Below, in pieces: positions 1 to 64,000 of a stretch of DNA of 64,000 nt. Origin of the DNA: Nitrosomonas sp. (lineage in GTDB: Bacteria > Pseudomonadota > Gammaproteobacteria > Burkholderiales > Nitrosomonadaceae); the NCBI GenBank assembly GCA_028577615.1, contig JAJSDU010000003.1:1-64000 (forward strand). The letters run 5' to 3'. Made by a program: the position numbers and the translations under genes. Within the stretch, counting starts at the first letter, position 1; each line of letters starts with the position of its first letter. Below the pieces are notes generated by a model. The model was not told the DNA's origin. It ran no database searches and worked only from the letters and a program-made list of their open reading frames with translations.

Positions 1-582
1 GATTCTGGAAATTTCATCAGCATTGAAAGGTTCCGGTTCTCTTGTGTTGACCGGATGATTTTTGACACGCTCAAGTGGATTCTTGTCGATGATTTCATCA
101 TGATACAGTTCATCAAATACACGACGCAGCGGAATCAGTATATTGCTTTTTCGCTTATTGGAACAGGGAAGATCAGCGAGAAATGCCTTAACCGCGATTG
201 CGGTCAGTTCTGAAATCGCCATTTCGCCAAAGGCTGGAATCAGGTGGTGATAAATGGCGCTGGAATAATCGCGGATCGTGCTGGGCTGGCATTGTGTCTG
301 GTTGCGCTGTAACCAGTTTTTTAGGGCTTCGCCGATGGTGTACTGGTCAGGCCGGCTCTTGCGGAATTCCTTTGCTTTTTTGCTGTATGGAAAGTGCTTG
401 CAATAATCGAAGGTTCCGGTTCTGATTTCATGCAAAATCGCTTGCCGTTTCAGAACCAGTTCTTTTTGCGCGGCTTTGGTCGGCGGAATGGGAAGGGTTT
501 CACGGCATCGCACACCCTGATAGGTGAACGCGATTTGGGCGCTATTACCACGAATGGTTATGCCTCTTTGCTCACGATCCAT
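1..582 (-). CDS. Tyrosine recombinase (phage integrase), C-terminus off window
   Basis: My translation of the minus strand gives 194 open codons from an ATG at 582 to the window edge. The N-terminus resembles the DUF3596 arm-type DNA-binding domain of phage integrases (TYQGVRCRETLPIPPT at about residues 20-35). A helical core-binding region follows (IGEALKNWLQ and SELTAIAVKAFLADL). The catalytic R-H-R-Y domain lies beyond position 1. A TTG at 636 in the same frame is an alternative start that would overlap the excisionase remnant more. The reading frame is intact in the window, unlike its two upstream neighbours. It would catalyse site-specific integration; the adjacent ssrA 3' end is the likely attachment site (inference). 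Confidence 0.85.
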   Translation of the reverse strand, partial: MDREQRGITIRGNSAQIAFTYQGVRCRETLPIPPTKAAQKELVLKRQAILHEIRTGTFDYCKHFPYSKKAKEFRKSRPDQYTIGEALKNWLQRNQTQCQPSTIRDYSSAIYHHLIPAFGEMAISELTAIAVKAFLADLPCSNKRKSNILIPLRRVFDELYHDEIIDKNPLERVKNHPVNTREPEPFNADEISRI

Positions 583-751
583 GCGTTTACCGCTTTGATG
601 TTGACAAAGATTCTTCCGTTTGGTGCTTTGTGCCAATAAATTTTATATTTCCATTGTCCATTTTTGATGTATTGTCGGATAGCATTTCAGTCAAGCCCGT
701 AAGCTCAGCGAATTTTTTTACAGTTACTTAGATATGTTCGGAGTGAGTCAT
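558..751 (-). pseudogene. Excisionase remnant (xis), nonsense and frameshift
   Basis: Read on the minus strand from ATG 751, the frame gives MTHSEHI, then a TAA (728-730), then VTVKKFAELTGLTE. After a one-base shift near 683-688 it continues AIRQYIKNGQWKYKIYW and HKAPNGRIFVNIKAVNAW, ending at 558. The FAELTG start and the KAPNGRIFVNI...W end match the small excisionases usually encoded just upstream of DUF3596-type integrases. The original product would have been about 63 residues. Its end overlaps the integrase start by 25 bases, the usual xis-int coupling. With a stop and a frameshift it should make no functional product, so the element is probably unable to excise. Confidence 0.7.
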
Positions 752-1811
752 TTATCGGTGTCTTAATGCGCCGGGTTCATTTTCATTGTCCAGCAGGGCG
801 TAATACTGCATGACTTCCCGAGCCTGTTTGCAGTGTTTTCCGGCATGAAAAATAGGAAATGTCAATGCGGTGTGCCTTCATGGTGCGGTTCGACAACACG
901 GAAACCGTAAGGCTGTATGCGCCGCGGCAGTGCAGTTCGGCGCGAATCAACGCCCAAAAGTGCGTGAGGTACTCATGCGCCTGTAGCGGGGTAGTGCCGT
1001 CATAGCGCGGATTGGTTGCGCCAGTGTGTAAACAGGCGTGCATACGCGATGGCGTTGTCAGTGTATAAAATTCACCCACATGGCCCAGATGATCGGCGAC
1101 CATTTCAAAACCTTTGATGCGTACCATCAATTCAGCACGGCGGATCGCTGGATTGGAAACAGAGCAATCGGATAATTCCTGCACTGAAAACTGTTCGCCT
1201 ACTTCGTTACAGATGAAAGTCGATTCCAGATACTCGCGGTTTTTTTCTTTCTGCTTGCGCTTGATATTGACGGCGTAATCGCTCACATAGGTTGAGCGGT
1301 AACGCGTGACCAATTCAATATTGCGCGATATGGATTCAATCGTGCGTAAACGCAAAACCTGAATCCTGCGGTGTCACCAGGTCGGGCAGCACATGCGGTT
1401 CAGTGCGGGTTCAAAATTTTCAGCTTTGTATTCCGGTGGTTTAATCCGGTAGTGCTGAGCAATACGCGCACAGGCTTGATAAGCATCTTCAGGGGTTTTT
1501 CTGCGTTCCCGCGCATTGGTGCATTTTTGGGCCAACTTTTTTGCAGCATCAAAGAGTTCGTCGCCGTCAGCGCAAAGATTCAGATCGTTAATGCACAGGC
1601 TGTCATGAATGTTTAAAAGTTCATGGTTGGCTTGTTCAAAATCATGCTGTTCAGCAATTTTGGCATATCGCATGGCCAGATCGCCCGCGATAGGGGAAAG
1701 AGCGGTAAAAACGTGCCGCCTGAATTGTTTGCAATCGGGTGTGCCGAAGTTGGCAGTCAGTTCATCCGCCTGGACGACTTGTGGCAAATTTGTGTCAAAT
1801 TTGTGCCACAA
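752..1811 (-). pseudogene. Phage replication protein GpA-like, broken and truncated
   Basis: Two frames on the minus strand together encode the N-terminal half of a P2-type replication gene A protein (HUH endonuclease). The first part (1811-1377) ends at TGA 1374-1376 where the family would have Trp. The same frame continues as LRLRTIESISRNIELVTRYR and SDCSVSNPAIRRAELMVRI. Near 917-926 a frameshift moves the conserved YGFRVVEPHHEGTPH into another frame. A second TGA (862-864) replaces the Trp between the two His of the metal-binding HxH motif. After one more shift the frame ends in YYALLDNENEPG and a TAA directly abutting the xis start. The rest of the roughly 700-residue protein, including the catalytic tyrosines, is missing. 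At least two Trp codons have become TGA, consistent with neutral decay. Confidence 0.75.
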
Positions 1812-1924
1812 CCGAGGCCAATGAAGACCAGTGGAGACAAAGTGCTGTTTGGAAGAACCGGAACTAAGACCCTGTTTTATAAGAGTCTTAGTTGGTCTGG
1901 AGTGGTCTGAATTAGACCGCTTAA
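1812..1924. other. Candidate attachment-region repeats beside ssrA
   Basis: This 113-bp stretch lies between the ssrA 3' end and the broken gpA gene. It holds a perfect 9-bp inverted repeat (AACTAAGAC 1862-1870 and GTCTTAGTT 1885-1893). It also has a direct repeat TGGTCTG at 1893-1899 and 1903-1909 (10-bp period) and a small inverted repeat GGTCT-GAATT-AGACC (1904-1918). Helically phased short repeats beside an RNA gene are what arm-type integrase sites look like. One hairpin might instead serve as an ssrA or gpA regulatory structure. The core att duplication cannot be seen because the far end of the element is outside the window. Confidence 0.35.
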
Positions 1925-2284
1925 TGGTGGAGACGGCGGGAATCGAACCCGCGTCCGCAAGCCCTCTACAGGCAGTTCTACATACTTAGCCGTGTTATTT
2001 GATTTAACCTGTCAACCGCCAACCGGCAGGCTGTTGACAGACGAGTTACCTTATCTTTAACGTTTTACAAAGTAACCCTGCAAAACGCGATCCTCGTTAG
2101 TGACTCTGCTGTCTGTTGCCAGACCCGGCGTTGAGGCCCACCGGTGCAGAGGCTAGCCAGTTAAGCGGCTAAAGCGTAGTTTTCGTCGTTTGCGACTATT
2201 GTTTTCAGATGGATTTACGAGGTAATCTGATCCTCGGTATGCCCTACGCTGCTTTGCAACCCACGTCGAAGCCAGATCGTCCCC
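1925..2284 (-). ncRNA. ssrA: tmRNA (transfer-messenger RNA)
   Basis: The minus strand begins GGGGACGATCTGGCTTCGAC and ends GGTTCGATTCCCGCC-GTCTCCACCA, the conserved tRNA-like ends of tmRNA. The 3' CCA is encoded and the length is 360 nt. The internal open frame reads GCAAACGACGAAAAC, then TACGCTTTAGCCGCT and TAA, giving the tag ANDENYALAA typical of betaproteobacteria. tmRNA with SmpB rescues stalled ribosomes and tags the nascent chain for proteolysis. The 3' end adjoins a decayed phage element, and ssrA 3' ends are classic integration targets. The minus-strand ubiG operon ends 75 bases upstream. Confidence 0.97.
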
Positions 2285-2359
2285 GGTATTCTGTTGTGGT
2301 GTACCTAAGATGTTGTCGCCTAAAAAAAGTTCAACTCTGAAAAAAACACGATGATTCTA

Positions 2360-3016
2360 TCATTCTATAGCCAGGTATGCGAGCAAGTCTTGCGGGTGGC
2401 TGATCATGTGCCGTGCCCCCCACGTTTCGGGAGGCTGACCGTCACCCAGATAGCCGTAAAGTGCAATGAAGGGCTGCATGCCGGCCGCCAAACTTGCTTT
2501 GACATCACGCTGATCATCACCTAAATACAGGCAGTCGGCGGGTAAGACATTGATTTTCCGGCAGGCGGTCAGGAGTGGTTCGGGATGTGGTTTTGTGTGG
2601 CTTGTTTCGTCGCCGCAGACGACGCTGGCGGCGCGTTTTTGTAAACCCAGCTGTACAATGAGTGGATGCGTAAATCGTGCCGGTTTATTGGTGACGATAC
2701 CCCAAGGTATGTTTTGCGCGTCGAGCTGATCGAGCAATTCCGCTATGCCGGGGAAAAGCCGGGTATCGTGGCAAAGCCGTTGGGTATAAAACGCCAGGAA
2801 TTCATCACGCATTTCGATGTAACCCTGATCTTCAGGTTCGATGTTGAATCCAATTTTTAACAATCCGCGCGCACCCGCGGATGCCTGGATACGAATAATA
2901 TCAAGTGGTAGTGGTGTGAGATTCCGGGCAATGCGTTGACGATTCAATGCATGGCCCAGATCCGGTGCGGTATCGGCGAGTGTGCCGTCAAAATCGAAAA
3001 AAACAGCGCGCACCAT
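2360..3016 (-). CDS. HAD phosphatase, MupP/phosphoglycolate phosphatase type
   Basis: A 218-residue HAD-superfamily hydrolase with motif I DFDGTLADT (nucleophile D8, acid D10), motif II T109-N110, Lys142 in the TKPHPEP stretch, and motif IV GDDQRD (D167, D168, D171). Sequence type is Gph-like. It starts 11 bases after ubiG ends, so it is probably co-transcribed. In Pseudomonas the same order (TRZ/ATZ hydrolase, ubiG, HAD phosphatase) contains MupP, the N-acetylmuramic acid 6-phosphate phosphatase of peptidoglycan recycling. That makes MupP a reasonable alternative to phosphoglycolate phosphatase. Its partners amgK and murU are not in the window, so the substrate remains open. Confidence 0.85.
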   Translation of the reverse strand: MVRAVFFDFDGTLADTAPDLGHALNRQRIARNLTPLPLDIIRIQASAGARGLLKIGFNIEPEDQGYIEMRDEFLAFYTQRLCHDTRLFPGIAELLDQLDAQNIPWGIVTNKPARFTHPLIVQLGLQKRAASVVCGDETSHTKPHPEPLLTACRKINVLPADCLYLGDDQRDVKASLAAGMQPFIALYGYLGDGQPPETWGARHMISHPQDLLAYLAIE

Positions 3017-3027
3017 ATCGTAGCGTC

Positions 3028-3732
3028 TCAGGCGCGATAGGCCATGATGTAATTGACATCGGTGTCATTTTCCAAAGTATAGACTTTGGTAAAGGGATTG
3101 TATGTCATGCCGATCAGTTTTTCGTCAAAGAGACCTGCATTGCGCGCCATACGGGCTAATTCCGACGGTTTAATGAAATTGGCATACTCATGAGTTCCCC
3201 GTGGCAGCAATTTCAGGATATATTCCGCGCCGATAATAGCGAACAGATAAGATTTAAGATTGCGATTGATAGTGGAGAAAAATACCCAGCCACCTGGTTT
3301 AACGAGTTTTGCGCAGGCCCGAACCACACTCATCGGGTCGGGTACATGTTCGAGCATTTCCATGCACGTTACAATGTCATAATGTTGCGGCTGTTCTTTG
3401 GCAAGGGATTCGGTTGTGATTTTTCGATATTCTACCTGCTGACCGCTTTCCAGTAAGTGTAGCTTGGCTACTTTAAGCGCCTTGTCGCTTAGATCGATAC
3501 CGGTGACTTTAGCGCCGCGCGTTGCCATTCCTTCCGACAGAATGCCGCCACCGCAGCCGACATCCAGAATTACCTTGCCTTGCAGGCCTGCGAGTCCTTC
3601 GATGTAATCCATACGCAATGGATTGATTTCATGGAGTGGTTTGAATTCGCTGTTGGGATCCCACCAGCGGTGCGCAAGTTGGCTGAATTTTTCCAGTTCC
3701 AGGGGATCCGCGTTTATGCCATCGTCTTTCAT
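3028..3732 (-). CDS. ubiG: Ubiquinone biosynthesis O-methyltransferase
   Basis: A 234-residue class I SAM-dependent methyltransferase that performs both O-methylations of ubiquinone biosynthesis. Motif I is ILDVGCGGG (55-63), the ribose-binding acid is D80, and [10 protein letters not shown] lies at 124-133. The N-terminal [11 protein letters not shown] and [11 protein letters not shown] stretches are diagnostic of UbiG. The length is normal. It sits 41 bases after mtaD and 11 bases before the HAD phosphatase, all on the minus strand, which suggests one transcript. Confidence 0.95.
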
Positions 3733-3773
3733 TCGTCTTCCTTTTCCTTTTTTAACTGCTTCGAATACGGCAG

Positions 3774-5099
3774 TCAGTTTGCCAAGCGTTCCTGCCAGTA
3801 TACAGCCCTGTTTTCCAGCTCGGAGGTATTCAGCGTTGTCAATTGTTTATTTTCAACAAGCATTTTACCATTTACCCAGACATGACTCACATGTTCCCGG
3901 CTGGTCGAGTACACAAGATGTGATATTGGATCGTAGCAAGGTAAAAGATTCAAATCTGAAAAATCAACGGCGACGATGTCGGCAGCTTTTCCCGGTGTGA
4001 GTGATCCGGTAATGTCCTCAATGCCAAGCGCTCTGGCGCCATTAATAGTTGCCATTTGCAAAGCTTGACAGGCGGGCAGCACGTTTGCCTGGTTGCTGAC
4101 AGCTTTTGCCAGTAAAGCAGCCAGCCGCATTTCTTCAAACATATCCAGCCGATTATTACTGGCGGCACTGTCCGTGCCTAAGCCGATATTGATGCCTGCA
4201 TCCAGTAATGATGTAATTGGCGCAAATCCGCTGGCAAGTTTCAGGTTGGAAGAAGGACAATGCGCAACATGGCAGCCGTTTCGTTGAAGGATTCTCATAT
4301 CTGACTCAGTAGTTTGCACCATATGCACTGCAATGAGATTGGGCGTTAATAATCCAAGCTGTTGGAGTCGTTCAATAGGGCGCGTGCCGTGCGATTCCAG
4401 ACCGATGCGAATTTCATCGACGGTTTCATGCAAGTGTAAATGTATTGGAGTGTTCAGCTGTTCGGCATAAGTCAAAATAGTGGCAAAGGTTTTATCGCTG
4501 ACGGTATAAGGTGCATGTGGTGCAAAGCTGAATTGCAATAACGACTCACATTGCAGATTGTCTCTGAGAAGCAGCCCTTTGGCTAGGTAATCGTCGGCAT
4601 CACTGGCGTACGCCGTTGGGAAATCAATCGCGATCATGCCAATCACGGCGCGCATGCCGGCTGCGAGAGTTGCTCGTGCGCCAGCTTCGGGGTAAAAATA
4701 CATATCATTGAAACATGTGGTGCCGCCCCTGAGCATTTCCGCACAGGCCAGTCGTGTGCCGTCGTAAACATAGGTTTCGTTAACATGACGCTGTTCTGCT
4801 GGCCAGATGTGTTTATTTAACCAATCCATTAGCGGAAGATCATCGGCAAGTCCGCGCATCAATGTCATTGCAGCGTGTGTATGCAAATTTATCAGACCGG
4901 GTATTACAACATGGTTTTTAAGAAGTACCGTATGTTTCGGGCTGTATCGGGTGATTGCTTCGCTGGCGGGGAAAATATCGATTATTTTTCCCTGATTAAT
5001 GGCTAGGGCATGATTGCTGAGTGTGGAATTTTTTGCGTCGACCGGGATAATCCAGCGCGCTTCGATTAGTGTGTCAATCGGGACTGGCGAGTGATGCAT
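3774..5099 (-). CDS. mtaD: 5-methylthioadenosine/S-adenosylhomocysteine deaminase family amidohydrolase
   Basis: A 441-residue TRZ/ATZ-type amidohydrolase. Metal ligands are visible: HTHAAM with H73 and H75, the PIHLHLHET histidine cluster near 220-224, and GTDSAASNN with D310. Length and motifs fit the MtaD group, which deaminates methylthioadenosine or S-adenosylhomocysteine to the inosine derivative. As the first gene of the ubiG operon it may clear the SAH produced by UbiG and other methyltransferases (inference). A terminator just upstream separates it from the OmpA-like gene. Related TRZ/ATZ enzymes deaminate guanine or triazines, so the exact substrate is not proven. Confidence 0.88.
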
Positions 5100-5121
5100 A
5101 AGGACGGAAGCGTATGCACAG

Positions 5122-5152
5122 AAAAAAGCCCTGACAAAGCAGGGCTTTTTTT
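5122..5152. terminator. Bidirectional rho-independent terminator
   Basis: A perfect 7-bp stem AGCCCTG/CAGGGCT with a six-base loop is flanked by an A-run on the left and a T-run on the right. It lies just downstream of the minus-strand OmpA gene and upstream of mtaD. On the minus strand it ends in a U-run and should terminate the OmpA transcript. Confidence 0.85.
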
Positions 5153-5182
5153 ATGTCAATGAAGTTTGACGATGCCTATGGC

Positions 5183-5878
5183 TTAACGTCTACGTGCACC
5201 GGAAACCTCAACTTCTACACGGCGATCGGGCTCGAGACACGCGCGTAACGCCTGACCTGATTTTCCATCACAGGCAGTACCGGTGACAGGCTGTGTTTCG
5301 CCTTTACCATCTGTAAAGATGCTACTTTCCGGAATTCCTCTCGACATCAGATAGGCCTTGACAGATTCGGCTCGACGTACTGACAGTTTCTGGTTGTAAT
5401 CTGGATTGCCAATTCGATCCGCATGCCCAACAGCGACAATAACATCAAAATTGATACCGTCAAGGCCGCGAACAAATTCATCCAGCGCGATTTTGCCATT
5501 TGGTTTCAGTACGGCGCTGTCAAAATCAAAAAGCGCATCTGCAGAGAATGTCAGTTTTTCCGGAGGCGCTACAGGTGCTGGTGCTGGTGCAGGCGTTGGT
5601 GCCGCTTCCGCAACTTTCTCTTCTTTTGGTACGCCATCGCACTCTTCGGTAGTCATCGTATCATTCCAGTATCCTGTGCGCCAGCAGTGATTGCCGAGAT
5701 CATATGTGCTGCGCCATACCTGCCCGGCATTGCCTTCAGATGTGTAACCTTCGGGTTGATTAATGCTGTTGCTTTGATCCTGAGCGGCGACTGCTACATG
5801 CGCTGTAACTGCGCCGGAGAAGAACGCAGGCAGTAGGATCATTCCAATCAGTTTTTTCTTGGCTGATAATTTATTCAT
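5183..5878 (-). CDS. OmpA-family outer membrane/peptidoglycan-associated protein
   Basis: A 231-residue secreted protein. An N-terminal signal peptide of about 32 residues is followed by a short Cys-containing segment (WRSTYDLGNHCWRTGYW, 55-71; C65, C80). A Pro/Ala linker (TPAPAPAPVAPP, 95-106) leads to a C-terminal OmpA domain. Peptidoglycan-binding motifs are visible: ALFDFDSAVL (115-124), GHADRIG (151-157) and NQKLSVRRAESV (162-173). Two C-terminal Cys (203, 214) may pair. There is no N-terminal beta-barrel, so it probably links peptidoglycan to the envelope as a periplasmic protein. It is monocistronic, with a terminator downstream and a long AT-rich leader upstream. Confidence 0.92.
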   Translation of the reverse strand: MNKLSAKKKLIGMILLPAFFSGAVTAHVAVAAQDQSNSINQPEGYTSEGNAGQVWRSTYDLGNHCWRTGYWNDTMTTEECDGVPKEEKVAEAAPTPAPAPAPVAPPEKLTFSADALFDFDSAVLKPNGKIALDEFVRGLDGINFDVIVAVGHADRIGNPDYNQKLSVRRAESVKAYLMSRGIPESSIFTDGKGETQPVTGTACDGKSGQALRACLEPDRRVEVEVSGARRR

Positions 5879-6512
5879 GCTGTTATCCTTTTAAGTGAAC
5901 TTCAGATTTAGATTATTTACTATTCGCATAAGTCAAACAGTAAAAAGCCGTCCCACCATTTAAAATTCTTTCCACGTATGATGTGCTGACGCGATTATGA
6001 GTTTATATGCCAATTTTTGTCAAATTTTGGTGTGTCTTATTTGCAACAGCATTTTATAACATGCTGAAATTAATATAATCCTTAAATATGTTTCAAGTGA
6101 CCCAGGCAAGATCCTGAAGCATCGATTAAGTGTTTTGTGTCGTAATAATCATACACTTTTCGGCGCTGATATAATTTTTGTAAAATTCCTGATAATTATA
6201 GATATTAGTGCATGGGCTATCTGACTTCAACTTTAATTGTCAGAATGTTGTTCTCCATAGTAAATACTGAATTCGCATAAATATACTGCTGTAAAAGTAT
6301 TGTGCTATAGAATAATGAATTAAGATCGCCAGCTAAGAAAGACAGGGTGAGAACAAAAGATATTGGCGTAGCATAGAATGGATATGGAAAGGGATATTTT
6401 TTTGTGAACAACGGTGTGTTGTAACGAAATGTGGATTTTTAGAGATGACCTAAAATCAGCGCATGAAATGATAAGCAGGCTTAAAATATAAGAAAACTTG
6501 AAGGATTCTGGC
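5879..6512. other. AT-rich divergent intergenic region
   Basis: About 630 bp between the minus-strand OmpA gene and the plus-strand ABC operon. I see no convincing gene. Two minus-strand open frames here (6217-6411 and 6320-6688) have low-complexity, hydrophobic, AT-driven compositions and no recognisable family, and the second runs into the ABC gene. A TTGACT on the minus strand about 60 bases before the OmpA start is a possible -35 element, but no well-spaced -10 accompanies it. The region presumably holds both divergent promoters. Confidence 0.4.
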
Positions 6513-7247
6513 GTGACAGACCATGGCGTATCATCATTAACCTTATCAGCACAGCACTTGAGCCGTGAGTATAGCCATACTATTGCCGTGCATGATGTCA
6601 CGCTACAGCTCAGGCAGGGGGAAATACTCGGTCTGCTGGGACCGAATGGCGCAGGTAAATCGACAACTATGCACATGCTGACAGGCAATCTTGCACCTAA
6701 TTCAGGGCGTATCGAAATCTGCGGAATAGACTTGCTGGATAATCCAAAATCCGCAAAAGCGCATCTGGGCTATTTGCCGGAGATCCCGCCACTTTATATG
6801 GAAATGACAGTAGATGAATTTCTGATTTTTGTGGCGAAACTACATCGTATTCATAAAAAAAGTATCGTACAAGCGGTTGAATGCTGCAAAAGAAGATGCG
6901 GCCTGATGGATAGGGGCAGGCAATTAATCGGCACGCTGTCTAAAGGTTTGCAGCAGCGTGTCGGCATAGCTCAGGCAATCATCCATGAGCCGGATGTCAT
7001 TATTCTGGACGAACCTACCGCAGGCTTGGATCCGAATCAAGTGCGTGAAATGCGCCAATTAATACGCGCATTGAGTCAATCGTGCAGTATTGTTCTGTCG
7101 ACACATATTCTTTCGGAAGTGGAGAATCTGTGCGATCGCGTGTTAATTATGAATAAAGGATGTATTGTTCTTGATCAGGCGCTGGCGGATTTGCAACAGA
7201 AAGGCACTGATCTGGAAACGGTATTTATCAGACTAACGCAGATATGA
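6513..7247 (+). CDS. ABC transporter ATP-binding protein, GldA-like
   Basis: A 244-residue ABC ATPase. The Walker A motif GPNGAGKST lies about 43 residues from the start. The signature is LSKGLQQR, a common ABC-2/DrrA-type variant, followed by Walker B VIILDEP and the switch His in STHILSEVE. I chose GTG 6513 because AAGGA precedes it at good spacing; an upstream in-frame TTG at 6498 is less likely. It heads a four-gene operon with an ABC-2 permease, a GldG-like auxiliary protein and a DUF4340 protein. Together these resemble the GldAFG complex named in Bacteroidetes gliding. In proteobacteria the transported substrate is unknown. Confidence 0.88.
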   Translation: MTDHGVSSLTLSAQHLSREYSHTIAVHDVTLQLRQGEILGLLGPNGAGKSTTMHMLTGNLAPNSGRIEICGIDLLDNPKSAKAHLGYLPEIPPLYMEMTVDEFLIFVAKLHRIHKKSIVQAVECCKRRCGLMDRGRQLIGTLSKGLQQRVGIAQAIIHEPDVIILDEPTAGLDPNQVREMRQLIRALSQSCSIVLSTHILSEVENLCDRVLIMNKGCIVLDQALADLQQKGTDLETVFIRLTQI

Positions 7248-7277
7248 AACGAAATTTTCATTAAAAAATGGGCGTTT

Positions 7278-8024
7278 ATGATGATTGGCACTATAGTAAG
7301 CAAAGAATTAAGATCCCTGTTTGTTTCGCCGCTGGCTTGGTTTTTGCTGGTATTGATGCAGGTTGTATTGACCTGGGTTTTTTTGGGTCGGCTGGATGCG
7401 TATCTGCACGTACAGCCACAATTGCAGCAAATCGCTAACCCTCCCGGGTTTACCGAAATCATCGTGACGCCTGTTTTTGCCATGGCTGCGTTGCTTCTGT
7501 TGATGATTATTCCATTGCTGGCAATGCGGCTGTTGGCGGAGGAACGCAAAAATCGTACACTGATTTTATTGATTTCGGCGCCGGTTTCTATCACCGAGAT
7601 TGTTCTTGGTAAATTCTTGGGTGTTATGCTTTTTATTGCTGGTGTGATGATTCTTATCGTAATGTTGTCTATGACTTTGTCAGCGGGTGGTACGATGGAT
7701 TCGGGGCTGTTGATTAGCAATGTATTGGGATTGTTTCTGGTGACATGCTGCTTTGTCGCTTTAGGGCTTTTTATTTCCAGCCTGACCATGCAACCTATTA
7801 TTGCTGCACTGGGAACCCTGGGAGTCTTATTGTGTTTCTGGGTGTTGGATATACTGGACAGTGGTCAGGGTAGCTGGATTCACTATTTTTCCTTACTGAA
7901 GCATTTCAAACAGTTTAACAGCGGACTGCTGGATTCCTTCAGCATAGCTTATCTTGTTTTATTCACACTATTTTTTATTGCATTAGCCATTCGTCGACTG
8001 GATGGGGATCGATTGCACCGGTAG
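7278..8024 (+). CDS. ABC-2 type permease, GldF-like
   Basis: A 248-residue membrane protein with about six hydrophobic helices, for example LAWFLLVLMQVVLTWVFLG near the N-terminus. A cytoplasmic LLAEERKNRTL motif near residue 87 is typical of ABC-2 permeases, followed by further membrane spans to the C-terminus. It starts 30 bases after the ATPase and ends five bases before the GldG-like gene. It should form the transmembrane half of the transporter, probably as a dimer. Confidence 0.87.
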   Translation: MMIGTIVSKELRSLFVSPLAWFLLVLMQVVLTWVFLGRLDAYLHVQPQLQQIANPPGFTEIIVTPVFAMAALLLLMIIPLLAMRLLAEERKNRTLILLISAPVSITEIVLGKFLGVMLFIAGVMILIVMLSMTLSAGGTMDSGLLISNVLGLFLVTCCFVALGLFISSLTMQPIIAALGTLGVLLCFWVLDILDSGQGSWIHYFSLLKHFKQFNSGLLDSFSIAYLVLFTLFFIALAIRRLDGDRLHR

Positions 8025-8029
8025 CGCTC

Positions 8030-9388
8030 ATGACAATTTCCAGCAAAAAATTTCGTCTTCAACAAAAAATACAACATGGTGTTTTCGTTGTCCTGTTGAT
8101 GTTATTGTTTGTGCTGTTGGGTTATCTGGCGTTTGAAACACGACAGCAATGGGACATCAGTCAGAACGGTCGCAATACGCTCAGTCAAACCAGCATCGAT
8201 ATATTGCATAAAATGAGCGCCCCGATTCAGGTTACCGCTTATGCGACTGAAAAACATGCACAGCATGGCGACGTGCGTGACATTATTCATAGTTTTATGC
8301 AACTTTATCAGCGAGTTAAGCCCGATCTTTCGCTGACATTTATCGATCCTGTTGAGCAGCCGCGCCTGGCCAAAGACGCCGGCGTAAAAGTGAATGGCGA
8401 GATGATCATTCATTATCAGCAGAAGCGGGCCCATTTGACGACAATTAACGAGCAGGCGTTCACGCAATTGCTGATGCGTCTTGCGCGACCGGAAGAAAGA
8501 TTGATTATGGCGTTGAGCGGCCATGGCGAACGTAGTCTGGACGGCAATGCCAATTACGATTTGGGTGATTTTGGCAGACAGTTGACTATTAACGGTTTTG
8601 TCAGTCAACCGCTTAATCTGGCGCTGATACCGAATATCCCGGTGAATACGGATGTGCTGCTTATTGCTTCGCCACAAGTCGATTTGATGCCCGGAGAAGT
8701 CGACAAATTACTACACTATGTCGACCGAGGCGGGAATTTATTGTGGCTGGTTGATCAGGAATCCTTGCGCGGTCTGCTTCCATTGACAGAGAAGCTGCGT
8801 CTTGTGCTGACACCCGGTGTTGTTGTCGATCCACAGGCCGAGCAACTGAAAGCGCCTGTCACCTTTGCATTGGGTGCTATTTACGGCCAGCATGCGATTA
8901 CGCAGCACTTTAACTATATCACCGTATTTCCTTTTGCGCGCCAGATCGCCTTTAATGAAAATGACGAGTGGAAAACCGTTCCGCTGGTTGATGTGGCGCC
9001 CAACGGGTGGGTGGAAACCGGTTCACTTGATGATGCGATGGCCTTTGATCAGAGCGAAGACGCCGCCGGGCCGGTTACCATTGCGGTTGCACTGACGCGT
9101 CAAGTCGATCACCGGGAGCAGCGGATTGTCGTTGTCGGCAGCGGGCATTTTCTGGCTAATAGTTATTTGGGTAATGGCAACAATCTGGATTTCGGTATCA
9201 ATATGATTAACTGGCTGACGGGTGACGAGGATCTGGTGAGTATCCAGCCTCGCGTCACAATGGATAATCAACTCATTTTCAGTGAAACCGCGCTTAACAG
9301 CATGGTTATCGTTTTTTTATTTATTTTACCGGGTTTGTTTCTGGTGAGCGGCGTTGTGATCTGGTGGCGCCGGAAAAGGAACAAATAA
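8030..9388 (+). CDS. GldG-family ABC auxiliary protein
   Basis: A 452-residue protein with an N-terminal membrane anchor (about residues 15-37) and a C-terminal hydrophobic segment (about 420-443) followed by basic RRKRNK. The large extracytoplasmic part contains WDISQNGRNTLSQTS near the N-terminus and LIMALSGHGERSL in the middle, features of the GldG/ABC_transp_aux (intraflagellar-transport-like) family. It is tightly coupled to the permease (5 bp) and to the DUF4340 gene (4 bp). It probably forms the periplasmic part of the same complex. Confidence 0.85.
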   Translation: MTISSKKFRLQQKIQHGVFVVLLMLLFVLLGYLAFETRQQWDISQNGRNTLSQTSIDILHKMSAPIQVTAYATEKHAQHGDVRDIIHSFMQLYQRVKPDLSLTFIDPVEQPRLAKDAGVKVNGEMIIHYQQKRAHLTTINEQAFTQLLMRLARPEERLIMALSGHGERSLDGNANYDLGDFGRQLTINGFVSQPLNLALIPNIPVNTDVLLIASPQVDLMPGEVDKLLHYVDRGGNLLWLVDQESLRGLLPLTEKLRLVLTPGVVVDPQAEQLKAPVTFALGAIYGQHAITQHFNYITVFPFARQIAFNENDEWKTVPLVDVAPNGWVETGSLDDAMAFDQSEDAAGPVTIAVALTRQVDHREQRIVVVGSGHFLANSYLGNGNNLDFGINMINWLTGDEDLVSIQPRVTMDNQLIFSETALNSMVIVFLFILPGLFLVSGVVIWWRRKRNK

Positions 9389-9392
9389 AAGT

Positions 9393-10247
9393 ATGACGTA
9401 TCACTCGCAGCTCAATCTGATCATGCTGGCGACCATTATCGGTCTGGCAGTGTTTCTTTATCTGACGCCTCAATTTCAGTCTGAACCCGATGCGACTTTT
9501 CAGGTTTCCCTGCGTGATCCTGATACGGTGCAGGTCATTCGTATTATTCGTCATGGTGAAGAAACCATTTTGCGGCGCATCGGGAGTAGCTGGTATTTAT
9601 CATCGCCTTATCATGCTCGTGCTGATGAAGAATTAGTTGACAAGATATTGAATGTCTTGTCAGCCAACAGTCGGCAGCGTTATCCATTGACAAACAGCGA
9701 AGAGTTTAATCTGGATAATCCGCTTATTGAGCTGTACCTGGATGATGATTATTTTGCCTTTGGCGGATTGGCGCCTACAACAAATCAACAGTATCTGGCC
9801 ATTAATCAGCATGTTTATCTGGTATCGCCGCGATATGCCATATGGATACCGGTTAAACCGCTCGATATCGTCAGCGCGCAATTACTGGATGAGAAAGAAA
9901 TCCCGATTGAGTTTGAGTTTCGTGGTTTTTTGATACAACGCGAAAATGCTCAAACCGATGAGTGGCGAGCTGATGGGCGTATCGGTGAACATCTGACGGC
10001 GGAATTGTTGAGTCGCTGGGTGCAATTATGGCATTCCAGTCAGGCTTCGGAATTGATTGTGGATCAGCATAAGCGATCGGCAGCATATCCTGTTGCGAGA
10101 TTAACGCTTCAAAATGGCGGAATAATTCAGTTCAGTGTGCTGGAAGACGAAAATGGCGCGACAGTTTTTCGTAACGATGAACAGGTTGGCTATCTCTTTC
10201 CTGGGCCGAAAAATCGACAATTGCTGGACTTCTACGGTTTTGAATAA
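9393..10247 (+). CDS. DUF4340 domain protein
   Basis: A 284-residue protein with one N-terminal membrane segment ([18 protein letters not shown], about 7-24) and a periplasmic remainder. It starts four bases after the GldG-like gene. DUF4340 proteins are regularly encoded with GldG-type ABC systems. The repeated pattern of short beta strands ([21 protein letters not shown]) is typical of the family. Its function is unknown; a structural role in the ABC complex is the simplest reading. Confidence 0.78.
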
Positions 10248-10273
10248 AATTTCACCATTCTGAAAGCTGTTTT

Positions 10274-11104
10274 ATGCCAGAATTACCTGAAGTTGAAGTG
10301 ACCCGGAACGGCATCGTACCGTATCTGAAACAACGCCGTATCGCAGCCATTATTGTACGAAACAGAAAGCTGCGTTGGCCGATTCCGGAATGTCTTGATG
10401 CTGTGCTGCGCGGGCAACAGATTCAAACAATTATGCGACGGGGAAAATATCTTTTATTTGTTGTCGATACCGGGACATTAATTATTCATTTGGGTATGTC
10501 GGGCAGCCTGCGAATTTTAATGCATGACAATCATCCGGTCGTGGAAGCACCCGGCTTGCATGATCATTTTGATTTGATTACCGAGGATCGAATTGTAATG
10601 CGATTGCGGGATCCGCGGCGTTTTGGCGCTGTTTTATGGCACCAGGGCGATGCGCTGCAACACTCCTTGTTGCGTGATTTGGGGCCTGAGCCCATGTCCG
10701 AAGACTTTAATGCGGAAAGATTGTACGAACAGTCGCGCGGCAGGAAATCAAGCATTAAGACAATGCTCATGGATAGTCATGTTGTCGTCGGTGTAGGTAA
10801 TATTTATGCTAATGAAGCATTGTTTCAAGCCGGTATTCATCCATCCGTTGCTATTGGCAGAATAGGGCTTTGCCGTTATGGTAAGCTTGTGCGGGAAGTA
10901 CGGGCGGTACTGCAAAAGGCAATCCAGGCTGGCGGGAGCAGTTTGCGTGATTTTGCGCATGCAGATGGCAATCCAGGCTATTTTCAGCAGCAATACTGGG
11001 TGTATGGACGTGCAGGATTGCCTTGCCTGACCTGTGATACAGCAATCAGGCAAATCAGACAAAACCAGCGATCGAGCTTTTATTGTCCAGATTGCCAGCA
11101 TTAA
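10274..11104 (+). CDS. mutM: Formamidopyrimidine-DNA glycosylase
   Basis: A 276-residue Fpg/MutM. It begins [13 protein letters not shown] with the catalytic Pro2 and Glu3 and has Lys58 in the MRRGKYLLF motif. The C-terminal zinc finger has C251, C254, C271 and C274. It excises 8-oxoguanine and formamidopyrimidines and nicks the abasic site. The length is normal. It follows the ABC/DUF4340 genes by 26 bases and precedes proC by 23, so read-through transcription is likely. Confidence 0.97.
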
Positions 11105-11127
11105 AACAGGTATAAAATACGAGCAGA

Positions 11128-11976
11128 ATGGGAATGGAAAAAATTAACATCACATTTATCGGTGGGGGCAATATGGCTTCTGCTTTGATCAGCGGCCTGA
11201 TACAGCAGGGCTACAATATCGAGCAGATTAATGTCGTGGAAGTTGATGCCGAACGCCGTAGCCGCATTAAAGAAGCGTTTGGCATAAGCGCAGTATCTGA
11301 TCTGACAGACGGTATATCACAGTCTTCTGGCAAGATAAGTGAACTGAATGTCATTGTGCTGGCGGTTAAGCCACAGCAAATACGTTCAATAGCGCATCAC
11401 ATTGCTGGTTTACTGAATAACCATCTGATTATTTCCATTGCAGCGGGTATACGCGTTATTGATATCATGCGCTGGCTGGACGGTTATCCGCGTGTCATCC
11501 GTGCGATGCCCAATACACCTTCTTTTGTGCGAGCGGGCGTGACAGGGCTTTATGCCGCGCCAGTAACCAGCGAGCTGGATCGTCGTTCTGCCGAGTCTAT
11601 ACTGAGTGCTGTTGGAACAGTTTTCTGGGTGGATGATGAGGAGATGCTGCATACAATAACAGCCCTATCCGGTAGCGGACCTGCTTATATATTTTATTTT
11701 ATCGAATCCATGCAGCAGGCAGGGATTAAATTGGGATTAACGCTGGAGCAGTCCCGGCAATTGAGTATGCAGACTTTCCTGGGAGCGGTTAAACTGGCCA
11801 GTGAAAGTCACGAAGATGTATCAGTGTTACGGGAAAAGGTAACGTCAAAAGGTGGTACAACGCAGAGAGCCATTCAAACAATGGAAGATGGCAATGTCAG
11901 AAATTCCATCATTACCGCAATTGAAGCATCTTACGTGCGCTCAAAGGAAATGAGCGATGAATACAGTAAAATGTGA
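11128..11976 (+). CDS. proC: Pyrroline-5-carboxylate reductase
   Basis: A 282-residue enzyme for the last step of proline synthesis (NAD(P)H reduction of pyrroline-5-carboxylate). The Rossmann motif FIGGGNMASALISGL is at the N-terminus. The conserved RAMPNTP lies near 125 and the C-terminal ALSGSGPAYIF near 175. VTSKGGTTQRA near 240 is the substrate-binding signature. The start may be at the first or third codon (ATG GGA ATG). It lies upstream of a yggT gene, a common pairing in proteobacteria. Confidence 0.97.
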   Translation: MGMEKINITFIGGGNMASALISGLIQQGYNIEQINVVEVDAERRSRIKEAFGISAVSDLTDGISQSSGKISELNVIVLAVKPQQIRSIAHHIAGLLNNHLIISIAAGIRVIDIMRWLDGYPRVIRAMPNTPSFVRAGVTGLYAAPVTSELDRRSAESILSAVGTVFWVDDEEMLHTITALSGSGPAYIFYFIESMQQAGIKLGLTLEQSRQLSMQTFLGAVKLASESHEDVSVLREKVTSKGGTTQRAIQTMEDGNVRNSIITAIEASYVRSKEMSDEYSKM

Positions 11977-12061
11977 GGGCTAAAAACACGTGAGCATACA
12001 GTCATTGGTATTCTTGAATTCGGAAAATGCTCATTTATAACAGTTTTGAAGGGAACAGCAA

Positions 12062-12637
12062 GTGACAGGCGACATATTGATTTTTTTAATTGACACTCTA
12101 TTGGGTCTTTTTTCCCTGGCGCTACTACTGCGTTTTTATTTCCAGTTACTGCGCGTACCCTACTACAACAACATTTCGCAGTTTCTGATTGCGGTAACCG
12201 ATTTTATCGTCCGGCCAGCGCGTCGCTTTATTCCTGGTTGGAAAGGTCTGGATCTGTCGACTTTGATTCTGGCCTGGCTGGTTGAGTGCATTATCCTTGT
12301 TACAGTGTATTCTAATCAGGGGTATGATTTTTCTGGTAACGTGGTTACTGCTGTTGGCGTCATCGGCTTGATGGGTATCATTGAAATTATCAGGACCACG
12401 CTGTACATCGTGTTGTTCATGATTGTCGCACAGGCTGTAGTTTCCTGGATTAATCCTTATAGTCCAATTGCACCATTGCTGAATACGTTCACGCAACCTT
12501 TTCTTGCTATATTTCGCAGACGTATTCCACCTATCGCTAATGTTGATCTCTCTCCGTTATTTGCGCTCATTGTCATCCAGTTGTTGCTGATGGTGATCAC
12601 TGGTGTCAATATGGAGTTTAAGTTGATGCTGAATTAA
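12062..12637 (+). CDS. yggT: YggT family membrane protein
   Basis: A 191-residue integral membrane protein starting at GTG. It contains two YGGT repeats, with matching motifs FLIAVTDFIVRPARRFIPG in the first half and LLNTFTQPFLAIFRRRIPP in the second. Four hydrophobic segments are visible. The family has been linked to osmotic stress and envelope functions but is not biochemically defined. It lies between proC and the DUF167 gene, the usual yggT-yggU order. Confidence 0.9.
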   Translation: MTGDILIFLIDTLLGLFSLALLLRFYFQLLRVPYYNNISQFLIAVTDFIVRPARRFIPGWKGLDLSTLILAWLVECIILVTVYSNQGYDFSGNVVTAVGVIGLMGIIEIIRTTLYIVLFMIVAQAVVSWINPYSPIAPLLNTFTQPFLAIFRRRIPPIANVDLSPLFALIVIQLLLMVITGVNMEFKLMLN

Positions 12638-12654
12638 TACTTTTTTTGAGTCTG

Positions 12655-12942
12655 ATGAATTGGTTTCATAGTGAAGGCGATGGTGTTTTCATTCTAACAG
12701 TATATGTTCAGCCGGGTGCAAAACGCACTGAGGCGGCTGGTTTGCATGGCAATGCACTGAAAATAAAAATTGCTGCTGCACCTGTCGAAGGTAAAGCTAA
12801 TATTGCGTTATTAAACTATCTCGCCAGCTGTTTTGAGGTGCCTCGCGCTCAGGTTCTGCTTAAGCAGGGTGAAAAATCAAGGTATAAAGTTGTAATGATA
12901 TTACAGGCTAAGCATGCTCCAGATACCTTATTTCAAGGTTAG
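12655..12942 (+). CDS. yggU: DUF167 (YggU-like) protein
   Basis: A 95-residue protein of the DUF167/YggU fold. VYVQPGAKRTEAAGLHG is followed by LKIKIAAAPVEGKAN and the later ALLNYLAS, the signature segments. I start it at ATG 12655; an upstream in-frame TTG (12646) is possible. The function is unknown. It follows yggT by 17 bases. Confidence 0.9.
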   Translation: MNWFHSEGDGVFILTVYVQPGAKRTEAAGLHGNALKIKIAAAPVEGKANIALLNYLASCFEVPRAQVLLKQGEKSRYKVVMILQAKHAPDTLFQG

Positions 12943-13017
12943 CGCTTTAGGTTTTTTGGATTTGATGTTACCGCGCAATTATCCGACGAGTTGTTGTGAT
13001 CATTTTCCGGAAATCGC

Positions 13018-13560
13018 ATGTCACAATTGATTCTGTTTAATAAGCCCTATGGCGTGATCTGCCAATTTACCCCGGTATCCGGGCATGTATCACTCAAGCA
13101 TTATATTCCTTTATCCGGTTTCTATCCTGCCGGTCGGCTGGATACTGATAGTGAAGGCTTGGTTTTGCTCACTAACGATGGGCGTTTGCAACATAGAATC
13201 TGCGATCCGAAGTTTAAGCTTCCTAAACTGTATTGGGTGCAGATTGAGGGCGTTCCTACATCGGATACGTTGCAGCAGTTGCACGCTGGCGTTTCGATAC
13301 GAAATCATACTACTCTGCCTGCGAGAGTTACTATGATAGAACAGCCGGAAAACCTCTGGCCGAGAATGCCTCCTGTTCGTGTGCGAAAATATATACCGAC
13401 GGTATGGCTGGAATTGATTCTTAAAGAAGGGAAAAACCGTCAGGTACGCCGTATGACTGCTGCCGTAGGTTATCCAACATTGCGTTTAATACGTTTTGCG
13501 ATTGGTCATTACACATTAAAAAATCTTGCACCGGGTGATTGGCGGTTGTTGGATATTTAA
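13018..13560 (+). CDS. rluE: 23S rRNA pseudouridine synthase, RluE-like
   Basis: A 180-residue RsuA-family pseudouridine synthase. It has the catalytic motif AGRLDTDSEGLVLLTNDG with Asp42, and downstream KEGKNRQVRRMTAAVG and PTLRLIRFAIG. It lacks an N-terminal S4 domain, like RluE, which modifies U2457 of 23S rRNA in E. coli. Assignment to RluE rather than another RsuA member rests on length and N-terminus (LILFNKPYGVICQF). Confidence 0.9.
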   Translation: MSQLILFNKPYGVICQFTPVSGHVSLKHYIPLSGFYPAGRLDTDSEGLVLLTNDGRLQHRICDPKFKLPKLYWVQIEGVPTSDTLQQLHAGVSIRNHTTLPARVTMIEQPENLWPRMPPVRVRKYIPTVWLELILKEGKNRQVRRMTAAVGYPTLRLIRFAIGHYTLKNLAPGDWRLLDI

Positions 13561-13891
13561 TAATGATATATTCCAAATAATTGAAATATAAGTTTCTATT
13601 TTTAATTGGACTGAAAATGGGGTGACAAATATTTACAGTTATGGTTTGTATAATGCTAAGATATAAATTTATAAATTATCGGATATAACACGTCAGAATT
13701 ATTGTCTGAAGAGTGTTCATTCCACTATATAAATTTTGAAGAAATCGATTTTTTAGAAATTTAAGTTTCATTTCATATTTAAACTGCTCTTGATAGTTGA
13801 TAGCATAAAGTGCCGAATGTAAGGCGCGTTGGTGTTTTGTTTTAACATATTGCCTATAGAAATTACAGGCTTTTAGAAGGGAAATAGTTAT
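13561..13891 (+). other. AT-rich leader before desaturase gene
   Basis: A 331-bp non-coding stretch, visibly richer in A and T than the flanking genes. It contains a TATAAT-like hexamer near 13650 but no well-spaced -35 that I would defend. AAGGG at 13879-13883 is a plausible ribosome-binding site for the ATG at 13892. I see no RNA gene. It presumably carries the desaturase promoter. Confidence 0.4.
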
Positions 13892-15082
13892 ATGTTTTCA
13901 GATTTTCTTAGTTTAATTTCAGGTGTAATTGATATGCCATGGTGGGGATATGTCGTTGTGACGCTTGTTCTCACGCATATTACGATTGCCAGTATCACCA
14001 TATACTTGCACCGTCACTCTGCGCACAGGGCTCTTGAACTTCATCCAATTCCAAGCCACTTTTTCCGTTTCTGGCTGTGGCTGACATCAGGTATGGTGAC
14101 AAAAGAGTGGACGGCCATTCACCGTAAGCATCATGCAAAATGCGAAACGGTTGATGATCCGCATAGTCCGATGATCTTTGGTATCAAGAAAGTCTTGACA
14201 GAGGGTGCTGAACTTTATCGTATAGAATCAAAAAATAAAGAAACAATGGAGCGCTATGGTTACGGGACACCTGACGACTGGGTGGAGCGTAATATTTACG
14301 CTAAACACAGCGCAAAAGGTATTGCGCTGATGTTGATCATTAATGTTATTTTGTTCGGCCCTATCGGTTTGACCATCTGGGCAGTCCAAATGCTCTGGAC
14401 ACCTATTTTTGCTGCAGGCGTGATTAATGGCGTAGGTCATTATTGGGGGTATCGCAATTTTCAGGCCGAGGATGCAAGCCGTAATATTGTGCCTTGGGGT
14501 ATTCTGATTGGCGGTGAAGAATTGCACAACAATCACCACGCATATGCAACATCAGCGCGATTATCCAATAAGTGGTATGAGTTTGATATCGGCTGGATGT
14601 ATATACGTATCCTGGAAATGTTAGGATTGGCTAAAGTCAAAAAGGTGGCGCCCAAATTGCGACTCAACAAAAATAAAACACAGTGTGATTTTGATACGCT
14701 TCAGGCGGTCATCTCTCATCGCTATGAAGTACTTGCGAAATACTCCATGTCCTTAAAGACAGTATTTGCTACGGAGCTGGAGCATTTGAAGGAAACGATT
14801 GCACATTATGAAATCGATAATTCGACTTTTAAGCGCTGGCTTCTCGCTGATTCTAAAACGCTTGAAGATCATGAACGTGAGAAACTGACACAGGTGCTAC
14901 GCAATACTAAAACACTGGATACTATTTATAATATGCGCGAAGAATTAGTGGCAATCTGGCAGCGCTCAACAGCATCGAAAGACGAGCTTGTTAAGCAATT
15001 GGAAGATTGGTGTAGGCGTGCAGAAGAAAGTGGCATTGAGGTGCTGAGAACGTTCTCGCAAAGATTGCGTTATTACGCGTAG
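13892..15082 (+). CDS. Fatty-acid (acyl-CoA) desaturase with C-terminal extension
   Basis: A 396-residue membrane desaturase. All three histidine boxes are present: HRHSAH (40-45), HRKHH (77-81) and HNNHH (212-216), which bind the di-iron centre. Hydrophobic spans occur near 20-38, 57-70, 143-163 and 165-180. It probably introduces a delta-9 double bond into membrane acyl chains. After about residue 250 a helical, charged extension of about 140 residues follows (for example REELVAIWQRSTASKDELVKQ). It is not part of the desaturase core, but I recall similar tails in 390-400 residue proteobacterial DesA-type proteins. It is followed by a strong terminator. Confidence 0.93.
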   Translation: MFSDFLSLISGVIDMPWWGYVVVTLVLTHITIASITIYLHRHSAHRALELHPIPSHFFRFWLWLTSGMVTKEWTAIHRKHHAKCETVDDPHSPMIFGIKKVLTEGAELYRIESKNKETMERYGYGTPDDWVERNIYAKHSAKGIALMLIINVILFGPIGLTIWAVQMLWTPIFAAGVINGVGHYWGYRNFQAEDASRNIVPWGILIGGEELHNNHHAYATSARLSNKWYEFDIGWMYIRILEMLGLAKVKKVAPKLRLNKNKTQCDFDTLQAVISHRYEVLAKYSMSLKTVFATELEHLKETIAHYEIDNSTFKRWLLADSKTLEDHEREKLTQVLRNTKTLDTIYNMREELVAIWQRSTASKDELVKQLEDWCRRAEESGIEVLRTFSQRLRYYA

Positions 15083-15103
15083 AATTGAATTGCATGTAAC
15101 AAT

Positions 15104-15133
15104 AAAAAAACCCGCATTACGCGGGTTTTTTTA
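15104..15133 (+). terminator. Rho-independent terminator of desaturase gene
   Basis: The stem CCCGC/GCGGG around ATTAC is preceded by an A-run and followed by seven Ts. The group II intron remnant begins two bases later, the placement expected for class C group II introns. Confidence 0.92.
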
Positions 15134-15134
15134 T

Positions 15135-15933
15135 GTGCGCCCGTGTTGCCGGGCGCACTCTTGGAGGTGAAAGTCCTCTCGTAAGTTGATCACAGCGAAC
15201 GAAGCGAAGCGTAACTGCATGAGGGCGACCGATTGTGGGGAGGGAGCGTGGAGCGAAGCTGCGAGCCGATGGACAAGAACTGGATAGAAGGCGTTGGCCG
15301 AGCAGAGCGAGTGGGTGATGGCACTGCTACGCAAGTATTACGCCAAACTACGGCTCAAGGTCAATGAGACGAAGAGCGCAGTAACCAGCATCAAGGGCAG
15401 GAAGTTTCTGGGCTACAGCTTTTGGTTTGCCAAAGATGGAGTAAAGCGCAAAGTGGTCGATAAGCCAATGGTGACGTTCAAGCAACGGGTGAGGCAACTG
15501 CTGACCCGGGGCGCCGCTCGGGCGGACGCAGCATGGCGGAGGTCATCGACAAGCTGAAACCCTACCTGTCGGGATGGAAGGTTTATTTCGGACTGGCGCA
15601 AACGCCGGGCGTCTGCGGATGCTGGACGAATGGCTACGCCACCGATTGCGAGCAATCCAACTCAGGCAATGGCGACGAGGAAGCATCATTTTCCGGGAAC
15701 TGACTAAGCTTGGTGCGGCTGAGCATGTGACAAAGCGAGTGACGTAAAATGCGCGCTGCTGGTGGCGGAATAGCAATGGTGACATCAAACGGGTATTGAC
15801 CATTGCCTATTTCGACAAACTCGGCGTGCCCCGTTTCTCATGACCTCAACTTCTCGAACCGCCCGGTGCGAGCCCGCATGCCGGATGGTGTGGGAGGGAA
15901 TCAGTCAAGTAGTCTGACTTTCCCTATCCCGAT
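15135..15933 (+). mobile_element. Group II intron remnant (class C type), internally deleted
   Basis: The left boundary GTGCGCCCG forms a perfect 9-bp hairpin with CGGGCGCAC and is followed by TTGGAGGTGAAAGTCCTC, a recognisable bacterial group II intron start. The right end carries the catalytic domain V/VI region (GAACCGCCCGGTGCGAGCCC at 15856-15875, GGATGGTGTGGGAGGG near 15883-15898) and ends CCTATCCCGAT. Intact introns are about 2 kb; this one is about 0.8 kb, lacks most of domains I-III and has a broken reverse transcriptase. Insertion immediately after a terminator is the hallmark of class C introns. The exact 3' end is my estimate. Confidence 0.8.
15294..15843 (+). pseudogene. Group II intron reverse transcriptase/maturase remnant
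   Basis: Pieces of an intron-encoded protein in several frames. The first is LLRKYYAKLRLKVNETKSAV and GRKFLGYSFW. After a frameshift near 15515-15530 comes MAEVIDKLKPYLSGWKVYFG. After another near 15605 comes LDEWLRHRLRAIQLRQWRRG. Then follow NARCWWRNSN and IAYFDKLGVPRFS with the stop at 15841-15843. This is the end of the RT domain, the maturase (X) domain and the C-terminus; the N-terminal RT domain with the catalytic YADD motif is absent. It cannot be active. Confidence 0.8.
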
Positions 15934-15967
15934 ATGCAATTCATGCGTATCGGGAAACACTTCAGAA

Positions 15968-16123
15968 TTACTTTAATTTTGTTTCTTTGTAATTGACATG
16001 TTTCCGCGCAACCGGATCATATTTTTTAATTTCCAGTTTTTCTGGGTTTGCGCGCTTATTTTTAGTCGTTGTATAAAAATGCCCTGTTCCTGCTGAAGAC
16101 TCTAGTTTGATTTTATCACGCAT
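15968..16123 (-). CDS. rpmG: 50S ribosomal protein L33
   Basis: 51 residues starting at ATG 16123 ([20 protein letters not shown]), ending in [11 protein letters not shown]. This is a complete L33. It lacks the paired Cys motifs of zinc-binding L33, so it is the Cys-free form. A longer in-frame extension to 16198 is not part of the protein. It lies 40 bases downstream of rpmB in the standard rpmBG order. Confidence 0.97.
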
Positions 16124-16163
16124 TGGATAATATCCTTTTTTGTTAACAAAACAATCAAGATGA

Positions 16164-16400
16164 TTAAATGTCTTTTCCTTGTAGGCGCATTTCAGCAACT
16201 ACAATATCAATTCCTTTTTTATCAATCGTACGCAATGCTGCATTGGACAAGCGCAGACTGATCCAGCGATTCTCATTTTCAAGCCAAAAACGTCGTCTCT
16301 GTAGATTGGGTAAAAAACGCCGCTTGGTTTTGTTATTGGCGTGAGAAACATTGTTACCTACCATCGGTTTCTTTCCAGTTACTTCACATACGCGTGCCAT
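16164..16400 (-). CDS. rpmB: 50S ribosomal protein L28
   Basis: 78 residues, beginning [20 protein letters not shown], with [14 protein letters not shown] and [18 protein letters not shown] complete, normal-length L28 of the 50S subunit. It is the first gene of the rpmB-rpmG pair on the minus strand. A mobile-element remnant begins about 90 bases upstream. Confidence 0.98.
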
Positions 16401-16490
16401 GCTAGTGCACTCCGAGAGTTACAAAATTTGAATTATATCTTAATTTTGATTGCTTTCTCAAATCTTTAACCGGCAATATTATCTTTTAAT

Positions 16491-17359
16491 GAGATCTCTG
16501 CAAAACCTCCGGCTTCTTGAAGTCCGGTAAAAAATTGGTGACCTCAATCAGATTTGCCCAGCTTTTTATGAATTTTTGTGGAAAAATTCGAGATTTGACA
16601 GGGAGTCACCTCGTTTTCTGGTATTTTTTATCGGCTTCTGTTTAAAAGGCGCATTTCTCTTGTCTCATCAAACTTTCAACAAATAACCTGGGTAATCTTT
16701 TCAGGTTATACGCCAGGGCTTGTAGAACATGCCAGGCATGCGCTTTTGCCAGACCGCGATAACGCAGGATTTTGCCGCCAAATCAACACGCCTGACTGCC
16801 AAAAGTGCGCTCAACAACATAACGCAGCCGCGTGATTAACTTATTACGCTGCAATTGTCACGCAGTTAACGGTTTGTTCCTCACCGTCTTGTCCTGAATG
16901 CCGTTTTTGATGCCCCGCGCTTTCAAGGCTTCGCGATGCTTCTGGCTGCCATAAGCCTTGTCGCCATGAAGTCGATTTCCCGGCTTAATTCCAGCTTTAT
17001 CCAGCAGCGCCAGCATGGGTTGACTGTCATGCCGGTTGGCGTTGGCCATGTCTTCAACTGATTCATCACTGAGACCACCATGCCACAGGCCAACCAGCAG
17101 CATTTTCAATAACAGCAATCCCGGATAAGCAGGACGGTCCGTGGCATCGGATACCGGCGCATAGTACTGTGCGATTGTTTTTTCGATGGGTGTCCAATCG
17201 ATCAACTGGTCTATCTGGTTCAGGAAATTGCCTTTACGTGTTCTTCGGGTAACAAAACTATCGGCCAGACTTAAACCAGCGATAAATAACCTCATGAATA
17301 AAATAACAATTATATAGTTTTCACCCGCCTGGTGCCATTTTTACCGTGCAAAGGTCTCT
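16491..17359 (-). mobile_element. IS5-family element, internally deleted
   Basis: About 870 bp. One end reads GAGATCTCTGCAAAAC. The other, on the opposite strand, reads GAGACCTTTGCACGG. These imperfect terminal inverted repeats resemble those of IS5-type elements. Inside is a degenerate transposase on the minus strand. Full-length relatives are over 1.1 kb, so a central part has been lost. I do not see a clear target duplication, so the ends are approximate. Confidence 0.7.
16642..17295 (-). pseudogene. IS5-family transposase, deleted and with stop codons
   Basis: The N-terminus (GNFLNQIDQLIDWTPIEKTI, KMLLVGLWHGGLSDESVEDM) jumps directly to the C-terminal half (NRHDSQPMLALLDKAGIKPG). The middle, including the first DDE aspartate region, is deleted. 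The join falls in a short AN/NAN stretch that could be a microhomology. A TGA (16858-16860) replaces an Arg codon in the LTARQLQR motif. A second TGA (16783-16785) replaces Trp in the GSQARWFGG motif. The frame then continues GLAKAHAWHVLQALAYNLKR to 16642. It cannot be active. Confidence 0.85.
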
Positions 17360-17529
17360 ATCAATGTATTGCACACATGAACTGCGGTGTTCTATGACTT
17401 ATAGCACTCAGGTCAATAGATTTCCGGCTTTTTCGCCATTCAATGTTTGATAAGCGTTCAAAATCGGGAATAGATCCCAAGTAAGTCTAGTATAAATACG
17501 GCTAAATGATATATAATACGCATATCAAT

Positions 17530-17606
<77 letters not shown>

Positions 17607-17614
17607 ATAAAATC

Positions 17615-17649
17615 AATCACTTATGCAGTATCGTGTTAAGTGATTTTTT
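17615..17649 (+). terminator. Terminator after tRNA-fMet
   Basis: A perfect 9-bp stem AATCACTTA/TAAGTGATT with a 13-base loop is followed by a T-run. It starts nine bases after the tRNA. The minus-strand DUF927 fragment ends within it. Confidence 0.75.
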
Positions 17650-17945
17650 GTTTTAAGTTGTTGCCATGATCGCGCATGGATTGCCACAGATTCAAATATT
17701 CTGCCGCAGCAGAAATTGTCGCGATTTCTTTCACACGGTCAGCCCGTATTCTGTCGCCAGCTCGCCAGCAAAGCCGATCAGCGCAAACTTGCTGCAACAC
17801 GCTTCAGCTGCCCGCCGTCGTTCTTGATAACAAATGCCCCTCGAATCGCGTATCGTTCCAAAATACTTTGAACATTCTTGCTTTCATGCAGGTGCACGAG
17901 CTTTTCAAGGAACACTCGGCCAGTGTGTCCATAAGCTTGATGCTA
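17640..17945 (-). pseudogene. DUF927-type primase/helicase domain fragment
   Basis: On the minus strand one frame gives GHTGRVFLEKLVHLHE, RYAIRGAFVIKNDGGQL and KRVAAS. A one-base shift then gives FALIGFAGELATEYGLT. A further shift gives AAAEYLNLWQSMRDHGNN to the TAA in the hairpin. The FALIGFAGELATEYGLT segment strongly resembles the end of DUF927 domains of phage and plasmid primases. Only the last 90 or so residues remain, with at least two frameshifts. It suggests an old integrated element beside the initiator tRNA. Confidence 0.6.
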
Positions 17946-17953
17946 TCCGAATA

Positions 17954-18222
17954 ACCCAATCAACCAATACCAATTTCCGGCTCGTATGCTATGCGAGACA
18001 CTCGGTGTATCACATAGCGGTTACTATGACTGGGCCAAACGCACGCCCAGCCAGCGAGCCATTGCCAACTGCCAATTGATTGAGCAGATCATGACGATAT
18101 ACCGCACAAGTGATTTCACCTATGGCGGCCCCCGGATTACTGTTGAATTGGCCGATCTCGGAGTCAGGGTCAATCACAAACGCGTATGCAGGCTGATGCG
18201 TGAAGCAGGGATTAAAGGTGTG
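17954..18222 (+). pseudogene. IS3-family transposase OrfB fragment
   Basis: The N-terminal part of an OrfB: FPARMLCETLGVSHSGYYDW, then FTYGGPRITVELADLGVRVN and KRVCRLMREAGIKGV, the HTH_21 region of IS3-family transposases. After GIKGV the similarity stops abruptly at about 18222 and the catalytic DDE domain is missing. No terminal repeats or OrfA are visible. It is inactive. Confidence 0.85.
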
Positions 18223-18531
18223 CTTTCATCCGGAAATTCAGACAGTACTATGTTTGAGTTGATTCTTGTGGATTTAATCGAGGAAAGTAGGATCAACTGC
18301 GGTAATGCCGGATGTCGAAATATCGGTCAAATCTGGTTTGAATTGCTGGCGACCAGGGCATGCTCCGGGCTGCTGCCGGCTGTTTCAAAATGATAAAATA
18401 ACCAATGGTTTGGCTTGATGCGGAACCGGATCATCGATCGCACGATTATTTCCGATTTTGCAGCTGCAGATTGGTATTGCTGTTGAGACTGTAAATTTTT
18501 TTGCGTATGCCGGAATAACGATATCTCGCGG
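18223..18531. other. Unassigned stretch between IS fragment and lipoprotein gene
   Basis: About 310 bp. The open frame continuing from the IS fragment (to 18393) loses all resemblance to a transposase. It reads as random Ser/Leu/Gly-rich sequence. I see no gene, tRNA or clear terminator here; it is probably remnant DNA from past insertions. Confidence 0.4.
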
Positions 18532-19068
18532 CTATCTTACAAAACGAAAAACCGACGGATTTTTACCTGCTTTCAATATATTGATTGCTTCCTCTTTTGT
18601 TCTGACAGGATGTTTGTCCGGGCACAGGAGATTTTTCGATAATTCGCGGTGCGCATAGAATTGTTTGACGAAATCCAATGATTGCCATTTCGATACTCTG
18701 GGTTTGGACCAGGTTTTATCGTCACGTCCGATGGCGTATAGTTTTCTTTCGTTGGTTTCGCAACGGATACCTTCGTGGCTGATATTCATAGCGCCGGCCG
18801 ATGAGCGGGATACCAGTGTAAAGCGGACGACGCCATCATCACCAATGCTGATAGATTCGGGATCAATAGCGTGCTGATAATCGGCGCTGGTTTGCACGGT
18901 CAGCGGAATCAGGTTGCTGAGATCAGGATAGGGCGGCAGCTGAGCAAGTTGTTCGACCCAGGGTTTTTCGGTATCGAATGTTTCCTTGAATTCTTTTTTG
19001 GCTGCACAAGCGGAAATCAGCAGACAAAGCAGCAGTGTGAATGCCATTAACGATGATTTGTCGAACAT
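18532..19068 (-). CDS. CNP1-like family lipoprotein
   Basis: A 178-residue protein with a lipoprotein signal: hydrophobic AFTLLLCLLISAC, with lipobox LISAC and Cys21. It matches the CNP1-like family (betaproteobacterial proteins of unknown function): ETFDTEKPWVEQLAQLPPYP, GIRCETNERKLYAIGRDD and FVKQFYAHRELSKNLLCPD. It is presumably attached to the envelope facing the periplasm. It appears monocistronic and lies just downstream of the DUF3501 gene on the same strand. Confidence 0.82.
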   Translation of the reverse strand: MFDKSSLMAFTLLLCLLISACAAKKEFKETFDTEKPWVEQLAQLPPYPDLSNLIPLTVQTSADYQHAIDPESISIGDDGVVRFTLVSRSSAGAMNISHEGIRCETNERKLYAIGRDDKTWSKPRVSKWQSLDFVKQFYAHRELSKNLLCPDKHPVRTKEEAINILKAGKNPSVFRFVR

Positions 19069-19180
19069 GTTGTGGTGGCCTCTATGGTGTGGCGAAACGG
19101 AGGTGGGCAGTCCGTGAAGCGGATGCGCGCGATCTCTGGCTTTTAGAGATGCTAATGTTTGAGTATTTCAGCGATAATGG

Positions 19181-19765
19181 CTAAACAAGATCGCTGAGCA
19201 GCGAAGCGCGGTGTTGCTCATCGACGGCGTCGATCGTCTCTTGGCAGTGGGGATGGTCGACACCGATAGACAGTGGACACTGGTGCTTCAGCGCTTGAAT
19301 CATATCCTGTGTCAGCTCAAAGCGCAGGAAATGCACTGAAGAGGTTTTTTCGCTGTTTTCGCGATCGATATCCTCATCGGCAATTGCATACACCGGCGGA
19401 AAGCCGTCGACCTTGATCCATACTTTATCTTCAATGCCAACCAATTGCGCAAGCTGTGCTGCGCGTTCAACGGGATCGGGATATTCAATCATCATGGTTG
19501 CTTTCCAGTTTGTGCCATCGGGAACCAGGGGTAGATAGGTTTCCAGTTCATGGGTGATTTCATTTTCCTGAAAAATGCGCTCGATATGCAACATTTCTTG
19601 AATCTGATATCGGATGGTCATTTCATCTTCAAAAATCAGCATAATGTGCTCACCTAACGCAATTTTACGTGATTTCTTGTGTGCCATGATTTCGGTGCGC
19701 TTCTGCTTACGTATTTTGGCGTAATCTTCGAGTGTCAAAAGACTGTCGCGGGTAATTTTTGCCAT
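19181..19765 (-). CDS. DUF3501 family protein
   Basis: A 194-residue soluble protein, from ATG 19765 preceded by AAGGA. The N-terminus TRDSLLTLEDYAKIRKQKR and the middle MLIFEDEMTIRYQIQEMLHIERIF are characteristic of DUF3501. The function is unknown. It starts six bases before the stop of the upstream Fe-S gene is cleared (ATG 19765, upstream stop 19771-19773), so the two are translationally close. Its consistent company with an HdrD/GlpC-like Fe-S protein and a rubrerythrin suggests a role in the same redox module. Confidence 0.85.
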   Translation of the reverse strand: MAKITRDSLLTLEDYAKIRKQKRTEIMAHKKSRKIALGEHIMLIFEDEMTIRYQIQEMLHIERIFQENEITHELETYLPLVPDGTNWKATMMIEYPDPVERAAQLAQLVGIEDKVWIKVDGFPPVYAIADEDIDRENSEKTSSVHFLRFELTQDMIQALKHQCPLSIGVDHPHCQETIDAVDEQHRASLLSDLV

Positions 19766-19770
19766 CGTTC

Positions 19771-21165
19771 TCAATCCTTTTCTTTATCGGTTGAAACCGG
19801 CGCGCCGGTTTCCTGTCCGCTGACGGTATACATACGGCCTTCGTAGGCGAAACGCAGAAGCGTCAGCGGGTGTAATTTTTGCGCCGTATTTTCCTTTCCC
19901 ATGCCCTGTTCGATATGACGCGCAGCGATAGCGCAGTCCGAGCTGATGTAATCGGGCTGGTTTGTCGCCATTTGCCGGAAAACGGGGCGGCCGATTTTCA
20001 TCGAATCCGTAAAAAACTCGCTTTTTACGCCCCAAGTGCCATCGTGACCGGAACAGCGTTCGACAACGGTGATTTCAGTGCCTGGGATAAGCTGTAGAAC
20101 ATCGCGCGTTTTTTTGCCGATATTCTGTACCCGCTGATGACACGGTATATGGTAAGCCACCTTGCCCAGCGAAGTCTTGAAATCGGTTTTCAGTAATTTG
20201 TCCTGATGGCGCAATAGCAGATATTCAAACGGATCGAACATCGCTGTGGCAACAGTTTGTACTGCCGAGTCATCGGGAAACAGCAATGGCAGTTCCTGCT
20301 TGTACATCAGTGTGCATGATGGCACGGCAGACAGGATGGCGTAACCTTCCTCGGCCAGCCTCAGTAAATGCGGAATATTGGCATTTTTGTTTTTCTCGAC
20401 GGTGTCGAGGTCGCCCAGTTCCAATTTTGGCATGCCGCAACAGGTTTCTTTTGCGACGAGTGTGGTCGGAATTTCGTTATGTGCGAGAATTTTCAGCAAA
20501 TCCCGTCCGATGTCCGGTTCGTTGTAATTGATATAACAGGTGGCGTAAATAGCCACTTTTCCTGGAGTACGCTCCCCATCTCTGACAGGATAGTTATCAT
20601 TCGTCTGTGCGGTTGGCCGGAATCTGTTCGGTGCGTATTCCGGCAAAACCCGGTCGGCGTGTATACCCAGTCTGCTGTCCATGAACTTACGGACAGCAGG
20701 GGTCTTGTTCAATGCATTGACGGTCTGTACAACGACCGGAATCGTTGCCAGTTTGCCGACGGCATCGGTGTTCGATAATAATTTATCGCGGAAGCTGGCG
20801 CCGCGGGTTTTAAACTTGACTGCTTTGGCGCGCAGCATCAAGTGCGGAAAATCAATATTCCATTCATGCGGCGGGACATAAGGACACTTGGTCATGAAAC
20901 ACATATCGCACAGGAAGCAGTGATCGACGACTTCCCAGAATTTTTGTTTTTCCACGCCGTCAATTTCGCCCGTTGAGCCATTGTCAACCAGATCGAAGAG
21001 ACGCGGGAATGCTGTGCACAGATTGACGCAGCGCCGGCATCCATGACAGATATCGAACACCCGCTCCATTTCATCCAACAGACTGGTTTCGTTATAGAAT
21101 TCGATGTGCTTCCAGTCGATGGGATGGCGTTTCGGCGCTTCCAGACTGCCTTCACGAGTAGTCAT
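19771..21165 (-). CDS. HdrD/GlpC-like iron-sulfur protein
   Basis: A 464-residue protein from ATG 21165; an upstream in-frame start at 21210 adds an unlikely leader. Two Fe4S4 motifs occur near the N-terminus: CHGCRRCVNLC (C40, C43, C46, C50) and CFLCDMCFMTKCP (C83, C86, C89, C94). Downstream are a CCG-type motif ETCCGMPKLELGD and a second variant ERCSGHDGTWG where CCG has become CSG. This is the architecture of GlpC and heterodisulfide reductase D. It probably shuttles electrons between quinones or thiols and a partner; rubrerythrin, encoded upstream, is the obvious candidate (inference). Confidence 0.85.
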   Translation of the reverse strand: MTTREGSLEAPKRHPIDWKHIEFYNETSLLDEMERVFDICHGCRRCVNLCTAFPRLFDLVDNGSTGEIDGVEKQKFWEVVDHCFLCDMCFMTKCPYVPPHEWNIDFPHLMLRAKAVKFKTRGASFRDKLLSNTDAVGKLATIPVVVQTVNALNKTPAVRKFMDSRLGIHADRVLPEYAPNRFRPTAQTNDNYPVRDGERTPGKVAIYATCYINYNEPDIGRDLLKILAHNEIPTTLVAKETCCGMPKLELGDLDTVEKNKNANIPHLLRLAEEGYAILSAVPSCTLMYKQELPLLFPDDSAVQTVATAMFDPFEYLLLRHQDKLLKTDFKTSLGKVAYHIPCHQRVQNIGKKTRDVLQLIPGTEITVVERCSGHDGTWGVKSEFFTDSMKIGRPVFRQMATNQPDYISSDCAIAARHIEQGMGKENTAQKLHPLTLLRFAYEGRMYTVSGQETGAPVSTDKEKD

Positions 21166-21303
21166 AGAATTTCGTAAGATAAAACGACATTGAAGAAATA
21201 AACAACGCAATAACGGGGCTTATGGGTTTCGCCACAAACCCCCGTTCTTTTATTCACTGATCCGGCAGAACCGGTCAGTTTGACAGGCTATACTGGTGAT
21301 TGA

Positions 21304-21723
21304 TCAGTCGACCAAAGTGTCCAGAGCACGCTGAAAGCGATTGGCGTGCGAACGTTCGGCTTTGGCCAGTGTTTCAAACCAGTCGGCTATTTCATCAAAG
21401 CCTTCATCGCGCGCGGTTTTTGCCATGCCGGGGTACATGTCGGTGTATTCGTGCGTTTCACCGGCGATCGCGGTTTTCAGATTGTCGCGGGTTGCACCGA
21501 AAGTCAAGCCGGTTGCAGGGTCGCCGCAGGATTCCAGGTATTCCAGATGACCATGCGCGTGACCGGTTTCGCCTTCAGCAGTGGAACGGAAAACTGCAGC
21601 AACATCGTTTTGACCTTCAACATCCGCTTTTGCAGCAAAATACAGGTAACGGCGGTTGGCTTGCGATTCTCCGGCAAATGCAGCTTTCAGATTGTTCTCG
21701 GTTTTGGATCCTTTAAGTTCCAT
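21304..21723 (-). CDS. Rubrerythrin-like diiron protein lacking rubredoxin domain
   Basis: A 139-residue ferritin-like four-helix protein. Diiron ligands fit E19, E52 with H55 ([10 protein letters not shown]), E89 with E92, and E123 with H126 ([10 protein letters not shown]). There is no C-terminal CxxC rubredoxin domain, so it needs an external electron donor. Rubrerythrins reduce hydrogen peroxide. It is the first gene of a minus-strand set with the Fe-S protein and DUF3501; about 140 bases separate it from the Fe-S gene. Confidence 0.93.
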
Positions 21724-21993
21724 TTGTTTACTCCTTTGTTATCTATGTGACGAAATTAAGAAAGTGAAGTTGTTCCTATTGTTTTTATTGTGATCAGTCA
21801 TGCAGTCTGCATCAGACACAGTATAAATTATATATGGCAAGCGCGCGTGTTGCATTCGTTGCGTTGCTGATGAATTATACGGGAAAAAGCATTGCTTCAT
21901 GCTCTTCGGGCTGTTCTGATAAGCGTCAGTTTACTCGACGAGACTAGCGAAGCCCTGCCGGCTTGTCAAGATAATGTAGCGTTACTCGATCGA

Positions 21994-23232
21994 TCAGCCC
22001 GGTTTGCCGTCGATTCGAGGACGCCAGTATATCGGTACAAAGTGTGCAGCCCATAAAAAGAAACAGGCCAGCCAGATCAGTCCCGCAAGCAGATAGAGCA
22101 CCGGTGTGAACGATCCAAACACGGGTATGATTTCGGGTAGTATTCTGACTGCGGTGCTGGCCTGAAAACCGATAAACAGTTGCCAGGTGAAGCCATCCAG
22201 TTCCAGGGGACGGCCGGAATGTCCAAGCGTAACGCGCGATGCCATGCCAAGAACCATACTGGCAAAATAGCCGATTGCAAGTGCGTGCAGCGGCGCAAGA
22301 CCCAGAATCGGTATACTTTCCGGATTCTGCATGTGAAAATAGCTTTGCAAACCGTAGAGCAGCATGGCAATGCCGAGCCAGGCGAATGAGATGTGCAGTA
22401 CGGCGAGCAGGCTGACCTGGAAGCTGCGCAGAAGTCCCCAGCGAGTCGATAGATACAGTGCACATGCCGCCAGCAGAAAATCAACTATCCATAAATACTG
22501 GATCTGACCGGACAATTGCAGTATGCCATGTGTCGCGGTACACGCGAGCATGATCCAGAGCAGCCAGTATGGTCTTACGATGACATAATCCTGCAATACC
22601 CGGCTGGAAAAAAATGGAATCATTCGATGCGAAACCGCCAGTAGAATCGGCATCAGAAAAAACCATACACCGGCGTGCCGGGAGAAGCTCAGCAGAAAAT
22701 GCACATCGGTAATCAACCAGAGCAGATAAGCCGCGATGCCGAGGCAGCCCATAAAAAGCGCTGCGCTGGTGACGATGGCGTGCCGTCTGTCTTGGCCTTT
22801 GGCGGCCAGAAGTATGCGCACTAAAGCGTTAAACGCAACGCCAAAACCGGCCAGCATCGTAAGAACGCCGAGAGCGACCATACTTTGGTTATAAACCAGT
22901 CCTGCATAAAACAATGCAATGCCGCCTGTCATTAAAAGGACGGTAGTCATATAAACGCGTGGCGGAATTTTTTCCCCATTCATCCAGTTCGGGTATGTCG
23001 TAAACAAAAAACCGAAAATAAAAAAAGGGAAAAAACCATAAATCATCAGAAAAGCATGCGCCCATGTCGGTGGCGTGCTCCATGCGATGAACGTGCCCGC
23101 GACAGCATAACGCCCGGAAAGATCATAGAGCCACCAGATGAGGGTAAAAACGCCCTGTAATGCGCCGACCAGAAAGAGGCTGCGATGCGGTGCTGCTGAA
23201 AGATGATGCCAGAAGCCTGAATTATTCTGCAT
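21994..23232 (-). CDS. nnrS: NnrS family heme/copper membrane protein
   Basis: A 412-residue polytopic membrane protein with about twelve hydrophobic segments. The N-terminal PHRSLFLVGALQGVFTLIWW and HAFLMIYGFFPFFIFGFLFT and the later GVWFFLMPILLAVSHRMIPF are characteristic of NnrS. Several conserved histidines lie in the membrane region, as expected for a heme- and copper-containing protein. NnrS is linked to nitric oxide tolerance in denitrifiers and Vibrio. It appears to be a single gene. Confidence 0.93.
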   Translation of the reverse strand: MQNNSGFWHHLSAAPHRSLFLVGALQGVFTLIWWLYDLSGRYAVAGTFIAWSTPPTWAHAFLMIYGFFPFFIFGFLFTTYPNWMNGEKIPPRVYMTTVLLMTGGIALFYAGLVYNQSMVALGVLTMLAGFGVAFNALVRILLAAKGQDRRHAIVTSAALFMGCLGIAAYLLWLITDVHFLLSFSRHAGVWFFLMPILLAVSHRMIPFFSSRVLQDYVIVRPYWLLWIMLACTATHGILQLSGQIQYLWIVDFLLAACALYLSTRWGLLRSFQVSLLAVLHISFAWLGIAMLLYGLQSYFHMQNPESIPILGLAPLHALAIGYFASMVLGMASRVTLGHSGRPLELDGFTWQLFIGFQASTAVRILPEIIPVFGSFTPVLYLLAGLIWLACFFLWAAHFVPIYWRPRIDGKPG

Positions 23233-23360
23233 TTAAAAATTCCTTTTGCGTTCTTTGTTTTTGCATTTGTTATAATCGATTTACAATGCCTGTTTTTCTA
23301 AATTCGGTTAATTTGTTATGATGCGTGTCCTTTTCAAGTGATGCGCCGCCAGAGTTCTTA

Positions 23361-24209
23361 ATGCTTAATATTGATTTGCATTGTCATTCCACTGTTTCTG
23401 ACGGAGTTCTGACGCCAGCGCAGCTTGTCGAACGCGCGCATCGACGCGGCGTCAGAGTGCTGGCACTGACTGATCACGATGATACCGCCGGACTTGAGGA
23501 GGCAAGCCGTGTTGCTGCAGAGAAAAATATCACATTTATAAACGGTGTGGAAATATCCGTCTCCTGGCGGGGACGGACGATTCATGTACTGGGTTTGAAC
23601 GTGGATCCCGGCTATAAGCCGCTTTTTGATGGTCTGCAAGGTATTCGCGATGGACGCACGCAGCGTGCGCATACTATCGCGGCTGAGCTGGAAAAGATTG
23701 GTATCAGGAACAGTTTTGAGGGCGCCTTTGCCCATGTGGGTGAACGTGGTTTGATTGGTCGCACGCATTTTGCCCGGTTTCTGATCGAAAAGGGTTATGC
23801 CAAGGATATGAAAACCGTTTTCAAAAAATATCTGGTCAAGGGTAAGCCTGGTTATGCGCATCACGAGTGGGCACAGCTCAGCGAAGTGATTGGCTGGATT
23901 ACCGGGAGCGGCGGCAGGGCTGTAATCGCACATCCAGCCAGATATAATCTGGGAAAGAATGTTTTGCTTGATCTGCTTGATGAGTTTTGCTTGCTGGGCG
24001 GCACCGGGATCGAGGTGGTAAGTGCCAGCCACACACAGGAGCAGGTCGATATTTTTGCCAATCATGCCCGGATAAAAGCGTTGCTGGTTTCCTGCGGTTC
24101 GGACTTTCACGGACCCGGTGAAAGTTTTTACGATCTCGGTCAATTGCCCGATTTGCCGGCAGGATGCATTCCGGTATGGCATGACTGGAAAATACCGCTA
24201 CTTTCTTAA
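23361..24209 (+). CDS. PHP-domain phosphoesterase (RNase AM/YciV type)
   Basis: A 282-residue PHP-family enzyme. Metal ligands are visible: H7 and H9 in DLHCHS, ALTDHDD near 38, and the later IAHPARYN and SCGSDFHGPGE. This matches YciV (RNase AM), a 3',5'-nucleoside bisphosphate phosphatase and 5'-3' exonuclease acting on short RNA. I start at ATG 23361; an upstream GTG (23325) is possible. It heads the plus-strand cluster with yciO, an M50 peptidase and trpS. Confidence 0.9.
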   Translation: MLNIDLHCHSTVSDGVLTPAQLVERAHRRGVRVLALTDHDDTAGLEEASRVAAEKNITFINGVEISVSWRGRTIHVLGLNVDPGYKPLFDGLQGIRDGRTQRAHTIAAELEKIGIRNSFEGAFAHVGERGLIGRTHFARFLIEKGYAKDMKTVFKKYLVKGKPGYAHHEWAQLSEVIGWITGSGGRAVIAHPARYNLGKNVLLDLLDEFCLLGGTGIEVVSASHTQEQVDIFANHARIKALLVSCGSDFHGPGESFYDLGQLPDLPAGCIPVWHDWKIPLLS

Positions 24210-24253
24210 AAATGGATTTGTATAAGCCTATCTAACCAAAGACGCTACAGCTA

Positions 24254-24889
24254 ATGGCTCAGTTTTTTACGATTCACACCGATAACCCGCATTCCAGACT
24301 GATCAGGCAGGCCGTCAATATTCTGCATAATGGCGGCGTGATCGTATATCCGACCGATTCCTGCTATGCGCTGGGCTGCCAGATCGGCGATAAAGATGCG
24401 ATGACACGGATACGCACCATCCGTCAGGTCGATGACAAGCATCATTTTACGCTGGTGTGCAGGAATCTTGCCGAAATCTCGCTATATGCACGCGTGGATA
24501 ATGCCCAGTATCGTTTGCTAAAGGCCAATACCCCCGGCAGTTATACATTTATTCTGCAGGCCAGCCGTGAGGTGCCGCGCCGTTTGCAGCACCCCAAACG
24601 GTATACGATAGGTTTGCGGATACCGGATCATCCTGTCGCGTTGGCGCTGTTGGATGAGCTGAATGAACCGCTCCTGAGCTCGACATTGATTCTTCCCGAT
24701 GATGAATTTCCAATGAATGATGCCGAAGAAATCCGCGAACGGCTTGAACATCAGGTTGATCTGGTTATGGATGCCGGCTCTTGCGGACTGGAAATGACTA
24801 CGGTAATCGACCTGACCGGTGATGCGCCGGAGCTTGTGCGGACAGGAAAAGGGGGGCTGACGCCTTTCGGATTGACCGATGGATTTTGA
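24254..24889 (+). CDS. yciO: YciO/Sua5-YrdC family protein
   Basis: A 211-residue single-domain YrdC-fold protein. GGVIVYPTDSCYALGCQ near 30 and the basic TIRQVDDKHHFTLVCRN match YciO rather than TsaC (KR.P is replaced by VDDKHH). The C-terminal TVIDLTGDAPELVRTGKG is family-typical. YciO binds RNA and may have weak threonylcarbamoyl-AMP activity; its cellular role is unsettled. It overlaps the next gene by 11 bases, indicating translational coupling. Confidence 0.9.
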   Translation: MAQFFTIHTDNPHSRLIRQAVNILHNGGVIVYPTDSCYALGCQIGDKDAMTRIRTIRQVDDKHHFTLVCRNLAEISLYARVDNAQYRLLKANTPGSYTFILQASREVPRRLQHPKRYTIGLRIPDHPVALALLDELNEPLLSSTLILPDDEFPMNDAEEIRERLEHQVDLVMDAGSCGLEMTTVIDLTGDAPELVRTGKGGLTPFGLTDGF

Positions 24890-25550
24890 CAGCATCATTC
24901 AGGGCATCGCAATTTATGCGTTGCCGGTTATTTTGGCGATTACGATGCATGAAGCGGCGCATGGTTATGTCGCCAGACATTTTGGTGACTTTACCGCATT
25001 CAATGCAGGGCGCATCAGCCTTAATCCAGCCAGGCATATCGACCCGGTCGGCACCATACTGGTGCCCGCTGCTTTGTTTATCATCAGCAAAATGACGATG
25101 GGTGCCGGTTTTCTGTTCGGCTGGGCAAAACCTGTTCCGGTGAATTTCTCAAATCTTCGTCATCCGAAGCAGGATATGCTGTGGGTTGCCGCCGCAGGGC
25201 CGGGAGCGAATCTGCTGATGGCTTTTTTCTGGGCGCTGCTCATCAAGCTGGCGATGATTTTACCCATCACTGAATATACCAAACCGGTGATTTTGATGGG
25301 TATTGCCGGAATCGAAATCAATGTCATTCTGATGGTTCTGAATCTGTTGCCTTTGCCGCCGCTCGACGGCGGCCGCATGGCCGTGAGTCTGTTACCGCAC
25401 CGGATAGCTTATCCATTTTCCAGAATCGAGCCTTACGGTTTCATGATCCTGCTGGTTTTACTGATCAGCGGTGTGCTGGGTGTGATTGTCTGGCCGATGA
25501 TTAACTTGATCAAATTGATGATTGTTTCTTTTTTCGGATTATATGTCTAG
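24879..25550 (+). CDS. Site-2 protease-like M50 family membrane peptidase
   Basis: A 223-residue polytopic membrane protein. The zinc motif HEAAH is at 24-28 in the first membrane helix, and the third ligand Asp lies in LLPLPPLDGGRM near 160-170. It is of the compact M50B type without a PDZ domain. The substrate is unknown. It overlaps yciO by 11 bases and precedes trpS by 60. The same neighbourhood is common in betaproteobacteria. Confidence 0.92.
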   Translation: MDFDSIIQGIAIYALPVILAITMHEAAHGYVARHFGDFTAFNAGRISLNPARHIDPVGTILVPAALFIISKMTMGAGFLFGWAKPVPVNFSNLRHPKQDMLWVAAAGPGANLLMAFFWALLIKLAMILPITEYTKPVILMGIAGIEINVILMVLNLLPLPPLDGGRMAVSLLPHRIAYPFSRIEPYGFMILLVLLISGVLGVIVWPMINLIKLMIVSFFGLYV

Positions 25551-25609
25551 GCTGCGTCCAGAAATAACTGAAAATTCATTTATAACGATTAACTTTTAGG
25601 ATTTAAAAC

Positions 25610-26812
25610 ATGTTTGCTGATCGTGTCTTGTCAGGTATGCGCCCTACCGGGAATCTGCATTTAGGGCATTATCATGGCGTACTGAAAAACTGGGTGGCGT
25701 TGCAACAGCAGTACGAATGCCTGTTCTTTGTGGCGGACTGGCACGCATTGACGACGCATTACGACGCACCCGAAATCATTGAGAGGAGCGCTTGGGATAT
25801 GGTGATCGACTGGCTTGCCGCGGGTGTCGATCCTGCAAAAGCTGTTTTGTTTATCCAATCCAAAGTCCCCGCGCATGCCGAACTTTATCTGCTGCTGTCG
25901 ATGATGACACCGCTGGGCTGGCTTGAACGTGTGCCGACTTACAAAGATCAGCAGGAAAAGCTCAGCGAGAAAGATCTCAGTACTTACGGTTTTTTGGGTT
26001 ATCCGTTGTTGCAAAGCGCGGATATTCTGATTTACCGTGCAAACCGTGTACCTGTCGGGGAAGACCAGGCGCCGCATATCGAGTTCACGCGCGAAATCTG
26101 CCGGCGCTTTAACCATATTTATGGCAAGGAAGTCGGATTTGAAGAGAAGGCGCAGGCCGCAATCAAAAAACTCGGTTCGAAGAAATCCAGGCTGTATATC
26201 GAACTGCGCACACGTTACCAGGAGCAGGGCGATGAGCATGCGCTGGCGGAAGCCAAATCCCTGCTGGAAGAACAGCAGAATCTGAGCATGGGTGATCAGG
26301 AGCGGCTGTACGGTTATCTTGAAGGCGGTGGCAAGATGATACTGTGCGAACCGGAAACGCTGCTGACCAAAGCATCGCGCATGCCGGGACTGGACGGCCA
26401 GAAAATGTCGAAATCGTATAACAATACCATCAGTCTGCGCGAGGATGCGGACAGCGTGCGCAAAAAAATACGCACCATGCCGACTGATCCCGCCCGCGTG
26501 CGGCGCACCGACCCCGGTAACCCCGAAGTCTGTCCGGTGTGGCAGTTTCATCTGATTTACTCCGATGACGAGATCCGTGACTGGGTGCAACAGGGCTGCC
26601 GCAGCGCGTCTATCGGTTGTCTTGATTGCAAATCGCCGGTCATCGATAGAGTGCTGGCCGAACAGGAGCCGATGCACGACCGGGCCCGCATGTACGAAGA
26701 AGATCCTGTTCTGGTGCGTAACATCATTGCTGACGGTTGTGAGAAGGCCAATCAGCTGGCTGAAGAAACCATGCGTGATATCCGTGCAGCGATGGGGCTG
26801 GATTATTCGTAA
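25610..26812 (+). CDS. trpS: Tryptophan-tRNA ligase
   Basis: A 400-residue class I synthetase. The HIGH-like motif is NLHLGH (15-20) and the KMSKS motif lies at 265-269 in GLDGQKMSKSYNN. Compared with the 334-residue E. coli enzyme it has an insertion of about 70 residues before KMSKS (roughly 176-246, highly charged). I recall this long form in other betaproteobacteria. It attaches Trp to its tRNA. Confidence 0.97.
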   Translation: MFADRVLSGMRPTGNLHLGHYHGVLKNWVALQQQYECLFFVADWHALTTHYDAPEIIERSAWDMVIDWLAAGVDPAKAVLFIQSKVPAHAELYLLLSMMTPLGWLERVPTYKDQQEKLSEKDLSTYGFLGYPLLQSADILIYRANRVPVGEDQAPHIEFTREICRRFNHIYGKEVGFEEKAQAAIKKLGSKKSRLYIELRTRYQEQGDEHALAEAKSLLEEQQNLSMGDQERLYGYLEGGGKMILCEPETLLTKASRMPGLDGQKMSKSYNNTISLREDADSVRKKIRTMPTDPARVRRTDPGNPEVCPVWQFHLIYSDDEIRDWVQQGCRSASIGCLDCKSPVIDRVLAEQEPMHDRARMYEEDPVLVRNIIADGCEKANQLAEETMRDIRAAMGLDYS

Positions 26813-26867
26813 TGCACTGCACTCATCCGGATATGTGTATCATCTTTGTTCGATTGAGCAGAACGAG

Positions 26868-27018
26868 GTTTAACAGGTTGTTGAGAAATGTGTTCGAGGC
26901 AGCCGATGCACGGCAGAAACAGGAAAAAAAGCGGAGTTTATGCCCGATAAATGAGTATTTTGAGCCTGTTTTTAACACCGCGGCGGCAACGCAGATCGTT
27001 TTTCAACAGTCTGTTAAC
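26868..27018. repeat. 151-bp element with imperfect terminal inverted repeats
   Basis: The left end GTTTAACAGGTTGTTGAGAA (26868) and the reverse complement of the right end, GTTAACAGACTGTTGAAAAA (from 27018), match at most positions. They bound about 105 bp of sequence that makes no recognisable protein. The size and the ends look like a MITE or a similar non-autonomous repeat. It sits exactly between trpS and scpA, 24 bases before the scpA start, so it may carry or replace the scpA leader. Only one copy is visible here. Confidence 0.55.
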
Positions 27019-27041
27019 GGCAAAAAAGCAGAGTATCCGTT

Positions 27042-27845
27042 GTGACCGTAACCGCCGGTACGCTGGAAAAAAAACCATACGCAAGAATCTGCGGCGAACC
27101 CTTGATGGAAATCCCGCAGGACTTGTATATCCCGCCCGATGCATTGGAAGTGTTTCTGGATACTTTTCAGGGGCCGCTGGATTTGCTGCTTTATCTGATA
27201 CGCAAACACAATATCGATATTCTCGATATTCCCATGACGCAACTCACGCAGCAGTACATGGCCTATGTGGAAATGATGAATGTGGAACAGTTTGAACTGG
27301 CGGCCGAATATCTGCTTATGACGGCTTTGCTGATTGAAATCAAGTCACGCATGCTGCTGCCCGCGCCAGTCAGTGAGCTGGCGGAAGAAAGCGATCCGAG
27401 GGCGGAACTCGTGCAGCGGTTATTGAAATACGAACAGATCAAACTGGCCGCGGTGCGGCTCAATGCGCTGCCTCAGGTCGATCGTGACTTCATGATTGCC
27501 AGGGTATGGATGGATGCGCAACTGCCTGAACAGTTACCGGACGTTTCAGTAGACGATCTGCGCCAGGTCTGGCTGACGCTGCTGGACCGCGCCAGAATCA
27601 ACCGTAATCATCAAATCAGTCGTGATACATTATCGGTTCGCGCCTACATGAGCCAGGTACTGCGGGCGCTGCAGCAGCGTGGGCAGATCGCGTTTTATGA
27701 CCTGTTCAGTCCGGCGGCAATGACTGCGGAAGTGATCGTGACTTTTCTGGCCATACTTGAGCTCGCCAAGGAGACGTTGGTGGAAATCCTGCAACCGGAA
27801 ATGCCGGGCGCCATTTATGTCCGATCCGTTGACGCAGCAGCCTGA
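27042..27845 (+). CDS. scpA: Segregation and condensation protein A
   Basis: A 267-residue kleisin, starting at GTG 27042. The N-terminal [20 protein letters not shown] (about 38-57) is the SMC-contacting helix region. It is followed by [16 protein letters not shown] and a C-terminal winged helix ([24 protein letters not shown]). ScpA with ScpB and SMC organises and segregates the chromosome. It overlaps scpB by 29 bases. The preceding ARICGEPL segment supports the upstream start over an internal ATG at 27102. Confidence 0.94.
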
Positions 27846-28518
27846 GCAGCATTCTCAAATCGCCGTGACCGATACGCCTGATACGGTGAATACAGAGATG
27901 GAAACGTCGCCGGAATCCTCGGTGCGATATGAACCGAAGCAGATCAAACGCGTACTGGAAACCGCGCTGCTGACAGCACAGGAGCCGCTGCCCATGGCAG
28001 CGCTGAAGAAATTATTCGACAATGCAATAAATGCACGACAGATTTACGGCGTGATTGACGAAATCGCCGGAGATTGGCTTAATCGCGGCATAGAACTTGT
28101 TCAGGTGGCAAGCGGCTGGCGTTTTCAGGCCAGAAGGGAAATGCAGCCTTTTCTCAACCGACTTGATCCGCCCAAAGCGCCGCGCTATTCCCGCGCCGTA
28201 CTGGAAACACTCGCAATCATTGCCTATCATCAACCGGTTACCCGTGGCGACATTGAGGAGATACGTGGCATCAGTGTATCGTCATCGGTGCTGAAAACAC
28301 TGACGTCACGCGGCTGGGTCGATCAGGTTGGATACCGCAATGTTCCCGGAAAACCGGCATTGCTAGCAACCACGCAGCGGTTCCTCGATGATCTGGGATT
28401 ACAGTCGCTGGAAGCGCTTCCGCCGCTGCAGGAGCTCGGTGCACTGGTGGATACGGATGTTGAAAGCGCGCAGTCCGCCGAAGCAGAAGCAACCATCGAT
28501 CCTGAAAACGAGCAATGA
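27817..28518 (+). CDS. scpB: Segregation and condensation protein B
   Basis: 233 residues from ATG 27817, inside the end of scpA. Two winged-helix domains are present: [18 protein letters not shown] in the first, and [20 protein letters not shown] followed by [16 protein letters not shown] in the second. The overlap with scpA suggests coupled translation. It has a low-complexity Glu/Ala-rich C-terminal tail after about residue 205. Confidence 0.95.
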
Positions 28519-28522
28519 GCAC

Positions 28523-29377
28523 CTAGGTCGCTTTACTTTTTCTACCGGTTACTTTTTTGGCTGAACGATGATTGGCTTTCAATACTTCGGTCAGGTGCGG
28601 TGAAATGATCTGTAATAGCTGGGAAAAAATCTTTGGATTTCCCGCCAGAATCTGGCCGCTTTCCAGATAAGTATCGTCGCCTTCCAGATCACCAACCAAT
28701 CCGCCGGCTTCCTTGATCATCAAAACACCGGCAGCCATATCCCAGGGCGCCAGACCGATTTCCCAGAAACCGTCGTAGCGTCCTGCGGCGACATAAGACA
28801 AGTCGAGCGCTGCGGAACCGGGACGGCGAATGCCGGCAACGCGTGGAATAATGTCTTTGAAAATATTCAAATAGGCGTCCATATGCGTTAAATCCCGAAA
28901 TGGTATGCCGGTGCCGATCAGACAATCTTCAAGGCGGATACGTTTGCTCACACGGAGACGCTGATTGTTCAGATATGCACCGCCGCCTTTGCTGGCGGTA
29001 AAAAGTTCATTGTTGTTGGGATTGTAAACAACCGCTTTGCTCAGGATATCCTTGTGTTTCAGCGCGATCGAAACCGAGTATTGCGGAAAGCCATGCAAAA
29101 AATTCGTCGTGCCATCAAGCGGATCGATAATCCATAAAAATTCGGCATTCCGGGCGTCACCACTCGCACCGCTTTCTTCTGCGAGAATCGCGTGATCCGG
29201 ATAGGATTCATGCAAAATTCTGATGATGGCGTCTTCCGCTGCGCGGTCGACTTCACTGACAAAATCACTGCGCGACTTTTTGGAAATATTGAGTAAATCC
29301 AGATTCCGTGAGGCCTGGACAATGATATCACCGGCCCGGCGCGCGGCTTTAACCGCAATGTTTAACATGGGATGCAT
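28523..29377 (-). CDS. suhB: Inositol-1-monophosphatase (SuhB type)
   Basis: 284 residues from the [16 protein letters not shown] start, as in E. coli SuhB; an upstream ATG at 29389 adds four residues. Metal-binding motifs: [24 protein letters not shown], and the later [18 protein letters not shown]. It hydrolyses inositol phosphates, and SuhB also assists rRNA antitermination in E. coli. It is convergent with scpB, five bases apart. Confidence 0.95.
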
Positions 29378-29854
29378 AGAATGATTCAAGGATTAGATTG
29401 GATTAAAAAACTGTCTCGTTTCTGTTTTTACAGGAACAATAGAAGATTCAGCATTCGCCTTATAATTCAGTATATGGACAGAGTACTGGATAATTATTCT
29501 CTGAACAGCGCATGTGCGATGCCGAATCAACCAAAAAACCCATGATTCTAATATGAAACTGAGTTTCCTGTGCATGTATATGCACGTATAAGAATGCATC
29601 TCATAAGAATTTTATATTTAAGAAAGAGAGTCGTCTGAAGATTTACAATAATTGTACTGGATTGAAATCGAACAGATTGGTTTTGCACGGCATTTTCTTG
29701 CTATATACTGCGACCTTCAATCAAAGGTGTTGATTGAAAAATGGGTTCGTTGACAGGCCTTAAAGTCACGATACAGGGGAGCAAAAGGTATTTTCAAAGG
29801 CTGTCGATTGAAAATAATATAAAAACTAACATGCTAATAGCAAAGGAAATTTGA
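29378..29854. other. Intergenic region between suhB and outer-membrane gene
   Basis: About 475 bp without a convincing gene. It is AT-rich. A possible promoter is TTGCAC with TATACT 15 bp downstream near 29683-29709, a short spacing. AAAGGAAATTTGA precedes the ATG at 29855 as a ribosome-binding site. No tRNA or terminator with a clear stem was seen. Confidence 0.35.
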
Positions 29855-30781
29855 ATGAAAACTAATCCAGAGAGAATTAATTCCATTCTAGTTGCTGCGG
29901 TGGCTTCGTCATTATTTTCTGGTGTTCTGGCATCTTCAGCTCACGCGCACGACGCTTCGGCTGAACGAGTAAAAGAACTTGAAAGCCAGCTTCGTGCTAT
30001 GCAGGAAAACATGCAGATGATGCAAAATGGCATGCAGGCCATGCAAAGCGAACTGAATAGATTGAAGTCACAACCGGCACCTGTGGTGCGAACGAATGAA
30101 AGTATACAGACTAGAGGTGAGGGCGCTGCCATGGCAGTAGCACCTGAACCCATACCAGCTCCAGCGCCAGCGGTTGAAGAGCGTAAGAAAAATAACATGG
30201 TATTTTTCCGTGGTGGTTTTGCGCACAGCTCGCAGCATCGTAATGGCATGACTTTTCAAAGCGATGTCGTTCCTGTCGGCGCACAGGACCGGCCCGATAA
30301 AAATGCATGGTATTTCGGCGCCGGTTTTGACTTTAACCTGACGAACGACGCATGGGGTTTGGCGCCTAAAACCAGTTTGCTGGCTGAGTTAATGTTTGAG
30401 TATAAAGAATTCAGTTCGACTGTGCAGGGTAATGCCTTGGCCAATATGCCATCCCAGCTTGCCGGTGGTGCGTTGAATCCGCATAGTGTTTCTGTAACCC
30501 AGTTGTCGGTTTATGCGTCACCGAAAGTCAAATTTATGGAAGGCTCCAGGTTAAGACCTTGGATCATTCCAGCCGGATTCGGCGTACATATCGTCAGCCC
30601 GCCGGGAGAATCAGGATCGTTCTTTATTCCGGGTGTTGTCTTTGGTGGCGGTGCAGAGTATCGAATCTGGAAGGATTTATACGCAGGTATCGATGCGCGT
30701 TATCACATTACCGGTGGTAAAAAAGACGGCGTTGACGTTGACGGTTTAACCGCTGGCGGTTACCTGGGTATCGGATTTTAG
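29855..30781 (+). CDS. Outer-membrane beta-barrel protein with N-terminal coiled coil
   Basis: 308 residues. A signal peptide runs to about Ala31 (SGVLASSAHAHA-like end). A coiled coil rich in Met and Gln follows (AERVKELESQLRAMQENMQM... about 35-72), then a Pro-rich linker. A barrel of alternating strands ends in LGIGF, a typical C-terminal aromatic. The coiled coil followed by a barrel resembles trimeric porin-like or OprB-adjacent proteins, but I do not recognise the family. It is a single gene with a long leader. Confidence 0.7.
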   Translation: MKTNPERINSILVAAVASSLFSGVLASSAHAHDASAERVKELESQLRAMQENMQMMQNGMQAMQSELNRLKSQPAPVVRTNESIQTRGEGAAMAVAPEPIPAPAPAVEERKKNNMVFFRGGFAHSSQHRNGMTFQSDVVPVGAQDRPDKNAWYFGAGFDFNLTNDAWGLAPKTSLLAELMFEYKEFSSTVQGNALANMPSQLAGGALNPHSVSVTQLSVYASPKVKFMEGSRLRPWIIPAGFGVHIVSPPGESGSFFIPGVVFGGGAEYRIWKDLYAGIDARYHITGGKKDGVDVDGLTAGGYLGIGF

Positions 30782-30812
30782 TTCTTTATGCTGGGTTGTT
30801 GCTTTTGAAGAG

Positions 30813-30893
30813 CGCACGCCAAAATTGGGCATCGGCGGTTTTTCCCGCTGGGAGACCGGGTAACAGATGAATAAATCCGGATTCTGGCGTGCG
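30813..30893. repeat. Long-range 9-bp inverted repeat
   Basis: CGCACGCCA (30813-30821) and TGGCGTGCG (30885-30893) are perfect complements 63 bases apart. They lie between the outer-membrane gene and the dihydroxyacetone kinase. Shorter GC-rich stems (CCCGCTGGGAGACCGGG) sit inside. It may be a transcript-end structure or leader element. No U-run follows, so I do not call it a terminator. Confidence 0.35.
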
Positions 30894-30959
30894 ATAGTGG
30901 CGTCAAAAATCAGTTTTTTTAACGAAATCAAGTTTTGTTGTTTCTCTGGTTGATAAGTA

Positions 30960-32699
30960 ATGACTTATCTTTTTAATCGGCCGGAAACGTTCGTAGACGA
31001 AATGATCCAGGGATTCGCGGCAGCGCACCGGAATCATATTCTTCCGGTCGATGGCGGTGTGATTCGGCGGCACAAGATAACGACGGGGCAGGTCGTCATC
31101 ATCATCGGCGGCGGTTCCGGGCATTATCCGGCGTTCGGTGGACTGGTTGGACAGGGGCTGGCGCATGGTGCAGCGATGGGCAATGTGTTTGCGTCGCCTT
31201 CGGCGCAGCAAATCTGCAATGTCGCGCTGGCCGCAGATGCGGGCGGCGGCATTGTGTTCTGTTACGGCAACTATGCCGGCGATGTGCTCAATTTCAATCA
31301 GGCACAGGAACGCTTGCAGGTGCAGGGTATCGATGTGCGTGCCGTGGTGGTGACCGACGACATTGCTGCCGCACTGCCAGCGGAACGTCATTTGCGTCGC
31401 GGCATTGCCGGAACGCTGCCGGTGTTCAAGGCTGCGGGCGCAGCGGCTGACGCCGGCAAATCGCTGGATGAAGTCTGCCGTATTGCAGTCGAAGCCAACG
31501 TGCGCGTTCGCACGCTGGGCGTTGCTTTTTCAGGCTGCACATTACCGGGCGCCCGGCAACCGCTGTTTGACGTGGCGTACGGGAAAATGGCCGTCGGCAT
31601 GGGCATACATGGCGAGCCCGGTCTGCATCAGATGGATGCGCTTGATGCCGATGGCCTGGCGGAAATGCTCGTCGACAAACTGTTGCAGGATATTCCGCCA
31701 GTTGTAGGTCATTCCGAGGGTGCGCGTGTCGGCGTGATATTGAACAGTCTGGGCAGCGTGGCGCAGGAGGAATTGTTTGTCGTCTATCGCAGGGTCGATC
31801 AATTGTTCCGCGAACGCGGACTGGTGATCGTCGAACCGGTTGTCGATCGCGTCATTACCAGCTTTGACATGGCCGGTATTTCGCTGACGCTGTTCTGGTT
31901 GAATGATGAACTCGAACACTATTGGCTGGCCCCGGCGGACACGCCGGCGTTCAGGCGGGGCAGTGTATCAGGGTCGTTGGATAACTCTGAACATATTGCG
32001 GCTATACCGTCCGCAATCGCTCAACAGCATGTGACAGCGGGTTCCCGTGATTCACAAAAAGCTGCAGCAGTCATTCTGGCTGCGCTCGAATCGGCAGCAC
32101 ACATTGTCGACGCACAGCGGGACGCACTCGGACGTCTCGACGCCGTTGCGGGCGATGGCGATCATGGTATCGGTATGCAGCGCGGATTGGCGGCGGCTGT
32201 CGATGCCGCCGGAAAAGCCCGTGACGCGCAGGCAGGTGCGGGAACGTTGCTGACGGTAGCCGGGGATGCCTGGGCTGCCCGCGCGGGTGGTACATCCGGC
32301 GCGCTGTGGGGCGTCATGCTGTGTAGTCTTGGCCATGAACTGGGTGACGTGAACACACCCGACACCGCAGTTGTTGCAGCAGGCGTAGCTGCGGCCCTGC
32401 GCGAAGTCATGCAACGCGGCAACGCGCAACCCGGTGACAAGACGCTGGTCGATGTATTACAACCCTTCTCCGCCGCACTCGATCAGGCGGTGGCACGCGA
32501 CGCTTCAATAGCCGATGCCTGGAAAGAGGCTGCCGATATCGCGCATGACGCCGCACAGGAAACTCGCGATCTTCTGCCCAGAATCGGTCGCGCACGTCCG
32601 CACGCGGAAAAAAGCATCGGCATCCCGGATCCGGGCGCCGTTTCACTGGCGCTGATTATCGGCGCGGTGAGCGAGGTGATATGCAGACATTGTGTCTGA
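30960..32699 (+). CDS. ATP-dependent dihydroxyacetone (glycerone) kinase, single chain
   Basis: 579 residues joining DhaK and DhaL domains. DhaK (about 1-330) has [12 protein letters not shown] (48-59), and the substrate-binding His217 in [10 protein letters not shown]. DhaL (about 365-579) has the Mg-ATP loop [11 protein letters not shown] with D399 and D401. It phosphorylates dihydroxyacetone to DHAP using ATP, unlike the PTS-dependent split form. Base composition appears more GC-rich than neighbours, and it is bounded downstream by an IS remnant 14 bases after its stop, so horizontal origin is possible. No glycerol dehydrogenase or other partner is adjacent. Confidence 0.93.
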
Positions 32700-32712
32700 A
32701 GTGCATCAGTAT

Positions 32713-33180
32713 GTCCACTTCTATTCCCAGCCCCTCGCGATTGAAATCGTCGAGTACATTGCAGGTGCGAAAAGACCTGCCATTGGTACGTTGATCAGCC
32801 ATAAAGTCCATCGACCATGTGTCATTGGGTTGCTCCGGTACGGCCAGCGCTTCCGGCTTTTCCCGTTTCAATCGCCTGCGCGGCTTGATCCGTAAGTTCA
32901 ATTCCAATTCACGGTAGATACGGTACACACGTTTGTGATTCCATTCAAAACCCTTCACATTGCGCAAATAGAAGAAACATAAACCAAAGCCCCAACGCTT
33001 GTAACAGCTCGTCAGCCGTAGTAACCAGTCGGCGATTTCCTCATTCTCAGCGTTGAGTACCCGTCGATAGTGATAGCAGGTTTCAGAGATGCCAAATGTT
33101 GCACAGGCCAAAACGATACTCACCAATTTCTCCTGTACCGCCCACTGCGCCATTACCTTGCGCTGTGAGGGCTTTACCAC
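32713..33180 (-). pseudogene. IS3-family transposase OrfB, truncated
   Basis: About 156 residues of an Orf[10 protein letters not shown], then [48 protein letters not shown] with the first catalytic Asp (about 125) and [16 protein letters not shown] with the second (about 145). The last third, with the catalytic Glu, is gone. Translated residues after IEVD belong to flanking DNA. Confidence 0.85.
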
Positions 33181-33207
33181 TTTTTTCCAAGCGCCTCCTT
33201 CAGCAGT

Positions 33208-33426
33208 TCATTCCGCATACATCCGTTTCAGCCGCCGGTTCTCTTCAGTCATCGCCTTCATTTCAGATAGCATCGTAACACCCATCCCGCCATATCTGCT
33301 GTGCCATTTGTAGAATGTCGCACTGCTCATGCCATGTTCACGGCACAATTCAGGAACCGGCATTCCAGCCTCTGCCTGTTTGAGTATCGCCATGATCTCG
33401 CTGTCACTAAACTTCGATTTCTTCAT
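33208..33426 (-). pseudogene. IS3-family OrfA, frameshifted near its end
   Basis: 72 residues: a helix-turn-helix (SEIMAILKQAEAGMPVPELC, REHGMSSATFYKWHSRYGG) and a leucine-zipper start (MTEENRRLKRMYAE). The frame stops at TGA, but the usual end [11 protein letters not shown] follows in a shifted frame just downstream. A small deletion has therefore removed part of the zipper. Confidence 0.8.
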
Positions 33427-33495
33427 TGCAGAACCTCCTCTTTGTAAATTACAAGAAAATTCTACTTTTGAATCCTGTTATTTTCTGAGGGGAAT

Positions 33496-33639
33496 GCCTG
33501 TCGACGTATTGAATGGTTGAGGTTTTATCAGAAACGACAACGTGGCAATCCTATCATTCTGCGGCGTGATGATCCTTTTGTCCATGTGGTAGTTTCAGGT
33601 CGCAAGATACTGGATTGCGGCACGCTCCGTACAATATGA
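33496..33639 (+). other. Orphan coding-like fragment, unidentified
   Basis: An open stretch of 47 codons reads RRIEWLRFYQKRQRGNPIIL, RRDDPFVHVVVSGRKILD, CGTLRTI and then TGA. It has protein-like composition and no good start codon. It lies between the IS3 remnant and glgA. It may be the 3' end of a gene destroyed by the insertion. I do not recognise the family. Confidence 0.3.
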
Positions 33640-33763
33640 CGACAACTCCATTTAACGGTAGATGAGTTTGCTTAGCGATTTGAAGTTACTATGACTTGGC
33701 GGATTCCCTTGCGGATGTCCGCTCTATGTGAAATGCACAGGATTAGTGATTGGCACTTTGTAT

Positions 33764-35290
33764 TCAATCAGTTTTTCCGGCAAGCATCCGGTAAATCCGC
33801 CGGTAGGCCGCAGCGCTGGTACGCCAGCTGAAGTCTTTGGCCATGCCGTTCTGCTGCAGCATGCGCCATGTTACGGTGTCCTGATACAGTTTTGCGGCGC
33901 GCCGGATGGTGGCGAGCAATTGTTCCGCGGTCATCGGGTAAAAAACAAATCCGGTTGCTTTGCCGTCTTTCAGTGTGGCTGGCGTGCAATCGACGACGGT
34001 GTCGACGAGTCCGCCGGTGGCGTGCACCAGCGGCGGCGTGCCGTAGCGCTGGCTGTACATCTGATTCAAACCGCAGGGTTCGAAGCGCGAGGGCATCAGG
34101 AAACAATCGGCGCCGGCTTCGATCAGGTGCGACAAGGCTTCGGTATAGCCGATGTGGACGGCGATCCTGCCGGGATACGTCCGGGCAAGCGCGGTAAGTT
34201 TTTTTTCCATTTCCGCGTTGCCGCTGCCCAGGATCGCCAGTTGCGCGGGTATTTCGACGAGTTGCTGCGCGATCTGCTGTAGCACATCGAAGCCTTTCTG
34301 GTGAGTGATGCGGCTGATCGCGGCGAATAGCGGAATGGTATCGTCTTGTGCTAGCGCCATTGCTTTCTGCAATGCCCGTTTGTTGGCTGTTTTGGCCGAC
34401 AGATCGGCGCGGGTGTAATGGCTGGCGATATACGGATCGGTGGCGGGATTCCAGACGTTCTCGTCGATACCGTTGATGATGCCGGTCATCTGTTCGCGAC
34501 GCGCCGACAGCAATCCCTGCAGGCCGAAGCCCAGCGGTTCGGATTGAATTTCCCGGGCGTAATTGGGGCTGACCGTGGTGATATGGTCGGCATAATAAAG
34601 TCCTGCTTTCAAAAAGGACAGTTGGCCGTGAAATTCAACACCGTGCATATCGAAACTGCGGACGGGCAATCCCAGACGGGCGACATTTTCCGGCGGGAAA
34701 TTGCCCTGAAACGCAAGGTTGTGGATCGTCATCACCGACGCTGTCTTGCGCTCCGGGTGATGGCCCGGATGAAAGTGCAGATAAGCCGGTGTCAGACCGC
34801 TTTGCCAGTCGTTGCAGTGCACGATATGCGGTTGCCATTTCAGCGGGCTGGCGTCGCTGCTCAGGATAGCGCCGATTTTGCCGAGCAGTCCGAACCGCAG
34901 GACATTATCCGACCAATCCCGTCCCGCCGTGTTCTGGTAGGGACCGCCTTCCCTTGAGTACAATTCCGGGCAATCGATGATGAATACCGGAATACTGTCG
35001 GATTCATTGACCGGCAGTTTTGCCGCGCGTAGTACGCAGGGCGGGAAATGTTCAAGATTTTCGAATCCGGCAACTTTGCGTTTTGGTTTCAGACCAGCCA
35101 GTACCTGCGGATAGCCCGGGATCAGCAATCTGACATCCAGACCCAGGGCGCGTAACGCGGCGGGAAGCGCCGCGCTGACATCGCCGAGTCCGCCGGTTTT
35201 GCACAGTGGATAAACTTCGGGCGTGATAAAGAGCACACGCGGTTCTTTTTTCGAAGGAACAGGTGAGGGGATGGATGCAGTGTCGGTCAT
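33764..35290 (-). CDS. glgA: Glycogen synthase (ADP-glucose)
   Basis: 508 residues, GT5 family. The N-terminal ADP-glucose motif is KTGGLGDVSAALP with Lys31. The C-terminal region has MPSRFEPCGLNQMYSQRYGT with the catalytic-site Glu and the second HATGGLVDTV motif. It elongates alpha-1,4-glucan from ADP-glucose made by GlgC. It starts two bases after pgi ends and is the last gene of the minus-strand glycogen set. Confidence 0.97.
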   Translation of the reverse strand: MTDTASIPSPVPSKKEPRVLFITPEVYPLCKTGGLGDVSAALPAALRALGLDVRLLIPGYPQVLAGLKPKRKVAGFENLEHFPPCVLRAAKLPVNESDSIPVFIIDCPELYSREGGPYQNTAGRDWSDNVLRFGLLGKIGAILSSDASPLKWQPHIVHCNDWQSGLTPAYLHFHPGHHPERKTASVMTIHNLAFQGNFPPENVARLGLPVRSFDMHGVEFHGQLSFLKAGLYYADHITTVSPNYAREIQSEPLGFGLQGLLSARREQMTGIINGIDENVWNPATDPYIASHYTRADLSAKTANKRALQKAMALAQDDTIPLFAAISRITHQKGFDVLQQIAQQLVEIPAQLAILGSGNAEMEKKLTALARTYPGRIAVHIGYTEALSHLIEAGADCFLMPSRFEPCGLNQMYSQRYGTPPLVHATGGLVDTVVDCTPATLKDGKATGFVFYPMTAEQLLATIRRAAKLYQDTVTWRMLQQNGMAKDFSWRTSAAAYRRIYRMLAGKTD

Positions 35291-35292
35291 GC

Positions 35293-36927
35293 CTAACGGT
35301 ATCGCTTGTAAAAATTGATCAGTCCATTCGTCGAACCGTCATGCGATGTGGTTAATTGATCGTGTTCCAGTTCCGGCAGTATTTTACCGGCCAGTTGCTT
35401 GCCGAGCTCAACGCCCCACTGATCGAATGGATTGATATTCCAGATAACGCTTTGCACAAAGACCTTGTGTTCATAAAGTGCGATCAGCATGCCCAGCGTT
35501 GCAGGGTCCAGTTTTCTGAACAGCATTGTGGTAACGGGGTGGTTTCCGGGATGAGTTTTATGCGGAATCAGTTTTTCCCGCAGTGCGGCGGATAGAACAC
35601 TGGATTCGAGCTCTTTCCTGACTTCATGTTCATTTTTTCCGCACATCAGCGCCTGTGTCTGGGCAAAACAGTTGGCGAGCAGCAGCTCATGGTGTTTGCC
35701 GATCGGATGCTGGCTTTGACAGGGCGCGAGGAAATCGGCAGAAATCGAAGCTGTACCCTGATGCAGCAGTTGATAGAACGCATGCTGGCCATTGGTTCCG
35801 GGTTCTCCCCAGACGACAGTTCCGGTTGCGTAGTCGACTTCGTTGCCGTCGCGATCGATCCGTTTGCCGTTGCTCTCCATTTCGAGCTGCTGCAGATACG
35901 CCGGAAAGCGGTGCAGGTACTGGTCGTACGGCAGGACGGCATGCGATGTGACGCCAAGAAAGTTGATCTGCCAGACGGCGATCAGACCGAGCATGACCGG
36001 TATGTTTTTTTCCAGCGGCGTATTGAGAAAATGCTGATCCATGGCATTGGCGCCATCCAGCAATGCACGGAAATGATCCATCCCGATCACCAGTGCAATG
36101 GGCAGTCCAATGGCCGACCAGAGCGAATAACGACCGCCTACCCAGTCCCAGAACTCGAACATGTTATCCGGATCGATGCCGAATTGTTCGACGGCAGCGC
36201 GGTTGGTGGAAACTGCGACGAAATGACGCGCGATATCCTGTTCACGCGCGCCTTGCGCAAGAAACCAGTTCCTCGCGGAATGCGCGTTGGTCAGGGTTTC
36301 CTGTGTCGTGAACGTTTTCGACGCGATGACGAACAGCGTCGTGGCCGGATTAAGCGGTTGCAGCGTTTCATACAGCTGAGTGCCGTCGACGTTTGAAACA
36401 AAATGCGGCCTGATGCCGGAAGACTGGTAGGGCTTGAGCGCCTCGGACACCATGCAGGGACCGAGATCGGAGCCGCCAATGCCGATATTGACGATGTCGG
36501 TAATGGGTTGGCCGTCATAGCCTTTATGATCGCCGCTGCGGATTCTGTCGGTAAATGCTGCCATTTGTTCGAGCACGGCATTGACTTTCAGTGTTACATT
36601 TTCGCCTTCCAGCATGACGGGTTCCTTGCTGCGCAAGGCAATGTGCAGCGCGGCCCGGTCTTCCGTGTTGTTTACACGCGCGCCGTGAAACAGCTGGGTT
36701 ATCCAGTTTTCCATATGCTGTTGCCGCGCCAGCGCCAGCAGCAGGGTAAGGGTTTCGCCGGTCACGGGTTGTTTGGAGAAATCGACCAGCATGTCATTGA
36801 AGGTCAGCGAAAACTGCTCAAAACGCTGCGCATTCTGCCTGAATAAGTCATACACAGGTTGTTCTGATATTGCGGATTGATGCGTTTGTAATGCCTGCCA
36901 AGCGGGTGATTGTGTTAACTGTATCAT
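35293..36927 (-). CDS. pgi: Glucose-6-phosphate isomerase
   Basis: 544 residues. Signatures: [19 protein letters not shown] (about 148-166), [20 protein letters not shown] (about 370-390, with the catalytic His) and [19 protein letters not shown] with the C-terminal Lys. It interconverts fructose-6-P and glucose-6-P. Embedding in the glycogen operon, two bases ahead of glgA, suggests it feeds gluconeogenic carbon into glucan synthesis. Confidence 0.97.
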
Positions 36928-36972
36928 GGTTTTACTCGAAAGTTGAAACGGATCACCAGTATGTGCCTCTGT

Positions 36973-39039
36973 TTATTGGCTGCGGACGGTCAATGAGAGA
37001 GTGACTTCCCTGCTTTCAATGGGCCACGTTAATAACAGCGTAACTGCCTGCATGATTTTTTCAAAACCCTGCTCGGACTGCGATACCGTAAAAAGCGGTT
37101 GCGCGGAAAACTGAACAGGCAGAGACGCCTTGAGCAAAATGCTGCCTTGCAGCGTATCATCGTCGAGTGTGATTTCGTTCAGATTTACCAATGCAAGCGG
37201 CTGACCGAAACCGCTGATCGCTTCCCCCTGAAGGATGAAGCGTCCGCCCGGCCCATCGCAGCTGGGCATGGCGAGATTGATCTCGGTACTGAAGCTGTTC
37301 TTCAGATCGCCTGAAAAATGGTAAGTGACCTGCAACCGGTTGTCCAGAAGTTGCAGTTGTTTGTTAATCAGCAGCGATTCATGCCAGGCTTGAAAGCGGA
37401 TGCCGCTTGTGGCGGTATCCGCATCGCTATATTGATATGCGATCCGTGCGCCATTGATCCGGTCTATGAATAGCGTGCGGGCATTGTCATCCGGTTCCAG
37501 ATCGACTGCATAAATCCGGTGTCTGCTGATGATGCGATCATGCGCAGAGGCGATGCCATTACTGGTTTCGACCGAATTATCCGCATCGCCTGATTTTTCC
37601 ACACTGTGGGAATCGGCGGCATCATCCGGTGAATGCTGATCGCACAACTGCACTTTATCAAAATAATCTTCCTTATGGCGGCGCAGGGTATCGCCAAAGT
37701 TATGCTTCAGCTCATAGGCATCGAACTCGATGATGCTGGCGGATTGATCATGCCTGACAATGATCTGCAGATTGCCATTCTGCAAACAGGTTTCGTCGAT
37801 GCCGTCAAAGTCGATATCCTGAGTCGCCCGGTTTTCGCGTGCAGCGCAATGATCCAGCATCGCTTCCAGATCGATCAGGTTGTTGTAAATGGCGCGTCGC
37901 AGATGCGGCAGGTACAGACCACCGAACAAGCCGTGCCAGTAGGCGTCATTGGCTTGGGCGGCATACAGTTTCTGTTGCATTTCGCCGGTATGCGGATTTT
38001 TCGGCAGCGCGGCGAGGCGGGCGGACAGACAGAGCATGCGTTTGTGCATCCAATTGGATTCCGGATAGCGCGTCAGAAAATTTTTCCAGATGCCGCCGCG
38101 TAAAAAAGCTTTATTGCGCTCAAACCCGCCGGATGCCTTGGATTGTTTTACCAGATCGGCGTATACCCGGGCGGATTCCGCCGGCAGCGTCCACTCATTC
38201 ATTTCGATGTACGACGTGGTGGGCAGATAGACAATACCTTTTGTTTTTCCGGCAGCGTGATAATCGCGGTAATGCCGCGGCGTTATTCCGGGAGAAGACA
38301 GTACGCCTTGTACAAATTGTTCAAGCCAGCCCTTTTCATAGACCCATTGGTAGGTTTCCGGCCATATGCCGAATTTTTCGATATCGTCGAAGTAAATCGC
38401 GGCAACGGGTTGGTCGCTCGCGTTTTCGACTGCCAACGATTCGATATGCGTGATTGCATCGCTCGCGGGGGAGAAAGGCAATTTGTAGCGTAGTGCTTCG
38501 GATATGGGGAAAATGTCCAGTCTGCACGCGTCTTCTTCGGTGGTAAAAAAACCGTTGAGCTGTTCCGTGGTTTTGCCGGTGCACAGAAAATGGTAATCAT
38601 CCACAATCACGTAACGGATGCCGCATGCCGTCAATGCGGGGACAACAGTTGAATCCCATACCCGTTCCGTCAGCCAGGCGCCACTCGGCCGCTGGCCGAA
38701 TTTCGCGGCCAGTTTTATGGAAAAAGTTTCGATCTGCCCGATACGATCGCGAGCGGGGATAGCTGCCAGCACAGGTTCGGTTTCGCCGGCGCCGAAGAGT
38801 TCAACCTGACCACGGCGAACCATTTCGGTCAGCATCGCCATGTCCTGCGGAAAATGCGCGAAAAGATAGTCGAGCAGCCATCCTGAAAAATGGACGGCAA
38901 AATGGAATTCAGGATAGCGGAACAGCACCTCCAGAAAAGGCTTGTAACAACGCGTATGGGCATCTGCCAGAACTTCGGGGAAATTACCGATGGGCTGGTG
39001 CGCATGAACACCAAAAAGCAGCGATACGGGCCGGGACAT
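36973..39039 (-). CDS. GH57 alpha-glucanotransferase/amylase with C-terminal DUF1926-like domain
   Basis: 688 residues. GH57 motif 1 is HAHQPIGNF (HQP at 14-16). GAWLTERVW (120-128) contains the likely nucleophile Glu125, and YFDDIEKFGIWPETYEWV-like residues near 217-232 carry the likely acid (D218 or D219). These match the Thermococcus 4-alpha-glucanotransferase type. The C-terminal half is beta-rich, as in DUF1925/DUF1926 domains. It probably trims or transfers alpha-1,4-glucan chains in the cytoplasm; no signal peptide is visible. It lies between the second GH57 gene and pgi. Confidence 0.88.
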   Translation of the reverse strand: MSRPVSLLFGVHAHQPIGNFPEVLADAHTRCYKPFLEVLFRYPEFHFAVHFSGWLLDYLFAHFPQDMAMLTEMVRRGQVELFGAGETEPVLAAIPARDRIGQIETFSIKLAAKFGQRPSGAWLTERVWDSTVVPALTACGIRYVIVDDYHFLCTGKTTEQLNGFFTTEEDACRLDIFPISEALRYKLPFSPASDAITHIESLAVENASDQPVAAIYFDDIEKFGIWPETYQWVYEKGWLEQFVQGVLSSPGITPRHYRDYHAAGKTKGIVYLPTTSYIEMNEWTLPAESARVYADLVKQSKASGGFERNKAFLRGGIWKNFLTRYPESNWMHKRMLCLSARLAALPKNPHTGEMQQKLYAAQANDAYWHGLFGGLYLPHLRRAIYNNLIDLEAMLDHCAARENRATQDIDFDGIDETCLQNGNLQIIVRHDQSASIIEFDAYELKHNFGDTLRRHKEDYFDKVQLCDQHSPDDAADSHSVEKSGDADNSVETSNGIASAHDRIISRHRIYAVDLEPDDNARTLFIDRINGARIAYQYSDADTATSGIRFQAWHESLLINKQLQLLDNRLQVTYHFSGDLKNSFSTEINLAMPSCDGPGGRFILQGEAISGFGQPLALVNLNEITLDDDTLQGSILLKASLPVQFSAQPLFTVSQSEQGFEKIMQAVTLLLTWPIESREVTLSLTVRSQ

Positions 39040-39166
39040 ATAAGAAACTCCTACTGGATGTGCATTCTGTAAATATACGCTTGAACGTTCGAATCAGTCA
39101 TTAAAAGCGAAAGCGTTCTGTCATGAAGTTTACTGGCGGAGGAAGTGGCACAGCGGTGATCACGAT

Positions 39167-40864
39167 TCATGATGACCGTCGCATTGCGCCGCTTTCTTCG
39201 GTAGCCTCATCACCTTTGCTGATCGGCTCGGTCAACGTTGCGGGTACAGGCAGCTTCAGCAGACGGTAAAGATTCGCCAGATTGTCACGGTAGAGCTGAT
39301 CAAACCGGATTACCGTACAGGCCTGATTATAATCGCCAAACCACCAGAACCAGTCGGAGCTTTCGCACGACGCAAGTTGCAGTTCCGCTTCGTTTTTTTC
39401 GTCCTCACTCAATCGTCCGCTTTGCATGACCAGATCATAACTTTGTTTGGCCGCGCAGAGCAGGTCCCACGCACGGTTTTTTTCCGAATCGCCAATCCAT
39501 GTCGAAAATGATCCGTATACCCAGCTGCCTGCCGTCAGTACGGGTAGTATTGCCATATTTGCAAGCGTTGTTGCGGTAATGTAGTCGCTGTACGTTGTGG
39601 TACCGATATCGGCGTGATTTTCCAGCAGCGTGTACAGGTCGTCGAGAAAGAAAAAACCATTATAAGGATAGTATTCCCAGGCATTTTCGCCGTCCAGAAT
39701 AACGCTGACGATGTTGCTTTCAGGTCCGGCCTGCAAGGCTGCCTGCTCGAGCAGGTCGACGAAATGCTCGGCCGCATCCCGTCCATACCACTTGGCGTAC
39801 TCAAAACCGATGAGATCGGACAGTGCGTCATCGCGAAAAAAACAGATGACATCGCCTGTTCTGGACGGAATGCGGTAGGGACGGTACAGATAGTGATTGC
39901 GGGCGGGCAACGCGCCATCCGGAGTGGAGTTGCGCAGACTGTTGGCGAGAACGCCTTCACTGCTGGCGCACCACTGGCAGCCATATTCGGCCAGAATTGA
40001 TATCAGCGCGGAGGAGACGGCGCCTTCAGCAGGCCAGATACCAGCGGGTTTAGTCGCGAAACGCCGGGTGTGACTGGTCACCGCCTTATCCAGATGAAAC
40101 GCCACGCGACTACGTCCGCCGGGGTAAGTACCGCTGGCCGGCAGGCTGGCGTCGGCAATGCTTTCATGCGCGGAGGCAAAGTCGATCAATAGCGGCGACA
40201 GCGGATGATAATGCGGTGTTGTCGACAGTTCGATCTGTTTCCTCTCGGCTAGCCTGCGGTAGCGGGGTATCAGTTCCTTGATCAATGCGCCGATCAGGTC
40301 GAAAAGCTGCATTCGGTCGGCATGGTTGAAGTCTTCGCTTTTTGTCATCAAACGCATGATTGTTTCATTGTTGCGTCGCACACTCTCGCCTGTCCAGGCG
40401 AGGTGATACCATACCAGCAAATCGGCGAGGTAGCGCGCCGAAAACTGAACCAGGCCTGCCGCATGCTTTTGTTGCAGCGTATCGTACAGATCGTGCAAAC
40501 GCGCATAAGCCGGGTAGGGCTTGAGCATGGTATTGTGGTTGGCTTTGAAACAATTGGTCAGGATGCGTTCCTGATCCTCGCTGGAAATTCTTTCCAGATC
40601 CGGTGCGGCGAGCAGGCGCAGCAACGGATCGCGTATTTGTCCCGAAGAAAATTGATCGACGTAATCTTCCAGCTGATCGAGAAGCACCGGCACGAAATTG
40701 ACAATCGCCTTGATGCCGGGATGCGACTCCAGGTGAAAGGCCATATCAGCATAGTCTTTAATGGCATGCAGATATACCCAGGGCATTTCAAATTCCCGGT
40801 TATCGTAGTGGCGATAATCGGGTTGATGCATGTGCCATAACAGGACAAGCTGAATTTTTTTCAT
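39167..40864 (-). CDS. GH57 family glycoside hydrolase (second paralog)
   Basis: 565 residues. Motif 1 is LLWHMHQPDYR (HQP at 13-15). GIWPAEGAV has the likely nucleophile Glu280, and SVILDGENAWEYYPYNG has the likely acid Asp391. This is the amylase/amylopullulanase-like GH57 subfamily, distinct from the upstream 688-residue enzyme. It has no signal peptide. It starts nine bases after glgC ends, so the two are co-expressed. Substrate is inferred to be cytoplasmic alpha-glucan. Confidence 0.87.
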   Translation of the reverse strand: MKKIQLVLLWHMHQPDYRHYDNREFEMPWVYLHAIKDYADMAFHLESHPGIKAIVNFVPVLLDQLEDYVDQFSSGQIRDPLLRLLAAPDLERISSEDQERILTNCFKANHNTMLKPYPAYARLHDLYDTLQQKHAAGLVQFSARYLADLLVWYHLAWTGESVRRNNETIMRLMTKSEDFNHADRMQLFDLIGALIKELIPRYRRLAERKQIELSTTPHYHPLSPLLIDFASAHESIADASLPASGTYPGGRSRVAFHLDKAVTSHTRRFATKPAGIWPAEGAVSSALISILAEYGCQWCASSEGVLANSLRNSTPDGALPARNHYLYRPYRIPSRTGDVICFFRDDALSDLIGFEYAKWYGRDAAEHFVDLLEQAALQAGPESNIVSVILDGENAWEYYPYNGFFFLDDLYTLLENHADIGTTTYSDYITATTLANMAILPVLTAGSWVYGSFSTWIGDSEKNRAWDLLCAAKQSYDLVMQSGRLSEDEKNEAELQLASCESSDWFWWFGDYNQACTVIRFDQLYRDNLANLYRLLKLPVPATLTEPISKGDEATEESGAMRRSS

Positions 40865-40873
40865 GCGATAAAG

Positions 40874-42154
40874 TTACCCCAGGTAATGTATTTTCTGTCC
40901 GAGCATTTCGGGTGTAATCAGCGTGATGCCTTTTTCGGTGACATGGAACTGTTTGCCGTCCTCATCCGGGTTGAAGCCGACCTTGAGGCCTTCCGGGATT
41001 TTGCAGTTTTTTTCGACTACGACGCGTCTCAGGTGCGCATTCCGTCCGATATCGACATTGGGCAGAATGACCGAATCTTCAACCTGGCTGTAACTGCGCA
41101 CCTGCACATTGGAAAACAGCAGTGAACGGCGCACTGTACCGCCACTGATGATACATCCGCCGGATACCATGGAATCAAGCGCCTGTCCGCGCCGGTCTTC
41201 ATCGTCGAAAACGAATTTTGCTGACGGTAATTGTTCCTGGTAAGTCCAGATAGGCCAGCTGTCGTCATACAGATTCAATTCCGGGGTTACCGTCGTCAGG
41301 TCGATATTCGCTTCCCAGTAGGCGTCTACCGTGCCGACATCGCGCCAGTAGGGTACTCCGGCAACTATGTTGACGCAGCTGTCGCGGAACCGGTGCGCGA
41401 AAACGCGATAGCGTGGAACCAGATAGGGAATCAGATCCTTGCCAAAATCGTGCGACGAAGACTCGGTTTCATGATCACGAATCAGTTGTTCAAATAAAAA
41501 TGCTGTATTAAAAACATAGATACCCATGCTGACAAGCGCCTTGTCCGGATGATCGGGCATGGGTTCCGGGTTTTCCGGCTTCTCGGCAAAACTGGTTACG
41601 CGCCAGTCATCGTCAACGCCCATGATTCCGAATGCGCTTGCTTCTTCCAGCGGCACTTCGATGCAGGCGACGGTCAGGTCGGCCTGTTTGTCGATATGCT
41701 CGGCCAGCAGTTTGCCATAGTCCATTTTGTAGACATGATCGCCGCCGAGAATCAAAACATAATCGGTATTGTGATGGTGCAGTATGCTGAGATTCTGAAA
41801 TACCGCGTCCGCCGTTCCCTGATACCAGGATTCCTTGATCTGCTGTTGCGCTGGCACCAGTTCGACAAATTCGTTGAAGCGTCCGTCCAGAAAACTCCAT
41901 CCGCGCTGTATATGCTGGATCAGGCTTTGTGCCTTGTATTGCGTCAAGACACTGATTTGACGTACACCGGAGTTGACACAGTTTGACAGTGGAAAATCGA
42001 TGATGCGGAATTTGCCGCCAAAGGGTACGGCGGGCTTGGCGCGCCAGTCGGTCATTTGCTTCAGGCGCGTGCCGCGGCCACCGGCTAGTATCAACGCGAT
42101 GGTGTTACAGGTGATTTTGTTGCGGACAGGGTTTAGCGCGTACTGCTGTTCCAT
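40874..42154 (-). CDS. glgC: Glucose-1-phosphate adenylyltransferase
   Basis: 426 residues from ATG 42154, chosen because AGGAGG lies seven bases upstream; an in-frame TTG at 42172 is ignored. N-terminal pyrophosphorylase loop: [20 protein letters not shown] and [31 protein letters not shown] is in the middle and a left-handed helix is at the C-terminus. It makes ADP-glucose, the committed step of glycogen synthesis. It is the first gene of the minus-strand glycogen operon and diverges from glgB. Confidence 0.97.
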
Positions 42155-42279
42155 CGATGACCTCCTGATCAAATTAGGGTAAATTCTTAACCGGCTCCGG
42201 TTCGGCGCAGATCGTAAGGCAATACAATGCTATGATAGCAGTAATCAGGCAATTCCAAGAATGGTTATATAATCCCCAT

Positions 42280-44505
42280 ATGTCTCCCATGACCTTGAAA
42301 CATCCATTACCGGCAGTTTCTCCAGATCCGCTTCAGGATGCGCTTCTCGGCGCGCGATTGCATGATCCTTTCACTTATCTCGGCGTACACAAAACAGCAG
42401 CGGATACATACCGGACGCGGATTTTTCAACCTCACGCTCATGCAGTCTGGATTAAAACAGCGCAGGATTTCGCACCGATGACGCGCATTCATGCCGAAGG
42501 GATTTACGAGTGGCTGAGCATGGAATCGCCGTTGATACCCGTCCGGCTGCGTATTGAGAAGGAAGGCACGGCGGCACAGTCAAAGCAGGTTTATGAGATT
42601 TACGATGCCTATTCATTTTCATCGCAAGTAACCGACCATGATCTCTACCTGTTCAATGAAGGCAAGCTGAATCAGGCCTATCGCATGCTGGGCGCACATC
42701 GCATGCGCAATGCCGGGGTGGAAGGCGTGCGTTTTGCGGTGTGGGCGCCGAATGCTGAGCGCGTTAGCGTCGTCGGTGATTTTAACCGCTGGGATGGCCG
42801 TGTGCATCCGATGCGTGCGCATCACAGCAGCGGTGTATGGGAGCTGTTTATTCCGGAGCTGCCATCCGGCGCACTGTATAAATTCGAAATACGCAACCGG
42901 CACAGCGGTGAAGTACTGCTGAAAACCGATCCTTACGCGACGCGCTTTGAATTGCGTCCCAATACGGCGGCGCTGGCGCCCGCGAATCATGTTTTTCGGT
43001 GGTCTGACGCGGCATGGATGGAAAAGCGCACCGATTGGGACTGGCTGCATGCGCCGCTGAATATTCTGGAAATCCATCCTGGCTCATGGAAGCGTCATCC
43101 CGACGGCCGCTTCTACAACTACCGTGAAATCGCTCAACACCTGATCCCCTATGTATTGGAAATGGGGTATACCCATCTCGAGCTGCTGCCGGTTTCGGAA
43201 CATCCGCTTGACGAATCCTGGGGTTACCAGACGACCGGTTATTTTGCCGTAACCAGCCGCTATGGTTCTCCCGATGATTTCAGATATTTCGTTGATGCCT
43301 GTCATCAGGCGCAGATCGGCGTGATTCTTGACTGGGTGCCGGGTCATTTTCCGCTGGATGCGTTTGCGCTCGCGCGTTTTGACGGCACCGCGCTGTACGA
43401 ACACGAAGACCCGCGCCTGGGTTACCATCAGGACTGGGGCACGTACATTTTCAACTACGGCCGCAACGAAGTGAAATCCTTTCTGTTATCCAGCGCGCAT
43501 TTCTGGTTGTCAGAATTTCATCTTGACGGATTGCGGGTTGATGCGGTTGCTTCCATGCTTTATCTGGATTATTCGCGCAATGAAGGCGAATGGCTGCCTA
43601 ATCCGTTCGGCGGACGGGAAAATCTCGATGCCATCGCGTTTCTGCGCGAACTGAATATCATGGTGCATGACGAATTTCCAGGCGCATTGACGCTGGCGGA
43701 AGAATCGACTGCCTGGCCGGCGGTATCGCGGCCGACGTATCTGGGCGGACTGGGTTTTTCGATGAAATGGAATATGGGCTGGATGCACGACACGCTGGTG
43801 TACATGCAGCAGGATCCTATCTATCGGCGTTATCATCATGACCAGCTCACTTTCAGCCAGCTTTATGCCTATACCGAAAATTTTGTGCTGCCTTTTTCCC
43901 ATGACGAAGTCGTGCACGGCAAGGGCGCATTGATCAACAAGATGCCCGGCGATGACTGGCAGAAATTCGCCAATCTGCGTCTGTTATTCACTTACCAGTT
44001 GACGTGCCCGGGCAAAAAACTGAATTTCATGGGCAATGAGTTTGCACAGGGGCGCGAATGGGATGTCAGCCGGGAACTCGACTGGCCACTGCTTGCGAAC
44101 AAGGCCAATTCAGGCGTACAGGCTGCGCTGAAAGATCTGAATCACCTGTATAAAAACACGCCGGCGCTGTATCAGCTCGATTTTTCCGGCGAAGGTTTTT
44201 CCTGGATCGATTGTCACGATTCCGATCAGTCGATTATCAGCTACATGCGTAGATCGCGTGACGGACAGTTTATTATTGTGGTGTTTAATTTCACCCCGGT
44301 TCCGCGCGAGAACTATCGGATCGGCGTGCCCGAAAAAGGCATTTATCTGGAAAGATTCAACAGCGACTCGTTTTATTACGGCGGCAGTAACCTGGGCAAC
44401 GCCGGGCATATCAACGCCAGCAGTGAATCATGGATGGGGCTGCCGTATTCGCTGGTGATTACATTACCGCCGCTGGCAGGCGTTATTTTTTCATTGCAGG
44501 ATTAG
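42280..44505 (+). CDS. glgB: 1,4-alpha-glucan branching enzyme
   Basis: About 741 residues, GH13. Two N-terminal carbohydrate-binding modules precede the barrel, as in long-form GlgB. Catalytic residues are Asp421 in GLRVDAVAS, Glu474 in LAEESTAWP and the transition-state Asp in [11 protein letters not shown]; spacing matches E. coli D405/E458/D526. It makes alpha-1,6 branches. The start is uncertain between ATG 42280 and 42289. It is divergent from glgC, with about 125 bp for both promoters. Confidence 0.96.
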
Positions 44506-44566
44506 GCGACCTGGGTTGCGGGCGATTGGTGCACAAGTTTAAGTTCAACCGATTAAACTGATGACT

Positions 44567-44896
44567 TTAGAGCTCGGTATATTTTTTGGCCGATCCTTTT
44601 GATTTCGCCACCGGATATTTCAGCGCGTTTTTTTTCAGCTTTTCCTGAATGATCCGCCGAACATCCAACTCGTATTTATCTGCCAGCAGGAAAGCGAAGG
44701 TAAACACATCGGCGAGTTCTTCTGTCACTTTGTCTATATCCGCCTCATCCGCCGCTTTCCACAGAAAAACTTCGAGCAGTTCGGCAGCTTCGATATTGAG
44801 CGCGAGCGCCAAATCCTTGGCGTTATGAAACTGCGCCCAATCCCGTTCATCGCGGAATTTGAGCAAGATGTCGGTGATGTGTCGGATGTCGTTCAA
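44567..44896 (-). CDS. MazG-like nucleotide pyrophosphohydrolase
   Basis: About 109 residues from TTG 44896, 13 bases after the YefM stop; a longer frame reaches 44947. FHNAKDLALALNIEAAELLE and the later VTEELADVFTFAFLLAD give the ExxE and ELAD/EELAD metal-binding pattern of the RS21-C6/MazG-like all-alpha NTP pyrophosphatases. It probably removes non-canonical or excess nucleotides such as dCTP. It stands in the place where a YoeB-like toxin usually follows YefM. Confidence 0.82.
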   Translation of the reverse strand: MNDIRHITDILLKFRDERDWAQFHNAKDLALALNIEAAELLEVFLWKAADEADIDKVTEELADVFTFAFLLADKYELDVRRIIQEKLKKNALKYPVAKSKGSAKKYTEL

Positions 44897-44909
44897 TTTT
44901 CTCGATCCG

Positions 44910-45149
44910 TTATCGCGTAGCGACTTTTCCAGCTTCCAACTCGACAACGGAATCCATTAGCCGCCGTGCGTTAGCTGGTGAGCGGAGCAAGTACAAGGTT
45001 TCTTCCAACGCTTGATAATCTTTCAGAGAAATCATGACAACCGATGCTCTATTTTTTCGAGTAATAATGACAGGCGAATGATCGTTACAAACCAGCTCCA
45101 TTGTTTTGGTCAAATTGGCGCGTGCCGTCGTATAACTGATTGTATTCAT
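44910..45149 (-). CDS. Antitoxin of Phd/YefM family
   Basis: 79 residues: MNTISYTTARANLTKTMELV, then SPVIITRKNRASVVMISLKDY and an acidic C-terminus. This is a complete YefM-type antitoxin and DNA-binding repressor. No RelE/YoeB toxin follows; the next gene is a MazG-like hydrolase. It is thus an orphan antitoxin or part of an unusual pair. It probably autoregulates from the upstream 65-bp gap. Confidence 0.88.
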   Translation of the reverse strand: MNTISYTTARANLTKTMELVCNDHSPVIITRKNRASVVMISLKDYQALEETLYLLRSPANARRLMDSVVELEAGKVATR

Positions 45150-45214
45150 AACATCATCTTTACTGGTACAGAATAAAGTACAGCAAGTTTAGCGTGTGAA
45201 TTCTATTGGCCAAC

Positions 45215-45811
45215 TTAAATACCGTGAATGACTGCCCTGTACAGTTGCGCCATCGCATAAAGCTTTTTTATTTCAATTTTATCATTTGCCAAGGCAAGGA
45301 GTTGAACACCAATGACGAACTGTATTTCGATTTGAATATGCATTAGCCTCATTTGTTCTTCTTCTGGATAAGTCGGCTGGATTGAGTCATCAGCAATTCT
45401 CCGTGATACCTGCTCAATTCCTCCGTGCGTCAGATCATGAAAAGCCTCGCGATTCGATTCAGAAATTTTGTGTATCCATGCCCCGCCGGTTTCTTTATCA
45501 TTTCCAATTGCTTTCAGAAGCTTATCAAATCCAGGCAATTCATTTCCATCAAGAAATTTTTTGATTTCCTTATCCGAAGCATGATTGAGCAGCCACAATC
45601 CGCGAACATATGAATCCAGCATCGGACGGGCCAGAGCCCAAGCAGGACCTGGTAAATTTTCATCGATCAATATAGTTACGGCATCACAAATATCTTGTGA
45701 TTGTTGTAACAGAGCCAATCCGGGATTACATGGGCAATCTGCTTCATTAGTTTGTGCATGAATCCAAGTGCTAAGCTCTTTGGCAATTCCAATAATCTGA
45801 TTCAGTGCCAT
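45215..45811 (-). CDS. Hypothetical protein (DUF5677/DUF6988-like)
   Basis: 198 residues from ATG 45811; longer starts up to 45865 are unlikely. It is helical. LALLQQSQDICDAVTILIDE and GPAWALARPMLDSYVRGLWL resemble DUF5677/DUF6988-type proteins, which occur in accessory regions. HDLTHGGIEQVSRRI contains a conserved His pair. No membrane segment is seen. The function is unknown; a defence-associated role would be guesswork. Confidence 0.6.
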   Translation of the reverse strand: MALNQIIGIAKELSTWIHAQTNEADCPCNPGLALLQQSQDICDAVTILIDENLPGPAWALARPMLDSYVRGLWLLNHASDKEIKKFLDGNELPGFDKLLKAIGNDKETGGAWIHKISESNREAFHDLTHGGIEQVSRRIADDSIQPTYPEEEQMRLMHIQIEIQFVIGVQLLALANDKIEIKKLYAMAQLYRAVIHGI

Positions 45812-45875
45812 GGTTTCATGTTCCTTGATGTGCAGGCTTTGGCGAATCATACCGGAACACACCAAGTTCCATTAT

Positions 45876-45995
45876 TCAAAATCTCCTCATACAAAACAAT
45901 GCTGGATCTAAATCCGCACCGTTCGACCATGCCAGCGTCTCCAATTCGATGCGAACCTGATTGAATAATTGCACGTCTTTCAATGCTGAATAAAT
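45876..45995 (-). pseudogene. DUF2442 domain fragment
   Basis: On the minus strand: YSALKDVQLFNQVRIELETL then AWSNGADLDPALF. This closely matches the C-terminal half of DUF2442 proteins (usually paired with DUF4160). Its N-terminal half is missing and a one-base shift alters the end (original frame would read LYEEIL). It is a remnant of a small accessory gene. Confidence 0.6.
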
Positions 45996-46052
45996 ACCGG
46001 TTTTTCACTGAAAAAAGTTGCGACATATCGACGATACAGCCGTGCCGTCGCT

Positions 46053-46353
46053 TTAAGATTCTCTAGAAATATTTTCATCTTTGAGACTTTTTCTCTGATG
46101 TACCACAGTGAGTACAAAAATTTCCTTGTCCGTAATTTCATAGAGGATGCGATAAGAATAGAGGAGCAGTTCTCTTACCACCTTCCTCATTGAGTCCTGG
46201 GGCCATTCTTCCCATTTTCGGTAACCCATTTAATTCATTGATTAATTCGCGTATATCATGCACAACTTTTTTCGCATAGTAATGCGAGTCGCGGGGGATG
46301 AAATCATGGATAGACCGTAAATCAGCAATCGCTTGTTGAGACCAAGTTACCAC
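46053..46353 (-). pseudogene. ParE/RelE-type toxin with frameshift
   Basis: The open frame starts MVTWSQQAIADLRSIHDFIP, continues VVHDIRELINELNGLPKMGR and breaks near 46188. There one extra G in GAGGAAGGTGG shifts the frame. Removing it restores VRELLLYSYRILYEITDKEI and FVLTVVHQRKSLKDE to the stop at 46053. These are the typical last strands of ParE toxins. As read, the product would lack the C-terminal half and should be inactive. It overlaps the antitoxin by seven bases. Confidence 0.85.
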
Positions 46354-46526
46354 GCATCGATTTCCTGCTTCAGTTGATCAGCCGACAGCGCTTTGCCTTG
46401 CACGACGGCTTCTCGCCCTTTTCTGATTTTATCCAACAGGTATAGCCGGTACATGATTTCATCCATATCCGCATCGTCCGGTAATTGATGAATGGTTTTT
46501 AGTGCTTCCTGCTTGATTGCCTCCAT
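46347..46526 (-). CDS. Antitoxin partner of ParE-type toxin
   Basis: 59 residues from ATG 46526: MEAIKQEALKTIHQLPDDAD, then MDEIMYRLYLLDKIRKGREA. This is a complete small antitoxin of the type found upstream of RelE/ParE toxins. Its stop overlaps the toxin start, the usual TA arrangement. The toxin is frameshifted, so this antitoxin is probably now free-standing. Confidence 0.8.
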   Translation of the reverse strand: MEAIKQEALKTIHQLPDDADMDEIMYRLYLLDKIRKGREAVVQGKALSADQLKQEIDAW

Positions 46527-46569
46527 TTTGTTACCTCTCTTGTTAAAGGACTCAGTCACTGATTCGTAT

Positions 46570-48234
<1,665 letters not shown>

Positions 48235-48368
48235 TGGTCTGATCTTATAGAATGAGAATGCGTTTGAAAAAATCGAAATGGTGATACGTTTAAGGGTTCA
48301 AAGTTTAACCCAGCTGTTCCGGCATTGAAAGCGGGCGGGTTTTGCGCGCAATGACGAATAAGGGCTGT

Positions 48369-48599
48369 TTATACGTCCGACAAACGTTTGATGGAGACAA
48401 ATTTACGGTTTTCATCGAGAATCAGTTCGAAGATACCGTGCACGCCGTCTGCCTGTACGACTGCGCGCAATATATTGGCTGGGAAGCGGACCGTGCGGCC
48501 ATTCGTCGTCCGGGCCACTACCGTGCTTACACTGCCTGCGTAATAGCGGGCGAGCTGTTGCGGCGACAGGTTGAGCGCGACAAGCAAACGCTGCTGCAT
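48369..48599 (-). CDS. DUF2835 family protein
   Basis: 76 residues: LSPQQLARYYAGSVSTVVAR, then GRTVRFPANILRAVVQADGV and GIFELILDENRKFVSIKRL. The pattern fits DUF2835, a small beta-rich protein of unknown role in proteobacteria. It is the third minus-strand gene in a row here but is well separated from both neighbours. Confidence 0.75.
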   Translation of the reverse strand: MQQRLLVALNLSPQQLARYYAGSVSTVVARTTNGRTVRFPANILRAVVQADGVHGIFELILDENRKFVSIKRLSDV

Positions 48600-48667
48600 T
48601 GTATTGATGTTCTGGCGGTTTTATAAACCATTCCGGCGGTTGATATGAGGGCAGTCATGGCTGTAAT

Positions 48668-50047
48668 TCATTTTTTGATGGCATGCCCAGCCAGCGTTTT
48701 CCCGAGATTCCAGATTGAGCCTGGAACTTTGTGCGTTTCGGCGATTGTATGATCGAGTGCCGCAAGTATTTTCCGGCAGTCCTTGTCGGTCAGATTCAGT
48801 GGTGGCAGTAGTTTCACCACGTTCATGCCATGCCCGGCGACCTGACTCAGAATGCGATGCTCCTTGAACAAGGGGATGGTGATCATCTGACAAAACAGGC
48901 CTTTATTGGCCGCTTCCAGCATCGCCCAAGCGGCTTTTAGCGACAAACTCCCGGGTGCGTGAAATTCGATTGCGATCATCAATCCCTTGCCACGCGCTTC
49001 CTGGAGAAATTCATACTTGCCGGTCATCGCGTTAATACCATCGATGAGGATCCTGCCTTTTTCAGCGCTGTTTTCAATCAGTTTTTCGTCTTCGATCACC
49101 TGCAATGTCGCCAGACCGGCAGCCATGGCCATATTATTCTTGGAAAAGGTCGAGCCGTGCACGACTGCGCGGTCCATGCGGTTAAACACTGCATCCATGA
49201 CTTTTTCGGTCATGGCGACGCCACCCACTGGTATGAATCCGCCGGATAATGCCTTGGCCATCAATATCATGTCCGGTTTGACGCTCCAGTGATCGATCGC
49301 CCAGAACCTGCCGGTTCTGCCGATGCCGGTCTGGATTTCGTCGGCGACAAATAATGTGCCGTATTTGCGGCAAAGCTGTTCAACACCGGACAGGTAATCA
49401 TCGTCGGGAACATTGACGCCTTTGCCCTGAATCGGTTCCACAATGAATGCCGCGACGTTTTTATGGCGTAGGGCGTTTTCCAGCGCCGAGAGGTCGTTAA
49501 AAGGAACCGATTCGCAATCGGGCAACAGCGCCCCAAAGCCGTCGCGGAAAATCTTTTCACCATTGAGCGATAGCGAACCCAGCGTCAGGCCATGGAAACT
49601 GTGTTCGCAATACAGAATCTGCGGCCGCCGCGTGGCATAGCGCGCAAACTTGATCGCGGCTTCGACGGCTTCAGACCCCGAGTTGCAGAAAAACATGCGA
49701 TTCAGATTGTCCGGTACGGTTTGCAGAATTTTTTTGGCAAGCAGGCCGCTTAACAGCGATACATCCATTTGCACGAGGTTCGGCAGTTCCGCTGTCAATG
49801 TTTCCTGCAATGCCTTGATGACCGTCGGGTGATTGCGGCCGACCGCAAAAACACCGAATCCGCTCAGCAGGTCGAGATATTCATTGCCTTCGTAATCATA
49901 CAAGTATTGCCCCACTGCCTTTTTGTAATTCCGGTCATAGCCGATGGTTTTCAGCACCTTAACCATCTGGTTATTGAGATGCTTTTCGTGCAGTTCAAAT
50001 TTTTCAGCGTGATGATTTTCTAACAGTGCGGCAATGCTAAAGGACAT
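48668..50047 (-). CDS. Class III PLP-dependent aminotransferase (HpnO-like)
   Basis: 459 residues. PLP Lys265 sits in MAKALSGGFIPVGG. VADEIQTGIGRTG (234-246) and FFCNSGSEAVEAAIKFAR (119-136) are class III signatures. The N-terminus with its LNNQMVKVLKTIGYDRNYKK resembles the ornithine/putrescine-type enzymes annotated as HpnO, which aminate the hopanoid C35 side chain. The hopanoid role is inference, since no other hpn gene is here. It is divergent from the PEP-CTERM gene. Confidence 0.8.
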   Translation of the reverse strand: MSFSIAALLENHHAEKFELHEKHLNNQMVKVLKTIGYDRNYKKAVGQYLYDYEGNEYLDLLSGFGVFAVGRNHPTVIKALQETLTAELPNLVQMDVSLLSGLLAKKILQTVPDNLNRMFFCNSGSEAVEAAIKFARYATRRPQILYCEHSFHGLTLGSLSLNGEKIFRDGFGALLPDCESVPFNDLSALENALRHKNVAAFIVEPIQGKGVNVPDDDYLSGVEQLCRKYGTLFVADEIQTGIGRTGRFWAIDHWSVKPDMILMAKALSGGFIPVGGVAMTEKVMDAVFNRMDRAVVHGSTFSKNNMAMAAGLATLQVIEDEKLIENSAEKGRILIDGINAMTGKYEFLQEARGKGLMIAIEFHAPGSLSLKAAWAMLEAANKGLFCQMITIPLFKEHRILSQVAGHGMNVVKLLPPLNLTDKDCRKILAALDHTIAETHKVPGSIWNLGKTLAGHAIKK

Positions 50048-50408
50048 GAATGAAACTCGCTTAATGGATTAAAATGCCCCGGAGATTACAAAAAAAGATG
50101 ACAATCGCGCAGTTTTTCTGAGCAATGAAAAGGCTGACGCAAAAGTTTTCATGAATTTCAAGGGAATGCCGAATATGGGAAAGGCGTAACAGATGCCATG
50201 AGCAATTATTTTGCTGTTCGCACAATAGTACTAAATGCGCCTGAACGCAAGTCAAGGTTAAAGAATTTAACGAGAAGCTTGCCGGGCAACTCAAGAATTC
50301 TGATTAAAGCCAGGATTACATCGGCAGAAGTGTCGGTTTATTTTACACAAGTTTCCGTTTGCAAATATTATCCGCAAATAACCATATGATTATAATGAAT
50401 AATAATAA
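50048..50408 (+). other. Upstream region of PEP-CTERM gene with repeats
   Basis: About 360 bp with no gene. A dyad GTGT-N11-ACAC lies at 50330-50348, and a direct repeat GCAAATA at 50361-50367 and 50374-50380 (13-bp spacing). Both lie 30-80 bp upstream of the sigma-54 site, where an enhancer-binding protein would be expected. In other bacteria PrsR is such a regulator for PEP-CTERM genes; I cannot confirm that these repeats are its sites. Confidence 0.4.
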
Positions 50409-50425
50409 CTGGCACAGATATTGCT
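50409..50425 (+). promoter_or_regulatory. Sigma-54 (-24/-12) promoter
   Basis: CTGGCACAGATATTGCT matches the RpoN consensus TGGCAC-N5-TTGCW at every conserved base, with exact GG-to-GC spacing. Predicted transcription start is about 50436, about 104 bases before the PEP-CTERM start codon. Dependence on RpoN and an activator is inferred from sequence. Confidence 0.8.
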
Positions 50426-50539
50426 CGGATTTATTATAAGTGGATAGTATTTTGTTGCTCCGTATGTTTTGCCATCTGGCTGTCCGCTACCGTGTATTGA
50501 ATTGCTCAATAGTCAATTATCGTTATTCAAGGAAAAGTT

Positions 50540-51514
50540 ATGTGTACATTATTGATGAAAAAAATCGCTGCTTTTCAAGCGCATTTATCTCTTGCCGAGA
50601 AGAAAATGCTTTTTAAAAAGCTGATAGCGAGTTTCACTATTGCGCTGACTGTGGGACTGGGTGCAGGTGGATTGACAGGATCCAATGCAATAGCCGCGCC
50701 TTTCGTCGTTTTGCTGGAGTCTAACGCCAACATGGGCGCAGGTCAGGAGGTTTTTCTGGTCACCTACAATTCGTATGCGGATCTGATCAGTAATAACCAG
50801 GCCAGCAGTACCTTTTCGCAACTGAACATCAATGCATCCTATAGCGTTGGTGGCATGGCTTACGACGGAAGTCAGTTCCATGTGTTATTGGAGTCTAACG
50901 TCAACATGGGCGCAGGACAGGAAGTTTTTCTGATCACCTACAATTCGTATGCTGATCTGATCAGTAATAATCAGGCCAGCAGTACCTTTTCGCAGCTGAA
51001 CATCAATGCATCCTATAGTGCTGGCGGCTTGACCTATGACGGGAGTCAATTCCATGTGTTATTGGAGTCTAACGCCAACATGGGTGCAGGTCAGGAGGTT
51101 TTTCTGGTCTCCTACAATTCGTATGCGGATCTGATCAGTAATAATCAGGCCAGCAGCGCCTTCTCGCAGCTGAACATCAATGCATCCTATAGCGCTGGCG
51201 GCTTGACCTATGACGGGAGTCAGTTCCATGTGCTATTGGAGTCTAACGCCAACATGGGTGCAGGCCAGGAGGTTTTTATGGTCTCCTACGATTCGTATGC
51301 GGATCTGATCAGTAACAATCAGGCCAGCAGTACCTTTTCGCAGCTGAACATCAATGCATCCTATAGCGCTGGTGGACTGACTGCCTTAAATACGGGAAAC
51401 GGTGGAAATGTTGTATCTGAACCTGCAACCATGATGCTGGTATTGATCGGCCTGAGCTTTTTGAGCGTATTTACTCGACGAAAAGATGGTAGATGCTGTC
51501 AGGCGCGCATTTGA
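50540..51514 (+). CDS. PEP-CTERM repeat surface protein
   Basis: 324 residues. A signal peptide (LIASFTIALTVGLGAGG...SNAIAAP, to about residue 54) is preceded by a 27-residue leader; ATG 50621 is an alternative start, but AAGGA precedes 50540. Four 58-residue repeats follow (LLESNANMGAGQEVFLVTYN, SYADLISNNQASSTFSQLNI, NASYSAGGLTYDGSQ). A linker leads to the sorting tail SEPATMMLVLIGLSFLSVFT plus RRK. The tail is the exosortase recognition signal: PEP-like SEPA, a membrane span and a basic end. The protein should be cut by exosortase and exported to the surface or extracellular matrix. The last few residues (DGRCCQARI) after RRK are unusual. Confidence 0.88.
   Translation: MCTLLMKKIAAFQAHLSLAEKKMLFKKLIASFTIALTVGLGAGGLTGSNAIAAPFVVLLESNANMGAGQEVFLVTYNSYADLISNNQASSTFSQLNINASYSVGGMAYDGSQFHVLLESNVNMGAGQEVFLITYNSYADLISNNQASSTFSQLNINASYSAGGLTYDGSQFHVLLESNANMGAGQEVFLVSYNSYADLISNNQASSAFSQLNINASYSAGGLTYDGSQFHVLLESNANMGAGQEVFMVSYDSYADLISNNQASSTFSQLNINASYSAGGLTALNTGNGGNVVSEPATMMLVLIGLSFLSVFTRRKDGRCCQARI
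50702..51397 (+). repeat. Four 174-bp tandem coding repeats
   Basis: Repeats start at 50702, 50876, 51050 and 51224, exactly 174 bp apart, and each encodes 58 residues. They differ at only a few positions at both DNA and protein level (for example SNAN/SNVN, VTYN/ITYN/VSYN/VSYD). This indicates recent duplication or gene conversion. Copy number could vary between strains. Confidence 0.95.
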
Positions 51515-51622
51515 AATAAAATTTCTATGGCTTTGTCCAATCTGACAGGTTGTTAAACCATTGATGGTTGAATCCACTGGTACAGAGTAACTTTCAGTCT
51601 GGAAGATTCCTGCAGGATTATC

Positions 51623-51710
51623 TGGTGCCGAGGGGGGGAATCGAACCCCCATGATGTTACCATCGCTGGATTTTGAATCCAGTGCGTCTACCAATTCCGC
51701 CACCTCGGCA
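51623..51710 (-). tRNA. tRNA-Leu (CAA)
   Basis: 88 nt including CCA, read on the minus strand. The anticodon stem CTGGA/TCCAG surrounds loop TTCAAAA with anticodon CAA. A long variable arm (CGATGGTAACATCAT) marks a class II leucine tRNA. The T arm GGTTCGATTCC is canonical. It decodes UUG. Confidence 0.96.
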
Positions 51711-51876
51711 AGCAGACCAGTATGCAGGGTTACTGTTTTTGTTCTTCCCCGATACTGATCTTGAAAGAGCGCCATTATCACTGAATTCGACGGCTTCTTC
51801 AAGTTGCCGTGAAAAAAACAGCACCCGCCGGTATATAATGCTGCCTCTTTTAAGCAAGTGGTTATAACGGGGATGC

Positions 51877-54005
<2,129 letters not shown>

Positions 54006-54059
54006 GCCTGCATCATGTTAATATGTGAGTTTTTTATTCATTGTTTCTGGAGGAATAGC

Positions 54060-54554
54060 ATGCTGATTAGCGAAGCTTTCGCACAAACCGCCGGATCCGG
54101 CCAAGCCGAGGCGGGCTGGGCGAATCTCATTCTGTTGGTAGGTATCTTTGTCATTTTCTGGTTGCTGTTGATTCGTCCGCAGGCGAAACGCGCCAAGGAA
54201 CATAAGAAAATGGTCGAAAATCTGCAAAGAGGCGACGAAGTCATTACGGGCGGCGGTATGATCGGGTTAATTCTGAATGTCAGTGAAAACTACGTGGTGG
54301 TTGAAGTTTCACCCGGTGTTGAAATATTGGCGATCAAATCCTCGGTGCAGACATTACTGCCGAAAGGCACGTTGAAAAGCATAGAACCATCCAAAGGCGG
54401 AAAGCAGTTGAAGAAGGCCGCCAAAGGAAGTGCTCCGGCGCAGGATGATAAATCCGCAACGAACAAGGAAACAACGGACAAGGAAACAGCCGCGGCAGAC
54501 GAATCAGAAGGTAGTGGCAACGCGGAAACGCCGAAAGCAGGCGAGAAGAATTAA
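54060..54554 (+). CDS. yajC: Sec translocase accessory subunit YajC
   Basis: 164 residues from ATG 54060, preceded by GGAGGAATAGC. One membrane span is present (WANLILLVGIFVIFWLLLI, about 20-38), followed by RPQAKRAKEHKKMVENLQ and GDEVITGGGMIG. A Lys/Glu/Ala-rich tail of about 55 residues extends beyond the normal 110-residue YajC. It forms a complex with SecDF, encoded next. Confidence 0.94.
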   Translation: MLISEAFAQTAGSGQAEAGWANLILLVGIFVIFWLLLIRPQAKRAKEHKKMVENLQRGDEVITGGGMIGLILNVSENYVVVEVSPGVEILAIKSSVQTLLPKGTLKSIEPSKGGKQLKKAAKGSAPAQDDKSATNKETTDKETAAADESEGSGNAETPKAGEKN

Positions 54555-54653
54555 CTGGCTGCGTACCAATCAGGATGGCCGGATTGCACAGGCCATCTGT
54601 CTACGTGTTATTGCTATCCATTATCCATTTATTTAATCATTCTCTGAATTATC

Positions 54654-56768
54654 ATGAACCGCTACGCACTTTGGAAATACCTGATTATTGCGGTTTCCTT
54701 GCTTCTCGGGTTGCTCTACACACTACCGAATTTTTTCGGTGAGTCGCCTGCTGTACAGATTTCACCGCTTAGAGTATCCAACCCGGCAGACACCGCGCTG
54801 CTGCAACAGGTTGAGGATAGCCTGAAAAGAGCAAATATCCAGAATGACGGCCTCTTCCTTGAAGAAGGCAGTATCAAAGTCAGGTTTCTTGACACGGATA
54901 CACAGATCAAGGCTAAAGACGTACTGCAGTCGTCACTGGGCGATGACTATATGATCGCACTCAATCTGTTGCCGAATTCCCCGCAATGGCTGGCGAATCT
55001 GGGTGCGCTGCCGATGTACCTCGGGCTGGATCTGCGCGGCGGCGTTCATTTCATGCTGGAAGTCGATATGGAAGGCGCCATCAGTACCGCGCTTGATCGC
55101 CACAGCGCTGATATCCGTGCCGCGCTGCGCGAAAAGCGCATTTCTTACGCTGGTGTTGAACGGCTGGGTGAAACGCTGACGATCAAATTTCGTGATGCTG
55201 AATCGCGAGAACAGGCGTTGAGCATGCTCAAGTCGGATTATGACGATCTGCAATTCAGGGAAGAGCGTGCTGACAATCGTTTTCATCTCATAGCGACGAT
55301 CAAGCAGGAAGCGCTGGTGCAAATGCAGGATTCCACGGTGCAGCAGAATATCACTACGCTGCGCAATCGCGTCAACGAACTGGGTGTGGCCGAACCGATT
55401 ATTCAGAAAGCCGGCGCTGACCGTGTCATCGTGCAATTACCGGGCGTTCAGGATACGGCTAAAGCGAAGGAAATTCTGGGCCGTACCGCGACGCTGGAAA
55501 TTCGTATGGTTGACGAGGAACGCGATCTGGACGCGGCAATGCGCGGACAGGTTCCGTTCGGTTCCGAGCTGTATGAAGAGCGTGGCGGCGGCCCGATACT
55601 GGTCAAAAAACAGGTGCTGCTGACCGGCGACCGGATAACCGACGCGCAGCCGGGTTTCACCGAGGACAATCAGCCTGCGGTGCATATCCGGCTGGATAAT
55701 AATGGCGCGCAGGTATTTAAAAAGCTGACGCGTGAAAATGTCGGCAGGCGCATGGCCATTCTGCTGATCGAGCGTAACAGGACGGAAGTCGTTACCGCGC
55801 CCGTGATTCGCGAGGAGATCGGCGGTGGCCGCGTACAGATCAGCGGCAGCATGACAACACTGGAAGCGCGCGACGTCGCGTTGCTGCTGCGCGCCGGGGC
55901 GCTGGCCGCGCCGATGGATATCATTGAGGAACGTACGGTCGGTCCCAGTCTTGGCGCCGATAATATTGAACGGGGATTCAATTCGACGCTGTATGGCTTT
56001 CTCGCAGTTGCGGTTTTCATCACCCTCTATTACACGGCATTTGGCGCGATTTCGGTACTGGCGCTCAGTATGAATCTGTTGCTGCTGGTCGGTTTGCTGT
56101 CGATTCTGCAGGCCACGTTGACGTTGCCCGGCATGGCTGCGCTGGCGCTGACTGTGGGTATGGCCATTGACGCCAATGTGTTGATCAACGAGCGGATACG
56201 CGATGAGCTGCGCGAGGGCCTGTCGCCGCAGATGGCGATCAATGCGGGGTACGAACGAGCGAGCGGTACCATTCTGGATTCGAATATTACGACCTTGATC
56301 GCGGGCATTGCGCTGTTCGCCTTTGGTTCCGGACCGGTCAAAGGGTTTGCCGTGGTGCTTTGTCTGGGCATTCTGACTTCGGTGTTCACCGCCGTATTTG
56401 TATCGCGCGGTATGGTGAACTTTATGTATGGCAGCCGCCGCAAACTGGAGACCGTGCCGATCGGTAAAATCTGGATACCCGAAAACAGCCGGACTAAAAA
56501 GAAATTCAACTATGAAGCACTGGTGAAACCGATGGACAAGACAGCTTCTGCCGCGCAATCCGCGGAGAGCGCAACTTCTGGCAGTATTGACGCGCATGAA
56601 AAAAACGCTCAACCGGAAGGCGGGTCTGCTGTGACCGGAACTGCCGCGCCGGAGTCTGCAAAAGCGCCTGAAGAGGCATTGCTTGCAAATTCGAATAGTC
56701 CGCGTGCCAAAACGCAAGGCGGGAAAAGGGCAACTGCCGGCAGTGGACGTAAATCGAGAAAAAAATAA
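54654..56768 (+). CDS. secD: Protein translocase subunit SecD
   Basis: 704 residues. The N-terminal membrane helix is followed by the conserved LGLDLRGGVHFMLEV (123-137) and periplasmic P1 domain. The C-terminal SecD/F membrane domain has MAIDANVLINERIRDEL. Unusually, about 85 residues of low-complexity Ala/Ser/Glu/Lys-rich tail follow the last domain after residue about 620, ending GKRATAGSGRKSRKK. E. coli SecD is 615 residues. With SecF it uses the proton gradient to pull exported proteins. Confidence 0.96.
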   Translation: MNRYALWKYLIIAVSLLLGLLYTLPNFFGESPAVQISPLRVSNPADTALLQQVEDSLKRANIQNDGLFLEEGSIKVRFLDTDTQIKAKDVLQSSLGDDYMIALNLLPNSPQWLANLGALPMYLGLDLRGGVHFMLEVDMEGAISTALDRHSADIRAALREKRISYAGVERLGETLTIKFRDAESREQALSMLKSDYDDLQFREERADNRFHLIATIKQEALVQMQDSTVQQNITTLRNRVNELGVAEPIIQKAGADRVIVQLPGVQDTAKAKEILGRTATLEIRMVDEERDLDAAMRGQVPFGSELYEERGGGPILVKKQVLLTGDRITDAQPGFTEDNQPAVHIRLDNNGAQVFKKLTRENVGRRMAILLIERNRTEVVTAPVIREEIGGGRVQISGSMTTLEARDVALLLRAGALAAPMDIIEERTVGPSLGADNIERGFNSTLYGFLAVAVFITLYYTAFGAISVLALSMNLLLLVGLLSILQATLTLPGMAALALTVGMAIDANVLINERIRDELREGLSPQMAINAGYERASGTILDSNITTLIAGIALFAFGSGPVKGFAVVLCLGILTSVFTAVFVSRGMVNFMYGSRRKLETVPIGKIWIPENSRTKKKFNYEALVKPMDKTASAAQSAESATSGSIDAHEKNAQPEGGSAVTGTAAPESAKAPEEALLANSNSPRAKTQGGKRATAGSGRKSRKK

Positions 56769-56812
56769 TTCACCCGAAAGCCTGATCAAAGTATTCAGCA
56801 AAGGAATCAACT

Positions 56813-57751
56813 ATGGAATTTTTCAGAGTTAGCCGAGACATCCCTTTTATGAGCTGGCGGCGGAGCGCGGCTGTTATTTCAATTGTGACATTTATTCTGT
56901 CCGCATTCTTTCTGACTACGCGAGGATTGAATCTGGGCGTCGATTTTACCGGCGGAACCGTGCTTGAAGTCAGTTACGCACAGGCGGCGGATTTGAATCA
57001 AATCAGGGAAGTCTTGAACGGCTTGAATATGTCTGACGTTACCGTGCAGAATTTCGGCACATCGCGCGATGTCATGATTCGTTTACCGGTCATGCCGGAT
57101 TATTCCAGTGCGAAATTGTCGGAAACCGTGCTCGAAGCATTGCGCCAGGCAGACGATACCGTTGAAATGCGGCGGGTAGAGTTTGTCGGTCCTCAGGTTG
57201 GCAGTGAATTGCTTGAAAATGGCGCTCTGGCAATATTGTTTGTTTCACTTGGGATCGTAGCGTATCTGGCTGTGCGGTTTGAATGGAAATTCGGCGTTGC
57301 GGGTATCATAGCCAATCTGCATGATGTGATTATCATTCTTGGCTTTTTTGCATTCTTTCAGTGGGAGTTTTCACTAACTGTACTGGCCGCGGTACTCGCC
57401 GTGCTGGGTTATTCGGTCAACGAATCCGTGGTTATCTTTGACCGGATACGTGAGAATTTCCGTAAGCTGCGCAAAGTGGAGGTGACTACGGTTATCGACA
57501 ACGCGATTACACGTACCATGGCGCGGACAATCATTACCCATGGCAGCACGCAGATGGTGGTGATCGCCATGCTGCTGTTCGGCGGAGAAGTGTTGTATTA
57601 CTTCGCGCTTGCGCTGACAATCGGTATCCTGTTCGGTATTTACTCATCGATCATGGTTGCCAGTCAGATTCTGTTGTTGCTTGGTGTCAAGCGCGAGGAT
57701 CTGGTAAGACTGGAAGAAAAGAAACCTGAAAACGACGGCGCTGTCGTCTGA
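56813..57751 (+). CDS. secF: Protein translocase subunit SecF
   Basis: 312 residues. LGVDFTGGTVLEVSY (41-55) opens the periplasmic domain. The membrane domain has YSVNESVVIFDRIRENFRKL and TRTMARTIITHGSTQMVVIA. Length and six membrane spans are normal. It follows secD by 44 bases. Confidence 0.97.
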   Translation: MEFFRVSRDIPFMSWRRSAAVISIVTFILSAFFLTTRGLNLGVDFTGGTVLEVSYAQAADLNQIREVLNGLNMSDVTVQNFGTSRDVMIRLPVMPDYSSAKLSETVLEALRQADDTVEMRRVEFVGPQVGSELLENGALAILFVSLGIVAYLAVRFEWKFGVAGIIANLHDVIIILGFFAFFQWEFSLTVLAAVLAVLGYSVNESVVIFDRIRENFRKLRKVEVTTVIDNAITRTMARTIITHGSTQMVVIAMLLFGGEVLYYFALALTIGILFGIYSSIMVASQILLLLGVKREDLVRLEEKKPENDGAVV

Positions 57752-57814
57752 TCCCGCTGGCGGAATAAAAGCGGTGCGTCGCATATGAAAACTTTTCATA
57801 CTGGATGAAATAAT

Positions 57815-58414
57815 GTGATTGCAGAAATCATTGCATGGATTGTCAGCACCGTCGGCAGTCTTGGATATCCTGGTATCTTTCTTCTGATGATGCTGGAATC
57901 CAGCTTTGTGCCGTTTCCGAGTGAAGTTGTCATGATCCCGGCTGGATATCTCGCATCAAAAGGCGAAATGCAGATTCTGATTGCTGTGCTATGCGGCCTT
58001 TTCGGCAGTCTGGTCGGCGCGTTGATCAATTATTATCTGGCGGTATGGCTGGGCCGTCCGTTATTGCTGCGGTACGGAAAATATGTGATGTTCAAGGATG
58101 TACACTTGCAGAAGATGGAAATCTTTTTTCAGCGCCATGGCCATATTTCAACGTTCACTGGCCGATTGATTCCGATGATACGCCAGTATATTTCGATCCC
58201 CGCTGGTCTTGCGCGCATGAATATTCCGATGTTCTGCTTCTACACCAGTCTGGGCGCGGGAATCTGGGTTATTATCCTGACCCTGCTGGGTTACTTTATC
58301 GGTGAGAATGAAGCGTTGATCAAGGAATATCTGCGCGATATCATTGTTGTGCTGTTTATCGCCTGCGTGATCGGCGTAGGGATATACTGGCAGCGGCAAC
58401 GCCGCTCCAGGTAG
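57815..58414 (+). CDS. DedA family membrane protein
   Basis: 199 residues starting at GTG. SNARE-associated (DedA) fold: [23 protein letters not shown] with the conserved acidic residue, followed by [32 protein letters not shown] with the reentrant-loop Arg/Gly motif. Members act in membrane lipid scrambling or flipping (undecaprenyl-phosphate or phosphatidylethanolamine recycling). Which lipid is unknown here. Confidence 0.9.
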
Positions 58415-58435
58415 TTTTTATGGATTGATCTGACG

Positions 58436-60019
58436 ATGAAACCCGCACAGCCCAAATCCATCATCAATAAAAAATCCGGCCGGCTGGCTATACGCAATGC
58501 TGTACTGAAAGATGTTCCGGCGCTGGTTGGATTGGTCAAACGGGTTTACCAGGAAACCGACATACCGGTTTATTCGGAAGGCGCGTTGATGGGGCAGATC
58601 AATAATTTTCCCGGCGGCCAGCTGGTGGCGGTGTATGACCAGGATATTGTCGGTTATTGCGCCAGTTTCCGCATCGCAGGAAAAGCCGCCCTGAAACCGC
58701 ACACCTGGGTGGAAATAACCGGAAATGGCTATGCTTCAAGACATAATCCGGATGGAGAATACCTGTATGGCATGGAAGTGTGCGTCGATCCGGCTTTCCG
58801 GGGTTATCGGATAGGTCAGCGATTTTATAATGTGCGTAAGCAGCTGTGCCAGGAATTGGGCCTGAAAGGCATTATTTTCGCAGGCCGGTTACCCAGCTAT
58901 GCGAGAAAAGCCAAACGTTATCCTGATGTGGATGATTATGTCGCGCAGATTGTGCAGAAAAGAATGCGCGATCCGGTACTTACATTTCAGCTGCGCAACG
59001 GTTTTGAAGTATTGGGCGTCATCAGGAATTATCTGCCCGGCGACCGTGAATCGATGGGCTGCGGCGTACACTTGATATGGCGCAATCCCAGCGTGCCGGA
59101 AGAGGCCGAAATAAAGCGGCACAAGAACTATGGCGGGCGCGTGCAGGAAACAGTGCGCGTGGGGACCGTGCAATATATGATGCGCAAGGTGAATTCGTTT
59201 GAAGAATTTACTCGTTTGGTCGAATATTTTGTCGATGTTATCGCGGATTATAGTGGTGATTTCGTTGTTTTTCCCGAACTGTTCACTTTGCAGTTGCTGT
59301 CAATTGAAGATCAGCGCCTTTCACCCGCTGAATCGATTGAAGCGCTGACCAAATACACCGAACGCTTTACCCAATCTATGCGTGATCTGGCGTTGCGCTA
59401 CAATATCAATATTATTGGCGGTTCGCATCCGACGCATATGCCTTCCGGACGCGTGGAAAACATTTCCTATATTTTTCTGCGCGACGGCTCCATTCACAGG
59501 CAACCCAAGATACATCCGACGCCGGACGAAGTTTACTGGTGGAATATCGAGGGCGGCGATACACTCAATATCATTGAAACCGATTGCGGTCCTATCGGCG
59601 TACTGATTTGTTACGATGCTGAATTTCCCGAGTTGTCCCGTCATCTCGTCGACCAGGGGGCCTATATTATTTTTGTGCCTTTTTGCACCGCTGTCCGGCA
59701 AGGCTATTTGCGGGTACGGTATTGCAGTCAGGCGCGGGCGATTGAAAATCAGGTTTATGTGGTGATGTCGGGTAATGTGGGCAATCTGCCCAATGTCGCC
59801 AATATGGACGTTCAGTATGCGCAAAGCTGTATTCTGACGCCGTGCGATTTTCCGTTTGACCGGGACGGCATTGCTGCCGACACCACGCCGAATGTTGAAA
59901 CCGTTGCAATTGCCGATCTGCGCTTCGATTCACTGCGTACCGCGCGCAATGCAGGTACAGTACAGAATCTGAAAGACCGGCGCCATGATTTATATTCCGT
60001 GCACTGGCGCGGCAAATAG
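58436..60019 (+). CDS. GNAT acetyltransferase / carbon-nitrogen hydrolase fusion
   Basis: 527 residues with two domains. The first (about 15-215) is a GNAT acetyltransferase, with acetyl-CoA loop VDPAFRGYRIGQRFYNVRKQ. The second (about 240-520) is a nitrilase-superfamily hydrolase with Glu281 (FPELF), Lys358 (RQPKIHPT) and Cys392 (LICYDAEFPELSR) forming the catalytic triad. This fusion recurs in proteobacteria, but its reaction is not established. One protein could acetylate an amine and cleave an amide, or form an N-acyl product in two steps. It follows the DedA gene by 21 bases. Confidence 0.9.
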   Translation: MKPAQPKSIINKKSGRLAIRNAVLKDVPALVGLVKRVYQETDIPVYSEGALMGQINNFPGGQLVAVYDQDIVGYCASFRIAGKAALKPHTWVEITGNGYASRHNPDGEYLYGMEVCVDPAFRGYRIGQRFYNVRKQLCQELGLKGIIFAGRLPSYARKAKRYPDVDDYVAQIVQKRMRDPVLTFQLRNGFEVLGVIRNYLPGDRESMGCGVHLIWRNPSVPEEAEIKRHKNYGGRVQETVRVGTVQYMMRKVNSFEEFTRLVEYFVDVIADYSGDFVVFPELFTLQLLSIEDQRLSPAESIEALTKYTERFTQSMRDLALRYNINIIGGSHPTHMPSGRVENISYIFLRDGSIHRQPKIHPTPDEVYWWNIEGGDTLNIIETDCGPIGVLICYDAEFPELSRHLVDQGAYIIFVPFCTAVRQGYLRVRYCSQARAIENQVYVVMSGNVGNLPNVANMDVQYAQSCILTPCDFPFDRDGIAADTTPNVETVAIADLRFDSLRTARNAGTVQNLKDRRHDLYSVHWRGK

Positions 60020-60054
60020 GCGGGGCGTATGAAAACAGCAAGGCTACGAAGCAT

Positions 60055-60780
60055 ATGATCAGTGCTGAAAAAATCAGTATCCGGCTGGCGCTGCTCGCAG
60101 GCTTGCTGGCAGTGTCGGCTGTTGCCGCATACCGTCTGGAATGGATCGGTTTTCAGATTGCTGTGCCGGGATTGGCAATAGCGGCGCTGTCCGGATTGCT
60201 GGCCGCTTTGTCGGGTGTAATCGCTCTGTTCGGCGCGATGCGTCAGCGTAAAAGCGCCATGCCGGCTTTGACCGGCATGTTACTGGGACTGGTCGTTGCT
60301 CTGCCGGTTCTGCTCTCCGTGCTGGCGGGTTCCGGTGTCCCGCGTATCCATGATATTTCCACCGACCTGGATCATCCACCGGACTTCAATGTCATCAGAA
60401 GCCTGCGGGCTGCGACGGATAATCCGCTCGATCGAAAATCGCCGGATAATCTCGACCAGTTGCAGCGGGAAGGCTATCCAGAGCTGAAGTCATTGATGCT
60501 CAACCGTTCACCGGAAGTTGTATTTGAACAGGCGCTGAAACTCGTCGAATCACGTGGATGGCATGTTGTCGGCGTCTCTACGGCAAATGGAATCATCGAA
60601 GCGACTGCGATAACGCCCATCATGGCGTTCAAGGATGACGTGATCATTCGCATTCAAGGCACGGAGCAGGTAACGCGAGTCGATATGCGCTCGGTATCAA
60701 GGGTGGGGATCAGCGATCTGGGTGTGAATGCGAAGCGAATCGGACGATTTCTGGCTGATTTAAAGCAGCCAACAAACTGA
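60055..60780 (+). CDS. DUF1499 domain membrane protein
   Basis: 241 residues with three N-terminal membrane segments (about 8-27, 35-60 and 75-95) and a C-terminal DUF1499 domain. The domain shows DHPPDFNVIRSLRAATDN, KLVESRGWHVVGVSTANG and DMRSVSRVGISDLGVNAKRI. The function is unknown. It starts 35 bases after the fusion enzyme and may be co-transcribed. Confidence 0.85.
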   Translation: MISAEKISIRLALLAGLLAVSAVAAYRLEWIGFQIAVPGLAIAALSGLLAALSGVIALFGAMRQRKSAMPALTGMLLGLVVALPVLLSVLAGSGVPRIHDISTDLDHPPDFNVIRSLRAATDNPLDRKSPDNLDQLQREGYPELKSLMLNRSPEVVFEQALKLVESRGWHVVGVSTANGIIEATAITPIMAFKDDVIIRIQGTEQVTRVDMRSVSRVGISDLGVNAKRIGRFLADLKQPTN

Positions 60781-60909
60781 AGCACTGATTGTATTTGAAC
60801 AAACAACCAGTGTACGTTGCTTTATCTCATTAGCGATGTGAATTCCGGCTGCCGTAATTCAAAGCCTGGGGTTTGTTTGGCTCCGGGTTTATGTGCAGAT
60901 AAATTCGAT

Positions 60910-63465
60910 CTACACCCAGGCCATCATGCCCATTTCCAGCGGATGGGTCAACAATGGGTGATTGGGATAAATACGAATGTAATATTCCTGTTTGCCGCAA
61001 AGCTCCGGTGCGAGTTTGAGTTCAAAAATATGTTCGTCCTGTTCGATAACGCCGGTGAATGCAAAGGAGAAATGACTGAAGTTGTTGAACCGGGTTTTTT
61101 TATATTGACGGCAAATCAGCAGTTCCACGATGATATCTTCAGGTTTCAGGCCGTTCAGTCTGGCGGCTACCTTGAAATCCAGCATATCGTTAAAATCCGC
61201 TCGACTGCGCGGTTCGTCAATGCGACGGATGTGAACGCCGCTCCAGGTTTCCCGGACGCGGGTTTTCCACGCGGCGATTTCTCTGGCGCCGGCATAATGA
61301 TCGGCCGTATACCGTTCGCCTTGCATACTTGCCGGGAGATAGAATTTTCTCAGGTAATCGCTGACCATGCGCGCAGCGCTGAAACGCGGCAGCAGCGATA
61401 CCATGGAATGCTTGGCCATACTGACCCAGTCGGGCGAATAGCCGAATTTGCTGCGGTTATAGTACAGTGGAATAACCTGGTCCTGGAGAATCTCGTAAAG
61501 TGCCTGACTTTCTTCCTGGTCACGCACAGCGGCTTCCATGTTTTCCGGCCCGGGCTTGATTGCCCAGCCATTATGACCGTCATAGCCTTCTCCCCACCAG
61601 CCATCAAGGATGCTCAGATTAATTGAACCGTTAATACCGGCTTTTATGCCTGATGTGCCGCTGGCTTCCAGTGGATAAATCGGATTGTTAAGCCAGACAT
61701 CCACACCGGAAACCAGTCGCCTCGCCAAGCGCAGATCGTAGCCTTCAACGAGCAGAAGACGTCCTTCGAATTCCGGTGTGCGCGCAATCTGACTGATACG
61801 CCGGATCAGATCCTGTCCCGGCACATCGGCCGGATGCGCTTTGCCGGCGAAAATGAAGACGATGGGACGGTCCTGATCCTGGGTGATTTTGCGCAGCCAG
61901 GTCAGATTCTCAAACAATAACGCCGCGCGCTTATACGTTGCAAAACGGCGCGCGAAGCCAACTGTCAGGATGTTCGGGTTGAGCGGATCGATGTATTTAA
62001 GCAGCCGGTCCAGATGCGCATCGGAGCCGTGATTGCGGGTATTCTGCTCCGCCAGTCTGTCGCGGACACCGAAGAGCATCTGCGATTTCAATGATTGCCG
62101 TATGCTCCAGAACTGGTGATCGGGTATTTCATAAATACGCTGCCAGAATGCCGTGTCGCACATTTTGTTACGCCATGCATAGCCCAGATGGCGGTCAAAC
62201 AGATCTGACCATTCCTGCGCCAGAAAAGTCGGTACATGCACACCATTGGTGATGTAGCGCATTGGATTTTCTTCCGCTTCGATCTGCGGCCATAAATCAC
62301 TGCATATTTTACTGGATACCTCACCATGTATTTTGCTTACACCATTGTGCATGCGCGAACCGCGGATAGCGAGCGCAGTCATATTGAATTCCGCGCCGTT
62401 CGCTGTGCGGCCGAGCGCCATGAATGCCTCGTGCGTGACACCAAGATCGCGATAAAAAGCCTCGAAGTAGGTCTGCATCATTTCATCACTGAAAAGATCG
62501 TGCCCGGCAGGAACCGCGGTATGGGTCGTAAAAATTGTGCAGGCTGCCACGGCCTCCAGTGCTTCGGTGAAATTCAGACCTTCCCGCATCAGCAGGCGTG
62601 TGCGCTCCAGAATCATGAATGCGGCATGTCCTTCGTTGATATGCCATACGGTCGGTTTAATCCCCATTTCATGGAGTGCGCGTACGCCACCCGCGCCGAG
62701 AATAATCTCCTGCTCAATGCGCATGGTTTTGTCACCACCGTAAAGTTTATGGGTAATATTGCGATCATGTGATGAGTTTTCGGGTAAGTCCGTATCAAGC
62801 AGGTAGAGCGAAACACGGCCGATCTTGACGATCCAGATTTTCACGCGGACTTTGCGGCCCGGCAGCGTAATATCGATACGCACCTCCGTGCCATCGTCAT
62901 GCAGAACGGGAGTAGCCGGCAAGTCATCAAAGTCGGAATCAGTGTAAATCGCCTGTTGATTGCCTTGATTATCGATAGTCTGAGAGAAATAACCCTGGCG
63001 ATAGAGCAGACCCACGCCGACAAAAGGCAAGTGCAAGTCGCTGGCCGCCTTGCAGTGATCCCCTGCAAGAATGCCGAGGCCGCCGGAATATATGGGCAGG
63101 CTTTCATGGAAGCCGAACTCGAAGCAGAAGTAAGCAACCTGGTCATGCGGGCGCATGCCGTTGATTTTATCCTTGAAAGACGGTTCGTAATGATAGGAGT
63201 CGTATGCGGCCAGAATGCTGTCAAATGTCGTGAGAAACATGGAGTCCTCAGCGGCTTTCAGCAGGATGGACTCGTCCGCGCGCTTCAAAAAAGCTTTCGG
63301 ATTATGGCCTACCGCACCCCATAACGCTGGATCAAGTCGGGAAAAAAGCGCCCGCGTGGCGCGATCCCAGCTATACCATAAATTATTGGCAAGCTCTTCC
63401 AGACGTCCGATACGTTCAGGTATTTTAGGATTGATAGTTATGGTGAAAGCGGTTTTTGAAGACAT
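60910..63465 (-). CDS. glgP: Alpha-glucan phosphorylase
   Basis: About 851 residues from ATG 63465; an upstream start at 63519 is less likely. It belongs to the shorter-loop alpha-glucan (DUF3417-containing) phosphorylase type: RIGRLEELANNLWYSWDRAT at the N-terminus, YFCFEFGFHESLPIYSGGLG, and the PLP site ASGTSGIKAGINGS with Lys near 607. It releases glucose-1-phosphate from glucan. It lies downstream of glucokinase, and the rest of the glycogen genes are 16 kb away. Confidence 0.95.
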   Translation of the reverse strand: MSSKTAFTITINPKIPERIGRLEELANNLWYSWDRATRALFSRLDPALWGAVGHNPKAFLKRADESILLKAAEDSMFLTTFDSILAAYDSYHYEPSFKDKINGMRPHDQVAYFCFEFGFHESLPIYSGGLGILAGDHCKAASDLHLPFVGVGLLYRQGYFSQTIDNQGNQQAIYTDSDFDDLPATPVLHDDGTEVRIDITLPGRKVRVKIWIVKIGRVSLYLLDTDLPENSSHDRNITHKLYGGDKTMRIEQEIILGAGGVRALHEMGIKPTVWHINEGHAAFMILERTRLLMREGLNFTEALEAVAACTIFTTHTAVPAGHDLFSDEMMQTYFEAFYRDLGVTHEAFMALGRTANGAEFNMTALAIRGSRMHNGVSKIHGEVSSKICSDLWPQIEAEENPMRYITNGVHVPTFLAQEWSDLFDRHLGYAWRNKMCDTAFWQRIYEIPDHQFWSIRQSLKSQMLFGVRDRLAEQNTRNHGSDAHLDRLLKYIDPLNPNILTVGFARRFATYKRAALLFENLTWLRKITQDQDRPIVFIFAGKAHPADVPGQDLIRRISQIARTPEFEGRLLLVEGYDLRLARRLVSGVDVWLNNPIYPLEASGTSGIKAGINGSINLSILDGWWGEGYDGHNGWAIKPGPENMEAAVRDQEESQALYEILQDQVIPLYYNRSKFGYSPDWVSMAKHSMVSLLPRFSAARMVSDYLRKFYLPASMQGERYTADHYAGAREIAAWKTRVRETWSGVHIRRIDEPRSRADFNDMLDFKVAARLNGLKPEDIIVELLICRQYKKTRFNNFSHFSFAFTGVIEQDEHIFELKLAPELCGKQEYYIRIYPNHPLLTHPLEMGMMAWV

Positions 63466-63547
63466 AAACTGAACCTTTGAAGAAATCTGAGAGACTGTAG
63501 CATTTTTGTTATGCGTCACGTAAGCTTTTTACTGAGAAGAGTGCATT

Positions 63548-64000
63548 TTAATCCCGCAAAGATAATAATTGCTGCGCTTTCCTCCTGGCACCCAGAAGAC
63601 TGACTGCGGGGTGAGTGATCACTTTTACCGGAATTTCACGCAGCAATGCCGAGAAACGGCCTTTATCGCGGAATGCGCGCATGAAGTGACCGGCTTGCAG
63701 CGTGTCAAGGATTTTTGGCGCAATACCGCCGGCTATAAACACACCGTTCCGGCATAGCCCCGCGAGCGCCAGATTACCGGAAAATGCGCCATAAATCTCA
63801 GCGAACAGTTCGAGCGACTTGATGGCAACGGGATGTTTTTGATCATAGGCCAATGCAGTGATGACTGCACCACTGTCTTCATCATCAAGGGTAGTGTGGG
63901 CAATATTTTCGAATGCCGCCAGATCTGTTTGCAGGAAGTTGAAGATTTGTGTTAATCCGCTGCCGGACAGCAATCTCTCCACTGAAACGTGATGATATCT
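63548..64000 (-). CDS. glk: Glucokinase, C-terminal part (starts beyond window)
   Basis: 150 residues, open to the window edge. VSVERLLSGSGLTQIF, then GNLALAGLCRNGVFIAGGIA and PKILDTLQAGHFMRAFRDKG are typical of the C-terminal half of Glk-type (Pfam glucokinase) enzymes. The N-terminal ATP and glucose loops are off window. It phosphorylates glucose freed by amylase-type enzymes. It is upstream of glgP with 82 bases between. Confidence 0.93.
   Translation of the reverse strand, partial: RYHHVSVERLLSGSGLTQIFNFLQTDLAAFENIAHTTLDDEDSGAVITALAYDQKHPVAIKSLELFAEIYGAFSGNLALAGLCRNGVFIAGGIAPKILDTLQAGHFMRAFRDKGRFSALLREIPVKVITHPAVSLLGARRKAQQLLSLRD

Follow-up and report, generated by a model that had tools for sequence, protein, structure and literature searches.

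A four-repeat protein with a PEP-CTERM-like tail and a putative PrsR/sigma-54 promoter in Nitrosomonas sp.

A gene encoding a protein with four near-identical repeats was analyzed in a 64,000-nucleotide stretch of DNA from Nitrosomonas sp., referred to here as the window. The window's contig is contig 33 of a 2.6-Mb genome in 58 contigs, which is 90.5% complete. The data suggest that the product is probably a surface or matrix protein that is switched by PrsR and sigma-54, sorted by XrtA and equipped with a four-blade propeller-like domain, perhaps a glycan-binding one. The putative control circuit is one already known, and the repeat family looks undescribed; no description of it was seen among open-access papers that pair PEP-CTERM with propeller or with Nitrosomonas.

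The repeat gene and its homologues

The coding sequence, taken from the list of open reading frames, lies at 50540..51514 on the + strand and encodes 324 aa, with an AGGA ribosome-binding-like sequence 5' of the ATG. An N-terminal extension and a signal peptide that ends near ...NAIAA (50540..50698, +) were assigned by eye from the translation and the homologue alignment. In this alignment the homologues begin at about residue 23 of the window protein, and if the signal peptide began where it does in N. aestuarii and N. marina, the annotated start would give 22 extra residues (50540-50606). Of the two candidates, it is the annotated ATG (50540) that has the better ribosome-binding-like sequence, so the true start is ambiguous.

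Tandem repeats were determined with TRF, which showed one array with a period of 174 bp, 3.8 copies, 92% matches and 0% indels. The four 58-aa units start at residues 58, 116, 174 and 232. Repeats 1 to 3 (50711..50884, 50885..51058 and 51059..51232, all +) are 58 aa long, and repeat 4 (51233..51379, +) is present as its 49-aa core, which stops after the SAGGL strand. Over the 49-residue core common to the four units, identity was 90-94% for all six unit pairs. An earlier reading of this DNA, made from the letters alone (the sequence-only reading), had described four near-identical 58-residue repeats of no recognized family, and both descriptions were borne out, as the repeats had no convincing match in Pfam, NCBIfam or PDB sequences. 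The top NCBIfam row, NF038129, was rejected because its 18.4 bits fell short of the cut-off (65 bits) and its match extended into the tail. In PHROGs, phrog_14789 (E 4.4e-10), phrog_19646 (7.9e-7) and phrog_26316 (6e-6) were also rejected, because no single stretch passed alone. A tblastn search of phage records with the repeat domain gave no match, and no relative was found among plasmids or viral contigs.

An aminotransferase gene on the opposite strand begins 492 bp upstream of the four-repeat ORF. On the 3' side there is a tRNA-Leu gene on the opposite strand, followed by queA, tgt, yajC and secD (names read from translations), with secD 3 kb downstream of the four-repeat gene. EttA is encoded near the window gene and next to the Halioglobus copy (65% identical), but it was not found in loci L017, L018 and L062 and was left out of account.

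Homologues of the repeats were found in N. aestuarii, N. marina, a Halioglobus MAG and a truncated gammaproteobacterial MAG (MAG bins as given). Among 399 genomes of relatives, a profile built from 13 units matched 3, one of them the window's own and all belonging to the same genus; in 369 genomes sampled from the class of the Halioglobus MAG, that MAG was the only match. A single-sequence scan of genome contigs found no homologue. An alignment-based contig scan found four loci, of which two were the copies of N. aestuarii and N. marina once more and the other two were those of the Halioglobus MAG and the truncated gammaproteobacterial MAG. The copy in the truncated gammaproteobacterial MAG contains at least two repeats, and its upstream DNA is missing. 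The full-length profile matched 17 of the 369 class genomes besides the window's own, the 369-genome samples of the full-length and unit-profile searches appearing largely alike. Sixteen of the 17 best matches ended at the PEP-CTERM end, and that in genome G416 lay in the repeats (E 9.2e-4). The 24 loci obtained from the full-length matches were not counted as homologues, since scanning all six reading frames with the unit profile revealed the repeat unit in none of them (0/24).

Promoter, sorting tail and exosortase system

A sigma-54 promoter, CTGGCACAGATATTGCT, was found at 50409..50425 (+), with its core TGGCACAGATATTGCT at 50410-50425. It agreed with the consensus at 11/11 positions and lay 114 bp 5' of the ATG, which confirmed the -24/-12 site that had been placed about 115 bp before the start in the sequence-only reading. 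This was the sole 11/11 site in the 64-kb window when both strands were scanned, and Markov-1 shuffles gave 0.2 such sites per 64 kb. The strict pattern TGGCACN5TTGCW was found twice genome-wide and once in the reversed control, so the sigma-54 site alone is suggestive, not conclusive. Judged from the GC of the -12 element, the predicted transcript start is near 50436.

A second motif, TGTCGGTTTATTTTACA (motif 1; 50331..50347, +), had been absent from the sequence-only reading. It lies 61 nt ahead of the sigma-54 site, is one of 12 exact copies of TGTCGN6TTTACA in the genome, and is presumed to be a PrsR-binding site. The bipartite element formed by motif 1 and the sigma-54 site was found in 0 of 100 Markov-1 shuffles of the window. 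Of 167 proteobacterial PEP-CTERM genes studied by Haft et al. (2006; PMC1569441), 99 had an upstream bipartite element in which a spacer separates a 17-nt motif ending in TTTACA from a -24/-12 motif; phylogenetic profiling linked this element to PrsR, PrsK and PrsT. By sequence, TGTCGGTTTATTTTACA and the sigma-54 site appear to fit this published element, the window spacer of 61 nt standing against a published mean of 62.8 nt (SD 10.6); the TGTCG half of the motif-1 pattern was derived from sequences in this analysis, not from the published logo. The bipartite combination is stronger promoter evidence than the sigma-54 site alone. In Aquincola tertiaricarbonis, another organism, pepA is likewise a PEP-CTERM gene with a -24/-12 promoter; its start has been mapped and shown to depend on rpoN1, according to the part of the report used here (PMC9850573).

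The element was also investigated across the genome. At seven of the 12 exact motif-1 sites (the window's and six more), a sigma-54 site scoring 9/11 or better lay 60-83 nt downstream. Among the other five, one was too close to a contig end for the sigma-54 check, two had a site farther off (11/11 at 315 nt in one, 9/11 at 193 nt in the other), and the last two had no sigma-54 site of 9/11 within 450 nt. When one mismatch was allowed, motif 1 showed no excess (57 matches vs 63 in the control). The PF07589 search at E 1 gave nine places in the genome, of which L013 (E 0.99) was dropped for having no PEP-CTERM reading frame, leaving eight plausible PEP-CTERM genes. The bipartite element was present at four of these eight; one had a 10/11 sigma-54 site with just 153 bp of contig upstream, and three had no sigma-54 site of at least 7/11 with GG and GC in the 600 bp upstream.

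Several further sites were observed. The other exact TGGCACN5TTGCW site (contig C57:30460-30475, -; locus L019/L040) stands ahead of a small multicopper-oxidase-like gene, with an exact motif 1 315 nt upstream, far outside the usual spacer. Bipartite sites also precede genes for a protein of 159 aa that is hydrophobic over an N-terminal stretch (L039, C50) and a 302-aa Sel1-like repeat protein (L029, C3; name read), neither having an obvious PEP-CTERM tail. A third (L036; C28:1741-1757, -) precedes a gene for a 195-aa protein ending in IPTPSIISLFGIGILILRVIKK, a PEP-CTERM-like tail that was not listed by the PF07589 search at E 1.

The DNA ahead of the homologous genes was examined for the same element. 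Both N. marina and Halioglobus have it ahead of their copies, with a 64-nt spacer and a 9/11 sigma-54 site in the former and, in the latter, a 63-nt spacer and a 10/11 site, with TGTCA. In N. aestuarii no element stood immediately 5' of the repeat gene, but one (51 nt, 9/11) stood ahead of a PEP-CTERM gene that ends about 200 bp before it. The N. aestuarii repeat gene lies directly 3' of this PEP-CTERM gene (locus L017, 7801-8574 and 8790-9647), perhaps in one operon, and secF-secD lies about 4 kb beyond it. The predicted regulation thus accompanies the repeat family across genomes. A very improbable alternative is that the -24/-12 match is fortuitous and that a different promoter serves the gene. 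This would agree with the genome-wide count of the strict pattern (2 vs control 1) and with the presence of sigma-70-like sites upstream, but the latter are at chance level (5 found vs 4.5 expected in the scanned stretch), and the combined element is absent from the shuffles and is seen again beside family members elsewhere.

The sorting tail was examined with PF07589, which placed a PEP-CTERM-like tail (SEP, hydrophobic helix, RRK) at 51413..51484 (+). The PEP-CTERM assignment of the sequence-only reading was upheld, if weakly. In the genome search the tail passed the cut-off of 20.7 with 22.2 bits, but it fell below cut-off in whole-protein scans (Pfam 17.5 bits; TIGR02595 13.6, cut-off 16), and its motif is S-E-P in place of the canonical P-E-P. 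From its sequence, the window protein would rank as a weak match to the PEP-CTERM tail.

The genome encodes XrtA (TIGR03109, 346.9 bits, cut-off 208; TIGR02602 also matched), PrsR (743.5 bits, cut-off 502.6), PrsK (375.1 bits, cut-off 300, judged on the 280 aa present in locus L022) and RpoN (479.3 bits, cut-off 277.35). All were above their family cut-offs, so the exosortase sorting proposed earlier, which a genome lacking an exosortase would have contradicted, survived this check. PrsK adjoins PrsR (L022, contig 17), and XrtA lies on contig 36 amid genes read as exopolysaccharide genes. In the mechanism we propose, PrsK would activate PrsR, which would bind at 50331-50347 and drive RpoN polymerase at 50409-50425; the signal peptide would export the product, and XrtA would process its SEP tail. 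With the XrtA/PEP-CTERM system, as described in the sections of PMC1569441 drawn on here, the window gene has in common a signal peptide, a C-terminal sorting tail, a solitary position with a long upstream region, and the company of XrtA, PrsK and PrsR. It differs in having SEP for PEP and a repeat domain, which goes unmentioned in those sections.

Predicted fold of the repeats

The window protein was modeled with AlphaFold from an alignment of 4 sequences (pLDDT 64.1, pTM 0.62), and the prediction showed 16 strands, with a single short helix in each repeat. The Halioglobus repeat domain, modeled from 5 sequences (pLDDT 74.0, pTM 0.77), had a similar order, with some outer strands short or missing. 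The 16 predicted strands in four units correspond to four-stranded blades, and the Halioglobus model is similar in this respect. The strands run B-C-D, three times A-B-C-D and finally A, as in a velcro-closed propeller, with the N-terminal strands B-C-D and the C-terminal strand A predicted to complete one blade. The body would thus consist of four beta-blades of about 58 residues each, in a propeller-like domain.

The models were compared with known structures by Foldseek. For the window model, CylK (E 4.4e-5), an endo-levanase and endosialidases stood on top among the best 50 of 706 matches, and 4 matches had E <=0.001. For the Halioglobus model, the best 50 of 752 were headed by a C. elegans protein of unfamiliar fold, neuraminidases, GH43 enzymes and mannobiose phosphorylase, and no match had E <=0.001. 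Among these best 50, query-normalized TM-scores were at most 0.38 for the window model and at most 0.50 for the Halioglobus model. The best recognized matches are what we take to be mainly beta-propellers. Given these propeller matches and the low TM-scores, the modeled repeats are likely blade-like units, while ring closure and the number of blades per ring are less certain. Many of the matches are glycan-active enzymes, which hints that the repeat protein may bind glycans. The four near-identical blades would present the same surface four times, most likely to an exopolysaccharide or matrix partner.

The protein resembles highly repetitive beta-propellers amplified from single blades in its near-identical, blade-sized repeats and in the clustering of its units by protein, as such propellers are described in the parts of PMC9218822 and PMC6805158 used here. 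Unlike them, it matches no propeller family in the libraries searched, and it has four blades, whereas globally repetitive propellers prefer larger blade numbers (PMC9218822). The four-bladed hemopexin domain is alike in blade number, if the ring of the window protein closes, but no hemopexin profile was among the Pfam matches of the repeat protein, and hemopexin was absent among the best 50 of 706 and best 50 of 752 Foldseek matches.

Other arrangements of the four units were weighed against a single compact domain. Each chain might form half a propeller, with two chains pairing into an eight-bladed ring. Four-blade WD40 building blocks dimerized in designs (Afanasieva et al., 2019; PMC6805158), and the present models match larger propellers only in part; we nevertheless regard such pairing as unlikely, because a blade split between strands B-C-D from the N end and strand A from the C end permits closure in one chain, and natural oligomeric propellers are described as a minute fraction (PMC9218822). 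Near-identical tandem repeats together with a surface-sorting tail would also suit an extendable adhesin stalk of independent modules in a row, their number varying among strains. We consider a stalk rather improbable, since the repeat boundary cuts a predicted blade and four repeats were present in 4 of 4 complete proteins (only four proteins); with four repeats in each complete homologue, a compact propeller-like domain fits better. The matrix system and Asn/Gln/Ser-rich segments such as ISNNQASSTFSQLNINAS might point to a functional matrix amyloid with the repeats stacked as fiber units. This is highly improbable in view of the 57-58-aa units with a predicted helix and hairpins, the absence of any matched amyloid family in Pfam or NCBIfam, and the much shorter length of curli repeats.

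Evolution and significance of the repeat family

All four complete proteins contained exactly four repeats of 57 or 58 residues in the same phase, with the LLES-type strand first and the SxGG-type strand last. Mean core identity was 0.73-0.91 within a protein and 0.27-0.45 between proteins. Repeat pairs at the same position were closer by at most 0.02, and units of one protein clustered together whatever their position. When 17 units were placed in a tree, the four proteins separated with the minimum of 3 changes, a value as low being reached in 0 of 200 shuffles, although 11 of the 14 inner branches were weak. The clustering by protein indicates that the repeats were homogenized or re-amplified within lineages.

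Substitution rates between repeat copies were also estimated, roughly, from 49 codons each. In N. aestuarii, dS was 0.025-0.05 among units 2-4 and 0.23-0.26 against unit 1, and dN/dS was 0.26-1.58 on few changes. In the window dS was 0.25-0.40 and dN/dS 0.09-0.14, and in N. marina 0.15-1.7 and 0.07-0.19; the Halioglobus copies had dS of at least 2.2 or saturated, with dN of 0.12-0.24. These values indicate that in the older arrays the likeness of the repeats at the protein level was maintained by selection, not by recent copying alone. More tentatively, and with considerable doubt, each lineage of this four-blade propeller family might derive all its blades anew from a single one, through amplification or gene conversion, and the number might stay at exactly four because the matrix needs four identical binding faces or a half-ring obliged to dimerize.

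What looks to be an undescribed repeat family is thus placed within a control circuit whose prediction dates from 2006 and which, according to the parts of the literature used here, has been tested in few bacteria. The host is a Nitrosomonas-type ammonia oxidizer, a kind of bacterium that matters in wastewater treatment. If the predicted fold holds, the family would offer a small, very symmetric four-blade protein for studying why repeat number and blade identity persist.
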